The notes under the pieces are model-generated. The model was not told the DNA's origin, did no database searches, and worked only from the letters and a program-made list of their open reading frames with translations. Below, in pieces: positions 1 through 45,025 of a stretch of 45,025 nt of DNA. The first letter of the stretch is position 1. Each line of letters opens with the position of its first letter. The translations under genes were made by a program, and so were the position numbers. This DNA is from a virus. The stretch is taken from IMG/VR virus record IMGVR_UViG_3300005921_000005, positions 1-45,025 of that record. One strand, written 5' to 3'.

Positions 1-100
1 GTCGGCGGCTACCAGGGCCCGGAACGCTGGCTGCGCCGCTCCGCCGCTGGTTGGCCCGGCCCACACCGTGTTGGCGTTTTCTGTGGACTTTGTGACCGCC
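1..100. repeat. 100-bp terminal direct repeat, left copy
   Basis: These 100 bases are identical to the last 100 bases of the window. The fibre reading frame on the minus strand continues without interruption across the join. This is the signature of a circular or circularly permuted phage genome assembled with an overlap, so the repeat should be counted once. Confidence 0.95.
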
Positions 101-723
101 AGAGTCCCAGAAGCCGATACGGGCGACCCAGCAACAGAAAACTCCGCAGGCATGGTAAGACCGACGCTGGTAACGCTCCCGCTTCCGCCGCCCGCAACCA
201 CGTTCTGATCGGCAAGCACGAGCTGAGTCGGAATGGCGGTGCCGTAGAGTTGTACGGTGTAGATTCCGGGAAGCGCATAGAAAAAGAAGTTTCCAAGCTG
301 GTCGGTGAGAAAGGGATTCGGCAAAGTCGAAGTTGCTACCGTTCCGCCTGACACGTAAGTCCCCGGTGTTACGGTGATGAGGCTGCCGTTACTCTGCGTG
401 ACGGTGACGAGAAGCCCCGTGATTGAGTAGATTTGCCAGATGCCGTTGTAGCCTACCGGGTTGATGCCGGAGACGCTGAGATACGCTCCGACAACCACAT
501 CGGAAGGCATGCTGCCCAGCGTGAAGGTGATGTAGCCGTTGGCCCAGGTTGCCAGCGAAAGTGTGGGCGCATTAGAGAGTGCGGCGTTCCAGATTGTTGC
601 CAGCGGGCTGCCGGGTTGTGTTGTGACGTTGGCAGGCTCGGTAAGTACGGCAACACTTACGCCCGTCAGCGACAAGCCGACTACGCTTCTGGTTGTTCCG
701 TCGAACCTAAAATAAGTAGCCAT
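1..723 (-). CDS. Fibre-like tail protein, N-terminal 241 codons (gene spans the circle junction)
   Basis: ATG at 721-723, overlapping the TAA of the upstream connector gene (TAATG). The frame is open to position 1 and continues from 44925 down to 44308, giving one protein of about 446 residues. The N-terminal part is rich in Thr, Ser, Gly and Val. It contains a PVGYNG module at roughly residues 82-90, which recurs in other structural proteins of this phage. Near the junction begins the first of two repeats containing FRALVAADL, a type common in phage tail fibres. Receptor binding or fibre function is inferred from composition, the repeats and its position after the connector. The exact role is unproven. 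Confidence 0.8.
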   Translation of the reverse strand, partial: MATYFRFDGTTRSVVGLSLTGVSVAVLTEPANVTTQPGSPLATIWNAALSNAPTLSLATWANGYITFTLGSMPSDVVVGAYLSVSGINPVGYNGIWQIYSITGLLVTVTQSNGSLITVTPGTYVSGGTVATSTLPNPFLTDQLGNFFFYALPGIYTVQLYGTAIPTQLVLADQNVVAGGGSGSVTSVGLTMPAEFSVAGSPVSASGTLAVTKSTENANTVWAGPTSGGAAQPAFRALVAAD

Positions 724-1514
724 TATCTGAAGCTACTTCCTCCCATCGCTCCATCAACTCGCCCGCCAGAACGATAGCCGCGCGGCCTGATCGGGTTGCG
801 TTGATCCATGCGTATCTGGCGGTTGATGATTCCGTTTATCGCATCTTCGGCCATGGTGAGCACGGCTGGCGCTTGCGGTGAACCACGGGCAAAAGCGTAG
901 CCGTAAGCCACGAGATAAGCGATGGCACGTTTCGAACGCGGAATCTGAATGTAGGTTGTCGAGAAGTTCGCTGAACTGGAAATATCCCCAAGCGATTGCT
1001 CGTAGCGGATGCGAATGTCTTGCGTGGTAGTGCAGCCGACCATGTAGATGGCCCCTTGCCGCCATTCCCACTCGCCAAAGACCGAGCCAGGCTGGGCCGA
1101 CCGCAAACCATCCTTTGCGGGATTCATCAGCGAGAATTGCTGTGCGCTTCCGGTTTGCCGCTGCCAGATTTTCAAGGGAACAATCAAATCGGGCGGAAGC
1201 GCTGGCGTTGCGTGCATCACTGAGCCATCGAAATATCCCTGGTAGCCAAAGAAGATTTGGCAATCAGGGTCGAGGTTCGGCGTCGGCGGAATCGGCGTGA
1301 GGATTACGTTATCCACAATCTGAGTCGAAATTCCGTTGTTCGCCAGGGTCTCTTGTACGTGATCCACGGCAGCGTTGACGTACTCAATGCTGAAAGGCGC
1401 AACATCCGTCAAAATCTGCCCGGCAGAAGTGCGGAGCATATCATTTACGGTTGCTCTCGCTAGCGTAAGTATAGATTCTACAGACGGATAAACTGCCGTG
1501 GTTACGCTTGGCAT
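723..1514 (-). CDS. Putative head-tail connector/adaptor protein
   Basis: 263 residues, ATG at 1512-1514 preceded by a GAGG sequence. It lies in the capsid-to-fibre interval of the late operon and overlaps the fibre start by one base. The N-terminal half looks helical, with segments resembling adaptor subunits (LTLARATVNDMLRTS). A central region mentions Trp- and Tyr-rich strands (GEWEWRQGAIYMVG) and the C-terminus is basic and Gly-rich. Position and size fit a protein that docks under the portal. I recognise no specific family, so connector is an inference from gene order and helical character. Confidence 0.55.
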   Translation of the reverse strand: MPSVTTAVYPSVESILTLARATVNDMLRTSAGQILTDVAPFSIEYVNAAVDHVQETLANNGISTQIVDNVILTPIPPTPNLDPDCQIFFGYQGYFDGSVMHATPALPPDLIVPLKIWQRQTGSAQQFSLMNPAKDGLRSAQPGSVFGEWEWRQGAIYMVGCTTTQDIRIRYEQSLGDISSSANFSTTYIQIPRSKRAIAYLVAYGYAFARGSPQAPAVLTMAEDAINGIINRQIRMDQRNPIRPRGYRSGGRVDGAMGGSSFR

Positions 1515-1589
1515 AAGGAAGCCTCGCGGCGCAAGTGAGTTTCACGCACGCAGGGAATACGCACGGAAGCTCTCACCGCCCCGCGAAGA

Positions 1590-2321
1590 TCACTGTTTCT
1601 TGCCCTTGGGCTCCGCGCGCCGCGCGTTCAGATCGTCGCGTGTGGCCGCATCAATGGCCCCGAGCTTGTAAGCGCGGTCGGGATCGGGCACGTAGCCGCA
1701 ACCATGCTTGACTGCGTTTTCGCGGAGTGGATCGCCGCAAACCGGGCAAGTATCAATCTTCTGGAAAATAGGATTCCACTTGCGGTCTTCCTTGAAATAC
1801 GTCGCTGCCAGCCGCATTGTCGGCGTGATGGCGTTTATCCGTCCGCTGGTTTCAAGTTCCGTAGCCGCCACAAGAAGCTTTCTGAAGAAAGCCTCCATTT
1901 TGGCTTTGGCTGTCGCCAACTCTTCCTCGGTGGGCGTTTCGTTCATCGTCCAGAACACGCCTTTTTCCGTCAGGTCTTGGCCTTCCGACCAATCGCCGCC
2001 AAGGAAGGGATTCACAATGTCTTGCGCAACGTGCTTGCCTTCGATGTCGTCCGTTTTCATGGCAAGTGATGCCGCGTCCATGTAACTCGACCGGAAGATG
2101 GATGGCAGAATGAGCGGCCTGCTGTAGCGCTGGCCGGGCTCGCAAGCGGGAATCTTGAACGTTCCCCAAGAGCCTTTCGGAACTTCGTGCTTCATCGGGC
2201 CGATGTTGAAAATGTAGACTTTGTATTTCGGGGCAAACTGGTTGAGCGGATTCGGCTGGTACTCCACTACTCCGTTCATTCCCGTTTCAACGTTTCTTGC
2301 GATGTCCGGTCGTGCTGGCAT
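1590..2321 (-). CDS. Conserved-type virion-region protein with a Cys4-like zinc ribbon
   Basis: 243 residues, ATG at 2319-2321 with a GGAG ribosome site six bases upstream. It begins one base after the stop of the preceding gene, so the two are likely translationally coupled. Residues around 190-210 hold CPVCGDPL followed by KHGCGYV, a candidate metal-binding pair. The rest is an unrecognised mixed fold with a helical middle (EEELATAKAKMEAFFRKLL). The location between capsid and connector genes suggests a head or neck role, but no function can be assigned. Confidence 0.7.
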   Translation of the reverse strand: MPARPDIARNVETGMNGVVEYQPNPLNQFAPKYKVYIFNIGPMKHEVPKGSWGTFKIPACEPGQRYSRPLILPSIFRSSYMDAASLAMKTDDIEGKHVAQDIVNPFLGGDWSEGQDLTEKGVFWTMNETPTEEELATAKAKMEAFFRKLLVAATELETSGRINAITPTMRLAATYFKEDRKWNPIFQKIDTCPVCGDPLRENAVKHGCGYVPDPDRAYKLGAIDAATRDDLNARRAEPKGKKQ

Positions 2322-2322
2322 G

Positions 2323-3021
2323 TCAGGCTCCTTGGATTACTCGACGGTCGATCTCTTCCTGTGAAAGTTGCGGATTCCGTTTTGCCCACAAGGCGTGGTC
2401 GATTCGGCTTCTGAGTCTTGCCATGGCTTCAGCGGCGTTCATCTTGTGCTGGTATTTTCTGGTCCACTGTTCGCGGTTCGATTCGTAGGTGCCTGCGACT
2501 CCCCCGAAGGCCGGGGTTGCATTTCTGTAAGCGTCCGCGATGATGCGCCGCGACTCCCGCTTTTCTGCTTCCATCTCTTCGAGTATCTGCCGCTTCCTTT
2601 CGGCGAAGGTCATGCCGCGCGCTGCGTCAATCTTGGGGATCAGTTCCTCAAGGATGCGGTAGTTCAACTGGTTCAATCTCCGGTTGTGCGAGTAGTAGCC
2701 GCGAAAAGGATAATCTCCGCAGCAATGGAGTCCTGAAACCGGATCGTAGGATTGCCTGTACCACTCCTCTGGAGACAGGCCGCACATCTCTGGCGGCTTC
2801 CACATCGACAGGTGCCAAATCGGGTCGGGGCCGTACTTCAGCTTGACGTGTTGCCCGCAAGAGCCGCCGTCCATCTGCCCATAGATAAATTCTGTAGTTG
2901 ACGGACCCCATTGCAATAAAAAATTTGGCTCGCCATAGGGATTCATCCCGCCTACGCGCTCGAGAAACTTCGCGTAGTTTTCAGGGCAGGTTTTCGATTG
3001 GCGGATGATTTCGACTCTCAT
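2323..3021 (-). CDS. Hypothetical late protein with a charged helical C-terminus
   Basis: Chosen start ATG at 3019-3021 gives 232 residues. The open frame extends upstream to 3264 but would overlap the capsid gene by almost 200 bases. The N-terminal half has many Trp, Tyr, Gly and Cys residues (SCGQHVKLKYGPDPIWHLSM, SGLHCCGDYPF). The C-terminal half is a strongly charged helix with many Arg and Glu. No clear ribosome site precedes the chosen ATG, so translation may depend on the capsid gene. No family is recognised; a head-associated role is inferred from its place directly after the capsid gene. Confidence 0.65.
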   Translation of the reverse strand: MRVEIIRQSKTCPENYAKFLERVGGMNPYGEPNFLLQWGPSTTEFIYGQMDGGSCGQHVKLKYGPDPIWHLSMWKPPEMCGLSPEEWYRQSYDPVSGLHCCGDYPFRGYYSHNRRLNQLNYRILEELIPKIDAARGMTFAERKRQILEEMEAEKRESRRIIADAYRNATPAFGGVAGTYESNREQWTRKYQHKMNAAEAMARLRSRIDHALWAKRNPQLSQEEIDRRVIQGA

Positions 3022-3065
3022 AAAAAAGTGAGGCGATTCCGGCTCGCCTCGGGCCGCAAAAGTTA

Positions 3066-4400
3066 TCAGCCAAACACGCCCGTAGGAATTTGCGCGTTCA
3101 GAATAATCGCGCCAGCGCGCACGTTTGAGTTGAAGAGGTTCAAAGCCGTGACGTGATAGAAGATCGTCGAGGCATTGAGTCCGCCGCTCGGCCCGATGGT
3201 CGGGAAAGTGGTCTGCCCGTTTACGTCGTAGAGGTCGGGAGCTTTGAGTTCCCCAATTCCCCAATAGCGTAGGCAGAGCGCATCAATGCGCCCCGGCAAA
3301 GCGTGAACGCTTCTCACGATGTCGTAATCGACAAACGTTTTCGGCGTGTTGCGCTTCAGCATGTCTTGCGAACTGTTGCCCTTGATTTCCTGCTGGTTGG
3401 TGATGGCCACCTGCACGGCAAGATTCTCAACCGCCGCCGCCTGATCCACGTTCATGTACCAGATGAGATCGGCAAGCGCCGGGGATTCTGTCCCAAGCGC
3501 AAGGCTGATTTTGCTGGTGACGAATCGGCCAGTGGCTTCGGTGATGAAAGCCCCGCCAAGGTTGACTTGCGGAGTGGAGAGTCTTCCGGGATAGTTTGCG
3601 CGAGCAAGGCCGTTGAGCGTTCCGCCGTTGCCATTGACCTGGTAACTGCGGATACCCATGATCGAGGTGCCCGCCGCTCCGGTTGCGCCGTTGATGACCA
3701 GGATGTCACCCGCTGCCATGCCTGGAGGCAAAGCGTCTGCGGACCAAAGCGTGTTCGTCACGCCGTCAACGAAGGAGATTTGGAAACTGCCCCGCGCTAC
3801 TCCTCCGACTGCCGGAAAGACTTGCACGACTTGGTTATCGAAAAACTGATTCGCGTTGACGACGGTTGTGTTCGAGAACGAAGGTCCAGCCGCGCCTCCG
3901 CCCGAAGCTGGGAGAACGACGGTGTCGAGAGTTCCCGAACCGTCCCCTTGCATAGCCGCATCGAGGTTCGATTTGAACTGTTCAAGGGTGTTGGTGTACT
4001 CCGTGGCTTTGACGTTGATGCGGGACTTTTTGCCGGAGTCGGATGACCATACGGCTTGCGCGGTAATCTCGCAGGCTTCTGCAAAAGCTACCGGCAAGAG
4101 AAACTGCGCTGCGTATGCCGAACCCGTGCCGCGGCCCATATCGCCGCCGTCCGCGTTGAACTGCAGGAATGCCGAGCCTGCCTTGATGCGCATGGGAATA
4201 CGCAGGGAAGGTCGGCCCGCCGGGTCGTACAAGTTTCCTGTTCCCGGCCCGCCTCCGGTCGAAGTGGACATGGGCAGGACGCGGCCCGCTTTTTTCGACC
4301 GAGAATAGAACGTATCCTCAGTCAGCATTAAATCTGGAATGTCGTCTCGAACCGTTTCGAGCTCGACCGCCTCTATGCTTGTTTCTGATAGAGCTGCCAT
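3066..4400 (-). CDS. Major capsid protein (putative)
   Basis: 444 residues from ATG at 4398-4400, with AAAGGAG six bases upstream; a TTG two codons earlier is less likely. It follows the scaffold-like gene and precedes the connector region, the usual capsid position. The N-terminus is acidic and contains ELETVRDDIPDLML. The body is rich in Gly, Ala, Thr and small polar residues and has long beta-prone stretches, as coat proteins do. The assignment rests on gene order, size, composition and the strong ribosome site. Whether it is closer to HK97-type or P22-type coat proteins cannot be told by eye. Confidence 0.75.
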   Translation of the reverse strand: MAALSETSIEAVELETVRDDIPDLMLTEDTFYSRSKKAGRVLPMSTSTGGGPGTGNLYDPAGRPSLRIPMRIKAGSAFLQFNADGGDMGRGTGSAYAAQFLLPVAFAEACEITAQAVWSSDSGKKSRINVKATEYTNTLEQFKSNLDAAMQGDGSGTLDTVVLPASGGGAAGPSFSNTTVVNANQFFDNQVVQVFPAVGGVARGSFQISFVDGVTNTLWSADALPPGMAAGDILVINGATGAAGTSIMGIRSYQVNGNGGTLNGLARANYPGRLSTPQVNLGGAFITEATGRFVTSKISLALGTESPALADLIWYMNVDQAAAVENLAVQVAITNQQEIKGNSSQDMLKRNTPKTFVDYDIVRSVHALPGRIDALCLRYWGIGELKAPDLYDVNGQTTFPTIGPSGGLNASTIFYHVTALNLFNSNVRAGAIILNAQIPTGVFG

Positions 4401-4424
4401 AGGCAACTCCTTTGATTCGTGGAC

Positions 4425-4652
4425 TTACTTGCCGCGATTTGCGCTTCCCTTGGCGCGCCCTTCGCTCTGGGCGGTGTTTAGCTTGTAGTGCCCTTCCGTG
4501 GAAGGGTTGCTGCAATCCGTTCGCTAGCGTTTGCTGCCCTGCGTGTTTAACGTGAGGCCCGCGATCACGAAGCGCTGACTAGGAACGAGAAACTTTTGCG
4601 GCTGATTGTGCGCGGTGCTCTTCTGGCCGTTTCCGGTTAGGTAAGCACGCAC
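4425..4652 (-). CDS. Small late ORF interrupted by an in-frame amber codon
   Basis: GTG at 4650-4652 opens a frame of 42 codons that ends in TAG at 4524-4526. The same frame stays open for 32 more codons to TAA at 4425-4427. Both halves have similar amino-acid make-up (polar, Gln, Asn, Ser, Gly, Lys). Read through, the product would be 75 residues if the amber codon is decoded as an amino acid. The gene sits between scaffold and capsid genes, where small head decoration proteins often lie. There is no obvious ribosome site. It could be a readthrough product, a broken gene, a 42-residue peptide or chance. TAG ends other genes here, so the code is not globally changed. Confidence 0.35.
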
Positions 4653-4723
4653 TAGCTATCTGCGTGGCGGCATGATTGCCGCGTCCGCTCCTCGCAGCCG
4701 CTCGAAGAGTTCTTCCCGCGCAA

Positions 4724-5971
4724 CTACCATTGAGCCATTTTGCCCGACTTCAGAAACGCCCTGCCATGTTGCCGCGAGCCGAGAAACGTGGCTTTGTCCG
4801 TTTTCGTGAAGTCCACATCGGCGATGCTAGGCCGACCGACGACCGTTTGCGATGCGCCTGATTTCGGTGCAACCTTTGCCGGTGGCCGCGCGCCATTGCC
4901 ATTCGTCCCCAGCAGGTTGCGATACTTCAGAACCGTCTGCACAGCCTTCGGCATATTCCGTTGAGCGTTGTCCACAATGAACTTGATGGCCTTGTCGCGG
5001 TTGCCGGCGCCCATGATGGTTTCATATCGCTTGGCGTAGTCCGCTTGCGCTACCAGAAGCTTCTTTATCTCTTCGGTCACTTCCGAGCGTACCCGGTTGC
5101 CCATCTCGGGATCGAGTTTCCGGCCCCTGAGAAGCTTCCCAATCTCCGCATTCATCGCCCGGCCAACCTGCTGATTGACTTCCGACCGTACCGAGCCGTA
5201 GAACTGCGCCTTTTCCTGCTTGGCAAGCTCTTCTCTCTGCGTGTTGATCTGCTCGCGTTCGCTGGCTAGCGGATCTGTAGCGGCTTTTGTCGCCAGCCCC
5301 CGCATGGGCTGAAACACTTTGCCAACAAGATCGTTATAGAGACGAATGGCGTCGTCGGTCTTGCCGTTGCGTAGGGCTTCGCCCATCTGGCCCACGGCAT
5401 CGAAGACTCCGTACTTTTCAAGGAACTTGGTCGAGACAGTCGAAACGGCCTGCTCGTGAAAGGCCGGGTCCATGCGCTCGAGGCGGTCAAGCGCCGGCAG
5501 AACAAGCTTCTTGAACCCGTCAGGAAAGTCGGTGGCCCAGCCTTCAATGACTTTCGGATCGCCACGCTTGAAGCCTTCCTCGAGTTGCCGCCCGGCCTGG
5601 ACTTCCTCAGCCATTTGACTGAGCCCTTCCACGCCGCCATGCAGTTCTACCGCTTCTTTGAGCGCAGTGAGTTCTTGAGTGGTGCCAAGCTTGTCGATGG
5701 CTTGGCCCTTCCAGTAGATGCGCTCAAGCTCTTTGGCAAGGACTGGATTAGTCTTCTTGACTTCGGCTAGGTGTTGCCGGACGGCTGCTGCGACTTTGCG
5801 GCCATCACCCTTTTCGGCTTCGGGCTGCTGCTCCGCGTCTGGCTTGTCGTCTGTAGTCTCACTGTCTCCTGGCGGAAGTTCTTCTGGAACCTCTTCAACC
5901 GCAGCCCCATCGCCCTCGCCTCCCGCATCTGTGCCTACATCTAAAACTTCTAGATCTTCGCCTTCAAGCAT
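4724..5971 (-). CDS. Putative capsid scaffold protein
   Basis: 415 residues, ATG at 5969-5971. The first about 75 residues are extremely acidic and rich in Glu, Asp, Gly and Pro, and include DAEQQPEAEKGDG. The rest is almost entirely charged helix with Gln, Lys and Glu, and the C-terminal 40 residues are basic. An acidic disordered head plus long helices plus a basic tail is the classic look of P22-like scaffolds, whose basic end binds coat protein. It lies between portal and capsid genes, which fits. No protease motif is visible. Confidence 0.65.
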   Translation of the reverse strand: MLEGEDLEVLDVGTDAGGEGDGAAVEEVPEELPPGDSETTDDKPDAEQQPEAEKGDGRKVAAAVRQHLAEVKKTNPVLAKELERIYWKGQAIDKLGTTQELTALKEAVELHGGVEGLSQMAEEVQAGRQLEEGFKRGDPKVIEGWATDFPDGFKKLVLPALDRLERMDPAFHEQAVSTVSTKFLEKYGVFDAVGQMGEALRNGKTDDAIRLYNDLVGKVFQPMRGLATKAATDPLASEREQINTQREELAKQEKAQFYGSVRSEVNQQVGRAMNAEIGKLLRGRKLDPEMGNRVRSEVTEEIKKLLVAQADYAKRYETIMGAGNRDKAIKFIVDNAQRNMPKAVQTVLKYRNLLGTNGNGARPPAKVAPKSGASQTVVGRPSIADVDFTKTDKATFLGSRQHGRAFLKSGKMAQW

Positions 5972-6054
5972 AACGTCTCACTTTCCCTGTTTTCCCTGAT
6001 AGCCTCCGGGGACAGCAGCCCCCGGAACGTGCGATGCGTAGCCGCCAGAAACCT

Positions 6055-6372
6055 TTATGCCTTGACTACCGGCAATAAAGGGTCGAGAAGCTCCAGCAAT
6101 GCTTCAATGCGGTCACAGCCTTTGTAGGTCATGTCGGAAGTGTTGTTGGGATTCTTCATAAACGCCAACTGTTCGCGGATGCGGCCCATGATGTCAACGG
6201 CGGTGAGTGGCGGTGCCGGTGCGGTTGAAGCCACCAGCGCGGCCTTGCGGGCGGCTTCGGCTTTGGCAGCGGCATCGGCTGCGGCGGCTGCTGCGATTTT
6301 GGGATCAACCGGAGTTGCTGAAGGTGCATGCGGTGCGGTCGGTACAGGCGGTGCTGGAGGTGCTTGTTGCAT
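6055..6372 (-). CDS. Small Ala/Pro-rich late protein
   Basis: 105 residues, ATG at 6370-6372 with AAGGAG eight bases upstream. The first 50 residues are Ala and Pro rich and contain an unbroken Ala/Lys run, so this part is probably flexible or helical. The C-terminal half (IREQLAFMKNPNNTSDMTYK, then a leucine-rich helix) looks folded. It sits between portal and scaffold and may be a head-assembly accessory. No family is recognised. Confidence 0.7.
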   Translation of the reverse strand: MQQAPPAPPVPTAPHAPSATPVDPKIAAAAAADAAAKAEAARKAALVASTAPAPPLTAVDIMGRIREQLAFMKNPNNTSDMTYKGCDRIEALLELLDPLLPVVKA

Positions 6373-6384
6373 CGTGTTCTCCTT

Positions 6385-8826
6385 TTATTGAATCAATGGC
6401 GGCTTGGGTGCTTTTGCCGCCAATTCCTGAACTTTATCCTGCTGGTCCTCGGCTTGGAGCGCATTCGGGTCCAAGTGTATACCAGCTTGTGCGGCCATTT
6501 GCGCTTTTCCTGTAGGGTCCAAATCCTTGTAGTTGATGCTTTCTGCCGGAGGCTTGGGCGGCGGTGGCGGGCCTTGCTTGGCTTTGAGCGCTGCGGCGTG
6601 TTCGTCGTAGTGCGTCATCACGTTCTCGTAGCCTTCGGGCTGCTCCGCTGCCGCTCGGATTCCGTCGCTCGATCTCGCCCACGTTTCAATTTCGTTCATC
6701 TCGCTCTGGTGATCGTCAAGCTTGCCTAGTTTTACCGTCGAGATGACTTGCGGGATTTGCGCGAGTTGCTGCTGGGCTTGCTGCGCTGCTTCGGGCGGAA
6801 TGGGAATTCCCTTCTGCTGAGCCTCGATGGCCGCTTGCTGAATCTTTTTCTGGGCTTGCTGTAGGGCGGGATTGGGCTCCGGGGCCGATTGCAAGAGAAT
6901 CTGAATCTCGCCCATCTGCTTTTCGCTGGAGTCCGCTCCGGGAATGACCATTTCCGGCAGCCCGGCTTTGTCCTTGGCCAGCATCATGTTGCGCGCGGTG
7001 CTCAAGACTTTGGCCAGCAGAGGATTTTTTGCCGCCATGCCAATCACGTTGTTCCAGACTGCGCGTTTCGCTACCCAGCTCTCGGGGAAATTATCGTCTT
7101 GGTCGGGGAAGCATCTGATGTTTCCTTTGAGGTCGTTCGGGTCGATGGCCAGTTTTTGCATCTGCTTGCCTTGGCCGGGAACGGTTCCAGTCATGGTTTC
7201 TTCGCGGTACGTGGCTGCAGCTTGCACCGCTTGGCGAATCAGATTCGCATAGCCGCCGCGGATGTTCCGCCAGGTCAGCCCCACTCGCCCGAGCGCCTGG
7301 TCGCGCTGAATGGTGATTCCTCCAAGCGTGTTGTTGCCTTGCGTGTCTCCGCCGAAAAGAGCTGGGCTTCCTCCACAAAGGAATTGCGGAGCTTCGCCAA
7401 ACAGCCATTGCATGTACTGAATCATGCCTTGAGCAATTTCGATTTGCTGCTCGGTGAAAAACAGGTCGGCGGTGCCTTTGCCGGTGACTTTCGGAGCCTT
7501 CAAGTATTGCCCTGGTCGGCGCTCCGCATCCTGCAACGCCGCAACATCAATCTCCGAGCCTACCCAAACCCGAGGGATCAGGTGCATGAAGCTTTCGTGC
7601 GTCAGTTCTACGCAATCGTTCAGCTTTTCCTGGATGGGAATGACTGGACTGCCGAGAGCTGGCCGGTGCGCGCCGTCTCCCGACCGGGCATGGATCAGCG
7701 TTAAATGGTCGTCCATGGATTCGTTCCGCTGCTCGCAAAGCGTCTGGCTAACCATGACGGCCATGAGTCCTTTGGGAAACTCCTGGTACAGCCAGTTTCT
7801 CAGATCGTCGTCTTCCTCTTCGGTGTAAAACTCCGGCCGCATCCAGGTGCGTTGCTTGGTGGCGTTGTGCGCCATCGAGTCGCGGTTCTGCCCCGATGGC
7901 CGCATCCCCATCATAATCGCTGTTCTGGCCAGACGTTCGTACTCGGATTCCGCCGTAGGCGATTGCCCGGCTTTGATTTCATCGGCCTTGTCGGGGTACT
8001 CCGTCTTGAACTTCGTTATGTCGCCCTCTTTGCTGATTTGCAGGTAAGAAGTGTCAGCAAGACAGTTCGACTGGACGGCTACTTTCGATTCGAGCACTCC
8101 GTAGCAGGTAATGACTTCAGAACCTCGCGGCACGCCTGTTCCCGCTTGCCCGCTTTCCTGCGGCGTGGGATTCTCGCCCTGCTCCGGCAAATAGGCTACT
8201 TCTTCCTGCTCTTCGGTTACGCCGGGATTTGAATAGCCGAAGCGTTGCCCATCGAGAACGTGTCTCGCTTCAAGCACGCATCGTCCATCGGTGTAGAGAT
8301 ACCGCGAAAGGTCGGCCAAGACCGTCAGCATGTCGTTGTTGCGCTCGATCAGTTGGCGGGCCTTTTCGGCATTCTCCGACGCTGAGATGTCGCTGGCGTT
8401 GGTGGGATCTTCGGGCTCGAACCGGACAGCAGGCAGTGCAGCGGTCAGAGCCGCGCCAAGGATGTCCCCAAATCCCAAGTAGATGTTTGTCTCGTCGTTG
8501 TGGTCGTCAAAGCTTTGCCCGCCAAGGCTGACCATCGAAGGAGTTACGAGCGTCCCTTTGGGCCCGTCGAGCAAGTGCTGGTTGCCGCGATAGAAGTAGC
8601 GGGCTTTCCAGGCGTCCCGGACTTCCAATCGGCGGCTCACCATGTCCCGCTGCGCTACTCGCGAGCAGAGATGCTTGATGCAGGTGCGCTTGGCTTCTGC
8701 CTCTTCGTCATCGTCAGCGATCTCGACGCGGTTGTCGGTCGCATCGACGGAGCAGAGCTCTCCCGGTTGAAACTTCTGTTCCTGCTCGTCCTGCTCGGGC
8801 TCTTGAGCGGCTATTTCTTCAGCCAT
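6385..8826 (-). CDS. Portal protein (putative)
   Basis: 813 residues from ATG at 8824-8826; an upstream ATG at 8878-8880 would give 831 residues but overlaps the preceding gene by 70 bases and has a badly spaced ribosome site. It is large, as P22-type portals are. It has an acidic N-terminus, a central folded region with many Trp and Arg (ENAEKARQLIERNNDMLTVL, GGNTQ-like turns around an NTLGGITIQRDQA segment), and a long Gln/Ala-rich helical C-terminus resembling a portal barrel. Position downstream of terminase and upstream of scaffold supports the call. Portal is inferred from size, order and fold character. Confidence 0.72.
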   Translation of the reverse strand: MAEEIAAQEPEQDEQEQKFQPGELCSVDATDNRVEIADDDEEAEAKRTCIKHLCSRVAQRDMVSRRLEVRDAWKARYFYRGNQHLLDGPKGTLVTPSMVSLGGQSFDDHNDETNIYLGFGDILGAALTAALPAVRFEPEDPTNASDISASENAEKARQLIERNNDMLTVLADLSRYLYTDGRCVLEARHVLDGQRFGYSNPGVTEEQEEVAYLPEQGENPTPQESGQAGTGVPRGSEVITCYGVLESKVAVQSNCLADTSYLQISKEGDITKFKTEYPDKADEIKAGQSPTAESEYERLARTAIMMGMRPSGQNRDSMAHNATKQRTWMRPEFYTEEEDDDLRNWLYQEFPKGLMAVMVSQTLCEQRNESMDDHLTLIHARSGDGAHRPALGSPVIPIQEKLNDCVELTHESFMHLIPRVWVGSEIDVAALQDAERRPGQYLKAPKVTGKGTADLFFTEQQIEIAQGMIQYMQWLFGEAPQFLCGGSPALFGGDTQGNNTLGGITIQRDQALGRVGLTWRNIRGGYANLIRQAVQAAATYREETMTGTVPGQGKQMQKLAIDPNDLKGNIRCFPDQDDNFPESWVAKRAVWNNVIGMAAKNPLLAKVLSTARNMMLAKDKAGLPEMVIPGADSSEKQMGEIQILLQSAPEPNPALQQAQKKIQQAAIEAQQKGIPIPPEAAQQAQQQLAQIPQVISTVKLGKLDDHQSEMNEIETWARSSDGIRAAAEQPEGYENVMTHYDEHAAALKAKQGPPPPPKPPAESINYKDLDPTGKAQMAAQAGIHLDPNALQAEDQQDKVQELAAKAPKPPLIQ

Positions 8827-9026
8827 TTTGTCGATCGACGTTCGGGGAGTTTCTTCGGGCTGCCGGTTGCGCCTATCCATTCCTTGACGCCGGATTTGCC
8901 AAGCTTCTTTGCCGCGTCAGAAGTATGGAGCCACCTGAATTGCGCGCGAGACGTGGCGGGAATCGGCCTAATCCATGTAACTCTTGCCGCCCATCGGCTT
9001 CTCGGCCGCGCCGCGTTCCCCGGCAT
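8811..9026 (-). CDS. Small basic late protein with SRAQFRW ... LPER signature
   Basis: The conserved-looking core begins at SRAQFRWLHTSDAAKKLG and ends with KKLPERRSTKW, a pattern I associate with short phage proteins found near portal genes. The only standard start is ATG at 9024-9026, which overlaps the previous gene by 59 bases and adds an Arg-rich leader. A closer non-standard start, ATT at 8961-8963, would place a Met directly before PATSRAQ. The stop at 8811 overlaps the portal start. Function unknown; about 53 residues if the near start is used and 71 if the ATG is used. Confidence 0.6.
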   Translation of the reverse strand: MPGNAARPRSRWAARVTWIRPIPATSRAQFRWLHTSDAAKKLGKSGVKEWIGATGSPKKLPERRSTKWLKK

Positions 9027-9321
9027 TGCTCATCGCGTCTTCGCCCATGGTGTTGTGCTCGGCGTCTTCCATGGCTACTTTGCCGTACTGGTGCGCTTCG
9101 TCAAGCGTGGCGTGGTCGGCGTGGTGGATGTGCCCGCCGTGGCTGGTTTCTGAGTGGAAGCCTTTCGCTGTCTTGGTGATGACGTGGCGGTCGGCTGGGC
9201 CGTGCTTGGCCACTACGGAATGGATGTCTTCCCCGCCGGCAGGTTTCTTGCTTTCGTCGTAGCGGCCTACAGTTTGCACGTTGCCGGACATCTTGCCGTC
9301 AAAACTCGTCGCGCCTTTCAC
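8968..9321 (-). CDS. Small His-rich late protein
   Basis: 117 residues, GTG at 9319-9321 preceded by GGAGGGACT. His, Gly, Asp and Glu are enriched, with HSETSHGGHIHHADHATLDE near residues 55-75, a possible metal-binding patch. There is no predicted membrane segment. It lies between the DNA-binding gene pair and the portal gene in the late operon. No family is recognised. Confidence 0.7.
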   Translation of the reverse strand: MKGATSFDGKMSGNVQTVGRYDESKKPAGGEDIHSVVAKHGPADRHVITKTAKGFHSETSHGGHIHHADHATLDEAHQYGKVAMEDAEHNTMGEDAMSNAGERGAAEKPMGGKSYMD

Positions 9322-9330
9322 AGTCCCTCC

Positions 9331-9516
9331 TCAGTATTTCTCATCTTTGTTGCGGAACGTCTCAAAGTTGATCTTCTGCCGCCCAAGCGTCTCGAGGCGA
9401 TGTCTGTGTTCCTGACACGACTGGCAGTTGCATCTTTGCCACACGGATTCGGCTACGTGCTTGTCGAGGGGCAACTTGTACTCCAGTCCCCTTACAGGAT
9501 TCACAAGTTCGTTCAT
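9331..9516 (-). CDS. Small Cys/His late protein
   Basis: 61 residues from the ATG at 9514-9516, which overlaps the stop of the ribbon-helix-helix gene (ATGA). It contains CNCQSCQEHRHR at about residues 29-40, a candidate zinc knuckle. The upstream neighbour also ends in a Cys-rich tail, so the two may act together. Function unknown. Confidence 0.6.
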   Translation of the reverse strand: MNELVNPVRGLEYKLPLDKHVAESVWQRCNCQSCQEHRHRLETLGRQKINFETFRNKDEKY

Positions 9517-9791
9517 TTGAGTCCTGCCCCTCTTGCGAAATTGCATGGCCCGCATCCGCAATTCTTCGGATGGTCCATGTATGCCGGTCGGTCGAACATT
9601 CCAACGGCAGGTCGCTCAGGCGCAGGAGTGCTCCGTCCAGCCAGAGGTACATCTGGAGCCCGTTGCACGTCTTGACTGTCACAGCGCCCACGAATCCACT
9701 CCGACAAACTTTTACCCGATTCGTCCGCCTGCTTCTGCCACGTCGCAAGCTCGGCCTCGTCAACCCGGATCTGAATGGGTTTCTTTGGCAC
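9513..9791 (-). CDS. Ribbon-helix-helix DNA-binding protein with Cys-rich tail
   Basis: 92 residues, GTG at 9789-9791. The N-terminal 35 residues (IQIRVDEAELATWQKQADES then a second helix ending WIRGRCD) fit a ribbon-helix-helix fold: a beta strand that reads DNA followed by two helices, as in CopG/MobC-like regulators. The middle is Pro-rich and the C-terminus holds CGCGPC, a possible metal site. The start codon abuts a set of three GTATGTAC repeats (9792-9841), the natural place for an autoregulatory operator. An in-frame stop lies 30 bases upstream, so the start cannot move far. Likely role: transcription regulator in the late operon, possibly self-controlled. Confidence 0.7.
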   Translation of the reverse strand: MPKKPIQIRVDEAELATWQKQADESGKSLSEWIRGRCDSQDVQRAPDVPLAGRSTPAPERPAVGMFDRPAYMDHPKNCGCGPCNFARGAGLK

Positions 9792-9841
9792 GTATGTACA
9801 ATACGCGATGTATGTACAGAATCAAGAGGAATTGTATGTAC
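9792..9841 (-). promoter_or_regulatory. Triple GTATGTAC repeat, likely operator
   Basis: The octamer GTATGTAC (GTACATAC on the minus strand) occurs at 9792-9799, 9810-9817 and 9834-9841, with spacings of 18 and 24 bases, in the 52-bp gap between two late genes. The most downstream copy abuts the GTG start of the ribbon-helix-helix gene. Binding by that protein is an inference. Confidence 0.6.
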
Positions 9842-9843
9842 GT

Positions 9844-10149
9844 TCAATTCGCTCCTTCAATCGCTGCCTGCTTCTTGTCGTCCGGCAATGCGTCCCACTC
9901 GGCTTTGGTTTGCTTCCAGGTCTTCTTGGCTGGCTCTGGCACGGGAACCTCGGTGATAGGCTTGGCGTCGGTGCGATCCACGTAAGCCTTGGCCGGGGCG
10001 TTGCTGAATGCCGCCATGGCCAGCTCCAGGCGTTCAATCTTTCCTGACAGGAAGTCTTCTTTGGCGTGCGCGCGCTCTAGTTCTCTGTCGAGAATCTCTA
10101 TCAGCCGGGCTTCAGGAGAGTAAAGCTCAAGTTGTTTAGCGCGTTTCAC
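9844..10149 (-). CDS. Small charged helical late protein
   Basis: 101 residues, GTG at 10147-10149. The first 60 residues form a charged helix with coiled-coil character (RLIEILDRELERAHAKEDFL). The C-terminus is Lys/Pro-rich and includes KTWKQTKAEWDALPDDKKQA. It lies between terminase and the ribbon-helix-helix gene. A GC-rich hairpin covers the GGAG ribosome site in front of it. No family recognised. Confidence 0.65.
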   Translation of the reverse strand: MKRAKQLELYSPEARLIEILDRELERAHAKEDFLSGKIERLELAMAAFSNAPAKAYVDRTDAKPITEVPVPEPAKKTWKQTKAEWDALPDDKKQAAIEGAN

Positions 10150-10158
10150 TTATCGCCA

Positions 10159-10172
10159 CTCCGGGGCCGGAG
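10159..10172 (-). promoter_or_regulatory. Hairpin that may mask a ribosome site
   Basis: On the minus strand CTCCG and CGGAG form a five-pair stem with a four-base loop. The GGAG on its downstream side is nine bases before the GTG at 10149. Folding would hide that ribosome site. Functional control is an inference. Confidence 0.35.
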
Positions 10173-10268
10173 ACAGCCGATCACAATTCTTGTACAACAT
10201 CTTATTGAATTTGATTACTTGCAGTCGTACGTAACCTGCCCTATACATCGTAGGGGAGTGTCGATTCA

Positions 10269-11768
10269 TTATTGTCTTCGCCACGGAGTCACACGATTAG
10301 GCATGTTGATGAACAACTCGCTTCCGGGCTTGCGCGCCTCTAAGCGCATGATTTCTAGATATTTAGCCGTCATGTCGGGAATTGCTTTGACGCGCAAATC
10401 GTCTTGGATTGCTCGAGGTATAGGCCTTGGGTTGAAGTACGACATCGTGGCGTACCTAAAACTTTCGAGTACGTCGTCTGCCAGATCATCGGTCTTGGCC
10501 GCATCTTCCAGGTCTTTGTCGTCCCGCATCAACAGCGGGAACGATTCGATAACGTCACGGCAGTTGGCAGAGACAACCAAGCCCTCGGTGTCGAGTAGCG
10601 TATAGATGAGCCGCCAGCCGCCCACGCGGTCGTTGTTTGCTCGCTCGGGTCGAGGTAAACCACTTCCGGCCAGCACGTCACCCATTCTATCGGCAATCGT
10701 GTGCTCTTCGTTGACGCGGTTGAATCGGTCGGGAGAAAGGTAAACATGGCTGATCGGCTCAACGTTCTTGGTTATCGGATCAGTGGAGTGCTCGACGATG
10801 AGTTCTGCAAGCGTCTGCTCATTCATTCCGCGCCTAACCAGCTCGCGGTAACAAACGATAACCGTTTTCTTTTGCCCAAAAGAATCAACGACTTCGGCGT
10901 TGGTGAACCAAAGTACGCAGGTGGCGTGGTTGAAGCCCCAATCAATACCAATCCATCTAGGCTGCCAATCCTGAAACGTAAAAGCTTTGACGTGTCGCTG
11001 GATGTCCCAGTTCGGAAAGAATTGCCCGGCAAGGATGTCCCAGGAACCTTCAAGCCACGCCGCTCGGAGATTGGGAGGAAGCGAACTAAGTCCTGCGATG
11101 TATTCGGCGTCGTTGGCATAGATGGGATTGTCGGCAAAGCTTGAGTGGATGACTTCGTAGTCCGCTGGGTTGTAGGTGTCATCGACTATGCCGGCGGGAA
11201 GCTTGTGCTGGATCCAAAGAGCTTTGACCCAGCCAGACCCGATTCCGTTAGGATTAGTGCCCCCGGCCATACGGGCGCGCGGCTTGTCACCGTAAATATC
11301 GAGCGGAACCGGACAACGATTGGAGCCTTTAATGAAAGCCCACTGAGGATAAGTAAACTGAGTGAGTTCATCCCAGCCAACGTAGAGATATTCAGGCCCC
11401 TGGAGTTGCTTGAGGTCGCTGTCGGCTTTGATGTGCCCGAAGAAAAGATTGGACTTGTTGTGGAAATAGACGGTGTGCTGCTGGCCGTTGTACTGCCGGT
11501 AGATGCCCTTCGGAACGTACTTGAGGAAGTGATCTTCAATGCCGCCTTGCTGGCTGGATTTGAGCGTGCGGCGAAGCAGAAGATTGTTTGAGCCAGGGAC
11601 TTCGCAAGCCGAACGAATCCCTTCCCAAAGAAGCGCCAGCGTCTTGCCGCCGCCGCGAGTGCCTTCTTGGAGTGGGTATCTGGCTGTACTTGCATGGAAT
11701 TGATGCTGTGGCCCCCAAGATGCGCCGTGGTCAGGAGTGTAAAATTCTCCAATGTTTATGGTGGGCAT
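10269..11768 (-). CDS. terL: Terminase large subunit
   Basis: 499 residues, ATG at 11766-11768, overlapping the small-subunit gene by 13 bases. Residues 36-43 read GTRGGGKT, a Walker A loop. YVGWDE at 129-134 is the Walker B with catalytic Glu. The C-terminal nuclease half opens with WIGIDWGFN near 272-280, giving the first metal-binding Asp. A later SPDRF near 348 gives a second candidate. The protein cuts concatemers and drives DNA into proheads through the portal. Length is normal for the family and all expected motifs are present. Confidence 0.93.
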   Translation of the reverse strand: MPTINIGEFYTPDHGASWGPQHQFHASTARYPLQEGTRGGGKTLALLWEGIRSACEVPGSNNLLLRRTLKSSQQGGIEDHFLKYVPKGIYRQYNGQQHTVYFHNKSNLFFGHIKADSDLKQLQGPEYLYVGWDELTQFTYPQWAFIKGSNRCPVPLDIYGDKPRARMAGGTNPNGIGSGWVKALWIQHKLPAGIVDDTYNPADYEVIHSSFADNPIYANDAEYIAGLSSLPPNLRAAWLEGSWDILAGQFFPNWDIQRHVKAFTFQDWQPRWIGIDWGFNHATCVLWFTNAEVVDSFGQKKTVIVCYRELVRRGMNEQTLAELIVEHSTDPITKNVEPISHVYLSPDRFNRVNEEHTIADRMGDVLAGSGLPRPERANNDRVGGWRLIYTLLDTEGLVVSANCRDVIESFPLLMRDDKDLEDAAKTDDLADDVLESFRYATMSYFNPRPIPRAIQDDLRVKAIPDMTAKYLEIMRLEARKPGSELFINMPNRVTPWRRQ

Positions 11769-12052
11769 TCACCGCGGCTCGGCATTCCGGTCCACTGAAC
11801 CTGAAGCGGACTGCCATCCTCGCCGACAATCGCTTGAGGCACCTTACCTTCGAGCCTCTCAGCGATTTCCTTGAAATGGGTTCCGCTGCCTTTGTTGGCG
11901 TGGTCTACTGCCGCTTGTGCGAAAGCCTTCGCAAACTCCGGATCTTCAAATAAGTCCTGCAATGCCTTGGTGATAGGCTTTGTCTTGGGGCGTCCTGAAG
12001 GATTGCCGCTCTGACCAGGCTGCCAAGGCTTGAGATTTTCTGTATTAGCCAT
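11756..12052 (-). CDS. Putative terminase small subunit
   Basis: 98 residues from ATG at 12050-12052 (a longer frame reaches 12166 but would overlap the upstream gene). The N-terminus has QPGQSGNPSGRPK, the hallmark of a short domain often placed directly before large terminase genes and believed to recognise packaging DNA. Helices follow (ITKALQDLFEDPEFAKAFAQ). It overlaps the large subunit start, so the two are coupled. Small-subunit role is inferred from this motif and position. Confidence 0.75.
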   Translation of the reverse strand: MANTENLKPWQPGQSGNPSGRPKTKPITKALQDLFEDPEFAKAFAQAAVDHANKGSGTHFKEIAERLEGKVPQAIVGEDGSPLQVQWTGMPSRGECPP

Positions 12053-12078
12053 TGTTCCACTCACTGTTAGCAGTGAGA

Positions 12079-12777
12079 TTAGCCTCGGATCGCCGCTACC
12101 AAGCCGACCGCGTTGGTTACGCTGAGTAGTCTTACCCGGGCGAACTTCGGTATGTTCCAGGTGCAATCGGCGTGGAAGGTGTTGTTGGTGGCGTCTACGC
12201 TCGTGATGTTGAAGCCGGCAAGCGTCTGATAGTTGGCGTCAGCGTCAGCGTCGGCGCCTTGGATGTCCACTTCGAAAGCTCCGGGAGCTCCGCTGAACTT
12301 GCCATCCACCGCAAAGCCAAGCGATGAGTTGAGCGAAACCGGGCCTGACAGGGCAAAGGCTTGGCCAGCTTGCGGGGCTGCCGGGGATTCGTACTGAATG
12401 CCAATCGCCGTACCTACGCCACCCGTGTCCGGGGCTTGGTGCAGAATGACGGGATCGTTGGGGACCAGGGTTGCGGTTGTCGCTGAGCCGATAGCCGTCA
12501 CTGTGTACCAGCCGTCAAAACGGGTTCCAAGCACGGAGGTTGGCTCGAGCCCGGTTACGCCGCTGATGACTCCAAGCCCGATGTAGACGCTGCCGCCGAC
12601 TTGCCAATTATGCGCCGCGCTGACGGTAATCGTTACTACTCCGCCGGCCGCGCGCACCAATCCGCCCGGTGAGGCTGAGATGGTCGATGCGAGGTATTTG
12701 CCGAAGCTGTAACCCACAACTCCACGCATGAGCCCAGCAAGGGGATTTTGCAATGATGACTGAACGTAATTTGGCAC
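12079..12777 (-). CDS. Structural protein, beta-rich (decoration or minor virion protein)
   Basis: 232 residues, GTG at 12775-12777 with AAGGA upstream. It is Gly, Ala, Thr and Val rich with alternating polar residues and no membrane segment after the first 30 residues. FDGWYTVTAIG near residue 87 resembles the GYNG-type modules of the tail proteins. It sits between terminase and another beta-rich protein. A virion surface role is inferred from composition and location. Confidence 0.6.
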   Translation of the reverse strand: MPNYVQSSLQNPLAGLMRGVVGYSFGKYLASTISASPGGLVRAAGGVVTITVSAAHNWQVGGSVYIGLGVISGVTGLEPTSVLGTRFDGWYTVTAIGSATTATLVPNDPVILHQAPDTGGVGTAIGIQYESPAAPQAGQAFALSGPVSLNSSLGFAVDGKFSGAPGAFEVDIQGADADADANYQTLAGFNITSVDATNNTFHADCTWNIPKFARVRLLSVTNAVGLVAAIRG

Positions 12778-12789
12778 GCTAAGTCCTTA

Positions 12790-13293
12790 TTATACAAAGG
12801 CTTCGACGGTGTAGTACACCACAACCGACGCTGTCCCCGTTCCCGCGGCGTAGTTGTTCGTCGCTTTGGTGATGAACAGGGCCGCGTTTTCATCGGTAGG
12901 CGGGCTGGCGGCAGTGTCGAGGCCGGCGGCAAATGGCGTGTATTGGTGCGTGCGGTTCGGGGAAACAGTCGTAATCATGCCCTCCGCCACCGTCAAAGCG
13001 GTGCGCGAACCAACCGTCAACGTCACCGCGCCGCCGGCGTTGGTGTAGGCCACCGACCCGCCGATGAAGTTGATGGTCACGGCAATCGGGTTGATGTAGA
13101 AGCCCGCGCCAGGAGCGGCAACGACCTGGATTGGAGTCGTCAGCAAGGCGAGAATCTGCGCCGAAGTCAGGTTGATCTTGGCGTAGTTCATGCCCACAGC
13201 GGGGAAGGGGCCGGGGCTTGTTCCTACGCTTGAGGTTGCAAAGAATTGCTGGCCGTCAAAAGCTGCCGGGGCCATTGTGGGTGTGGGTGCCAT
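12790..13293 (-). CDS. Stand-alone paralogue of the fibre C-terminal domain
   Basis: 167 residues, ATG at 13291-13293. Residues from about 40 to the end align by eye with the last 140 residues of the fibre protein (44308-44925): LTSAQILALL against LTSANILALF, then GGSVAYTNAGGAV against GGSIAYTDAGGAV, then PPTDENAALFITKATNNYAA against PPTDDNAALVISKVTNNFAA. The short N-terminus lacks the fibre repeats. This looks like a duplicated structural domain placed near the terminase genes, plausibly a surface or fibre-tip module. Confidence 0.75.
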   Translation of the reverse strand: MAPTPTMAPAAFDGQQFFATSSVGTSPGPFPAVGMNYAKINLTSAQILALLTTPIQVVAAPGAGFYINPIAVTINFIGGSVAYTNAGGAVTLTVGSRTALTVAEGMITTVSPNRTHQYTPFAAGLDTAASPPTDENAALFITKATNNYAAGTGTASVVVYYTVEAFV

Positions 13294-13310
13294 GGTGTGT
13301 TGTTATCCTT

Positions 13311-13712
13311 TCAAGTTTGAACTTGGAGTCTCAATGCCAATGCTTCGGAACTCTCTAGCCGCTCGGTGTGCCGCTTGTGGCGGGGATCTTCGAAGATGAA
13401 GAGCCCTCGGTAATAGTCCGGCTCCGTGCGCGCGCCATCCATCGCCATGGTTTTGGCCTGGTATTCTCGCGGGCCGGTCTGCTCTAGGGATGAGCCGAGC
13501 AATAGGATTTCTTGCCGGCTGGCGTGGCGTTTGAAGCCGTTCGGGTAGCGAATCAGATAGTTGCGGTGCGGCAATAGAAAACCTTTGACGTGCTCGGGTC
13601 GAGGCAACAGGAATCTGCCCCTGCCTGTGGTCAGGGAGTGCGCGCACAAATAATTCGCTAGTTTGGGCTGGAATGCAAGAAAATAAAGATGTGTCGTTTT
13701 GAACACACCCAT
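13311..13712 (-). CDS. Hypothetical late protein
   Basis: 133 residues from ATG at 13710-13712, which shares one base with the stop of the HNH-like gene upstream (TGATG). The protein is basic with many Arg, Leu and aromatic residues (LPHRNYLIRYPNGFKRHASR) and has no clear domain. It is the second gene of the leftward operon. No family is recognised. Confidence 0.55.
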   Translation of the reverse strand: MGVFKTTHLYFLAFQPKLANYLCAHSLTTGRGRFLLPRPEHVKGFLLPHRNYLIRYPNGFKRHASRQEILLLGSSLEQTGPREYQAKTMAMDGARTEPDYYRGLFIFEDPRHKRHTERLESSEALALRLQVQT

Positions 13713-13969
13713 CAAACATGCATACCGTGTTCTGCTAAATGGCACTTCCCGCACAACCATTTTACTTCTAATGGTTTGTTGTAATCTGTATGGTGTCCGT
13801 TTATGCGTGCTCGCCTGCCGCATTCTTGGCAATTCTTGGGCTTCTTTATCGTTCGCGCTTTAATGGCTGCCGCTAACTGGCGATGCGCCAGTATCCTCTC
13901 AGGGTACCGCTCTTTCCACAAACGATTGTACTCCAGACGACGGTCTTTTAACTCTTGCACGTATCGCAC
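13712..13969 (-). CDS. Small HNH-like zinc protein, first gene of the leftward operon
   Basis: 85 residues from GTG at 13967-13969. The C-terminal half carries CQECGRRARINGHHTDYNKP then WLCGKCHLAEHG: two Cys pairs around an HH, the layout of small HNH nucleases. The N-terminus is basic and helical. The chosen GTG begins six bases after a TATAAC -10 box, so the mRNA may be leaderless. A similar core is found in the protein at 22053-22457. It may nick DNA, for example in packaging; this is a family inference. A longer frame to 14740 is rejected. Confidence 0.7.
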   Translation of the reverse strand: MRYVQELKDRRLEYNRLWKERYPERILAHRQLAAAIKARTIKKPKNCQECGRRARINGHHTDYNKPLEVKWLCGKCHLAEHGMHV

Positions 13970-13983
13970 AGACGTGTTATATA
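13955..13983 (+). promoter_or_regulatory. Early rightward promoter (sigma70-like)
   Basis: TTGCAC at 13955-13960 and TATATA at 13978-13983 with a 17-base spacer. The first ATG on this strand, 13992, begins eight bases after the -10 box, so the transcript would have no leader. The -10 shares bases with the leftward promoter. Confidence 0.6.
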
Positions 13984-14004
13984 GGCTAAATATGCCAAAG
14001 TCAA
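13976..14004 (-). promoter_or_regulatory. Leftward promoter overlapping the rightward one
   Basis: On the minus strand TTGACT (13999-14004) is followed 17 bases later by TATAAC (13976-13981). The GTG of the HNH-like gene begins six bases beyond. The -10 boxes of both promoters share 13978-13981, so RNA polymerase can occupy only one at a time. Confidence 0.55.
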
Positions 14005-14171
14005 CCAAGAAATGCGGCCACGTCCGGCACGCCAAGAATTGCCTGATTTGCCATCTCTCGAAGATAGGGCGAGCCACATCGCCGCGTAAAACAAGGGCCT
14101 TGCGCAATAATCTTTCAAAAGCGCGTGCCGCCAAGGCCATGAAAGCAGAGGAATTGCAGGAGGTTTCGTGA
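13992..14171 (+). CDS. Small basic Cys protein, first gene of the rightward module
   Basis: 59 residues from ATG at 13992. It has CGHVRHAKNCLICH near the start, a possible zinc site, followed by a basic helix rich in Ala, Lys and Arg. No ribosome site is seen; the ATG sits eight bases after the -10 box, consistent with leaderless translation. As the first gene of the early operon it could be a regulator, but there is no proof. Confidence 0.5.
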   Translation: MPKSTKKCGHVRHAKNCLICHLSKIGRATSPRKTRALRNNLSKARAAKAMKAEELQEVS

Positions 14172-14199
14172 ATGCTTCGCCTTGAACATGCTTTAGGGC

Positions 14200-14228
14200 T
14201 TGACAATCTATAACACGTTTGAGACAAT
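14200..14228 (+). promoter_or_regulatory. Second rightward early promoter
   Basis: A perfect TTGACA (14200-14205), 17 bases, then GACAAT (14223-14228, four of six matches). The ATG at 14235 is six bases beyond. The spacer holds TATAACACGTTTG (14209-14221), nearly the same as a 13-mer in the leftward promoter. Confidence 0.55.
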
Positions 14229-14234
14229 TTCTTT

Positions 14235-14630
14235 ATGGACATCCAAACCAAAGTCGCCCTGGACAAAGAGAAGCATCCCGAAAGATTCTGCAAGCAAAAC
14301 CGCTGCCTCTGGCGAGTGCTGGTCTGCCACCCCATGACGCGCGAAATGGTGCCTGCCAAGGGTTGCCAGAGCGGCTGGTGCCCGCGCCATACCCGAGCGG
14401 AACAGCCCGTTGCGCCAGCCCCGGCCACCGAGCGGCGCGAACGCACCCAAGTCGAGCGTAAAGTTGATTCCATGCTCGATGAGGTTTCGTTTCTGCTGTG
14501 GGGATGCCCGTTTGACGTGCTGGACCCGGTGCGGGCTGACGCCGTGATTGCCGAAGCTTCCATGAGATTTGATGTGAACCTGGTCGAGCAGGGCGATCTC
14601 GCACGCAAAGCGGCAAGAGAAAACATTTGA
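14235..14630 (+). CDS. Hypothetical early protein, Cys-containing
   Basis: 131 residues from ATG at 14235. The N-terminal 50 residues have three Cys-containing patches (RFCKQNRCLW, GCQSGWCPRH) that may bind metal. A charged linker follows and then a helical domain (VSFLLWGCPFDVLDPVRADA). No ribosome site, and a -10 box just upstream, suggest leaderless translation. First long gene of the early operon; function unknown. Confidence 0.65.
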   Translation: MDIQTKVALDKEKHPERFCKQNRCLWRVLVCHPMTREMVPAKGCQSGWCPRHTRAEQPVAPAPATERRERTQVERKVDSMLDEVSFLLWGCPFDVLDPVRADAVIAEASMRFDVNLVEQGDLARKAARENI

Positions 14631-14648
14631 AAAGGAGGGGCTGACGCG

Positions 14649-15119
14649 ATGAGCGAAGTATTCAAGATTCGAGATGAATGGTACGCGGAAGCACGAAAGC
14701 AAACCACTGAAACGCTGCCGGATTTCATTAGGAAACTCACAGAGTACTCGCACGATTACAACACCATTTGCTATGCCGTCGCTGCCGCGGCCCTTGGCGC
14801 TGCCCGAGCCGTGGACCATTCCCCGAACGGAGGCATTACCGGATTTCAGGCCGGAGCAATCATGTGGGAATTTATCCAAGGCTGGGGCGCGATGGAAGAC
14901 GGTCCCAAAAAGATGCTCTGCTACGCCAACATGCTCTATCCGCAGTACGAGGACAAGTTCGACAAGACCATCAGCAGAGACATTTGGGAATACCTGCAAA
15001 CTCAAGCAAAGAAAAAGATTGCTGACAGCAACGGCCACGTTCATCAGGAAGTTCAAGCCCACTGGCAAGCTATCTCGCTCGGCCACGTTCCATTTGGCTA
15101 CAGAATCGTGGAGGACTGA
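14649..15119 (+). CDS. Hypothetical early protein
   Basis: 156 residues from ATG at 14649, with AAGGAGGGG upstream at good spacing. Helical, with conserved-looking features YNTICYAVAAAALGAARAVD and GWGAMEDGPKKMLCYANMLY. The next gene starts at its last base (TGATG). I recognise no family. The rest of the operon suggests a DNA-metabolism or host-takeover role, without evidence. Confidence 0.75.
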   Translation: MSEVFKIRDEWYAEARKQTTETLPDFIRKLTEYSHDYNTICYAVAAAALGAARAVDHSPNGGITGFQAGAIMWEFIQGWGAMEDGPKKMLCYANMLYPQYEDKFDKTISRDIWEYLQTQAKKKIADSNGHVHQEVQAHWQAISLGHVPFGYRIVED

Positions 15120-15673
15120 TGAGCGAACCAAAACTAGCACCAACTCCGCACCAACAGATGAAAGATTTGGCCTCATACATCGCATTGCGTTTGCCTGAAA
15201 ATTTGCCTTTGCGCGGCAACCGCAACGAAGCAAGTGCCGTAATCCTGCGATTGATTCGTCAGGCGGAGTTTCCAGGTTCGAATCCTGGGCGTGAGGCGGA
15301 GCACGTAGCTTCAGGGAGCACTGAGGCAGGGGGTTTGAAACCTCCATCCGCCAAAATCGTAGGCACGCAAGCCGAACTCACCACGCTCGAGCAGGACATC
15401 GACAAGCTAGGCGCCACAGCCCTGCGCATCGCCGACGAACGCAACCGCTACAAAGCCGACGCCGAGCGGTTGCAGAACGAACTCGACGCCGTAAAAGCCG
15501 CTTCCCGGCATAGATTCACAGCCAGCGAAGCCGAATCGTGCGTGGATGTGGCGCTCGAATCGACTGGCTCCGGCGATGGCGACAACGAGCAGGAAACGCT
15601 GAACTATGAGCGGCTGGCCGAAGCCCTAAACGCCATGATGCAAAACATTGAACCGTACAAGGAGCCGTTGTGA
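15119..15673 (+). CDS. Hypothetical early protein with coiled coil, carrying tRNA-like sequence
   Basis: 184 residues from ATG at 15119, immediately coupled to the previous gene. Residues 80-130 form a coiled coil (LEQDIDKLGATALRIADERN). Residues 48-80 (EFPGSNPGREAEH, GGLKPPSAK) are unlike the rest and correspond to DNA with tRNA T-arm look-alikes at 15271-15287 and 15330-15345. The rest of the gene has normal coding features and ends coupled to the next gene, so it is a real gene with an odd insert. Confidence 0.65.
   Translation: MSEPKLAPTPHQQMKDLASYIALRLPENLPLRGNRNEASAVILRLIRQAEFPGSNPGREAEHVASGSTEAGGLKPPSAKIVGTQAELTTLEQDIDKLGATALRIADERNRYKADAERLQNELDAVKAASRHRFTASEAESCVDVALESTGSGDGDNEQETLNYERLAEALNAMMQNIEPYKEPL
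15262..15353 (+). other. tRNA-like fragments inside a coding region
   Basis: Two T-arm-like hairpins occur: CCAGG-TTCGAAT-CCTGG at 15272-15288 and GGGGG-TTTGAAA-CCTCC near 15329-15345. GGCGGA at 15295-15300 pairs with TCCGCC at 15347-15352 followed by A, as in an acceptor stem, and a D-arm-like stretch (TAGCTTCAGGGAGCA) lies between. Only 59 bases separate the acceptor ends, with no room for an anticodon arm. This is not a complete tRNA. Confidence 0.3.
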
Positions 15674-15891
15674 GCCTGGAAACCATGGATGGCCGAGTCT
15701 GCACGCACTGCGGGGCCACCATCTACCTGGACGAGTGCGAATGCGACGGCAGCGAGATGTCCACCGACGAGTTTGAACGGCTCCTCAAGCGTGCCTGGCT
15801 GGCCGAACAGCGCAAAAAGGTCAAGGAAGCCTTGGAGCGCGCGCTCGGCGGGCGTGGCTTGACGAACAGAAACGTGAGGCATGGGCTGTGA
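15670..15891 (+). CDS. Small zinc-ribbon early protein
   Basis: 73 residues from GTG at 15670, which overlaps the previous stop (GTGA). CTHCG and ECEC give a four-Cys ribbon at residues 11-25. The remainder is a charged helix (MSTDEFERLLKRAWLAEQRK). Coupled by overlap to both neighbours. Function unknown. Confidence 0.7.
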   Translation: MSLETMDGRVCTHCGATIYLDECECDGSEMSTDEFERLLKRAWLAEQRKKVKEALERALGGRGLTNRNVRHGL

Positions 15892-16145
15892 GCGACTCAA
15901 TCCACATGCAGGGACTTCTAAGCTGGTACGCGCTGAAAGCCTTTGGCGAACGCCGCGGGTACGAATGGCTGCAACCCTACACCGAGCCGCAATGGGTTGC
16001 GTGGCTGATTGAGATTCTCAAGCAGTCGGATGATGACGAATCGCTTTTCCCGCATGGTAAGTGGGCCACGATTCAGCACTTACAAGGGAAGGTTGCCGCA
16101 ATGGCTGCTGGAGAACGTCACTCGCGGGAGACGCTGCACCCATGA
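15888..16145 (+). CDS. Hypothetical early protein
   Basis: 85 residues from GTG at 15888 (GTGA overlap). It has several Trp residues (MQGLLSWYALKAFGERRGYE, EPQWVAWLIEILKQ), suggests a compact helical fold, and ends in ATGA overlap with the next gene. No family recognised. Confidence 0.65.
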   Translation: MSDSIHMQGLLSWYALKAFGERRGYEWLQPYTEPQWVAWLIEILKQSDDDESLFPHGKWATIQHLQGKVAAMAAGERHSRETLHP

Positions 16146-16357
16146 AGCCGTCCGACCTGTTTCAAGAGATGGCAGACATCGTCCAGCGGACGTGCAAGAA
16201 AGTCTACAGAGACGAACCTTGCACTGAAAGTGAGCTTGACCTTATTTCCGACCGGGTGATGCTGCTGTGCGCTGAGGAGCGCGACCGGATAGTAGCTGAA
16301 GTGGAAGTGATCGACCGAGCCGAGCAAGAGCTGGACAAAAGAAAAGAGGGATTGTGA
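16142..16357 (+). CDS. Hypothetical early helical protein
   Basis: 71 residues from ATG at 16142, overlapping the previous stop (ATGA). Acidic and helical, with EMADIVQRTCKKVYRD and a long C-terminal charged helix. It is followed by GTGA overlap with the ERF gene. A partner of the annealing protein is possible given coupling, but unproven. Confidence 0.6.
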   Translation: MKPSDLFQEMADIVQRTCKKVYRDEPCTESELDLISDRVMLLCAEERDRIVAEVEVIDRAEQELDKRKEGL

Positions 16358-17229
16358 GCGAACAAATGGTCATTCCTAGCGATGGCGAACACCGGTTTTC
16401 GAATCGCAAAGAGGTTAGAGACGAGATTGCCAAGCGTGCGGCCACGCCGGCAGATGAGCCGAAACCAAAAACATTGGTGCAAAAACTCTGCGAAGTCATG
16501 GCCGCGGTCGAGCGTGTTGCCAAGCGCGGCAGAAACGAGTTCCACAAGTACGACTACGTGACCGAGGCCGACCTGGCCGATGCCATCCGCAAGGAACTGG
16601 CTTCGCGGCATCTGTTCATTTTTCCGAATGTCACCAAGGTTGTGCGCTCGCCGCTCGAAGTCGAAACAACCAAGTGGGTCAACAATCAGCCGATTCAAGT
16701 TGTGCGCAAGACGCAGCTGACGGAAATTGAGGTGGAGTGGACCTTTGCCGACGGCGAGTCTGGCGAGGAAAAGACCATCGTGGTGCATGGCGTCGGCGAA
16801 GATAACGTGGATAAGGGCTTTTACAAAGCTTTTACCGGCAGCGAGAAATACATGCTGATGAAGGCTTTCCTGATACCTACAGGCGACGATCCCGAGCAGG
16901 ATAGCAAAGAAGACGCCAAATCGGCCAAGGAACGCGGCAAGGTGGCTGCCAAGGCCGTTGGCGAGCAGAAAGTCGCTGAGATGCGCGCTAATGCGCAGGA
17001 AACCACATCCCAGGACGCGCGCCGGATTGTCTTCATCAAGATTATGCCCAATAGCGATATAGCTGTGAATGGGTACCTGGCCGACAACAAGGTGTGCGAC
17101 TTCCTGCGGGATGTGGACGCAAAAAAGAAGCCATCGAAGCTTGGCAATGGCTCGTACTATCAGTTTGCGCCGGAGTTCCTAGCCGACTTCAAGACTCTGT
17201 GCGAGCGCATGGAGATTGAGATTGCCTAA
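16354..17229 (+). CDS. erf: ERF-family single-strand annealing recombinase
   Basis: 291 residues from GTG at 16354 (GTGA overlap). Residues 40-75 read LVQKLCEVMAAVERVAKRGR followed by NEFHKYDYVTEADLADAIRK, the ERF signature. FTGSEKYMLMKAFLIPTGDD near 150-170 is also typical. Family members anneal complementary single strands in phage recombination. Residues 180-230 are a Lys/Ala/Glu-rich linker, and a further C-terminal domain follows (DIAVNGYLADNKVCDFL). No exonuclease partner is recognisable next to it, though nucleases occur later in the operon. Confidence 0.88.
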   Translation: MSEQMVIPSDGEHRFSNRKEVRDEIAKRAATPADEPKPKTLVQKLCEVMAAVERVAKRGRNEFHKYDYVTEADLADAIRKELASRHLFIFPNVTKVVRSPLEVETTKWVNNQPIQVVRKTQLTEIEVEWTFADGESGEEKTIVVHGVGEDNVDKGFYKAFTGSEKYMLMKAFLIPTGDDPEQDSKEDAKSAKERGKVAAKAVGEQKVAEMRANAQETTSQDARRIVFIKIMPNSDIAVNGYLADNKVCDFLRDVDAKKKPSKLGNGSYYQFAPEFLADFKTLCERMEIEIA

Positions 17230-17458
17230 AGTCAGCCGAGTGCTACGCGAAACGAAAGACAGCACGGTGTGGAAGTTTGTCTGTGAGGGTTGCGGAGCCG
17301 AGGGCCAGCTTGGCCTGTTCAAGAAAGACGGTATGCAACCCTTCGGCTGCCCGGAAGGATGCGGTGCCACTTACGTTCCCTGGAAGCCGGACGGCCGGCG
17401 CTGGCAACTGCGATGCGTCGTTAAGCCGTATTTCACGTCAGGGAGCATTAGTGCCTAA
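17222..17458 (+). CDS. Small four-Cys early protein
   Basis: 78 residues from TTG at 17222, with GGAG seven bases upstream; another TTG six bases earlier is the alternative. CEGCG near residue 20 and GCPEGCG near 42 form a zinc ribbon. It overlaps the end of the ERF gene in another frame, so coupled. It may be a single-strand or recombination accessory, based only on neighbourhood. Confidence 0.6.
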   Translation: MPKVSRVLRETKDSTVWKFVCEGCGAEGQLGLFKKDGMQPFGCPEGCGATYVPWKPDGRRWQLRCVVKPYFTSGSISA

Positions 17459-17765
17459 CGTCGAGGAGTGCTTGGTACATTGCCAGTTCTTAATCTCGAA
17501 GGGCCGGGGACAAGAGGCGGCTAAATTGGTGCTTCCCAGGCTTGAGGCTCAGCGACGGAAGGCCAACAAGGAAGGACGGACGCGGCTAATCAGGGACTTG
17601 GGAAGCAGCGTCACTTATGCGGAATTCAACGGGGAGTTTGACCGCTACATCGAGCAGAGCGGCGGCAACCCGCAGATAGGCTATTCGATCATGCTCAGGC
17701 TCTTGAAGCAGTTGCCCAACGACTCGATTAAGCGGCTCGCGGAGGCTGGCAATGAAGAACCCTAA
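17451..17765 (+). CDS. Hypothetical early protein
   Basis: 104 residues from GTG at 17451, with GGAG five bases upstream. Helical, with a basic region (RLEAQRRKANKEGRTRLIRD) and C-terminal MLRLLKQLPNDSIKRLAEAG. It overlaps both neighbours by a few bases. The longer frame upstream overlaps the previous gene and is not used. Confidence 0.6.
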   Translation: MPNVEECLVHCQFLISKGRGQEAAKLVLPRLEAQRRKANKEGRTRLIRDLGSSVTYAEFNGEFDRYIEQSGGNPQIGYSIMLRLLKQLPNDSIKRLAEAGNEEP

Positions 17766-17952
17766 GCCCGTCACCGAGGAAGAACTCATCGCAGCCGAAG
17801 ACGTGGAAGCCGACCGCCGCCGCGCGCGAGCCATCCTAGCCCAGTTGCGGGAGCGGCACGACATAACCGGCGAAGAATTGCTGGTGGTCTTGTGCTGGCT
17901 TGGTGCGCTGGTGGTTGTGGCGATTGGTTTGGGGTTGTGGGCGAATCAGTAA
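17752..17952 (+). CDS. Small C-tail-anchored membrane protein
   Basis: 66 residues from ATG at 17752. An acidic and Arg-rich N-terminal half is followed by one hydrophobic segment, VLCWLGALVVVAIGLGLW, at the very C-terminus. The tail-anchor layout would place the body in the cytoplasm. Whether it is a host-takeover or superinfection protein is unknown. Confidence 0.65.
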   Translation: MKNPKPVTEEELIAAEDVEADRRRARAILAQLRERHDITGEELLVVLCWLGALVVVAIGLGLWANQ

Positions 17953-18020
17953 GAGTTTTTGGGAACACCTCGGACTGGCTGAGTTTCATGGCTAGCGCCG
18001 TGGTCAATCGAGGAGGGGTG

Positions 18021-18533
18021 ATGGGCAGAGAAGTGAGAATGGTTCCACCGAATTGGGAGCACCCACGCAAGGAAAGCGGAGAGTACCATCCGCTGCATGA
18101 CCAAGATTTTGAGGAACGCGCGGCGGAATGGTTCGCTGAATGCGTCCAGTGGTCGAAAGGCGAACACGCTGACCAGAAAGACGAAAGCAAAAATTGGCGC
18201 GAGGCCTATAAATACTACTGGCAGTGGGCTGGCGACCCGCCGGACAAAGAGTATTACCGTCCGAAGTGGGCGGATGGCGAAGCAACTTGGTTCCAGGTTT
18301 ACGAGACGGTCAGCGAAGGAACGCCCGTTACGCCGCCATTCGCAACCAAGGCCGAACTAGTTGAGTACCTGGCAACCAAAGGAGACTTTTGGAGTCAGCA
18401 GCGTGGCACTGGTCCGTGGGATAGGGAATCGGCAACGCAGTTTGTCGGCGACGGATGGGCTCCGAGCGCAATAGGAATGCCCGGAAAGGGATTGAAAACC
18501 GTAGATCAGGCAGGATTCTATCCGCAACGCTAG
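18021..18533 (+). CDS. Hypothetical early protein, Trp/Tyr-rich
   Basis: 170 residues from ATG at 18021, preceded by GAGGAGGGG. Rich in Trp, Tyr, Asp and Glu (WREAYKYYWQWAGDPPDKEY). It has no membrane segment. The same ribosome-site block (AATCGAGGAGGGG) occurs again in front of the gene at 20164. No family recognised. Confidence 0.7.
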   Translation: MGREVRMVPPNWEHPRKESGEYHPLHDQDFEERAAEWFAECVQWSKGEHADQKDESKNWREAYKYYWQWAGDPPDKEYYRPKWADGEATWFQVYETVSEGTPVTPPFATKAELVEYLATKGDFWSQQRGTGPWDRESATQFVGDGWAPSAIGMPGKGLKTVDQAGFYPQR

Positions 18534-18559
18534 TCATGGCAGTGGCATAGGGGTGACTC

Positions 18560-19090
18560 GTGACTTCCCTCGACAAGATCCAAGAGCAGCTCGACGCCCT
18601 CGTGGCCGCCAAAGACGACACCGTGCGGTTCAGGGAGTTGCTGCTCGGGAAGCTGGAAACGTTGACGGTCGGTCTTCAAAATCACAGACAGGCATACTTA
18701 CAGCACGAATTGGCCTTGGTGAAACGAATCGAGAACGCCGATGGCCGGACAATTTACAAAATGGAGGCCATCGCCGCAAACCAAGTGAAATTGCTGGCGG
18801 CAATAGACGCGATCGGTGCAAATGGAGTAGAAGTCGTCCAGCGCCGAGAAGCCCAATACAAAGAGCTGCTGGCCGGGATAAACGAACTACTGGACCGCGA
18901 GGCCAAAGCTACCGCCGCCCTGCCAGGGATTCTCAAGGCAAGAGCGGAGCAGGTAGAGGCGATTAACCAGCGGCTGGCAGCTATTTTCACCCGGCTCGAC
19001 GAGCACAGCACCCGCCTAGCGGCTATTTTTGGCAAGCTCTGCGCCCAGCAAGAGGCTCGCCGGGGCAAACGAGCGAAGAAGGCAAGATGA
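18560..19090 (+). CDS. Coiled-coil early protein
   Basis: 176 residues from GTG at 18560. Heptad-rich almost throughout (LDKIQEQLDALVAAKDD, INQRLAAIFTRLDEHSTRLA) and ends with a basic tail (RRGKRAKKAR). Overlaps the next gene by ATGA. The 3' end contains GAGGCTCGCCGGGGCAAA, repeated at about 19771. Function unknown; may form a scaffold or bind DNA through its basic tail. Confidence 0.6.
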   Translation: MTSLDKIQEQLDALVAAKDDTVRFRELLLGKLETLTVGLQNHRQAYLQHELALVKRIENADGRTIYKMEAIAANQVKLLAAIDAIGANGVEVVQRREAQYKELLAGINELLDREAKATAALPGILKARAEQVEAINQRLAAIFTRLDEHSTRLAAIFGKLCAQQEARRGKRAKKAR

Positions 19091-19338
19091 GCACCAGCCC
19101 AGGCTTTTGCGGCGAAGATGCAATTCGTGAAGATGAACGGCAGGCTTGCTGGGAAGATTTCATCCACGTGCTAAAGAGTTACGGGCACGGCGGAGGAGGA
19201 GTTACGATCCTTCTGCGGCGGATGCGGGAAATAGGGTGGAAGGATTTAGGCACCGGAGATGGAAAGCCGCTCCATCGCATGAAGGATTCTGAGGTGCGCC
19301 GGTGGCTGGCAAACCAGGGAAGTAGAAAGGCTAGGTAG
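19087..19338 (+). CDS. Hypothetical early protein
   Basis: 83 residues from ATG at 19087 (ATGA overlap). It has an RRMREIGWKDLG segment and a basic C-terminus, suggestive of a small helical nucleic-acid-binding fold. The end of the gene is part of a sequence block repeated near 19811. No family recognised. Confidence 0.6.
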   Translation: MSTSPGFCGEDAIREDERQACWEDFIHVLKSYGHGGGGVTILLRRMREIGWKDLGTGDGKPLHRMKDSEVRRWLANQGSRKAR

Positions 19339-19342
19339 GGCC

Positions 19343-19753
19343 GTGGCTTACGAAAATACTGTCGTGGCTGTGCCGAAGTCGCAAGACAAGATTCGCCAGC
19401 TCATTATGAAAAACAAGGGCACGGGAATCGCTTTTATTTCTCAGCCTCCAATGGAAGGCTTTCAGGCCATGATGCCGATTGACGGGCAGACCTATACAAT
19501 TCGCATCTCTGCTTATCTGAAAGGCGGGCGGCGCGATCCTGAAAAGGAAGCAAAACGCATCTGGCGCGTTCTTTTCCATCACCTGAAGGATATTTTCGAG
19601 GCTTCCAATTCCGGCGTAATGGAGTTCCGGGAATTGATTCTCCCTTACATCGTGACAAAGGACGGCAAGACGGTCGCACAACACATTTTGCCGAAACTGG
19701 ATTCTGCGATCAACGGCAATCCTGAGCGGATGCTGCCCGCCCCGAAGGAGTAA
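19343..19753 (+). CDS. Hypothetical early protein
   Basis: 136 residues from GTG at 19343, preceded by GGTAGGG. Compact mixed fold with FISQPPMEGFQAMMPIDGQT and HHLKDIFEASNSGVMEFREL. The coding sequence is followed by a 60-bp relic of duplicated upstream DNA. No family recognised. Confidence 0.7.
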   Translation: MAYENTVVAVPKSQDKIRQLIMKNKGTGIAFISQPPMEGFQAMMPIDGQTYTIRISAYLKGGRRDPEKEAKRIWRVLFHHLKDIFEASNSGVMEFRELILPYIVTKDGKTVAQHILPKLDSAINGNPERMLPAPKE

Positions 19754-19768
19754 GGACGGCGCTTGGGT

Positions 19769-19832
19769 GAAGAGGCTCGCCGGGGCAAAGCAGTTCGTGG
19801 CGACCGCACCAGAAAGGCTAGGTAGGGCTGTG
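19769..19832 (+). repeat. Collapsed duplicate of flanking sequence from 19050-19345
   Basis: AGAGGCTCGCCGGGGCAAA near 19770-19788 matches 19051-19069. AGAAAGGCTAGGTAGGGC near 19811-19828 matches 19324-19341. The second copy of the two blocks is only about 40 bases apart against about 270 in the first, as if a duplicated gene had been deleted between them. Confidence 0.6.
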
Positions 19833-20024
19833 GCCGAAACATTGGAACGCGAGCAGTTTGAAAAGTGGAACCGTGAGAAAAGCCAGTTTGAGCTTTCTTG
19901 GCGCTCGAATGAATCTCTTCTGCTGGCGTCGATTCCGGCAGACATTGAAGCGTTGAAAGAGTTTGCATGGCACGTCTGGCAGCACGCTATCTCTTCGGCT
20001 GAACGCCGGTACTTGGGTTTTTGA
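19830..20024 (+). CDS. Hypothetical early protein
   Basis: 64 residues from GTG at 19830, with the same GGTAGGG ribosome-site block as at 19343. A longer frame starts at GTG 19767 but that part lies in the duplicated relic. Charged helix (LEREQFEKWNREKSQFELSW) then EALKEFAWHVWQHAISSAER. Function unknown. Confidence 0.55.
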   Translation: MAETLEREQFEKWNREKSQFELSWRSNESLLLASIPADIEALKEFAWHVWQHAISSAERRYLGF

Positions 20025-20034
20025 AGAGGACAAG

Positions 20035-20133
20035 ATGAGAAAACTGATGTGGTACCTCATTTCCATCGTACAGATACCGTTCGTGTTGATTGCGGCTGGC
20101 CTTGACTGGTTGCGCGAAAAGACGGGCGCGTGA
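20035..20133 (+). CDS. 32-residue single-pass membrane micro-protein
   Basis: ATG at 20035, with GAAGAGGA upstream. The sequence begins MRKLMWYLISIVQIPFVLIA, a basic N-tip then one hydrophobic segment, and ends in a charged tail. It is typical of small phage membrane proteins. Function unknown. Confidence 0.55.
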   Translation: MRKLMWYLISIVQIPFVLIAAGLDWLREKTGA

Positions 20134-20163
20134 AGCGCGGCGGATGAATCGAGGAGGGGCTGA

Positions 20164-20400
20164 ATGTTGACTGTAGATGATCTGGCTAATTTAATCCGCA
20201 TGGCTGATCCCGGGCACAATGCTGGGGCCGGAGAGATGGCCGAGAAGATGCTGCCGTGGATTATTGCTGCGATGCGCAATGCCGTTCTTGAAGAAGCGGT
20301 TCGAGCTGTAGAGGAAGCTCACGCCCGAAACGTTTCCGGTGAGAATTGGATGAGTCGGGCCGTCAACTGCATTCGCTCGCTGAAAGGCAACCAAGCATAA
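20164..20400 (+). CDS. Hypothetical early protein
   Basis: 78 residues from ATG at 20164, preceded by GAGGAGGGG. Helical, acidic, with EMAEKMLPWIIAAMRNAVLE in the middle and a Lys-rich end. Located just before the methyltransferase gene. No family recognised. Confidence 0.65.
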   Translation: MLTVDDLANLIRMADPGHNAGAGEMAEKMLPWIIAAMRNAVLEEAVRAVEEAHARNVSGENWMSRAVNCIRSLKGNQA

Positions 20401-20455
20401 GAAGCTGGGTGAACCGCGGCGGCTGGCGGGGGCGCGGCAGTAGAGGGGAGATGAA

Positions 20456-21385
20456 GTGAGCGTCACTTTGATTCAAGCCGATGCGCGGCAGATACCTTTG
20501 GCTGACAAGTCCGTGCAGTGCTGCGTGACTTCTCCGCCGTACTGGGGCTTGCGGGACTATGGCATGGCGGGGCAGCTCGGTCTTGAGAAAACGCCCGAAG
20601 AATACGTGGCTTCCATGCTCGAGGTCTTCCGCGAAGTGAAGCGCGTGCTGCGGGATGACGGAACGCTCTGGCTTGTGTGTGGCGATTCGTACTCAAGCGG
20701 CGCCAGGACATCAACGAGCAACCACAACGGAACTGGCGGGGCTTGTATTGAGGAAGGGCTATCCAGGCCTCCGGTATGTGACAGCCTCAAGCCCAAAGAC
20801 CTGGTAGGCATTCCCTGGATGCTGGCCTTTGCCTTGCGCGCCGATGGCTGGTATCTGCGCTCGGACATCATCTGGTCGAAGCCCAATCCTATGCCGGAGA
20901 GCGTGACGGACAGGCCCACCAAGGCGCATGAGTACATCTTTTTGCTGAGCAAGAGCGAGCGGTATTTCTACAACGGGGAAGCCATCGCAGAAAAGTCATT
21001 TTCGGAAGGACGACCGATGGGTTTTACTTCAGTGCAATCTGATGCGATAGGTCGGGAGCCAACAGGAAACCAGAAACCGGAGAACTACTATAAGCCAAGA
21101 TCAGAGACGCGGAACAAGCGGACCGTTTGGGAAGTAGCCACAAACCCATTCCCAGAAGCCCACTTCGCCACCTTCCCAGAAGAACTCATCAAGCCGTGCA
21201 TCCTGGCCGGGTGTCCTGCTGGCGGGACGGTGCTTGATCCGTTCATGGGCAGCGGGACGACGGCACTAGTCGCGCGCAACCTGCAATGCCATGCGGTAGG
21301 CCTCGAGTTGAACGCAGCGTACATCAAGATAGCAGCCAATCGGCTCTCGCAAGAAGTGCTTGACTTTAGCGGAAAGGAGAAATAA
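20456..21385 (+). CDS. Beta-class DNA methyltransferase (m4C or m6A)
   Basis: 309 residues from GTG at 20456, with GAGGGGAG upstream. TSPPYWGLRDYG near residues 25-36 is the catalytic motif IV, and DPFMGSGTT near 261-269 is the AdoMet-binding motif I, so the order is that of beta-class enzymes. SPPY is frequent among N4-cytosine enzymes, but the base cannot be fixed by eye. No restriction partner is adjacent, so it is probably an orphan phage enzyme that protects phage DNA or changes packaging or regulation. Confidence 0.92.
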   Translation: MSVTLIQADARQIPLADKSVQCCVTSPPYWGLRDYGMAGQLGLEKTPEEYVASMLEVFREVKRVLRDDGTLWLVCGDSYSSGARTSTSNHNGTGGACIEEGLSRPPVCDSLKPKDLVGIPWMLAFALRADGWYLRSDIIWSKPNPMPESVTDRPTKAHEYIFLLSKSERYFYNGEAIAEKSFSEGRPMGFTSVQSDAIGREPTGNQKPENYYKPRSETRNKRTVWEVATNPFPEAHFATFPEELIKPCILAGCPAGGTVLDPFMGSGTTALVARNLQCHAVGLELNAAYIKIAANRLSQEVLDFSGKEK

Positions 21386-21430
21386 ATTGAGTTTGCGAAT
21401 TCGTGGAGCGGGGCTGTTGGTAGAAAGTCC

Positions 21431-21489
21431 TTTGCCGGATCGTCGCCAGCACCCTGCTCCCCAAGTTCGTAGAAAGATGATCCGGCAAA
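21431..21489 (+). repeat. 11-bp perfect inverted repeat downstream of the methyltransferase
   Basis: TTTGCCGGATC (21431-21441) and GATCCGGCAAA (21479-21489) are perfect inverted copies with 37 bases between. Region 21386-21939 has no convincing long gene. It also holds the hairpin AGGGGCTCTGCCCCT at 21873-21887. It could be a structured RNA, an operator or the remnant of a lost gene. Confidence 0.5.
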
Positions 21490-21645
21490 TTGCGGCATTA
21501 CCTTTCCAAGTCTACGGCCTTCACTCTTGGCGCTTTGGCGCGAATGAAGGGTGTATTTGTAGTCAGTTGGTTTTCTGCTGCCTCATGGGTGGCCTTGCTG
21601 GAGTTGGCAGGGCTAACACATTGCCTTCAAAGCACGGAGGGGAGC

Positions 21646-21804
21646 GTGGCCAAACTCATTCCCCAAAGGCCATCCTTGAAACAGCAGAAGACGCAGCGTA
21701 TCGCTCGCTCCGCAGCGAGAAAAACCACAGCCTATCCGGTGACTCAGACCTTCACGCCCGATCTGAGAGTGAACAACTGTGCGTGTGCGGAGTCAGGAAC
21801 GTAA
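21646..21804 (+). CDS. Low-confidence small ORF in the 21.4-21.9 kb gap
   Basis: 52 residues from GTG at 21646, which lies directly after GGAGGGGAG. The product is basic and polar, with KLIPQRPSLKQQKTQRIARS. Other frames through the same DNA look no better. The surrounding 550 bases otherwise hold only the inverted repeat and the hairpin. It may be a true peptide or an artefact of a strong ribosome-like site. Confidence 0.3.
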   Translation: MAKLIPQRPSLKQQKTQRIARSAARKTTAYPVTQTFTPDLRVNNCACAESGT

Positions 21805-21939
21805 ATGCAACTGCTGCCTCGTCTGGCTGGAACCTTGCTAGCTTCGGGTCTAAACACGACTGTGTAATGCTAAGGGGCTCTGCCCCTCGCACCCCGAAGT
21901 CAAAAGCGAGAGAAAGGCGTTGGGTGAGGGAAGTTGGGC

Positions 21940-22158
21940 GTGTCTCACGAAATGGAACTCTGGTACGACGAGAGCTTTGCCGCTCGCAAGTGGACGGTGC
22001 GGTGTAGCTGCGGATTTGTAGCGTGTTGCGAGACAGAAATGGAGGTTGTCAAATGCAGAGAAAGCCATTCTGCAAGAACGGACACGAAATGTCCGAAGAA
22101 AACACCTACAGATGTAAAGCCAGACCAACCCGCAACCAATGCCGGCGGTGCAAGATAG
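21940..22158 (+). CDS. Small Cys-rich early ORF, 3' end overlapping an HNH gene
   Basis: GTG at 21940 gives 72 residues. The first 45 look real (WYDESFAARKWTVRCSCGFV), with CSCG and CC plus a final CRESH as metal ligands. The last 35 residues are in the shadow of the HNH gene that begins at 22053. The C-terminus may have been altered when that gene arrived. Function unknown. Confidence 0.45.
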   Translation: MSHEMELWYDESFAARKWTVRCSCGFVACCETEMEVVKCRESHSARTDTKCPKKTPTDVKPDQPATNAGGAR

Positions 22159-22457
22159 AATGGCAACGCGGGAAGCATTTAGTGGAGCGCCGGGCATGGA
22201 TCAAGGAATGGAGAAAGCGCACAGGGTATCGCTGGCAAGAGAAAGACATCGCAAAACGCAGAGCACGCGGTTTAGTTGGAACCTGGGTATACAGAGGGAA
22301 AATCGTTCGACCAGATCATTGCCATAAATGCGGGCTGATTTGCGCACCTCAAGCGCATCACCCTGATTATTCAAAGCCTGCAGAATTTGCATGGCTGTGC
22401 GTTATGTGTCATGCCGCCGAGCACCATTCAAGGGAGGCAGACCAACTGATGCGGTAG
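22053..22457 (+). CDS. HNH-like nuclease with N-terminal zinc finger
   Basis: 134 residues from ATG at 22053, with GGAGG eight bases upstream. Residues 7-37 hold CKNGHEMSEENTYRC and CRRC, an N-terminal finger like that at the C-terminus of the HNH protein at 23334. The catalytic region is CHKCG, then AHHPDYSKP, then WLCVMCHAAEHH, parallel to the protein at 13712-13969. The base composition is somewhat more AT-rich than the flanks. It could be a mobile or homing-type gene; that is inference. Confidence 0.8.
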   Translation: MQRKPFCKNGHEMSEENTYRCKARPTRNQCRRCKIEWQRGKHLVERRAWIKEWRKRTGYRWQEKDIAKRRARGLVGTWVYRGKIVRPDHCHKCGLICAPQAHHPDYSKPAEFAWLCVMCHAAEHHSREADQLMR

Positions 22458-22459
22458 CC

Positions 22460-22559
22460 ATGGCACTTAACGCAGTAGTTACCAAAGGGGGCGGTGCGAG
22501 GACTACGCAGCAAAGGGGGGGCTGATGGACGCAGGCAAACCAGAGCGGAGGCGGGCATG
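22460..22559 (+). other. Two mini-ORFs forming a coupling bridge
   Basis: ATG at 22460 opens a 21-codon frame ending TGA at 22525. An ATG at 22524 opens an 11-codon frame ending at 22559 inside the next gene's ATG. Both junctions overlap. They may only hand ribosomes to the gene at 22557. Confidence 0.3.
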
Positions 22560-22751
22560 ACTGAAGTCGTTCTTCCTGAGCAGTGGAATGGCTGGCACTT
22601 GGCCGTGGTTCTCCAGTGGGTGTATGCCCACAAAGGCGGCGTCGCCCACAAATGGGTTCACGCAAGCGAAATACCGCTGCTTTGCGGACGGGGCGGCAAC
22701 GAACGGCACAGAGTCGCTTGGCTGAACAAGACTTTCCCGGTTGAGCCATGA
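22557..22751 (+). CDS. Hypothetical early protein
   Basis: 64 residues from ATG at 22557, with GGAGGCGGGC just upstream. WNGWHLAVVLQWVYAHKGGV and HKWVHASEIPLL suggest a small helical fold of the winged-helix kind, perhaps DNA-binding. It overlaps the next gene by ATGA. No family recognised. Confidence 0.65.
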   Translation: MTEVVLPEQWNGWHLAVVLQWVYAHKGGVAHKWVHASEIPLLCGRGGNERHRVAWLNKTFPVEP

Positions 22752-22924
22752 GCGATAAGCACTGGCCGGCCCATCAGGACAGCGCAGAAGACCAGACGCC
22801 AACGAACAAGCAAGCGGCGACTCGGGCGTACTGCGCCAAGCACTCCCGAGCCATGCTGGACATTGGCGGAGAAAAGAAGTGCCCGGCATGCGAGGCGGAG
22901 CGGAAGCGGGCGGAGAAGCCATGA
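22748..22924 (+). CDS. 58-residue zinc micro-protein
   Basis: ATG at 22748 overlaps the previous stop (ATGA) and the end overlaps the next start in the same way. YCAKHSRAM and KKCPACEAER supply Cys and His ligands for a small zinc site, with a basic C-terminus. Function unknown. Confidence 0.65.
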   Translation: MSDKHWPAHQDSAEDQTPTNKQAATRAYCAKHSRAMLDIGGEKKCPACEAERKRAEKP

Positions 22925-23337
22925 AACGCGGCCCTAACGTCGGGCAGATCCTCATGGCCAAGCACCTGACCGAGATGGGGCTGGCCTTCACCGAGCAGGT
23001 TCCGGTCTGTCCAGGCCGGCGGTGGACGTGGGACTTCTTTTTGCCTGACTGGCGCATGGCGATCGAAGTCGATGGGATGTACCGCGGCACCCATGCCAGT
23101 TGGGGCCAGGACTACGAAAAGCAAAACTACGGCACGATGGTTGAGGGCATCCGGGTCATACGCTTCACTGCCAGGGAAGTCGAGCGAGGCATCGCACGGC
23201 AGTATTTAGAGGCGTGGCAGGATGGCAAGGCCTACCCACCAGCCAGAACCGATCGTGCGGGGAAGCGCCACAAGTCGGCCAGCAAACGGCAAGTTCTCAG
23301 CGGGGAAGCAAAAGCGCGGCTCAAGGAGTGGCTGTGA
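22921..23337 (+). CDS. PD-(D/E)XK-like nuclease (VSR/DUF559 type)
   Basis: 138 residues from ATG at 22921 (ATGA overlap). The core WTWDFFLPDWRMAIEVDGMY, then WGQDYEKQNYGTMVEGIRVIR, matches the fold of VSR-like and DUF559 endonucleases: a catalytic Asp, then IEVDG, then a helix, then IRVIRF. The C-terminus is Lys-rich. It may cut mismatched or branched DNA in recombination with the ERF protein; this is inference from context. Confidence 0.75.
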   Translation: MKRGPNVGQILMAKHLTEMGLAFTEQVPVCPGRRWTWDFFLPDWRMAIEVDGMYRGTHASWGQDYEKQNYGTMVEGIRVIRFTAREVERGIARQYLEAWQDGKAYPPARTDRAGKRHKSASKRQVLSGEAKARLKEWL

Positions 23338-23780
23338 GAATTGGCGGAAGGGTGCGCGGACCAGTAGAGCCTCGTTTCTGGGCGAAGGTTCAAAAAACGG
23401 AAACGTGCTGGCTGTGGACCGGCAACAAGAATCCTAAAGGCTACGGCATATTCTATATCGGGCCGACCATGAAGGATTTCACTCCAGCCCATCGCTTCTC
23501 TTACGGGCTACTGGTTGGCTCAGTCCCCGATGGCCTACAACTTGACCATCTGTGTCGCATTCGCCATTGCGTGAATCCAGCACACTTGGAGCCTGTCACG
23601 AATAGAGAAAATATCCTGCGCGGCAATGGCCCTACAGCAAGACACGCTAGGCAAACCGAATGCAAACATGGCCATCAATTTGATAAGGAGAACACGCACC
23701 AAAGGCCAGAAGGTGGGAGGCGGTGCAGGACGTGCATGAGGAATTACAACAATGCGAGGATTCAAGGTGGACAGGTATGA
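23334..23780 (+). CDS. HNH endonuclease with C-terminal zinc finger
   Basis: 148 residues from GTG at 23334 (GTGA overlap, AAGGAG upstream). CWLWTGNKNPKGYG and AHRFSYGLLVG precede the HNH core LDHLCRIRHCVNPAHLEPVT and NRENILRG, a pattern of HNH_3-type homing or phage nucleases. The C-terminal CKHGHQFDKENTHQRPEGG and CRTC repeats the finger of the gene at 22053. Such proteins cut DNA at specific sites. Confidence 0.85.
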   Translation: MRIGGRVRGPVEPRFWAKVQKTETCWLWTGNKNPKGYGIFYIGPTMKDFTPAHRFSYGLLVGSVPDGLQLDHLCRIRHCVNPAHLEPVTNRENILRGNGPTARHARQTECKHGHQFDKENTHQRPEGGRRCRTCMRNYNNARIQGGQV

Positions 23781-24102
23781 AACCGAAGCCGCGTACCGCG
23801 AAGGCAGGCTCACGGATAATCGGGGCCGGAGTTTCATCGGAAGAAGCACTGACGGGTCGCGCCATGAACTACTGGCTGGAGAAGATAAATCCAGAAGACA
23901 TCGCGAGGTTATGGATGCAGCTCGAGGCTTGTGCCAAGGGTGTCCTACCGCGCACTACGTGGGTGCAATGGGTGAATGGGACCATCGACAGGGCGGCCTT
24001 ACGGGTCGATGTGACTGCTTGCACAACGCAAGGTGGGTTTGTGCTGAGTTTCACCGTAAGCGACACGTCCACCCCCGATTCGGAGAGAAGGTGAGCCCAT
24101 GA
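23752..24102 (+). CDS. HNH-like early nuclease
   Basis: 116 residues from ATG at 23752, overlapping the previous gene by 29 bases, and ending in ATGA with the next. LCQGC, then EWDHRQGGLTGRCDCLHNAR, then WVCAEFHRKRH gives Cys pairs and the WDHR, N and H residues of an HNH core. An overlapping frame on the same strand (23777-24094) lacks such motifs and is rejected. Third HNH-type protein in the early operon. Confidence 0.7.
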   Translation: MRGFKVDRYETEAAYREGRLTDNRGRSFIGRSTDGSRHELLAGEDKSRRHREVMDAARGLCQGCPTAHYVGAMGEWDHRQGGLTGRCDCLHNARWVCAEFHRKRHVHPRFGEKVSP

Positions 24103-24296
24103 GCGAAAAGTATGACATTTTGCGGCAGATGAGGGCGGAGGGATTCTCGCCTGAACGTCTGGCTTGCGATCATTGCTGGCACATTCACCAAGGGCCGCTA
24201 ATGATGGTTATTCCTGACGGGCATGTGGTGCAGAGTTGCTGTAAGTGCAAATCGCTCCGCACGATCCATTGCGAGCACATAGGGCAGAAGCCATGA
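24099..24296 (+). CDS. Small Cys/His early protein
   Basis: 65 residues from ATG at 24099 (ATGA overlap). CDHCWHIH and SCCKCKSLRTIHCEH are two metal-binding patches. Coupled at both ends. Function unknown, one of a string of zinc micro-proteins. Confidence 0.7.
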   Translation: MSEKYDILRQMRAEGFSPERLACDHCWHIHQGPLMMVIPDGHVVQSCCKCKSLRTIHCEHIGQKP

Positions 24297-24520
24297 GCAG
24301 AAGTAACTTGGATCTTAGAGACGCGCTGGCGAAGATCCCAACCGAAGTCCTGGTATGGCTAGAACGCCAGTATCACGCAGACCTTCTAGCCTTCTTGCCG
24401 CCGCGGGGGCTTTGCGGAGCCGAAAAGGACAGCTTTACTTGCAATTTGCCGCATGGCCACGCCGGGGACCATCAGGAATCGCATCCTAGCGGAGGCTCTG
24501 TAGGCTGGAGGGCGAAATGA
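24293..24520 (+). CDS. Small Cys/His early protein
   Basis: 75 residues from ATG at 24293 (ATGA overlap). Helical N-terminal part, then CGAEKDSFTCNLPHGHAGDH as a candidate zinc site. It ends in ATGA overlap with a membrane micro-gene. Function unknown. Confidence 0.7.
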   Translation: MSRSNLDLRDALAKIPTEVLVWLERQYHADLLAFLPPRGLCGAEKDSFTCNLPHGHAGDHQESHPSGGSVGWRAK

Positions 24521-24600
24521 CCATTCTCATGCTCATCTGCCTATGGTCCCTTTTCGTGACTTGCCGGATGGCCGTTTATCTTTGGAGGTACTGGCGATGA
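24517..24600 (+). CDS. 27-residue membrane micro-protein
   Basis: ATG at 24517 and TGA at 24598 overlap the stop and start of both neighbours. The peptide begins MTILMLICLWSLFVTCRMAV and is almost all hydrophobic with a basic tip. Perfect double coupling supports translation. Function unknown. Confidence 0.5.
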   Translation: MTILMLICLWSLFVTCRMAVYLWRYWR

Positions 24601-24869
24601 GCGAGCGCGAGCAATTGGCCCGTTGGATGATTGACCGTAGTTTCTCTACCGGCCACGGGGACACCTTCGGGGAATTACTGACAGAGCTCGAATGGCAAGT
24701 GAAGGAGTTGCGCGAGCGAGCCGCGCTTTGCCCAGTTTGCGGACACGCGGTCGTGCAGGTTTACCGAGGCATTTGTCTGTCCATGACAGACGGCTCGAGC
24801 GATCGGGCTTGTGGTTGCAGGGCTATCGGCCCTGACGGCAAATTCTATCCTGACGAGGTGCGAGCGTGA
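24597..24869 (+). CDS. Small zinc early protein
   Basis: 90 residues from ATG at 24597 (ATGA overlap). A helical N-terminus (FGELLTELEWQVKELRERAA) is followed by CPVCGHAVVQVYRGICL and ACGC. Ends with GTGA overlap. Function unknown. Confidence 0.7.
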   Translation: MSEREQLARWMIDRSFSTGHGDTFGELLTELEWQVKELRERAALCPVCGHAVVQVYRGICLSMTDGSSDRACGCRAIGPDGKFYPDEVRA

Positions 24870-24907
24870 CCATTCTCACCACCCGCGCCAAGGAGCAGCC
24901 GCGATGA
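24866..24907 (+). CDS. 13-residue coupling peptide ORF
   Basis: GTG at 24866 overlaps the previous stop and TGA at 24905 overlaps the next ATG. The AAGGAG inside it serves the next gene. Its role may be only to carry ribosomes forward. Confidence 0.3.
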   Translation: MTILTTRAKEQPR

Positions 24908-25194
24908 CGACTTTAGCCGAACTTCGCCTGGCCTGGCAGGAAAGCGGCTTACACTTGACGGACGAGTTTTTGGCCGGAATGCTGGCCTACATCAAACGGG
25001 AGGAACGCATGAAAAACTTGCAGCCCACAGTCAACGATGACCGGCTAGTGTTCTCTGAAATTGCTCAATCGGTGGTTTCGCTGATTGGCCTAGCCACGAC
25101 CGACCCGGACCCCGCCAAGCAACTTTTGGCGGATGTCCGCCGGCAATGTGAGGCCCGCATCGTCGAGATAGACGGGGCGCTGGGGGACGTATGA
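24904..25194 (+). CDS. Hypothetical early protein
   Basis: 96 residues from ATG at 24904, with AAGGAG upstream. Helical throughout (LAELRLAWQESGLHLTDEFL, AKQLLADVRRQCEARIVEID). No domain recognised. A GC-rich stretch of about 30 bases follows before the next gene. Confidence 0.65.
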   Translation: MTTLAELRLAWQESGLHLTDEFLAGMLAYIKREERMKNLQPTVNDDRLVFSEIAQSVVSLIGLATTDPDPAKQLLADVRRQCEARIVEIDGALGDV

Positions 25195-25227
25195 CGGCGC
25201 CGGGGCGCGTCAGGGAAGCGAGGGGAT

Positions 25228-25476
25228 GTGAGCGCACCCATTGAACACGATGTACGTTTTAATGAGAAGCAAGGGACGTGGAGCGTTATTCAAGTGGAGC
25301 AGGTAATTGCGGATAAATTTCTTAGCCGCGAGGATGCCGTCAAGTGGGTGGAAGAGTACGAGCGTGTAGAAGAAGCATCCCTTGACTCCATTCCAGTAAA
25401 TACACCGATGTGTGACAAGTGCGGAAACATGTTTCTCGAATGTAAATGTGACCAGATTCATAGCGTGACGAAATGA
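25228..25476 (+). CDS. Small early protein with C-terminal zinc site
   Basis: 82 residues from GTG at 25228, preceded by GCGAGGGGAT. A beta-type first half (VRFNEKQGTWSVIQVEQV) and CDKCGNMFLECKC at the end. Its stop overlaps the start of a short ORF at 25473. Function unknown. Confidence 0.65.
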   Translation: MSAPIEHDVRFNEKQGTWSVIQVEQVIADKFLSREDAVKWVEEYERVEEASLDSIPVNTPMCDKCGNMFLECKCDQIHSVTK

Positions 25477-25565
25477 GTCTGGTTTTGCCGTTGCCGCCGA
25501 GGCCCAGCCTGCAAGTAAAGAAGAATGGAGCACAGCCTCGGCGGCAAAAGAATCGCGCTAGCTAA
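25473..25565 (+). CDS. 30-residue basic peptide ORF over a hairpin
   Basis: ATG at 25473 overlaps the previous stop (ATGA). Basic and Pro-rich (LPLPPRPSLQVKKN). The ORF lies over a 13-bp perfect inverted repeat (25491-25547), so the peptide may be incidental. Confidence 0.3.
   Translation: MSLVLPLPPRPSLQVKKNGAQPRRQKNRAS
25491..25547 (+). terminator. 13-bp inverted repeat, possible terminator or RNA structure
   Basis: TTGCCGCCGAGGC (25491-25503) and GCCTCGGCGGCAA (25535-25547) are perfectly complementary with a 31-base loop. No T-run follows on the plus strand. It may attenuate or protect the end of the early transcript. Confidence 0.45.
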
Positions 25566-25612
25566 AAGCCGCGCTGCACGTCGAGGTGGGTGAGAGAAAG
25601 CGAGGTCCCCTC

Positions 25613-26230
25613 ATGGATGAGTTGAGAGCAGCACTAGAAGTAGCGCAGCAGACGATTAACGAATGGGTTGAAGATGAACATGGTCGCGTCCACGTCCACA
25701 AGGATGTCATCAAACATGCCGTGGATGCGGCTGCATTGCTCGCCCAGCCCGTCCCGGCAGAGGGGGCGCAGGCGAGAACACTAACTAAAAGTCGCTATCA
25801 ACTGGCAGTGGAGCACCGAACCGTATTGGCTGAACTAGTGAGGGATTACGACGAATGGTGTGCATCCGATGATGAGAACTTCGGTTCTGGAAATATCGAC
25901 GCAGGGATCGAAAAGGTCAGAAAGTGGCTGAATGGTCCAAGTTTAGATGGTATCCCGTCCGAACACGTTCTTGAGGACGACGCATTTTTACGTGGCAGGC
26001 CCACACGTCCAGCTACGGCAGCGCCAGTAGCAAGCACAAGCACCATTACAACTCGCAAGATTGCGTGGTTCTGCCAGTTCTGCCAGCGTAATCACACAGC
26101 TTATTGTCCAGCGGTGGATGAAGAGAAGTTTCTGCACGTCTGCGACGATTGCGGGCAATCCTACCAAGGGACTAAGCACGAATGCTCGCCCGCCCCACCG
26201 TCCACGCCAGCCAGCAGGGAGCCGAAATGA
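25613..26230 (+). CDS. Hypothetical protein, last gene of the early module
   Basis: 205 residues from ATG at 25613; GTG at 25586 is an alternative start. N-terminal helices (MDELRAALEVAQQTINEWVE) lead into AVEHRTVLAELVRDYDEWCA. The C-terminus has WFCQFCQRNH, CPAVDEEKFLHVCDDCG and a final CSP, a double zinc ribbon. It ends just before the terminator that faces the late operon. No family recognised. Confidence 0.7.
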   Translation: MDELRAALEVAQQTINEWVEDEHGRVHVHKDVIKHAVDAAALLAQPVPAEGAQARTLTKSRYQLAVEHRTVLAELVRDYDEWCASDDENFGSGNIDAGIEKVRKWLNGPSLDGIPSEHVLEDDAFLRGRPTRPATAAPVASTSTITTRKIAWFCQFCQRNHTAYCPAVDEEKFLHVCDDCGQSYQGTKHECSPAPPSTPASREPK

Positions 26231-26243
26231 GCGAAAGAAAAAA

Positions 26244-26303
26244 GGGGGCTGGCAAGCTCCTGAGTAGGGAGCTCTTGGGAGGTTTCGGAAGGTGCCAGCC
26301 CCC
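26244..26303 (-). terminator. Rho-independent terminator of the leftward operon
   Basis: GGGGGCTGGCA (26244-26254) and TGCCAGCCCCC (26293-26303) form an 11-pair stem with an inner hairpin. On the minus strand the stem is followed by a run of six Ts (26238-26243), so it ends leftward late transcription. It lies between convergent modules and may also slow rightward transcription. Confidence 0.8.
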
Positions 26304-26312
26304 GGAGTCCGG

Positions 26313-26885
26313 TTAAGAAATCTGCGTAATGGCAACCGCGGTCGGCCCGGAAACAGGCGGAGTCGTGACCACGCCAGTGCCCAGCACAACGTTGGCCGGC
26401 CCTGCTGTCAGGTTCACTTGCTGCAAGCTGACCGGATCGACGAAGGCCACCGTAACGCTGATGTTGAACGATGTGGCGACTGGAGCGGTCGATGAGGTAA
26501 ACGAGCACTCAACCCCCACAGGTTGCGTTGCCGTTGCCGTCGAAGGAACGGGCACGGAAACGTCGGCGCTGTTGTCGGCTGTCCAGGTAATAACCGAAGA
26601 CATCGGCAAAACGCTGGTCGGCGGTGTAAGGGTCAAGCCAAACGTGCCGGTTGCCCCTGGTAGAATTGCGAATCCCATGATTGAATCTCCTTTGATTTGA
26701 ACTGCTGTCGGTCCTGCTGATTTCTCGAAAGTCTTGAAAAACTTTATAGCTGCATCGACCAGCCTATGCCAGTCGTGGGCGATGCGCCCCAAAATGTGAA
26801 TCTCTTCGCGGGCGTCTTCGGCCTGTTCCTTCTCCCGCTCGCCTATCTCTCCAGCCCGAAAAGCCTTCTCTAATCGGTCGCTCAT
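26313..26885 (-). CDS. Beta-rich late protein, possibly with two starts
   Basis: 190 residues from ATG at 26883-26885. The first 68 are a charged helix (LEKAFRAGEIGEREKEQAED); the rest is an Ig-like or decoration-type domain rich in Thr, Val, Ser and Pro (GATGTFGLTLTPPTSVL). An ATG at 26676-26678 lies in frame behind AAAGGAG, so a 121-residue second product is likely. The helical first part could anchor the domain. Last gene before the terminator. Function unknown. Confidence 0.6.
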   Translation of the reverse strand: MSDRLEKAFRAGEIGEREKEQAEDAREEIHILGRIAHDWHRLVDAAIKFFKTFEKSAGPTAVQIKGDSIMGFAILPGATGTFGLTLTPPTSVLPMSSVITWTADNSADVSVPVPSTATATQPVGVECSFTSSTAPVATSFNISVTVAFVDPVSLQQVNLTAGPANVVLGTGVVTTPPVSGPTAVAITQIS

Positions 26886-26908
26886 GGCCCGCTAGTCTAG
26901 CATGCAAG

Positions 26909-27100
26909 TCAAGGCAGCCGGTGCGGTCCCCAGTTGTACCCGCCGCCGAGCATTCCCACATACCCGAGCAGCCAAATGATGACGATTACGACCAGCACCA
27001 CTTTGGCGATATTGGCCCAAGGTTGCGGTAGCGGCAGAAGACTCAGGACGTAGAACAGCAGCCCGATCACGATGACGGCGATTAAAAGTGAGATGAGCAC
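26909..27100 (-). CDS. Two-TM membrane protein, holin candidate
   Basis: 63 residues from GTG at 27098-27100, with AAGGAG eight bases upstream. LLIAVIVIGLLFYVLSLLPL and VVLVVIVIIWLLGYVGML are two hydrophobic segments joined by a short loop, with a soluble C-terminus. This is the usual shape of small holins and of a common phage inner-membrane family. Lysis role is inferred only from shape. Confidence 0.55.
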   Translation of the reverse strand: MLISLLIAVIVIGLLFYVLSLLPLPQPWANIAKVVLVVIVIIWLLGYVGMLGGGYNWGPHRLP

Positions 27101-27134
27101 GCTTCATTCTCCTTCGGGCTGGGAAGGAAGTCTG

Positions 27135-27377
27135 TCACTTAGAGCACACCGACCATTCCAAGGCCCCAACGCTGAAAATCTCCGCAACCAGATTCTTGAC
27201 TTCGCGCGGGATTGTGCTCGGATAGACGACGCGAAACTCCGGCGGGTCCGTCTCTTTGCAGTAGAGCACGCCGATTCCTTTCCACTCTTGCACCGGGCAG
27301 GAGGCGGGTGAAGTAGTGTTTGGCCCTCGCCCGCCCGCATGAGGAAGAAACGCTGGAGCTATAGCTGAACGCAACAT
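27135..27377 (-). CDS. Hypothetical late protein, start uncertain
   Basis: 80 residues from ATG at 27375-27377; the frame also opens at TTG 27416. A short hydrophobic beginning (MLRSAIAPAFLPHAGG) is followed by EFRVVYPSTIPREVKNLVAE. No clear ribosome site. Lies between two small late genes. Function unknown. Confidence 0.45.
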   Translation of the reverse strand: MLRSAIAPAFLPHAGGRGPNTTSPASCPVQEWKGIGVLYCKETDPPEFRVVYPSTIPREVKNLVAEIFSVGALEWSVCSK

Positions 27378-27422
27378 ATCCGAGCGTTGCACAGCCCCGA
27401 GCAGCCCGCTATCCAAAAAGAG

Positions 27423-27638
27423 TCACCCGGCCCGCAAGATCCCGTCAGCACCGAGCACGGCAGGATCGAGCAAGTGGGCCTTGGCGTCAAGGGCCGGATA
27501 CACGAGGGCTGCGAAGTCGTCCAGCGACATGCCCTTGGCAGAGTAAAGTCTGCACACCACATCCACGGTAGTTTTCCCGAAGATCGAATAGTTTACCGTG
27601 ACGACTGCGTCCTCGTAGACGATTTGCTGAGAGGCCAT
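27423..27638 (-). CDS. Hypothetical late protein
   Basis: 71 residues from ATG at 27636-27638, overlapping the stop of the Tat-signal gene (TAATG). Compact mixed fold (VTVNYSIFGKTTVDVVCRLY, SLDDFAALVYPALDAKAHLL). Coupling suggests action with the exported protein upstream. No family recognised. Confidence 0.55.
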   Translation of the reverse strand: MASQQIVYEDAVVTVNYSIFGKTTVDVVCRLYSAKGMSLDDFAALVYPALDAKAHLLDPAVLGADGILRAG

Positions 27639-28264
27639 TATTTGTACGCTTTCGCAAGCGCCGCGGTTTCACTGTCGAGTGCCACATTCCCGGTTTGCCG
27701 ACTGAGCACCGCTGCCATACGGGCCTTAAAAGCTGTGAGTTCGGCTTGCAAATGCGCTTGGCTGGGTGGCGTCATCACCGTGACTCTGACGCCCACGCTT
27801 GGGTTGGAGGTGGCCACAGTCGGGCTGAAGATGCCGACAATCGTGCCAATCTCCGTAGTTACCGCGCTGATAATGTCGGCTATCACAGTTTGGTGCAGCG
27901 GGTCTTTGACCTGAGCAGCCTTCAAAATGGCCAGCACATCTGTATTCAGCGTACTCATGCCACTCTCGAACTGCTGGAGTAGACTCGGTGATGTGCCTCC
28001 GTTGGCCGTCAGCGAAGCCTCATAGTTTTTATAGAGGCTCACGACGGTAGCCACGCCGCCATCGAAGATCCCGAGAGCCACCTGCACGGCAGCACCGATC
28101 GCCGGGTCAGCTAGTTCCACGATGGGCAAAATTCCATCTATTCCCGGAGTCATCAATTGAAGGATGTTCACCACGGCATCCCCCGCCGCGCATCCTTCCA
28201 AATCCACTAGCGCTACGCCGCCAGCCACGAGCGGCACGTGTACTAAAAAGTTACGCCTGTTCAT
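27638..28264 (-). CDS. Putative Tat-exported lipoprotein
   Basis: 208 residues from ATG at 28262-28264, overlapping the previous stop (ATGA). The start MNRRNFLVHVPLVAGGVALV has a twin-arginine motif (RRNFL) and a hydrophobic core. LEGC at residues 22-25 follows as a lipobox with Cys25. The mature part is helical and Ala/Thr/Val-rich. If processed, it would be anchored in the envelope of the host. Tat lipoproteins are rare in phages. Superinfection exclusion or lysis are possible roles, both unproven. Confidence 0.7.
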   Translation of the reverse strand: MNRRNFLVHVPLVAGGVALVDLEGCAAGDAVVNILQLMTPGIDGILPIVELADPAIGAAVQVALGIFDGGVATVVSLYKNYEASLTANGGTSPSLLQQFESGMSTLNTDVLAILKAAQVKDPLHQTVIADIISAVTTEIGTIVGIFSPTVATSNPSVGVRVTVMTPPSQAHLQAELTAFKARMAAVLSRQTGNVALDSETAALAKAYK

Positions 28265-28410
28265 ATCTTGCCTCTTTCGAATCTCTTCCGAATCTCCCGC
28301 ACGGCGAAGTGAATCCCTTCCATCAGAAACAACGCCGCTAAAACTGCCGCCCCGAATATGTCGACCACCACCACCATAAAGAGCACTAGCGCTCCGAGCA
28401 AATCCAGCAT
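28261..28410 (-). CDS. 49-residue single-TM late protein
   Basis: ATG at 28408-28410 and stop overlapping the ATG of the Tat gene (ATGA). Begins MLDLLGALVLFMVVVVDIFG, a long hydrophobic segment, then a basic C-terminus rich in Arg and Lys. A mini-ORF with a GACAGG site precedes it. Membrane role near the exported protein. Confidence 0.6.
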   Translation of the reverse strand: MLDLLGALVLFMVVVVDIFGAAVLAALFLMEGIHFAVREIRKRFERGKI

Positions 28411-28524
28411 GTCGCAAATCGCTGCAAGGTCCGTATCATCCTGTCAGTCTCCAGGGCAACTCAAAGCCCCCTGTGGCACTATGTTTTTCCCAGCACGGCC
28501 ACAGCTCTCAAGTTGCCCCGAAGC

Positions 28525-28674
28525 TCATTTCTTGCGCCCGTCCCGCTTCCCTTGCACCTTGGCTATCAGGGCTTCAAGGCATGTGCGGTGATACTCGTAA
28601 GCCTTGCCCAGAACGGTGTGCAACTCGCCTTCGCCGGGCTTGATCTCTTGGTTGCAGATGGGGCAAGTGCTCAC
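28525..28674 (-). CDS. 49-residue zinc micro-protein
   Basis: GTG at 28672-28674 overlaps the previous stop (GTGA). CPICNQEIKPGEGEL then YHRTC supplies four ligands as in a small LIM- or RING-like knuckle. Basic C-terminus. Function unknown. Confidence 0.65.
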   Translation of the reverse strand: MSTCPICNQEIKPGEGELHTVLGKAYEYHRTCLEALIAKVQGKRDGRKK

Positions 28675-29096
28675 CCCTTCGCGTCCTTCGCGTCCTTCGC
28701 GTCACGGATGTCCACGGCGTGTTGCTTAGCTTCGTGGTCTGCGAGATTCTTTTTCGCTTCGTCAGCTTTGGCGAAGTCTGCCGGGTCGTTGGTGAGTTGC
28801 GCGATCCGCAAGGCTTGCTCGTACACGGTAGCGAGAGCCAACCCATGCTGACTATTGACGAGCGTGTGGGTGGCCACCGCGACGTTTAGAATTGTCGCGC
28901 TTTGCTTCTCTGCGGCAGCCTGAGATATTGCGGCGACTTCGGCAACGTGTTCCGCCTTTTGCTCGGCTCGCTCGCCGCGGCTCTTTGCGAGGCCGATGCC
29001 CCATGCGGTAATGATGCCGACAATGGCCAACAGAGCGGGTTGGAGCCACGCAAGGACAACTTGCAGATTCGGGTTCGCCGCTGTCTGGTAGATCAT
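28671..29096 (-). CDS. Membrane-anchored helical late protein (lysis-region type)
   Basis: 141 residues from ATG at 29094-29096, with GAGGAAGAA upstream. One hydrophobic segment near residues 15-35 (QPALLAIVGIITAWGIGLAK) is followed by a long charged helix with HTLVNSQHGLALA and QLTNDPADFAKADEAKKNLA. Similar small proteins occur in lysis regions of other phages, a recollection I cannot verify. Could be a holin or spanin-like component. Confidence 0.55.
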   Translation of the reverse strand: MIYQTAANPNLQVVLAWLQPALLAIVGIITAWGIGLAKSRGERAEQKAEHVAEVAAISQAAAEKQSATILNVAVATHTLVNSQHGLALATVYEQALRIAQLTNDPADFAKADEAKKNLADHEAKQHAVDIRDAKDAKDAKG

Positions 29097-29103
29097 TTCT
29101 TCC

Positions 29104-29418
29104 TCACTCCGGCGCGGCTCGGTAGCGCGTGACCAGTTCGGACCGGGTGTCCACTTTCGCTTTGTGAAGCAGCGATGAAACGTGGAATTTCACGGTGCGC
29201 TCGCCCATGTTCAGCGCGGAGGCTATTTCCTTGTTCCGCTTGAACCGGCAGAGGAGAGCCAGGACTTCCCGTTCTCTATCCGTCAGTGCGAACTTGGGAA
29301 GATCAGCCTCCTTTACCACAATAGCACCTTTTTCAAACCTTACTTCGATAGGAATGCGGATGACCAGCACGTACTGCTCACGTGCGAACTCAAGCGTTAT
29401 CCGCCGGTTCTTTGTCAT
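29104..29418 (-). CDS. LuxR-type HTH transcription regulator
   Basis: 104 residues from ATG at 29416-29418, overlapping the previous stop (ATGA). Residues 45-98 show the GerE/LuxR HTH: LTDREREVLALL, then NKEIASALNMGERTVKFHVS, then KVDTRSELV. The N-terminal 40 residues are a short beta region with no receiver domain. It probably binds DNA as a dimer. A LuxR-type regulator among exported proteins is unusual and could control the phage late or lysis genes or host genes. Confidence 0.85.
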   Translation of the reverse strand: MTKNRRITLEFAREQYVLVIRIPIEVRFEKGAIVVKEADLPKFALTDREREVLALLCRFKRNKEIASALNMGERTVKFHVSSLLHKAKVDTRSELVTRYRAAPE

Positions 29419-29648
29419 TCACAGCGCCAACTCCCGCGCTCTCCAGGATTGCCAATGACGTGAATACTTTCGCGCGTCCAGGCCCGCACTCTTCCCGGCC
29501 CTTTCGTCACCGTGCATTTGAGCGAATCATCGGGGAACGGATGCTTGAACCGGACGATGTAACTTCCGTCGGCGGCGATCTTGTAGTTCCCGGTTGCGGT
29601 CTGCGGGGCGGGGAAAGCGAATAAAAGCATTAAGAATGCCAATTTCAT
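29415..29648 (-). CDS. Small secreted protein
   Basis: 77 residues from ATG at 29646-29648, with GGAG six bases upstream. MKLAFLMLLFAFPAPQTATG is a Sec-type signal. The mature part is beta-rich with two Cys (SLKCTVTKGP, GSWRCE) that could form a disulphide, as expected for a periplasmic protein. Function unknown. Confidence 0.65.
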   Translation of the reverse strand: MKLAFLMLLFAFPAPQTATGNYKIAADGSYIVRFKHPFPDDSLKCTVTKGPGRVRAWTRESIHVIGNPGERGSWRCE

Positions 29649-29658
29649 AAAATCTCCA

Positions 29659-30366
29659 TCAGGGCGTCAATGCAAACGAAGAACTTTTCGTGACGGCGAG
29701 TAACTTTGCGAGCATAGGCGCCTTGAACAGGACGACTTGAATCGTCAGGCCCGTCGAACCCTGCGTGAATTGGTCCACCGCCATCGTGTTCGAGAATTGC
29801 GCGATCGGCGCGGAAGTCCCCGGCAGAATGAACTCAAGTTCGACGTACCCGTTGGCGTCCACCAAGCCCGTGTTGATGGACAGCGAGCCAGTGAGGTTTC
29901 CCAACGTGTCACTAGCCACGCTTCCCGCAGACACCCAAGTAGTCCCGTTCCACTGGCTGATGGTAACTGGCCCAGAGTACACGGCGGTTGAATCGTCAAA
30001 GACGAGCTGGCCGGTAACGGTCAAGCTGACAGTCGGAGGAACAGGAATCACAGTGAGCGTCACGGTGTTGGATTGCAAACTGGCTGTTCCCCCCGTGCAA
30101 CCATAGAGGTTGACGCTCAGCGTGGTTCCGCTCTCGGCAATCGTGGCCAGCGGGATAACATAGGTGACGGTCGAACCTTTGGAGCCGTAGTGACCAACTC
30201 CGTTTACTGTCCAGAACGGCGAGCACGGCCCTCCGCTGACAGTCACAGAGAAAGTCGCCGAAGAGCCTACTGTGACGGTTTCATTCGTTGGCTGGACGGT
30301 GATCGCCTGCCCGCGCGCCGCGGCCGCACCGGCGAGAAAAGCGAGAATGGCTAGAGTTTTGCGCAT
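29659..30366 (-). CDS. Secreted Ig-like protein
   Basis: 235 residues from ATG at 30364-30366. MRKTLAILAFLAGAAAARGQ is a Sec signal. Then TVQPTNETVTVGSSATFSVT, an Ig-like domain opening, and a second beta domain near TVSLTVTGQLVFDDSTAVYS. One Cys pair (GGPCSPFW, NLYGCTGG) may bridge. A phage protein with a signal peptide and Ig domains would act in the host envelope or outside it. Attachment, exclusion or carbohydrate binding are possible. Resembles surface proteins of Acidobacteriota in style only. Confidence 0.7.
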   Translation of the reverse strand: MRKTLAILAFLAGAAAARGQAITVQPTNETVTVGSSATFSVTVSGGPCSPFWTVNGVGHYGSKGSTVTYVIPLATIAESGTTLSVNLYGCTGGTASLQSNTVTLTVIPVPPTVSLTVTGQLVFDDSTAVYSGPVTISQWNGTTWVSAGSVASDTLGNLTGSLSINTGLVDANGYVELEFILPGTSAPIAQFSNTMAVDQFTQGSTGLTIQVVLFKAPMLAKLLAVTKSSSFALTP

Positions 30367-30445
30367 GGTCCCATTATGCTCTTGTGGCTTGGGCGAATGG
30401 TGTGCAAGATGGTACACCCCTACGCGAGAGAGCGAAGAGGAGTGC

Positions 30446-30718
30446 TCATTGCAGCCTTGATGGGCATTTCCCGCGCGAATAATCTAAGAGTGAGCACGGA
30501 TCCTCCGAGGGAAGCATTCGGTATTCCTTATCAATAACGGAGAAACGTTGACCACTGCTTACAACAATAAGCGCCATGTCTGCATCCTTGCCGTATGTCG
30601 GGTCGAAGGCATTAGCCCAATACCGCGCTCTCTCCATTCGGTGAAGCGTTGAGCGGACGCAGAGCAGCCCCCCGACGATAATCACAAGACACATAATCCC
30701 AAGCGTTACGGTTTTCAT
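30446..30718 (-). CDS. Small membrane-anchored protein with a LamG-like scrap
   Basis: 90 residues from ATG at 30716-30718, with AGGGAGGA upstream. Residues 5-24 are an N-terminal hydrophobic anchor (TLGIMCLVIIVGGLLCVRST). The C-terminus EYRMLPSEDPCSLLDYSRG strongly resembles the start of the LamG domain of the next gene (EYRILPTESPAALVDYSGN). It may be a truncated duplicate. Function unknown. Confidence 0.6.
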   Translation of the reverse strand: MKTVTLGIMCLVIIVGGLLCVRSTLHRMERARYWANAFDPTYGKDADMALIVVSSGQRFSVIDKEYRMLPSEDPCSLLDYSRGKCPSRLQ

Positions 30719-30732
30719 AGTTCCTCCCTGTC

Positions 30733-32703
30733 TCATTGTAGGCTAGCCTTCCAGGTGCAACCTGCCGCTGCCGCGCTCACAAGAACAGACTCCAGCTTGA
30801 CGATTGGCCAGTTAGTAGATGTGGCGAGCGGTGCTGTGAATGTAGCGCCGCCATCTATTGTTTCCGTCGATAGAAAGGGTGTGATTGTCCACGGGCTTGT
30901 CGAATTGGTGATGCGTCGATAGATGGGCTGCCCGGTTCTCCCTTGGCATGTCTGTAGCGTGTGGATCGGAGTTACCGCCGACCCGCCGAGAGTCGCGTAC
31001 ACATCCACATCTAATTCTTGAGGAACTACCGCTGTGCCGAAAATAGTTCCCGCTCCCAGCCCGGTTGTTCCGTTGTATGCGGTAAATGCCGAACTGCTCG
31101 CCGTCAAAATAAACCAGCATCCCATGGTCAGGTTCGCCGTAGTGCTGTTGTAGCCTGCCGGGGTGACACCCGTAACAATGGCGCACTGGCCTGGAGAGAA
31201 CGTATTCGCCACGGTAAACGTCATCGTGTTGGTTGCTTCAGTGGCCGCCGTGATTGTCGCCGGAACGGTGGCCGTGGTCGTATAGGTGTTCCCGGTTGAG
31301 AAATCCTGCGCTGCGTACAGGTCATTGAACGTGCGCTGAATCAACGGGGCCATGATGTTCAGAACGGATTGCTGCGTGGGGTGAATGTGATCGACCTGAA
31401 AGAATCCTGTAGCGCTTTGCCCATCGGCTCCTAGCCCGAGCGTGCCGCCTAAGTCCGTGAAGCCATCGAAGCAGCCACGCCAGTATTGGCGTTCCAGCGG
31501 ATCAAGCACATCCTTCCCGGCATCGTATAGCGTGTTGCTAATCATGGAAACCATGAAAACCCGGTCATACCCGGAGTTTTTCCTGCCACGGCACCAGTTC
31601 ATCAGGTACTCGATAATCTGTGTCCCGGTTTTTGGCGTGGCAAAGTCGTTGATGCCTTCAAAGATGTTGATGATCGAGCGCCCGTTGGCAGGCTGCCGCA
31701 TGTACAAGTCGTTGTCGATTTTTGCCGCCGTGGATTCCGATTGCGCGGTCCTTCCTGCTAGGCCGAAGTTGAAAGTTGTCCAAGAGCCATTGGTCATCCC
31801 CGGCATGTTGTTGCACCAGGACAGCGGAGCGCCGTTAACCACCGTGATGGAATCTCCGACGCAGGTGTAGGTGTTGCCTACTACGCTCGATTGCAAGGAT
31901 TGCGGAACGTTACGATTCGCCATCGCGCTGAGTATGAACTTCGAGTCTCCGGCAATCTCTGCCGCAGTCAGCACGCGGTTGTAAAGAGCCATGTAGTAGA
32001 TTTGCCCGGTGTAGTAGAGAGCACCGGCACCGCAGATTTGCCATGCCCCCGAGGACTGAAGCCCCGCAGACGTTCCCGGCCCGGTAGTGTAATCCGGCAC
32101 TGCCACGCCATTGAGATAGAGAACGTCGGTTGTGCCCATTGTGACCGCAACGACATTCGTCCCTAGTGCGCTGGCATAAGCCTGAGTGACAGCTAATCCA
32201 GGCTTCACTGTGCGGAGAATCCCTTGCCCAAGGATCGGAGCGCCACCCCCGGAATTGATGTCAAAGGCGATGTTAAAGGTACTCCCGCTGAGTATGGCGC
32301 TGTCTGTGCTGACCGATGGCAACTGATAGCCGATGAAAGCAATAATAGTCAGCGCGGAATTGAGTCCCGCAGGCAGGACAACTCCCCCGGTGCCTGGGCA
32401 GGAAATGCCGCCAGTAACAGGGATGATTGTCGGAGCTACACCCGCCGTTCCAGTGGCGTTGTTGCCGTTGCCTGAATAGTCCACCAGCGCGGCAGGAGAC
32501 TCTGTCGGCAATATCCGGTACTCCGCTATCAAGCCGGAAGTAATCGGCACGGAGGTAACGCCAGGAAAGCCCGGAACAGCGGAAACGGAGGTTGTGCTGG
32601 AGCCGCCCCCGCCGCTAGAGGGTCCGTATGCGCCATTTGGCACTTGGGCCCACGCCACACAGCCAAAAAGTGTCACAACGATTGCAAACAGGTACCGTTT
32701 CAT
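30733..32703 (-). CDS. Secreted LamG plus SGNH-hydrolase protein
   Basis: 656 residues from ATG at 32701-32703. MKRYLFAIVVTLFGCVAWAQ is a Sec signal. Residues 58-250 look like a LamG/concanavalin domain (DYSGNGNNATG, YYMALYNRVLTAAEI). The SGNH hydrolase follows: GDS at 283-285, G317, EGINDF at 349-354 with GxND-like spacing, and DHIH at 438-441 with catalytic Asp and His. Such enzymes remove acyl groups from sugars or lipids. A GYNS-type module lies near 500. A signal peptide is unusual for a phage tail enzyme and suggests action in the periplasm or outside the cell. Frame also open upstream, rejected because of the signal. Confidence 0.82.
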   Translation of the reverse strand: MKRYLFAIVVTLFGCVAWAQVPNGAYGPSSGGGGSSTTSVSAVPGFPGVTSVPITSGLIAEYRILPTESPAALVDYSGNGNNATGTAGVAPTIIPVTGGISCPGTGGVVLPAGLNSALTIIAFIGYQLPSVSTDSAILSGSTFNIAFDINSGGGAPILGQGILRTVKPGLAVTQAYASALGTNVVAVTMGTTDVLYLNGVAVPDYTTGPGTSAGLQSSGAWQICGAGALYYTGQIYYMALYNRVLTAAEIAGDSKFILSAMANRNVPQSLQSSVVGNTYTCVGDSITVVNGAPLSWCNNMPGMTNGSWTTFNFGLAGRTAQSESTAAKIDNDLYMRQPANGRSIINIFEGINDFATPKTGTQIIEYLMNWCRGRKNSGYDRVFMVSMISNTLYDAGKDVLDPLERQYWRGCFDGFTDLGGTLGLGADGQSATGFFQVDHIHPTQQSVLNIMAPLIQRTFNDLYAAQDFSTGNTYTTTATVPATITAATEATNTMTFTVANTFSPGQCAIVTGVTPAGYNSTTANLTMGCWFILTASSSAFTAYNGTTGLGAGTIFGTAVVPQELDVDVYATLGGSAVTPIHTLQTCQGRTGQPIYRRITNSTSPWTITPFLSTETIDGGATFTAPLATSTNWPIVKLESVLVSAAAAGCTWKASLQ

Positions 32704-32782
32704 AAGTCCTATGCTCCCTGGTACTTCGGTTCGGTACGCTACGCCTATTGCCGCAGTGCCCTGTTCCTGCGAGACTCGGTCC

Positions 32783-32872
32783 ATGCTGAACACTATGATT
32801 CTGCTGCTATCGCTTGTCGCGCTGGCGCATTTCACTCGAACGTGGGTTGCTGCCATCAAGGGGCGCTCGTGA
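32783..32872 (+). CDS. 29-residue membrane peptide, first gene of an antisense mini-operon
   Basis: ATG at 32783 on the plus strand. Hydrophobic core NTMILLLSLVALAHF, then basic end. GTG of the next gene overlaps its stop (GTGA). No clear ribosome site or promoter seen. Support is the coupling and hydrophobic pattern. Confidence 0.45.
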   Translation: MLNTMILLLSLVALAHFTRTWVAAIKGRS

Positions 32873-33009
32873 TCGAGCTTGCTCTGTGGGTGGCGGCTTT
32901 TCTGTTCTTGGCGTGGGTTTCCATCGCCATTTTCGCGGTCATATTTCAATTTTTTGTTTACGTCGTGTTCCATTTCCCGAAGATCGACCATGTCAGGAGG
33001 AAGAAATGA
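32869..33009 (+). CDS. 46-residue membrane protein of the antisense mini-operon
   Basis: GTG at 32869. ALWVAAFLFLAWVSIAIFAV and FQFFVYVVF form one long or two short membrane segments, then a very basic end (VRRKK). AGGAGGAAGAA near its end is a ribosome site for the next gene. Candidate holin-like or toxin-like protein; unproven. Confidence 0.5.
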   Translation: MIELALWVAAFLFLAWVSIAIFAVIFQFFVYVVFHFPKIDHVRRKK

Positions 33010-33125
33010 CCAAGCCAGCCACACCCAAGCCGCCGAAGCCTCCAAAGAAAGCCTGGAATGCCGCTGCGCCTATGAAGGTTCCCGGCAAGCTGCGCGACTT
33101 GCTCTACAGCCATTCTCCACGCTAG
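33006..33125 (+). CDS. 39-residue basic protein of the antisense mini-operon
   Basis: ATG at 33006, five bases after a perfect AGGAGG, overlapping the previous stop (ATGA). Pro/Lys-rich start (TKPATPKPPKPPKKAW) then MKVPGKLRDLLYS. The strongest ribosome site of the three. It ends just inside the stop of the large late gene on the other strand. Confidence 0.55.
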   Translation: MTKPATPKPPKPPKKAWNAAAPMKVPGKLRDLLYSHSPR

Positions 33126-34927
33126 AAAACTCTGCCGCTTCTGAGAGTTGCGACCCGCTGGCGCTCGGCTCTTTGCGCGACCCCTTTGGTTTGTGCGGAT
33201 TTGCGCAATTCATCTAATCTCTGCTGGTACTGGTCGATTTGCTGTTGCATCTGCGCCTTCTCTGCCGCCGGCCTGCCTGGAGAATTTCTGAGCGTGTCAG
33301 TCATCCGCTGAACTTCCGTAGATAATCCCGTCACCATATCTTCCGGGGAAATCGTCCGCATGGATGCTTCCACGCCTTTTTCGTTGATGCCGCCCTTGTA
33401 AGGCACCTGTGGCCGGTCGTTGGCTGTTCCAACTTTTCTTACTCCGACGGGTTGCGGGCCTTCTGTGGCTGGAGTTTCCAGTTTAGCGACCTCCGGCTGA
33501 TGCGCGGCTGTCACGGTCGGCGGCAAGGTAGGCGGAGGTTCTGTGCGCGGGCCGGGGTACCCCACACCTTCTCGCGGCGTGTAAATGATCGGCTTGTTGA
33601 TATTGCGCAGAACGTCGCCAGCTCCAGGGGCTCCGCGCTGCGCCGCTCCGGTCAATTCGTCGCGTGGGATGGAATACATCGACCCCGGCTTATCCCCTGG
33701 TTGTAGGGCGCGCGGTTCGGGGAAGTGCATAACTTCTGGAGATGGGGCGGTGCCAGCAGACCCAACTTCTCCCGCGGCTGGTTTCGGCTCATTGATGCCC
33801 CGTCTGCGAATCGCATTCAACTCCTCTCCGCGTTTGGAGTAGAAGTCCTCCATGGATGGCAGGTGCGCACCTGGGAACTCCGCCACAGCCGGTTTCTCTC
33901 CCTCGCCACGGGCAAGAATCGCGTTCCGCTCCGCCCCTTCCTTGGCGTAGAAGTCATTTGCGGATGGCAAGTGTGCTCCGGGTGAGATAGGAGTTGGGGT
34001 ATCGGTTGGGATGGGTTGCAATTTCTCTTGCCGAGCCGCTTCTCGGGCTTGCTGTTTGGTCAAAGCCTCGTTTTTACTGCGGATAGCGTTTCGCTCTGCC
34101 CCTTCGTGGGCGTAGAAGTCGCTGGCTGCCGGCAGAGGCGCGCCAGGAAATTCCGGCGATGGACGATAAGGAAACGCCTTCTCTATGAGGCTTGGGCCAA
34201 GTCTGTATCCCGACCCTGCACCTATCACTGCGGCGGCAGGATTGCCATGGGCCGCACCGTAAGCTCCGCCTCCAACCATTCCGCCAACCTGCCCAATGGT
34301 TTTGACGGTTGGCTTCAAAGTTCCTTCCGGAGTGTAGAGATGCTCCCCGCCAACCTTTCTGAGAGCAGGGACGCCACGGCCGATTGCCTCTCCTGCTGCC
34401 AGTTCCGCAACCGGAACAGCCGCTTCCCCGAGAATCGCTCCGCCTTCCCCGCGTTCTCCGTGCTCCGCCGCGCTTTTCCCGCTCATACCCACGTAAGATC
34501 CGAGCCCGGAACTAACCGCTTCGCCAACCTTGCCAAGAATTCCGTGGCCACGCTGCCAGCCAGCCTTTGCCTCATCGTAAGCCCCTGGCAAGGAACGGAC
34601 GTTCAGCGGGTCAATCGTCATCAACCCAGCATTCTTAGCTATGCTCGACGGCGATAAAGTGCTGACGGCCTGCTGCTTGAGAATATTCCCAGCCGCCGCT
34701 CCCATCCCTTTGGTTGTAATTCCGCCGCCTTTTTCGTTCGACAATCTTGCTTTTTCAAATTCCGTCTCAACCTGCGGCTTCATCGGTTGCTGGCCGGGAA
34801 GCGGGGTTACGCCTTGCCGCGCCTGTTCGCTGTCGGGAGCTTCATCCCCAAAGGAAAATCCATCGGCAGTCTTGGCTGGCTGCTTGTCGTCTTCATCAAA
34901 AGAAAATTTCTTCTTGTCGTCAGCCAT
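33122..34927 (-). CDS. Putative ejection protein with repeats and Gly-rich membrane-active region
   Basis: 601 residues from ATG at 34925-34927, beginning MADDKKKFSFDEDDKQPAKT. Acidic N-terminus. Gly/Ala-rich stretch near 215-260 (GGMVGGGAYGAAHGNPAAAV) is typical of proteins that enter membranes. Then three imperfect repeats of about 44-50 residues sharing DFYAxEGAERNAI-like cores, and a Pro-rich tail followed by a helix. A virion protein ejected with DNA is inferred from position after two similar disordered proteins. Confidence 0.6.
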   Translation of the reverse strand: MADDKKKFSFDEDDKQPAKTADGFSFGDEAPDSEQARQGVTPLPGQQPMKPQVETEFEKARLSNEKGGGITTKGMGAAAGNILKQQAVSTLSPSSIAKNAGLMTIDPLNVRSLPGAYDEAKAGWQRGHGILGKVGEAVSSGLGSYVGMSGKSAAEHGERGEGGAILGEAAVPVAELAAGEAIGRGVPALRKVGGEHLYTPEGTLKPTVKTIGQVGGMVGGGAYGAAHGNPAAAVIGAGSGYRLGPSLIEKAFPYRPSPEFPGAPLPAASDFYAHEGAERNAIRSKNEALTKQQAREAARQEKLQPIPTDTPTPISPGAHLPSANDFYAKEGAERNAILARGEGEKPAVAEFPGAHLPSMEDFYSKRGEELNAIRRRGINEPKPAAGEVGSAGTAPSPEVMHFPEPRALQPGDKPGSMYSIPRDELTGAAQRGAPGAGDVLRNINKPIIYTPREGVGYPGPRTEPPPTLPPTVTAAHQPEVAKLETPATEGPQPVGVRKVGTANDRPQVPYKGGINEKGVEASMRTISPEDMVTGLSTEVQRMTDTLRNSPGRPAAEKAQMQQQIDQYQQRLDELRKSAQTKGVAQRAERQRVATLRSGRVF

Positions 34928-34928
34928 G

Positions 34929-36527
34929 CTAATCGGCTAGTTGTGCGCCTTTGTCGAGATATTCTTGGACTCTATTTCCAGGGATGTGCCGAATCTTCCC
35001 ATTGTCGTCCTTCAAATTGATATGCACATCGGCGGGCAAAAAGTCCACTGGTTGATGCCTGCGCACTGACTCTTTGGCTGTGGTTTCCCACTGGATTTGC
35101 CGAGTGTTGGAAATGAGATCGTTAAAATCCTTCCATTGCGAAGCGCTGAGCTGCTGGCCTGTGGCCACTCTGTCCACGTAACGGTCGATTCTGTCCATTA
35201 GCCCGATGGCGTCTTTGTGCTCGGAAATCATGTTCTCGCCCATCTGCGTGCCTTTAACAGAGCCGAATGTAGAGCCGAGATGCTGGGCAAGAGCGACCAT
35301 CGAAGCCGCTCCGGTGGCTGGATTATTCTGGTAGTCGTGATAGGCGTTCTGGAATTTCTTGTAGTTCTGCTCAATGTCCGTCGAAGGCTTGACGTATTGC
35401 GTGTTGAATTGATTGCGCTCCGTGTTGGCCAGCCGTGCGCCCGTTCCTGTAGTTGCCCCGCCAAGATTGGATGCATCTGTCTCTCCAACTTTCCCAGTTT
35501 TGTTGTTGAAGGTCTTCCCGCTGAATGACCCGTCGGGATTGAGTAAGGGTTGCATGGTTCCAACAATCCCGAGCGATGTCGCGTTGGGCTGCGCTGGGCC
35601 TATTTTCTTCCACTGGCCGGTGCCTTCAGTGCCGGAATAGTTTCCTTTCGGGTCGTGCTGATACAGGAAGGGGGTTCCGCCTGGCTTGTCGAGCATCGTA
35701 ACCGTCTTTGGTTCTCCGGGTTCCTTGCCAGGCTTGGTGTCTTCAATCCCTTGCGCCAAAGCAATCCTTGCTTCATAAGCCGTGTTGGGTTTTTTGGTTT
35801 CCGGGTTTATTTCCTTCATCTTTGCAGCAAGGGCTTGCTCGTCAATGCTTCCCGGTTTCGTCTCTTTCCCTTCCTCAAAATCCTCTTTGCGCTCGGCAAG
35901 GTCTGCTGTTCTGTCGGCCCGCGTTCCAGCGGCCTTCCGCTCGGTTTCAGTGTTTTCGCGTGTCTCGGCTTGGCCTAGTTTGCTTTCAAGACCATGCTCC
36001 TGCATCCGTCTGTTCAAATCCGTGCCGGGAATGAGGCCCATAGTCGCGGGGGCGAAAATATCTCCGGCAATGTTTCCGACTTTCCCGAGCGCATGCCCAA
36101 TCTTGCCTAGCACTCCAGGATGATTTTCTGCCGTGCCCAATGGATTCGCTTTCTGATCGGCAATGCGGGCAAGTTGTGATTGGTAGTTCTCCGCGCTGCC
36201 CGGAGCTCCGACCAACGGCAATTTCTGCCGCTCGGCAAAAGTAAGCGGCTTGACGGGTGACGGAGTGCCTACAGGCTGCAATCCACTTGGCGCAACTGGC
36301 GCACCGCCACCGATGTCTGGAGCCTCGGGAGGGCCACCAACGCGCTTTAATGGCGAAAGCGGATGTATGCCCGGATCGCGGTCCATTCCATGCGCGCCAA
36401 CTGGCTGCATGACGTTGCCTTCTGTGCGACCAGCAGGAACAGGCTGCGGAGCGGCGGGCGTAGCGGAACTCAACAACGCCAATTGCCGCAGTTTTTCCGG
36501 GTCGAGTGCTGGAAGTGGAGTTGCCAT
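34929..36527 (-). CDS. Putative internal virion/ejection protein
   Basis: 532 residues from ATG at 36525-36527. N-terminal Pro/Gly/Ala-rich low-complexity region (PQPVPAGRTEGNVMQPVGAH), charged helical middle (QAETRENTETERKAAGTRAD), and C-terminal folded part with DLISNTRQIQWETTAKESVR. Lies between two other disordered late genes. The pattern of podovirus internal proteins fits but there is no specific motif. Confidence 0.55.
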   Translation of the reverse strand: MATPLPALDPEKLRQLALLSSATPAAPQPVPAGRTEGNVMQPVGAHGMDRDPGIHPLSPLKRVGGPPEAPDIGGGAPVAPSGLQPVGTPSPVKPLTFAERQKLPLVGAPGSAENYQSQLARIADQKANPLGTAENHPGVLGKIGHALGKVGNIAGDIFAPATMGLIPGTDLNRRMQEHGLESKLGQAETRENTETERKAAGTRADRTADLAERKEDFEEGKETKPGSIDEQALAAKMKEINPETKKPNTAYEARIALAQGIEDTKPGKEPGEPKTVTMLDKPGGTPFLYQHDPKGNYSGTEGTGQWKKIGPAQPNATSLGIVGTMQPLLNPDGSFSGKTFNNKTGKVGETDASNLGGATTGTGARLANTERNQFNTQYVKPSTDIEQNYKKFQNAYHDYQNNPATGAASMVALAQHLGSTFGSVKGTQMGENMISEHKDAIGLMDRIDRYVDRVATGQQLSASQWKDFNDLISNTRQIQWETTAKESVRRHQPVDFLPADVHINLKDDNGKIRHIPGNRVQEYLDKGAQLAD

Positions 36528-37115
36528 TTATGTCATATACCCCGCGCCGTTCGCGCCGCCGTATGCCGCCTTCGCTGCATTGGAAAGCGAACCCATAACG
36601 CCTTCAGCATCTCCCAATCCTTGCTGTAATCCACTGGTCTGATTTGCTTGCGTCCAGGCATTTATATCCTGCGGGACAAGCCCTTGTGCCTTCAGTTGAG
36701 CATCCACATCTTCGCCGTACAGCCCTCCGAGGGCGCCAGCCGCTTGAGATTGCTGGCCGAGTTTTACTTTGGCGTTTTCGTTCTGCACGCCCAGAGCATT
36801 TTGGCTGAGTTGCTGCGTTTTATTTCTTGAGGCTTGGTCGAGAACGCCTGACAATGCTCCGGTATTGTGCGTGCGCGCTGCTTCTAGGTTTGCCTGTCCG
36901 GTGATTCCTGCGTTGGCTCCGCCAGCGCCTTGCTCTCCGGCTACCAGCGTATTATTTATATCCGTGGGATTCATGCCCGTGGGGTTGGTAAGTTGTTTCT
37001 GCTCGAAGGGCACAAGAGATGAGCCGATGCTTGTTGCATTGCTGCCGTACCCTGCCCCGGTTGCCGTTGCTGTGTTTGTAGCGTTCTGCGCCGCTTTCAC
37101 GCGACTGTTGCTCAT
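36528..37115 (-). CDS. Putative internal virion protein, Gln/Asn/Ala-rich
   Basis: 195 residues, start overlapping the previous stop (ATGA). Low-complexity, Ala, Gly, Asn, Gln and Thr rich with NTATATGAGYGSNATSIGSS. Such helical, soluble proteins are common among ejected proteins of podoviruses. Identification by composition and position only. Confidence 0.5.
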   Translation of the reverse strand: MSNSRVKAAQNATNTATATGAGYGSNATSIGSSLVPFEQKQLTNPTGMNPTDINNTLVAGEQGAGGANAGITGQANLEAARTHNTGALSGVLDQASRNKTQQLSQNALGVQNENAKVKLGQQSQAAGALGGLYGEDVDAQLKAQGLVPQDINAWTQANQTSGLQQGLGDAEGVMGSLSNAAKAAYGGANGAGYMT

Positions 37116-37495
37116 TGTATCCTCAGAAAATAAAGCCCATCTTTTGCTGGAATCCAGCCAAGCTTCTGGAGCCGTCTGCCGAATCGCGGCCCGGCCTCCG
37201 CATACGCCCAGTCAAGCCCAAAGCCATACGCCTTTTTGTTCATTTCATCCTGCAAGAGCTTAACAGCTTCAAACCTAGCCTTTGGCGTGCTCCACGAGTG
37301 ATCGAGCACGAGCGTGACATTCAATTCCAGCCTTGCGAGTCCCGCAGCCACAATGCGTTCTCCGTCTACAACGCACTGCTTTATGAGTGTCAAAGGATTC
37401 GCTGGATCTGGAAACTCATTCGTTGGCGTTATCCCATCTGCATGGAGTTCAATCAATCGCTTCAAATCGCTTGGCTCGAACTCACGAATGTTCAT
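37112..37495 (-). CDS. GNAT-like acetyltransferase fold protein
   Basis: 127 residues from ATG at 37493-37495 (ATGA overlap). MNIREFEPSDLKRLIELHAD is a typical GNAT opening, and AVKLLQDEMNKKAYGFGLDW with a final RLQKLGWIPAKDGLYFLR fits the later strands. Some podovirus internal proteins share this fold, so it may be structural. No acetyl-CoA loop with full RxxGxG/A is obvious, so catalysis is uncertain. Confidence 0.65.
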   Translation of the reverse strand: MNIREFEPSDLKRLIELHADGITPTNEFPDPANPLTLIKQCVVDGERIVAAGLARLELNVTLVLDHSWSTPKARFEAVKLLQDEMNKKAYGFGLDWAYAEAGPRFGRRLQKLGWIPAKDGLYFLRIQ

Positions 37496-38100
37496 ACCGT
37501 TGTCAGTTGCCTCTTGGGTCCGGGTGCGGGACGCTGCAAGACTGTGCCAAATCCAACGCCGCCCGTTGTTCCGTTCGCCAGTCCCGTTCCGCTTCCGGTG
37601 CTCGCCAGTGGAGTGAATTGCGCTGAGCCGCCTACAACTACGGGCGTCGGCACGTATTTGGTTCCGAAGTTCGTATGCGGAGCTGGATCGCTGCCAGGAT
37701 ACTGAACATAGGAACGAAAGTAGTAATTGATGTTTGTGCCTGAACTGTCTTTCCCTGGCAAGGCCGTGAACAATGAACGGCTTGCTCCCAAGTCGAATAC
37801 GTGAGGCTGCCCGAATGCTGGATCGTTTGGACTTGCCTCAATAAAGTAATGCGCGCCCTTTCTCAGTTCTGAATTATGAGTAATCACGGCATGTACTGTG
37901 CCGCTATTCGCCACTACGTTCAGATTTTGAACTGGCGCGGGTGGCTGCACTTTCCCGGTCGGTTGCACCGCAAGTTGCTTGAATCCGTTGCTGATTTGGT
38001 CGGTCAGATCGGAAAGCAAAAGATGCACGCCCCGCCGCGCTTCCTCCCAGGAAACCGCCGAGCGTAAACTGTTCAGGAAGCGATTGGTGTCCAGGGCCAT
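37492..38100 (-). CDS. Beta-rich late structural protein
   Basis: 202 residues from ATG at 38098-38100. N-terminal helix (SWEEARRGVHLLLSDLTDQI), then a domain like fibronectin III (PAPVQNLNVVANSGTVHAVI) with FIEASPNDPAF, then a Gly/Thr-rich end. Likely a virion surface or tail accessory protein. Upstream lies the antisense HNH gene. Confidence 0.6.
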   Translation of the reverse strand: MALDTNRFLNSLRSAVSWEEARRGVHLLLSDLTDQISNGFKQLAVQPTGKVQPPAPVQNLNVVANSGTVHAVITHNSELRKGAHYFIEASPNDPAFGQPHVFDLGASRSLFTALPGKDSSGTNINYYFRSYVQYPGSDPAPHTNFGTKYVPTPVVVGGSAQFTPLASTGSGTGLANGTTGGVGFGTVLQRPAPGPKRQLTTV

Positions 38101-38116
38101 CAGGGATACCTATTCG

Positions 38117-38125
38117 TGGTACACT
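38117..38125 (+). promoter_or_regulatory. Extended -10 box for the HNH gene
   Basis: TGGTACACT (38117-38125) fits an extended -10 (TGnTACACT). The ATG at 38133 lies seven bases beyond, so the mRNA would be leaderless. No convincing -35 is seen. Confidence 0.4.
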
Positions 38126-38132
38126 TAACGCC

Positions 38133-38708
38133 ATGATCGGAAAGAAATTTGGACGCCTCACTATTCTCAGAATTTCTAAAGAAAAGCATGACCGCCGTGG
38201 AGCTTTCTTTGTTTGTCGCTGCGCTTGCGGCAACGAATGCACCGTCCGCCGTGATGGGCTTACTAGTGGTCATGCCAAATCCTGCGGCTGTTTGCAGCGC
38301 GAGGCGGCTACAAAAAACTGCCTTAAGAGAACTATACATGGCGATTGTCGTAGAGGAAAACGTACTAAAGAGTTCCGATCCTTCTGTTCAGCGAAAGATC
38401 GTTGCTCAAATCCCAACATCAAAGATTGGCATCGATATGGCGGACGAGGCATAAAGTTTCTCTTTGTTTCTTTTAAGCAATTCCTTTCGCACATCGGGCG
38501 TATGCCCCATCCAGGACTAACGCTTGATAGAATCAACAACGAAGGCCACTATGAAATTGGAAATGTTCGTTGGGCGACTCATTCTGAGCAATGCCGTAAT
38601 CGCCGGAAAATGAAAGTCTCCAAGAGAATGCTTGCAGCACTGCGAATAAACATCAAAAAAGCACAAGAAGCTCTTAGGCTTAAGCGTTTGCGGTCGCAGT
38701 CCCTCTGA
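38133..38708 (+). CDS. Free-standing HNH homing-type endonuclease, antisense insertion
   Basis: 191 residues from ATG at 38133. CRCACGNECTVRRDGLTSGH then KSCGCLQRE is an N-terminal zinc module, and FCSAKDRCSNPNIKDWHRYG plus LTLDRINNEGHYEIGNVRWA then QCRNRRKM is the HNH core. The C-terminus is a basic helix. The base composition is AT-rich compared with the neighbours. It stands opposite to the late operon between two late genes and its 3' end overlaps the next gene, so it looks like a mobile insertion. Confidence 0.88.
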   Translation: MIGKKFGRLTILRISKEKHDRRGAFFVCRCACGNECTVRRDGLTSGHAKSCGCLQREAATKNCLKRTIHGDCRRGKRTKEFRSFCSAKDRCSNPNIKDWHRYGGRGIKFLFVSFKQFLSHIGRMPHPGLTLDRINNEGHYEIGNVRWATHSEQCRNRRKMKVSKRMLAALRINIKKAQEALRLKRLRSQSL

Positions 38709-41700
38709 CACTTGACCACGCATCTTTTTGAAGCGATGCAACAATTTTCGACAATGAAAAGCTCGAGCCAACCGCATTCGTTCCTACGCATATAAAAAAT
38801 CTTTCCCCGGATAGATTCACTGCTGCTTCCAAATCTCCAAGCGTAAACTGACTCAATGGAATGGAAGAGAGCAAGTACGGTAAGTTCTGAGGGCTCTGAA
38901 CGTACACGCTCACGTTTAGATTTCCGTTGCCTTCTGCCAGAATACTCAAATATCCAAGCAACATACGACGCAAGCCGAGGCCCTTTGCATCTTGCATGTC
39001 AGCTTTTACTAGGCCAAAGGTAATATAATATGAGTTAATAGAAAATCCATCGTCATCCAGTTCAGTTGAGGAAAAAGCGTAGACCTTTGAGTTCCCGACG
39101 CCATTGCAAAGGAAAAGCGGCGTCTGATTGTTGGCTCTGTCGCAAAAATCAGCATACGGGCTCTGCAAGTTCCAGAATGACCACTTCCTAGCGGGTTCCG
39201 GTGCGAGTAGTCTGCCGGAAAAGGAACTTCTGATAGGCGCAGTGTCGGCGATGGCCATTCCCGAGTTGAGTTCGCGGTAGTTCATCATCAAAATTACGTT
39301 TGGCGTCTGTGGATTTGCGTTGATTGGGAACTGCGGCATGTAAATATTTGGCGTAACGATGGGAACGCCAACATAAAGCCTTCGTTGCTCAGGATCGTTG
39401 CGCAGCCAGATGCTTTGCGCGGCAGGCCAGTTGATGAGATCCCAAACAGGCGCAATTTCCTGAGAAACCTTAAGTGGTTCAGAACCAGAAAAAAAGTAGA
39501 CTCCGGCACGACACGCTGAAAACGCCCAATCCTCCCCGTAGTCATAGGAGTGACTGCCGATAGTTCCGATTTTGTTCGAAACTTCCCGCCAATTCCAGAA
39601 AGCAGGCTCCGAATTCCCGGTATCGCTGGTCGAGTACCAAGATTTTGTTTTCAGCGCGTATAAAGTGTCGAAGAGAACCATGCCGCCCCGAATCGGCTGC
39701 TGATTCTGCGACGGCCCGAAGTGCCCGGTCACTAAATCGAATGCTTCGGGATTGTCCGCGTAGCTGGCGGTGAAGGAAGTCGCAAAGGAAGGCTCTGCCG
39801 TGGGAAAAGGCTCGACGCGATCCACTTCCACATCTCCGCCGTTCGGGAGATTTGTGGCATAGACTCTGAACTCCAAATCAAGCGGTACGGTAGTGAATGC
39901 CGTCGTTACCAGCGTTCCGGTAAAAATCTGCATGGTCGTTGTCATGCTCGCAAGCGGCACGGAAAAGATTCCGAACGTGGTTCCTAGTTTCGGGCTGTAA
40001 ATATCCATGACCAAGTTGCCGAGCGTGACTCCCGAAGGGCAGCAGGCCGTCACGCGAATCGAGTATTGCGTGTTGGTTGTGACAATCGGAACCTGATAGA
40101 TGTCCTGATAGGCTGGCTGCTCGATCATTCCGTAGATGGCTTGTGAAACACCTGTTGCATTCTTGATGTAGAACGCGCTGCCAAAGATGGGCGAGACAAT
40201 CAGCGAGATTCCTCCGCCGTTGATCGGGTCAACCGTCCAGCCCAGCGGATAAGTCGTTGTGGTTCCCTGCACGGCGCTAGAGAGAACGCCTATGCCGCCA
40301 TCAAAGGAAAGATTGAGCAAGTTCTGGATTTTGTTCTGTTCCTGCCAGGCTATCAGCCGGTCGGAGTAACTGAGAAAGCCTACACAAGAGCCAAGTTCCG
40401 CCTGTTCGAAAAGATTGTTTCCCGCTACGTCGATGGCATCGCCGGCCAATAGCACCGCATCGGGAAACGACAGCGTCACTTGCGTGGTGATGTTGTCGTT
40501 GATGAGTGTCGCCGGGTAGGTGATAAGTTGGCCGTTGGTTGTTACCTGCACAGGCTCGGGAATCCAGAAGAAATTTCCTCCATTCGCTCCGGTAAACGCA
40601 AGAATGCGCGCGGTAACGTTTGGCGGTCCGATGGGAATGTTCGAAACGACAATGGCTCCCGCCGAGGCTGTGATGGTGAACTGCACAAAAGGCGACGGAG
40701 CGGTCAGTGCTCCATTCCTGGTCTGGAAGATAACCACGCATTGCCTTGTACCGACGCCCATCACGCCGGTTGTCGAAACCAGTCCTCCGGTGGAGTTTCC
40801 CAGGATTGGATTGGTCACTGTGCCGGCGGGATCGAACTGGAAGATAGTCCCAGAAATGATTCCCGTTCCTGTCTCAGCAGCCGGCGAAATGTTCGATGAA
40901 GAAACCAGAGACACGGAGAAACTGGTCGGACTGGCAGAAGTGATTACGGCATTCGATACGTTGAAGATCCCGTTGCCATTGAGAGTTCCTGTCACCGTGG
41001 CAAATTGGCCCAAAACAGGCGCAACTCCGGTGATGATGGTAAAGACGTAGTTGGCGACGTTGGCTGTCAGGCTGGTTTGCGTGATTTGCAACTGCGCGGC
41101 GTTGGGCGTGGCTGCCACCACAAACGTGTTGTCGTAGCCCGCCGTGCCCGCTCCGGTGACGGTCATCTGGTTGCCGACTTCTAGGAACGGAACCTGCACT
41201 GCCGCGGTCAGTGTCGCAAGCGTCGATTGAATCGTGCAGCCGCCGGGAGTCAGCGCGTTGTAGTAGGCCGTAAACGGAACCTGAAAGGTGATCCAGTCAT
41301 AGCTCTGCTGGCCTGCAACGGTCGAGCCAACGCTGGTGATGGTGTAATAGGCCGGATTGAAGACGCCTGCGGGATCGTTGTTGACATTGTTTCCAGCGAT
41401 GGACGGGAAACCTAGAATCTGGATGTTGGTTCCTACTTTATAGACTGGAGCAAGAGGACTTCCCGTGGTTGGCGGAACGAAAGCGGCATGAACGATAATC
41501 GTCATCACGTTTCCGGGAGTTGCCGGAGCGCTGAACGTCCCGGTAGCCGATGGAGCGGCACTGACCAGCAGCCAGTCGTGCGCTCCGGTTGGCAGAGCCG
41601 TTGCCGCGTTTTGCGTGATCGTGAGTACGGCACTGCCGGAACTTGTCGTAGTGACCGACGGCGGAGCGCCGGGGCCAACCTGCGAAACCCGGTCAAGCCA

Positions 41701-43863
41701 TTGCCCATTCCACAGCCTTGGAACGTCGGTGCCGTTAATCAGATTCGATATGCCGATATATTCCACGTCATCGAAAGTCACTGACTTGGCGTAGCTGCCC
41801 GGCTGGATAGCTGTTGAAATGTTGTTCAAAACTCCTGGATTTGCAGTGACATTCTCATCCCACAAGAGGCCGTTAGCGTCGAGCAGGAGAGTATCTATCT
41901 CTCCATCGGTCTGCTCGTAAGTCTTGAGCCAATTTATGTTCGAGGCGGGCGCAGGAGACAGCCAAGCTTTGAGTTTCACGGCATAGATAAAGAAGCTGGC
42001 TACTTCACCGCCCAAGGCTGTAGCTACGAGATTGACAGTCAAGGTTGGATTGTCGAGCAGTGCCGGAGTCAGCGGAATCGCCCAGGAGAAGCTGGTAACT
42101 CCGGCTACAAACTCCGTGTCGGCCAGAGTTAGTTGGAAAGCCACGGTTTTAGGCGAAAGCGTTCCGTTTGGCAAGAGAATCTGAGCGGTCAGAATGGCGT
42201 CCGGCGACAGCGTCGATTGATGCCCGAAAACTTCGACCTGCAAGCCAAGAACGGATTCCGTTGCGGGGATCGTGAAAGGGAAATTGGAAGAGGCAAGAAT
42301 CTGCGAGCGGTTGGGAGAAGCAGTTCCCGAGCGAAACGTCGCCATCAGCGCAACCCAGCCGCCGCTGGTCTGCGTCCAGGTTGCTTGGACCGTCGGCCCT
42401 GCGCTGATAAGGAATGACGAAGAATAATTTCCGGTGATGTTCTGGATGGCGGCAAATGCCCCTGAAACCGTGGCGGAGAATTGCGTCGAGGCCGCTCCGA
42501 TAGAGAACTCATTCTGTCCAATAGTGAGAGTTGGCGCCGCTACGCTCGCGCTGTTCTGGGCGTTTGAGCTGACCTGATCGAGAACAGTGACGCCAGCGAC
42601 TTCGTGAATCAATCCATACAGCGTAAATGCGCCATTCCAAGTGATTAAAACGGTCAGCGTCCCAGCCGGAACAGGATTGACGGTGTAGAACATGAATGCT
42701 TGCTGCCCGTTGACGTTTGAAGTGTTTGAAACGGCAAGCTGGTACTCATTCCCTTGCGAATCATTGCAAACCGGAGAGATTCCCGGCCCTTGGCTGAAAA
42801 GCTCCGCAACGACAATGCTTCCTTTGGCGACGGGATTTGTGAACGTGATGCTGCAAAGCGCTTGCGCCTTGAAAGCTCCGCCCCAGCAGAACCATGCCCC
42901 TGCCCCGCCGACCGTCGCTGCAGCGCTGTAGGTTCCTACGGCGGTGACGGCCAGATATTCACCTACCGCCGAGACAAGGCTAGTCCAGCTCGGGCCAAGC
43001 CCTACGCCAGCGGCAGAGATCGAAAAGCCAACCAGCACGTCGCTCGGGTTTGTTGTGGTGAAACTGGGTGAAGCGATTGCGCCTGCCCCCGCCGCAGTTC
43101 CTTGCGCTACCGTGAACGGAACGTCGACCGCGCCAAGCCCGCCGACAGCCGAAAAGTAACTCGTCACCGCGGTTACGTAGGTCTGCTGACCGATAATGTA
43201 GGTGTAGTTGATCGTCAGGTTATTGACGGTCTGGTTCAGCACGCAATAGAACGGCTGGCACCAATCTATTGCCGGACCTGCAACGCCAAATCCCGCCGGC
43301 GTGCCCATGGGGATGTAGGTGTTTCCTGAATTATCGGTGATTCCGCTGATGGGAAAGATGGTCTGCCCGATGGGCTGCGATGCCGATGTGATGACCGGGA
43401 AAACAAACAGCGTGTTGCCTTTCACCAAGCCCGGCTCAAGGAATGCGCCAGTCGTAACGTTCTGGATGGTTGGGCTGTCGGTTTCGTGGTTTACGGTAAT
43501 CGGTGCAGCGCTGCCTTGCGCGTACTGCACGAGGCTTGGCGTTGTGTTCGTGCCGTTTAACGTGACGTTGGCGTAGGTTCCGGGAATTCCGAGCGTGGCG
43601 TTGGTGGGCGAGTTCCACGGAGCTTCGTTGGGTGTGGACGGCCCCGGCAGGGATTGCGCGTAGCCTGCAATCTTTTCGCTGTACAATCCCGCAAAAACAA
43701 ATTGCCCAAGCGTGCCGCCGCGTGTGAAGACACGGCCGACCGAGTAGTCTACGTCCTGGTTTTGCGGGCTTCCACCCTCCGGCAAATCTGCCGGGTCCAT
43801 TTCTGGAATCGCACCGCCCCATACAGTTAGCGCGACATCGGAAGCACCGCTTGCGTTGTTCAT
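38680..43863 (-). CDS. Giant tail protein (1727 residues), putative tail hub/tube-tip
   Basis: ATG at 43861-43863. Beta-rich all through, with many Thr, Val, Gly and Asn and repeated Ig- or lectin-type segments. Residues up to about 1200 are low in charge. The C-terminal 350 residues (FGPSQNQQPIRGGMVLFDTL, then LKTKSWYSTSDTGNSEPAFW, then YGEDWAFSACRAGVYFF) look like propeller repeats of P22-type tail hubs, a memory not checked. Contains GYDNTF, a variant of the GYNG module. It probably forms the tail body and interacts with the fibre. Its 3' end overlaps the HNH gene by 29 bases. Confidence 0.65.
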   Translation of the reverse strand: MNNASGASDVALTVWGGAIPEMDPADLPEGGSPQNQDVDYSVGRVFTRGGTLGQFVFAGLYSEKIAGYAQSLPGPSTPNEAPWNSPTNATLGIPGTYANVTLNGTNTTPSLVQYAQGSAAPITVNHETDSPTIQNVTTGAFLEPGLVKGNTLFVFPVITSASQPIGQTIFPISGITDNSGNTYIPMGTPAGFGVAGPAIDWCQPFYCVLNQTVNNLTINYTYIIGQQTYVTAVTSYFSAVGGLGAVDVPFTVAQGTAAGAGAIASPSFTTTNPSDVLVGFSISAAGVGLGPSWTSLVSAVGEYLAVTAVGTYSAAATVGGAGAWFCWGGAFKAQALCSITFTNPVAKGSIVVAELFSQGPGISPVCNDSQGNEYQLAVSNTSNVNGQQAFMFYTVNPVPAGTLTVLITWNGAFTLYGLIHEVAGVTVLDQVSSNAQNSASVAAPTLTIGQNEFSIGAASTQFSATVSGAFAAIQNITGNYSSSFLISAGPTVQATWTQTSGGWVALMATFRSGTASPNRSQILASSNFPFTIPATESVLGLQVEVFGHQSTLSPDAILTAQILLPNGTLSPKTVAFQLTLADTEFVAGVTSFSWAIPLTPALLDNPTLTVNLVATALGGEVASFFIYAVKLKAWLSPAPASNINWLKTYEQTDGEIDTLLLDANGLLWDENVTANPGVLNNISTAIQPGSYAKSVTFDDVEYIGISNLINGTDVPRLWNGQWLDRVSQVGPGAPPSVTTTSSGSAVLTITQNAATALPTGAHDWLLVSAAPSATGTFSAPATPGNVMTIIVHAAFVPPTTGSPLAPVYKVGTNIQILGFPSIAGNNVNNDPAGVFNPAYYTITSVGSTVAGQQSYDWITFQVPFTAYYNALTPGGCTIQSTLATLTAAVQVPFLEVGNQMTVTGAGTAGYDNTFVVAATPNAAQLQITQTSLTANVANYVFTIITGVAPVLGQFATVTGTLNGNGIFNVSNAVITSASPTSFSVSLVSSSNISPAAETGTGIISGTIFQFDPAGTVTNPILGNSTGGLVSTTGVMGVGTRQCVVIFQTRNGALTAPSPFVQFTITASAGAIVVSNIPIGPPNVTARILAFTGANGGNFFWIPEPVQVTTNGQLITYPATLINDNITTQVTLSFPDAVLLAGDAIDVAGNNLFEQAELGSCVGFLSYSDRLIAWQEQNKIQNLLNLSFDGGIGVLSSAVQGTTTTYPLGWTVDPINGGGISLIVSPIFGSAFYIKNATGVSQAIYGMIEQPAYQDIYQVPIVTTNTQYSIRVTACCPSGVTLGNLVMDIYSPKLGTTFGIFSVPLASMTTTMQIFTGTLVTTAFTTVPLDLEFRVYATNLPNGGDVEVDRVEPFPTAEPSFATSFTASYADNPEAFDLVTGHFGPSQNQQPIRGGMVLFDTLYALKTKSWYSTSDTGNSEPAFWNWREVSNKIGTIGSHSYDYGEDWAFSACRAGVYFFSGSEPLKVSQEIAPVWDLINWPAAQSIWLRNDPEQRRLYVGVPIVTPNIYMPQFPINANPQTPNVILMMNYRELNSGMAIADTAPIRSSFSGRLLAPEPARKWSFWNLQSPYADFCDRANNQTPLFLCNGVGNSKVYAFSSTELDDDGFSINSYYITFGLVKADMQDAKGLGLRRMLLGYLSILAEGNGNLNVSVYVQSPQNLPYLLSSIPLSQFTLGDLEAAVNLSGERFFICVGTNAVGSSFSLSKIVASLQKDAWSSVRGTATANA

Positions 43864-43873
43864 GTCCAGCTAA

Positions 43874-44278
43874 TCACGATATGGTCTTGGGGAAGACTAT
43901 CTTGAAGTTCACAGTGTCGGCGAAAATGGATGGCGTGCCGCCGCTTAGCGCCGTGGCGTTACTGAACTCAATGTTGGATGTGGTAGCTGCGCCGGACGCT
44001 CCGCCGCCAAAGATTTGCAGCTTGCCGGTGCCGTAGTTCCATTGATACCACCAGCCACTTCCTGCCGTCGATTGAAAGTCAACGTAGAGTGGCGTGCGGT
44101 TGGCATATGGCCCGAGGTTGGCCATCGCAAAACCAGTTAGAGGCAGCAGGCCGCCCGTAGCGTAAGTATCCCCTGAAGCGGAAAATGTGACCGTCCCATA
44201 GTAGGTCACACAATCCTGCGTCACGTCCCCTTGCGGCGATTTGTTTGTCGTGTTGAACTTGAAAGTGGCCGTAGACAT
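43874..44278 (-). CDS. Beta-rich late structural protein
   Basis: 134 residues from ATG at 44276-44278, with AAAGGAG upstream. Gly, Thr and aromatic-rich (TYYGTVTFSASGDTYATGGL, GSGWWYQWNYGTGKLQIFGG). No helices or membrane segments. Between fibre and giant tail genes, a tail accessory role is likely. Confidence 0.65.
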   Translation of the reverse strand: MSTATFKFNTTNKSPQGDVTQDCVTYYGTVTFSASGDTYATGGLLPLTGFAMANLGPYANRTPLYVDFQSTAGSGWWYQWNYGTGKLQIFGGGASGAATTSNIEFSNATALSGGTPSIFADTVNFKIVFPKTIS

Positions 44279-44307
44279 GAATTTAATTGCTCCTTTTCTT
44301 TGAAATC

Positions 44308-45025
44308 CTACGTAGTGGGCAAAACCAAAAATTGCACTGTGATCTTCGCCGTTCCGTTTCCAGCGGCAAAATTGTTCGTCACTTTTGAAATGACCAGGGC
44401 GGCATTGTCATCCGTCGGAGGATTCCCGGCGGTGTCCGTGGCCGAGAAACTTCCGATTTGCTGAATGGCGCGGTTGGGCGAGATGGTGACAAGGAAAATT
44501 CCGTTGCTCACGAGTGCCTGCGAAGCGCTGCCGGCAACAAAGGAAACCGCTCCGCCTGCGTCGGTGTAGGCTATCGAGCCGCCAAAGAAAACAATTTGGA
44601 TGACCAGCGGAACGATGCGGAAACCAACTCCCGGTGCGGGAACCAAGGTAATCGGAGTCCCGAACAAAGCAAGGATGTTTGCCGAAGTTAGCGCCGTAAC
44701 CGTTTGCGGCAGGTCGGCGGCTACCAGGGCGCGAAAAGCCGGAACGCCTGCAGCGCCAGAAGCCGGTCCGGACCAGACCGTGTTAGCGTTTTCATTTACG
44801 AGTGTGATCGTGTCGGCCAGCGTGCCCGTGGTTGTGACAGGCGAGCCCGTTACCGACGAACTGAAGATCCCCGGCACCGTCAGCGTGTGGGATACGCTTG
44901 AAACTGTTCCGCCTACCCCGGTCAGGTCGGCGGCTACCAGGGCCCGGAACGCTGGCTGCGCCGCTCCGCCGCTGGTTGGCCCGGCCCACACCGTGTTGGC
45001 GTTTTCTGTGGACTTTGTGACCGCC
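44308..45025 (-). CDS. Fibre-like tail protein, C-terminal part (continues at position 723 to 1)
   Basis: Downstream part of the gene whose start is at 721-723; bases 44926-45025 repeat 1-100. About 205 codons are unique here. It has two FRALVAADL repeats (near 44713-44792 and 44926-45005, spaced 213 bases, 71 codons) and a C-terminal domain shared with the protein at 12790-13293. Total protein about 446 residues. Confidence 0.85.
   Translation of the reverse strand, partial: AVTKSTENANTVWAGPTSGGAAQPAFRALVAADLTGVGGTVSSVSHTLTVPGIFSSSVTGSPVTTTGTLADTITLVNENANTVWSGPASGAAGVPAFRALVAADLPQTVTALTSANILALFGTPITLVPAPGVGFRIVPLVIQIVFFGGSIAYTDAGGAVSFVAGSASQALVSNGIFLVTISPNRAIQQIGSFSATDTAGNPPTDDNAALVISKVTNNFAAGNGTAKITVQFLVLPTT
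44926..45025. repeat. 100-bp terminal direct repeat, right copy
   Basis: Exact copy of 1-100. Overlap of a circular genome; the near-repeat at 44713-44792 in the same gene could also have complicated assembly here. Confidence 0.95.

Follow-up and report, generated by a model that had tools for sequence, protein, structure and literature searches.

We interpret the overlapping divergent promoters of this phage as one part of an exchangeable, autoregulated divergent control cassette with leaderless outputs, in which a cassette-specific regulator would act on a motif paired between the outer promoters; on sequence grounds, we believe and doubt this reading in about equal measure. The pair of overlapping -10 elements is in itself ordinary, and it is the surrounding cassette that constitutes the new part, as a variant of known control regions. 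All coordinates refer to the window, i.e. the whole stretch of 45,025 nucleotides that was analysed (IMG/VR record IMGVR_UViG_3300005921_000005).

The window carries a direct terminal repeat of 100 bp (1-100 and 44926-45025), and thus the record is probably a complete phage genome of ~44.9 kb. Codon-based calls place genes in two leftward blocks, at about 26.3-45.0 kb and 1-13.3 kb, and in one rightward block at 14.3-25.2 kb; an HNH-like gene and the small gene p59 are missing from these calls and were identified in other ways. The gene for the terminase large subunit (TerL, 10269-11768) lies in the left arm, while the right arm encodes an Erf-like annealing protein and a DNA methyltransferase. 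The sole clear divergent gap of the genome is the 22 bp between a leftward GTG at 13969 and a rightward ATG at 13992. Four phages were compared at this junction, one of them a 10-kb fragment: the window, G007 (IMGVR_UViG_3300044908_000046), G006 (IMGVR_UViG_3300021433_000008), and G008 (IMGVR_UViG_3300037846_000110). Two further records, G004 (L018) and G005 (L019), have a TerL 77% identical to that of the window; in the 15.0 kb read of the former and the 17.5 kb of the latter no divergent junction was seen, and nearly all calls, apart from isolated short rightward ones, point leftward where the window has its rightward early arm. Given these leftward genes, the divergent layout may stem from inversion or replacement of the early block. 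Among named phages, the junction DNA had no match and TerL reached at best ~31% identity, and a search for a host or prophage via TerL in genome contigs gave no match. The early arm also contains a 20-nt exact direct repeat (19050-19069/19770-19789) and a 24-nt direct repeat of 96% identity (19324-19347/19811-19834), whose first copy covers the GTG start at 19343. Furthermore, 22879-23337 encodes a 152-aa protein of PHROG 503 (5.8e-11) with weak homing endonuclease, DUF559, and Vsr matches, and an open frame of 1727 aa (38680-43863) is without a PHROG match at E 0.001.

The control cassette spans 13710-14234, its left edge varying with the relative between 13682 and 13710 and its right edge being the start codon of p131. 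Pairwise blastn among the four phages revealed that this region is exchanged as a unit between relatives. In window coordinates, homology of the left flank ends at 13681 (G006), 13707 (G008), or 13709 (G007); on the right it resumes exactly at the p131 ATG in four of the six phage pairs, 2 nt before it between G006 and G008, and at 13970 between the window and G007. What lies between these borders differs: the HNH-like gene and p59 in the window, a gene for a 66-aa CxxC protein and p59 in G007, an HTH_3 gene (E 8.3e-9, above the Pfam cut-off) and a gene for a 145-aa protein, HNH-like to the eye only, in G006, and a gene for a 58-aa CxxC protein in G008. A literature search on modular immunity regions found no matching paper, which is not proof of absence in print.

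With regard to the overlapping promoters, the initial annotation had placed the hexamers correctly: TTGCAC-17-TATATA on the + strand and TTGACT-17-TATAAC on the - strand have bases 13978-13981 in common. The leftward promoter, P_left, matches the consensus at 10 of 12 bases. Its -10 (TATAAC, 13976-13981) ends 6 nt before GTG 13969 and is identical in G007; its -35 (TTGACT, 13999-14004) is likewise kept there, but lies within p59 codons, so that its conservation is not independent evidence. The rightward promoter, P59, matches at 7 of 12 bases (3+4). Its -35 (TTGCAC, 13955-13960) corresponds to TTGCGT in G007, within a stretch that is otherwise poorly alignable, whereas its -10 (TATATA, 13978-13983, preceded by TGn at 13975-13977) reads TATAAG in G007 and ends 8 nt before ATG 13992. 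Both P_left and P59 lack the final T of the -10, which is present in P131 and in four promoters of G006 and G008, and for this reason they may be weak or unused; a strict scan (last -10 T required, at least 9/12 matches) listed neither. These scans used E. coli-type textbook frequencies, which may not fit the host.

By its hexamers alone, the P_left/P59 pair is not above chance: counted with spacer variants, divergent pairs of equal quality with overlapping -10 elements gave six hits at two distinct places in the whole window and 0-9 hits (mean about 2.5) in 20 dinucleotide shuffles. What raises the pair is its position in the one clear divergent gap and its partial conservation in one relative, as 13970-13981 is unchanged in G007 and the four successive changes at 13982-13985 alter the rightward -10 only, leaving the leftward one intact. 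Of three relatives with a divergent junction, G007 alone keeps the overlap. In G006 and G008 it is absent and the divergent promoters are separate, from which it follows that a common -10 is not a conserved need.

The third promoter, P131, drives toward p131 and was listed by the strict scan as TTGACA-17-GACAAT (14200-14228, + strand), with its -35 at 14200-14205 and its -10 at 14223-14228, ending 6 nt before the ATG at 14235. It is the strongest junction promoter of the window, with a score at least equal to any there, and overlaps nothing. It is also the most conserved of them, since 14200-14247 is unchanged in G007, compared with six changes in 14184-14199. Its gene p131 (14235-14630, + strand, 131 aa) is the first to the right of the cassette, is 94-97% identical in three relatives, and is preceded by three unrelated promoters at near-equal spacing, one in the window and G007, one in G006, and one in G008.

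All these promoters stand unusually close to their genes. Taken 7 bases past each -10, the predicted starts fall at 13969, on the GTG, and at 13990, two bases before the ATG, so that the HNH-like and p59 mRNAs would both be leaderless. When 100 nt upstream of each junction gene were scanned in the four phages, 9 of 10 genes had their best promoter ending 6-8 nt ahead of the start, or 7 of 10 apart from two start codons picked after seeing the result (the HNH-like gene, 13969 vs 13960, and the G006 HTH gene, second Met); the independent promoter sequences among the ten number seven, as the window and G007 have sequence in common. As controls, none of 23 interior genes had a promoter at that spacing, and 6.1% of 1500 random ATG/GTG codons had one at a gap of 5-8. 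An SD of at least 4 bases precedes 16 of the 23 interior genes (shuffled control 28%) vs one of the 10 junction genes. This one is the leftward gene of G007, with a gap of 32 nt also the single exception in spacing; hence the nine remaining starts, the two post hoc choices included, combine a -10 box 6-8 nt upstream with the lack of an SD. Two other assignments were rejected, namely a start of the HNH-like gene at GTG 13960, where the gap would be 15, and an SD-led p59, as G007 lacks the AGG at 13983-13985. Judged by titles and the openings of abstracts, a literature search found no paper on leaderless starts in phage control regions with divergent or overlapping promoters.

With each promoter oriented along its own transcription, P_left and P131 have TATAACACGTYTG in common at 12 of 13 positions. 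The first proposed operator copy, TATAACACGTCTG, lies over the -10 and start of P_left (13969-13981, - strand) and the second, TATAACACGTTTG, inside the P131 spacer (14209-14221, + strand), where it is identical in G007. Different motifs are common to the outer promoter pairs of the other cassettes: AATMAGCGTATT at 11 of 12 positions in G006, and TTGACAAGAC at 10 of 10, the -35 itself included, in G008. Sharing at these levels was equalled by 1, 1, and 3 of 300 shuffles for the window, G006, and G008, respectively. None of 24 non-cognate promoter pairs reached the score of the window, but one (window P59 with G008 P131) reached that of the G006 and G008 cognate pairs, and the sharing is therefore not decisive. 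At 0-1 mismatch, copies were found solely at the two outer-promoter sites in the window, G007, and G006 (the G006 search using the last 11 of 12 positions), while the G008 motif has exactly two copies without mismatch and one with a single mismatch. The distance from motif to start differs between the two outer promoters in both the window and G006; this agrees better with an operator than with an element of the core promoter. A phage-wide promoter motif was likewise considered for TATAACACGTYTG and rejected, as the window has two exact copies of it and no further one at one mismatch. Taken together, the inverted motif in the outer promoters of each cassette suggests paired operators. Separately, the divergent -35 elements of G008 are joined by a 10-bp perfect inverted repeat (L016:2098-2127).

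Which protein would bind these sites? In the window, the leading candidate is p59 (13992-14171, + strand), a 59-aa basic protein with a Cys/His cluster (CGHVRHAKNCLICH). It looks like a real gene: of 12 base differences to G007, 10 fall at codon position 3, and 2 of 59 residues are changed. We favour it because two phages with different leftward genes, the window and G007, have both p59 and TATAACACGTYTG, and G006 and the G008 junction yielded neither. This co-occurrence may, however, reflect linkage, as p59 lies between both motif copies. Searches of PHROG/Pfam-type families assigned p59 to no known family and recognised no DNA-binding domain, named phages gave no match, and the one match among solved structures (E 0.31) is not meaningful; its predicted structure is of modest confidence (pLDDT 74, pTM 0.36). 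A search by DNA pattern for further p59/P131 junctions returned G007 only. The earlier remark that no repressor gene is evident next to the promoters stands insofar as no HTH_3 gene occurs genome-wide, but it has to be amended by the HTH_3 gene at the same spot in G006 and by p59 as a candidate here.

The first leftward gene (13712-13969, - strand) starts with GTG and encodes an 85-aa HNH/zinc endonuclease-like protein, predicted to be translated from a leaderless message. Its product matches PHROG 2340 endonuclease (E 5.6e-18), and Pfam HNH below the cut-off (E 0.033); a protein search confirmed no relatives in viral contigs, and other genes take its place in G007, G006, and G008. One base past its stop codon lies a terminator-like hairpin with a T-rich tail (13687-13710, - strand), one of 12 such sites found vs 11.7 expected by chance over 10 kb. 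The fold, calculated on 55-nt stretches, has -14.6 kcal/mol in the window, -15.1 in G007, and -8.0 in G008. Owing to this hairpin, P_left may serve only the small leftward gene and not the late genes.

These observations bear on how the overlap itself is to be read. The initial annotation saw in it a built-in switch, as polymerase could occupy only one of both promoters. Two divergent promoters between the arms are plausible and their mutual exclusion follows from steric reasoning, but the early/late or lysis decision drawn from it is not supported. To be sure, the overlap is real, is kept in G007, and lies at the divergent junction of both arms. Yet it occurs in two of the four phages only, the early arm has in P131 a separate, stronger, and more conserved promoter that does not overlap P_left, and a hairpin follows the leftward gene, for which reasons an early/late switch by polymerase exclusion is unlikely. 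Moreover, tyrosine integrase (PF00589) was found in none of six records, and in published tests (PMC12825309) competition was slight except when one side was strongly activated. That exclusion at the -10 elements decides early versus late (or lysis) expression seems to us very improbable indeed.

The site might instead be an ordinary bidirectional promoter, i.e. a near-symmetric -10 bound either way, weak in both directions, and without a dedicated switch, which we regard as somewhat unlikely. TATATA is its own reverse complement, and the hexamers predict starts at a distance of 21 bp (13990 and 13969), within the 7-25 bp by which PMC10268837 defines the divergent starts of bidirectional promoters and near the common 23-bp class of PMC12825309. 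According to the latter, such sites are common, and the basal activity of five E. coli examples was too low for polymerase competition. However, the 18-bp arrangement with reciprocal -11A/-7T, the most frequent though not the only one in PMC10268837, does not occur here, both -7 T being missing, and genes at leaderless spacing are served in both directions. It is quite unlikely, in our view, that P131 is the sole functional promoter, P_left and P59 being chance hexamers and the HNH-like gene and p59 being expressed from elsewhere or hardly at all. The chance level of such hexamer pairs, the missing -7T in both, and the score and conservation of P131 would agree with this. But the codons of p59 are under constraint and the gene next upstream lies on the other strand, so that a nearby promoter is needed, and none of 500 shuffles was as good as P_left (score 7.5) at that spacing.

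In the cassette model that we prefer, the unit would sit where the leftward (terminase/structural) and rightward (recombination/early) arms diverge, with two outer promoters facing outward: P_left would serve the first gene on the left and P131 the early arm, and the window has P59 in addition. Transcripts would start at the start codons, and a cassette-specific DNA-binding protein, bound to TATAACACGTYTG once per outer promoter, would control both, resembling a Cro/C1-type regulator acting on divergent promoters. In G006, this would probably be the HTH_3 gene product, and in the window p59 is the candidate to be put first. The overlap of the P_left and P59 -10 elements would then mainly result from the packing of two leaderless genes with 22 bp between their start codons, and it would couple p59 with the leftward gene, not the early with the late arm. 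A more specific version, which is unlikely, would be a “plug-in” cassette: leaderless outward messages let the exchangeable unit end at the start codon of its neighbour, p59 binds TATAACACGTYTG in both outer promoters, and the sister phage uses its HTH_3 protein with an operator of its own. If true, leaderless starts would explain how control regions can be swapped without harm to the next gene, there being no untranslated leader to match; the cassettes would provide interchangeable pairs of regulator and operator as a compact natural set, and p59 would stand for a new candidate family of phage regulators of very small size.

How does this arrangement compare to known systems? In E. coli and Salmonella, bidirectional promoters, reportedly treated by Warman et al. 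in 2021, likewise have opposed and overlapping -10 elements and starts within 25 bp (predicted here). Unlike them, the window has a predicted spacing of 21 bp instead of the preferred 18, and its starts lie on or beside start codons within an exchangeable phage cassette. A TANNNT about 12 bp before the start codon is a published mark of leaderless genes (PMC3160421, PMC12340547), and the junction genes resemble these in lacking an SD and in placing the first -10 base 12-14 nt upstream of the start codon. They differ in that this geometry is seen at arm-leading genes, interior ones mostly having an SD, and in that P_left and P59 misfit at the last T. Control by EcoRV-type C proteins also involves divergent promoters that overlap, and in the related AhdI system the C transcript is leaderless (PMC5333194); here too a small candidate regulator, p59, is near such promoters. 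In contrast, no C or restriction-modification genes lie at the window junction, the phage methyltransferase being about 6.5 kb away.

Lambdoid-type immunity and control regions combine divergent promoters with operators, and the cassette as a whole is closest to these. We do not file it there, because the window is without an HTH_3 gene by its divergent promoters, whereas G006 has one at this junction, and because the six records gave no sign of temperate life in the form of a tyrosine integrase (PF00589). Furthermore, in three of the four phages the first leftward gene codes for either an HNH-like or a CxxC protein, and both arms are predicted to be leaderless. The likenesses nevertheless extend to several levels, as divergent promoters lie between the arms with paired operator-like motifs, the whole region is swapped among related phages, an HTH_3 regulator is present in one relative (G006), and a leaderless regulator mRNA is predicted, just as the lambda cI mRNA is leaderless (cited in PMC3293720).

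Follow-up and report, generated by a model that had tools for sequence, protein, structure and literature searches.

A predicted exported LamG-SGNH hydrolase from the tail-spike slot of a podovirus-like phage of 45 kb

Introduction

SGNH deacetylase tail fibres have been described in Escherichia phage G7C (gp63.1) and Pectobacterium phage Possum (gp66); as described in PMC9569702, they deacetylate surface polysaccharide and belong to the virion adsorption apparatus. A signal-bearing phage SGNH esterase, gp40 of Xanthomonas phage PBR31, resembles tail-associated hydrolases, and a role in lysis was suggested for it (PMC10975493). Secreted proteins resembling tail spikes are also found in bacteria, namely WceF of Pantoea (PMC7949094) and the MAT fibres of Bdellovibrio (PMC10769870). 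There is precedent both for SGNH deacetylase spikes, of the G7C gp63.1 kind, and, in PBR31 gp40, for a phage SGNH esterase with a signal. For tailed phages, a partial search of the literature, judged on titles, abstracts and selected passages, turned up no description of tail-spike-like proteins that occur in clusters, are exported by Sec and bear disulfides.

Synthesis and attachment of tail spikes are generally placed in the cytoplasm, and exported spike-like proteins are unusual against that norm. Here we analyse a gene of a soil phage, represented by a viral DNA of 45,025 nucleotides (IMG/VR record IMGVR_UViG_3300005921_000005; the whole stretch is called the window). The gene product is one of a broader group of phage proteins resembling tail spikes, which appear to be exported from the infected cell and stabilised by disulfides.

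Results

The reading frame between 30733 and 33045 on the minus strand is open, and an ATG at 32703 preceded by AGGA (CATAGGACTT-ATG) yields a protein of 656 residues, confirming the gene (30733–32703) drawn in an earlier sequence-only reading of this DNA. The protein opens with a signal peptide, MKRYLFAIVVTLFGCVAWA followed by Q (mature start QVPNG), that has an n-region, a hydrophobic core and a signal peptidase site. Our signal caller is simple and home-made; it detects 9 of 10 known E. coli signal peptides and none of 5 negatives, and it called 19 of 1901 internal segments of these proteins in a false-positive check. The stretch LFG-C at residues 12–15 is readable as an alternative lipobox, by way of which the protein could be a lipoprotein; it is not kept in most relatives. 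The mature part holds 10 cysteines, an even number, and C586 and C649 co-vary. We judge the export signal to be probably real because of cysteine parity and the co-occurrence of signals with a cysteine pair in related spike-like proteins, both described below. The parts of the gene and its neighbours are listed in Table 1.

Table 1. Features of the gene for the LamG-SGNH protein and of its surroundings in the window
Feature	Coordinates	Strand	Evidence
Whole gene, exported LamG-SGNH protein (predicted), 656 aa	30733..32703	-	ORF, Pfam, relatives' alignment, AF2 model, fold search
Sec signal peptide, residues 1–19 (AWA-Q)	32647..32703	-	Signal caller; AGGA before ATG
Gly/Ser/Pro-rich linker, residues 20–54	32542..32646	-	Sequence; pLDDT <50 through residue 49
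LamG (concanavalin-like) domain, residues 55–256	31936..32541	-	Pfam; VIA Z 19.8, AbnA jelly-roll domain
SGNH hydrolase domain, residues 274–464; S285, G317, N352, H441	31312..31884	-	Alignment; VIA
Beta-rich C-terminal domain, residues 465–656; co-varying C586/C649	30736..31311	-	
Putative internal virion protein upstream of spike slot	33122..34927	-	Position; no family match
Putative internal virion protein	34929..36527	-	Position; no family match
Putative internal virion protein	36528..37115	-	Position; no family match
Second exported protein (predicted), signal peptide MRKTLAILAFLAGAAAARG before Q	29659..30366	-	Weak Ig-like; weak PHROG tail match 4.6e-5
96-aa ORF, hydrophobic N-terminus, fragment resembling LamG start (EYRMLPSEDPCSLLDYSRG)	30446..30736	-	

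Sequence searches of the PDB (zero matches) and NCBIfam returned nothing for the protein, and its AF2 model has a pLDDT of 75.5 and a pTM of 0.71. The LamG domain passes the Pfam cutoff for Laminin_G_3 (E 2.6e-6; 28.1 bits, cutoff 27.6), and in fold it matches the jelly-roll domain of AbnA, a GH43 arabinanase (VIA, Z 19.8). The top Foldseek matches of this domain, the trans-sialidase lectin and clostridial neurotoxin binding domains, are generic jelly rolls, and we drew no function from them. The SGNH domain scores under the Pfam cutoff for Lipase_GDSL_2 (E 0.0021; 19.0 bits, cutoff 32.9), and its homologue in Tunturi_5 gp342 reaches 81.5 bits for the same family; in the AF2 model, residues 276–463 take the alpha/beta/alpha SGNH fold (VIA, Z 19.5 to 4rw0, 2.7 Å over 176 residues). 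Thus the SGNH hydrolase with LamG domain, the signal peptide and the intact GDS, GxND and DxxH-type motifs of the earlier reading all hold up. The motifs read GDS, G, GIND and DHIH; S285 (GDS, block I), G317 (block II) and G350 and N352 (GIND, block III) are invariant across 14 relatives, H441 (DxxH, block V) is present in every alignment row that reaches the position, and Asp438 of DxxH varies.

The nearest SGNH folds are those of the carbohydrate acetylesterases Est24 and CE3 (Z 19, 2.1–2.5 Å). Carbohydrate acetylesterases as a group (Est24, CE3, xylan and sialate O-acetylesterases) share the SGNH fold with the window protein at Z 17–19 and an rmsd of about 2–4 Å but are cellular enzymes at 11–22% identity, and its ester specificity is predicted from fold similarity at that distance. 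The C-terminal domain gave weak fold matches (Z up to 9.7), several of them to phage stalks and T4 gp9, and because of that weakness we build no claim on them. Pfam, PHROGs and NCBIfam recognise no peptidoglycan-degrading domain in the protein. No virion-attachment domain is recognised in its sequence or AF2 model, where a low-confidence linker of 35 residues alone separates signal from LamG.

An exact 100-nt repeat occurs at both ends of the window, which is therefore probably the complete circular assembly of a 45-kb podovirus-like phage. Across this overlap (1–723 plus 44308–45025, minus strand) runs a fibre-like protein of 446 residues with FRALVAADL repeats and zero cysteines; a weak signal call on it, with Asp in the n-region, was taken as false. 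The gene order in PBR31 is internal proteins A, B and C, tail spike, structural protein, holin, lysozyme and spanin, and proteins of loci L010 and L045 that stand at the place of the window's internal-protein genes match PBR31 internal protein A. By this comparison of gene order, the LamG-SGNH gene is assigned to the tail-spike slot of the late strand, following three putative internal-virion-protein genes. The protein of the one at 33122–34927 shows a 95% match to L002 and L003 that begins at residue 56, and its first 55 residues differ in type.

Several further genes were seen nearby. The 96-residue ORF just behind the LamG-SGNH gene looks like a decayed or truncated duplicate, and in L002 its place is occupied by an HNH insert. 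A gene for a LuxR-type HTH protein (29104–29418, minus strand; GerE, 7e-15) separates the exported genes from the putative lysis region, and L018 has a similar small HTH-like ORF after its cluster. A protein at 27638–28264 (minus strand) has a Tat/lipoprotein-like N-terminus (MNRRNFLVHVPLVAGGVALVDLEGC) and counterparts in L002 and L003. On the strand opposite the tail genes, a cysteine-rich ORF of 191 residues without a Pfam match (38133–38708, plus strand) is possibly a mobile endonuclease. We considered a lysogenic-conversion gene and set it aside, with no integrase among the ORFs covered by a partial scan. In relatives, endolysin genes (lysozyme, glucosaminidase or M15 peptidase) lie directly downstream of the cluster; no endolysin was recognised within the window.

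Scans of viral contigs found the LamG-SGNH cassette in about 20 loci at 26–97% identity, and its one cultured relative is in Tunturi_5, a phage of Tunturiibacter (Acidobacteriota), whose gp342 contains the LamG-SGNH unit twice, complete in both copies (profile E 7e-76 and 2e-76). In most loci the cassette comes after a signal peptide, either at once or past an extra N-terminal domain (the window, L003, L005–L007, L009, L010, L017, L018, L028–L031, L040, L045 and Tunturi_5 gp342); in L008 and L011–L016 it stands without a signal behind other fibre-like N-termini. On these sequences the cassette is modular, swapping between signal peptides and signal-less fibre-like N-termini. In L010 (9632–11943), a frameshift within the SGNH domain, real or an assembly error, splits the gene. 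Two scans covering 84,980 cellular genomes found no relative of the SGNH part and one LamG-only match, in a Clostridia MAG, and therefore give no host or prophage link. From its resemblance to Tunturi_5, and from that only, we infer an acidobacterial host for the window phage.

Comparison with L002 shows two N-terminal replacements, which we count in favour of export. The Ig-like neighbour shares 216/216 mature positions with its L002 counterpart but 5/27 signal positions; for the SGNH protein the figures are 622/638 (mature part) and 6/24 (N-terminus). The replaced N-terminus of the L002 SGNH protein is hydrophobic and is not called as a signal; it has no Lys or Arg, and for want of a basic residue this is the weaker case. 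Both replacements adjoin HNH-type endonuclease inserts. These HNH/AP2-type genes (L002:9307–9930 and 11910–12470) lie in opposite orientation directly upstream of both exported genes, and in the Ig-like gene the recombination joint falls at the signal-peptidase site.

Signal-bearing genes of this kind occur in runs. In Tunturi_5, gp337–gp342 all bear signals, a clustering matched by 0 of 100,000 gene-order shuffles, and in Tunturi_2 the same is true of gp12, gp13, gp14 (pectin-lyase-like), gp16 and gp17 (161 of 100,000); in Tunturi_3 and Tunturi_4, the tail genes covered by the scan gave no signal call. At the same place, L005, L006, L007, L010, L040 and L045 carry runs of two to six signal-bearing fibre-like genes, among which the protein of L005:7153–9450 has a signal peptide followed by a PHROG tail-spike match (5.9e-9). 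In PBR31, the gene after the tail spike (orf035, 'putative structural protein'; L049:8151–8960) encodes a called signal peptide and fibre-like repeats.

Proteins that fold in the periplasm tend toward paired cysteines. Among ORFs of at least 200 residues, reduced to <50% identity and with the mature part counted, even cysteine counts were found in 27/29 signal-bearing and 97/200 signal-less proteins (Fisher 1.7e-6), with a cleavage rule that was picked after the results of earlier versions were known. A rule-free version that drops the first 35 residues in both sets gave 24/28 against 89/193 (5.6e-5). In the earliest version, where a codon-position GC filter had removed most fibre genes, 8/10 were even (p 0.11), and in the second, where the caller often cut too near the N-terminus, so that cysteines of the signal were counted with the mature protein, 23/29 were even (Fisher 0.0014 at <50% identity, weaker at <30%). 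These p-values need caution, because all are versions of one test. One of the two odd-count signal-bearing proteins is probably a spurious antisense ORF. Counting against the export reading, the SGNH protein of L008 is cysteine-rich with an even count, yet no signal is called on it.

A second test came from the first cluster gene of L006, L007 and L010, where the signal is directly followed by a relative of residues 1–89 of the PBR31 tail spike (L006 against the annotated spike, 50% identity over 94 residues, E 1e-21). Scanning with a single-protein query found this attachment domain in 52 loci, 21 of them non-redundant, and within these 21 a cysteine pair is present in 6/6 signal-bearing and 0/15 signal-less proteins (p 1.8e-5). 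The signal-less proteins have their initiator Met at about the signal cleavage point. Together the two cysteine tests support a real export of the signal-bearing spike-like proteins. The contrast drawn by the sequence-only reading, that a phage tail enzyme needs no signal peptide, does not stand, since tail-spike attachment domains in related phages carry predicted Sec signals.

Discussion

Sequence and predicted structure together establish a signal peptide, a LamG domain, SGNH catalytic residues, a place in the tail-spike slot, module swapping and the cysteine signatures of export; the substrate, timing, place of action and benefit of the enzyme are what we infer. We consider it probable that the gene product is of tail-spike descent, is exported and disulfide-bonded, and works outside the cytoplasm as a carbohydrate O-acetylesterase. 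A late phage protein of tail-spike or fibre ancestry would be exported by the infected cell via Sec, and its disulfides would form in the oxidising periplasm. The LamG domain is probably carbohydrate-binding, and the SGNH domain would probably strip O-acetyl or similar ester groups from an acetylated surface or extracellular polysaccharide. The enzyme would act at the cell envelope and, once freed by lysis, in the cell's surroundings. By altering the receptor or matrix it would likely reduce both the trapping of progeny and superinfection at the dying host, and would ease spread to neighbouring cells.

The strongest competitor, which we still regard as unlikely, is a true virion tail spike that is exported, gains its disulfides in the periplasm and joins completed particles at lysis or later. 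In its favour are the position in the tail-spike slot, the fibre-like N-termini of relatives without a signal, the in vitro joining of P22 tail spikes to finished heads, and exported neighbours in L006, L007 and L010 that retain the tail-spike attachment domain right behind the signal. The window protein, however, has a short linker where that domain would be, and the genome encodes another fibre-like protein, the cysteine-free one across the contig ends; because of these two features, the sequence favours a free enzyme here over a docked spike. The Tunturi paper reports no virion proteomics, which also counts against docking; its main text does not use the term signal peptide.

A lysis role of the kind proposed for PBR31 gp40, with peptidoglycan or the outer membrane as the de-esterified target, is very unlikely in our assessment. 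The signal peptide, a gene order in which the gene precedes the putative lysis region, the absence of a recognised endolysin in the window and the published lysis role of the PBR31 esterase (PMC10975493) would fit; the relatives' endolysins are separate, LamG and the C-terminal beta domain suggest polysaccharide binding, and the closest folds are carbohydrate acetylesterases, not peptidoglycan enzymes. The earlier interpretation thus keeps its SGNH hydrolase, its LamG domain and probable export, and finds no support for lysis. Finally, phage fibres normally fold in the cytoplasm, and an ordinary virion spike in this slot might carry an unused, merely hydrophobic N-terminus; we find this hardly credible against the cysteine parity, the signal/cysteine-pair association, the many dissimilar signal peptides at the same genomic place and the good ribosome-binding sites ahead of several signal-peptide starts.

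Given the called signal of PBR31 orf035, export of fibre-like proteins may extend beyond the phages of acidobacteria. A broader proposal, possible but in our view more doubtful than convincing, is that some tailed phages infecting soil bacteria, those of Acidobacteriota at the least, pass tail-spike-slot proteins through Sec, let them fold with disulfides in the periplasm and only at lysis attach them to virions or deploy them outside; to our knowledge, such a split assembly route is not known for tailed phages. If a class of exported, disulfide-bearing spike-like proteins exists, it would consist of free processed depolymerases released before or at lysis, or of proteins attached outside the cytoplasm. 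Either outcome would alter the annotation of receptor-binding proteins in soil viromes and the recombinant production of such proteins (oxidising hosts, signal removed), and both are directly testable in cultured Tunturi phages.

Among described systems, G7C gp63.1 and Possum gp66 share with the window protein an SGNH hydrolase within the tail-fibre repertoire, going by the available text of PMC9569702, which does not mention LamG for either, whereas the window protein has one; the LamG-SGNH profile A2 does not match G7C gp63.1. Our caller finds no signal peptide in G7C gp63.1. From that type, with no export signal and cytoplasmic assembly, the window protein departs in its signal peptide and cysteine signature and in having no N-terminal virion-attachment domain. 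In WceF and the Bdellovibrio MAT fibres, too, an export signal precedes a fold of the phage tail-spike or fibre kind, but these are bacterial genes with beta-helix or S74 fibres rather than SGNH, and WceF is exported via Tat, whereas the signal here is of the Sec kind. PBR31 gp40 is, like the window protein, a phage SGNH esterase with an N-terminal signal; it differs in being a single domain of 215 residues, too short for LamG or the C-terminal domain, with a lipobox-like signal and a gene that adjoins lysis genes on the other strand. The nearest relative in any cultured phage is Tunturi_5 gp342, annotated 'tail fiber protein', which in a 309-kb phage carries its LamG-SGNH units twice in tandem within 1186 residues and shares with the window protein the signal peptide, LamG, SGNH and a similar C-terminal segment.
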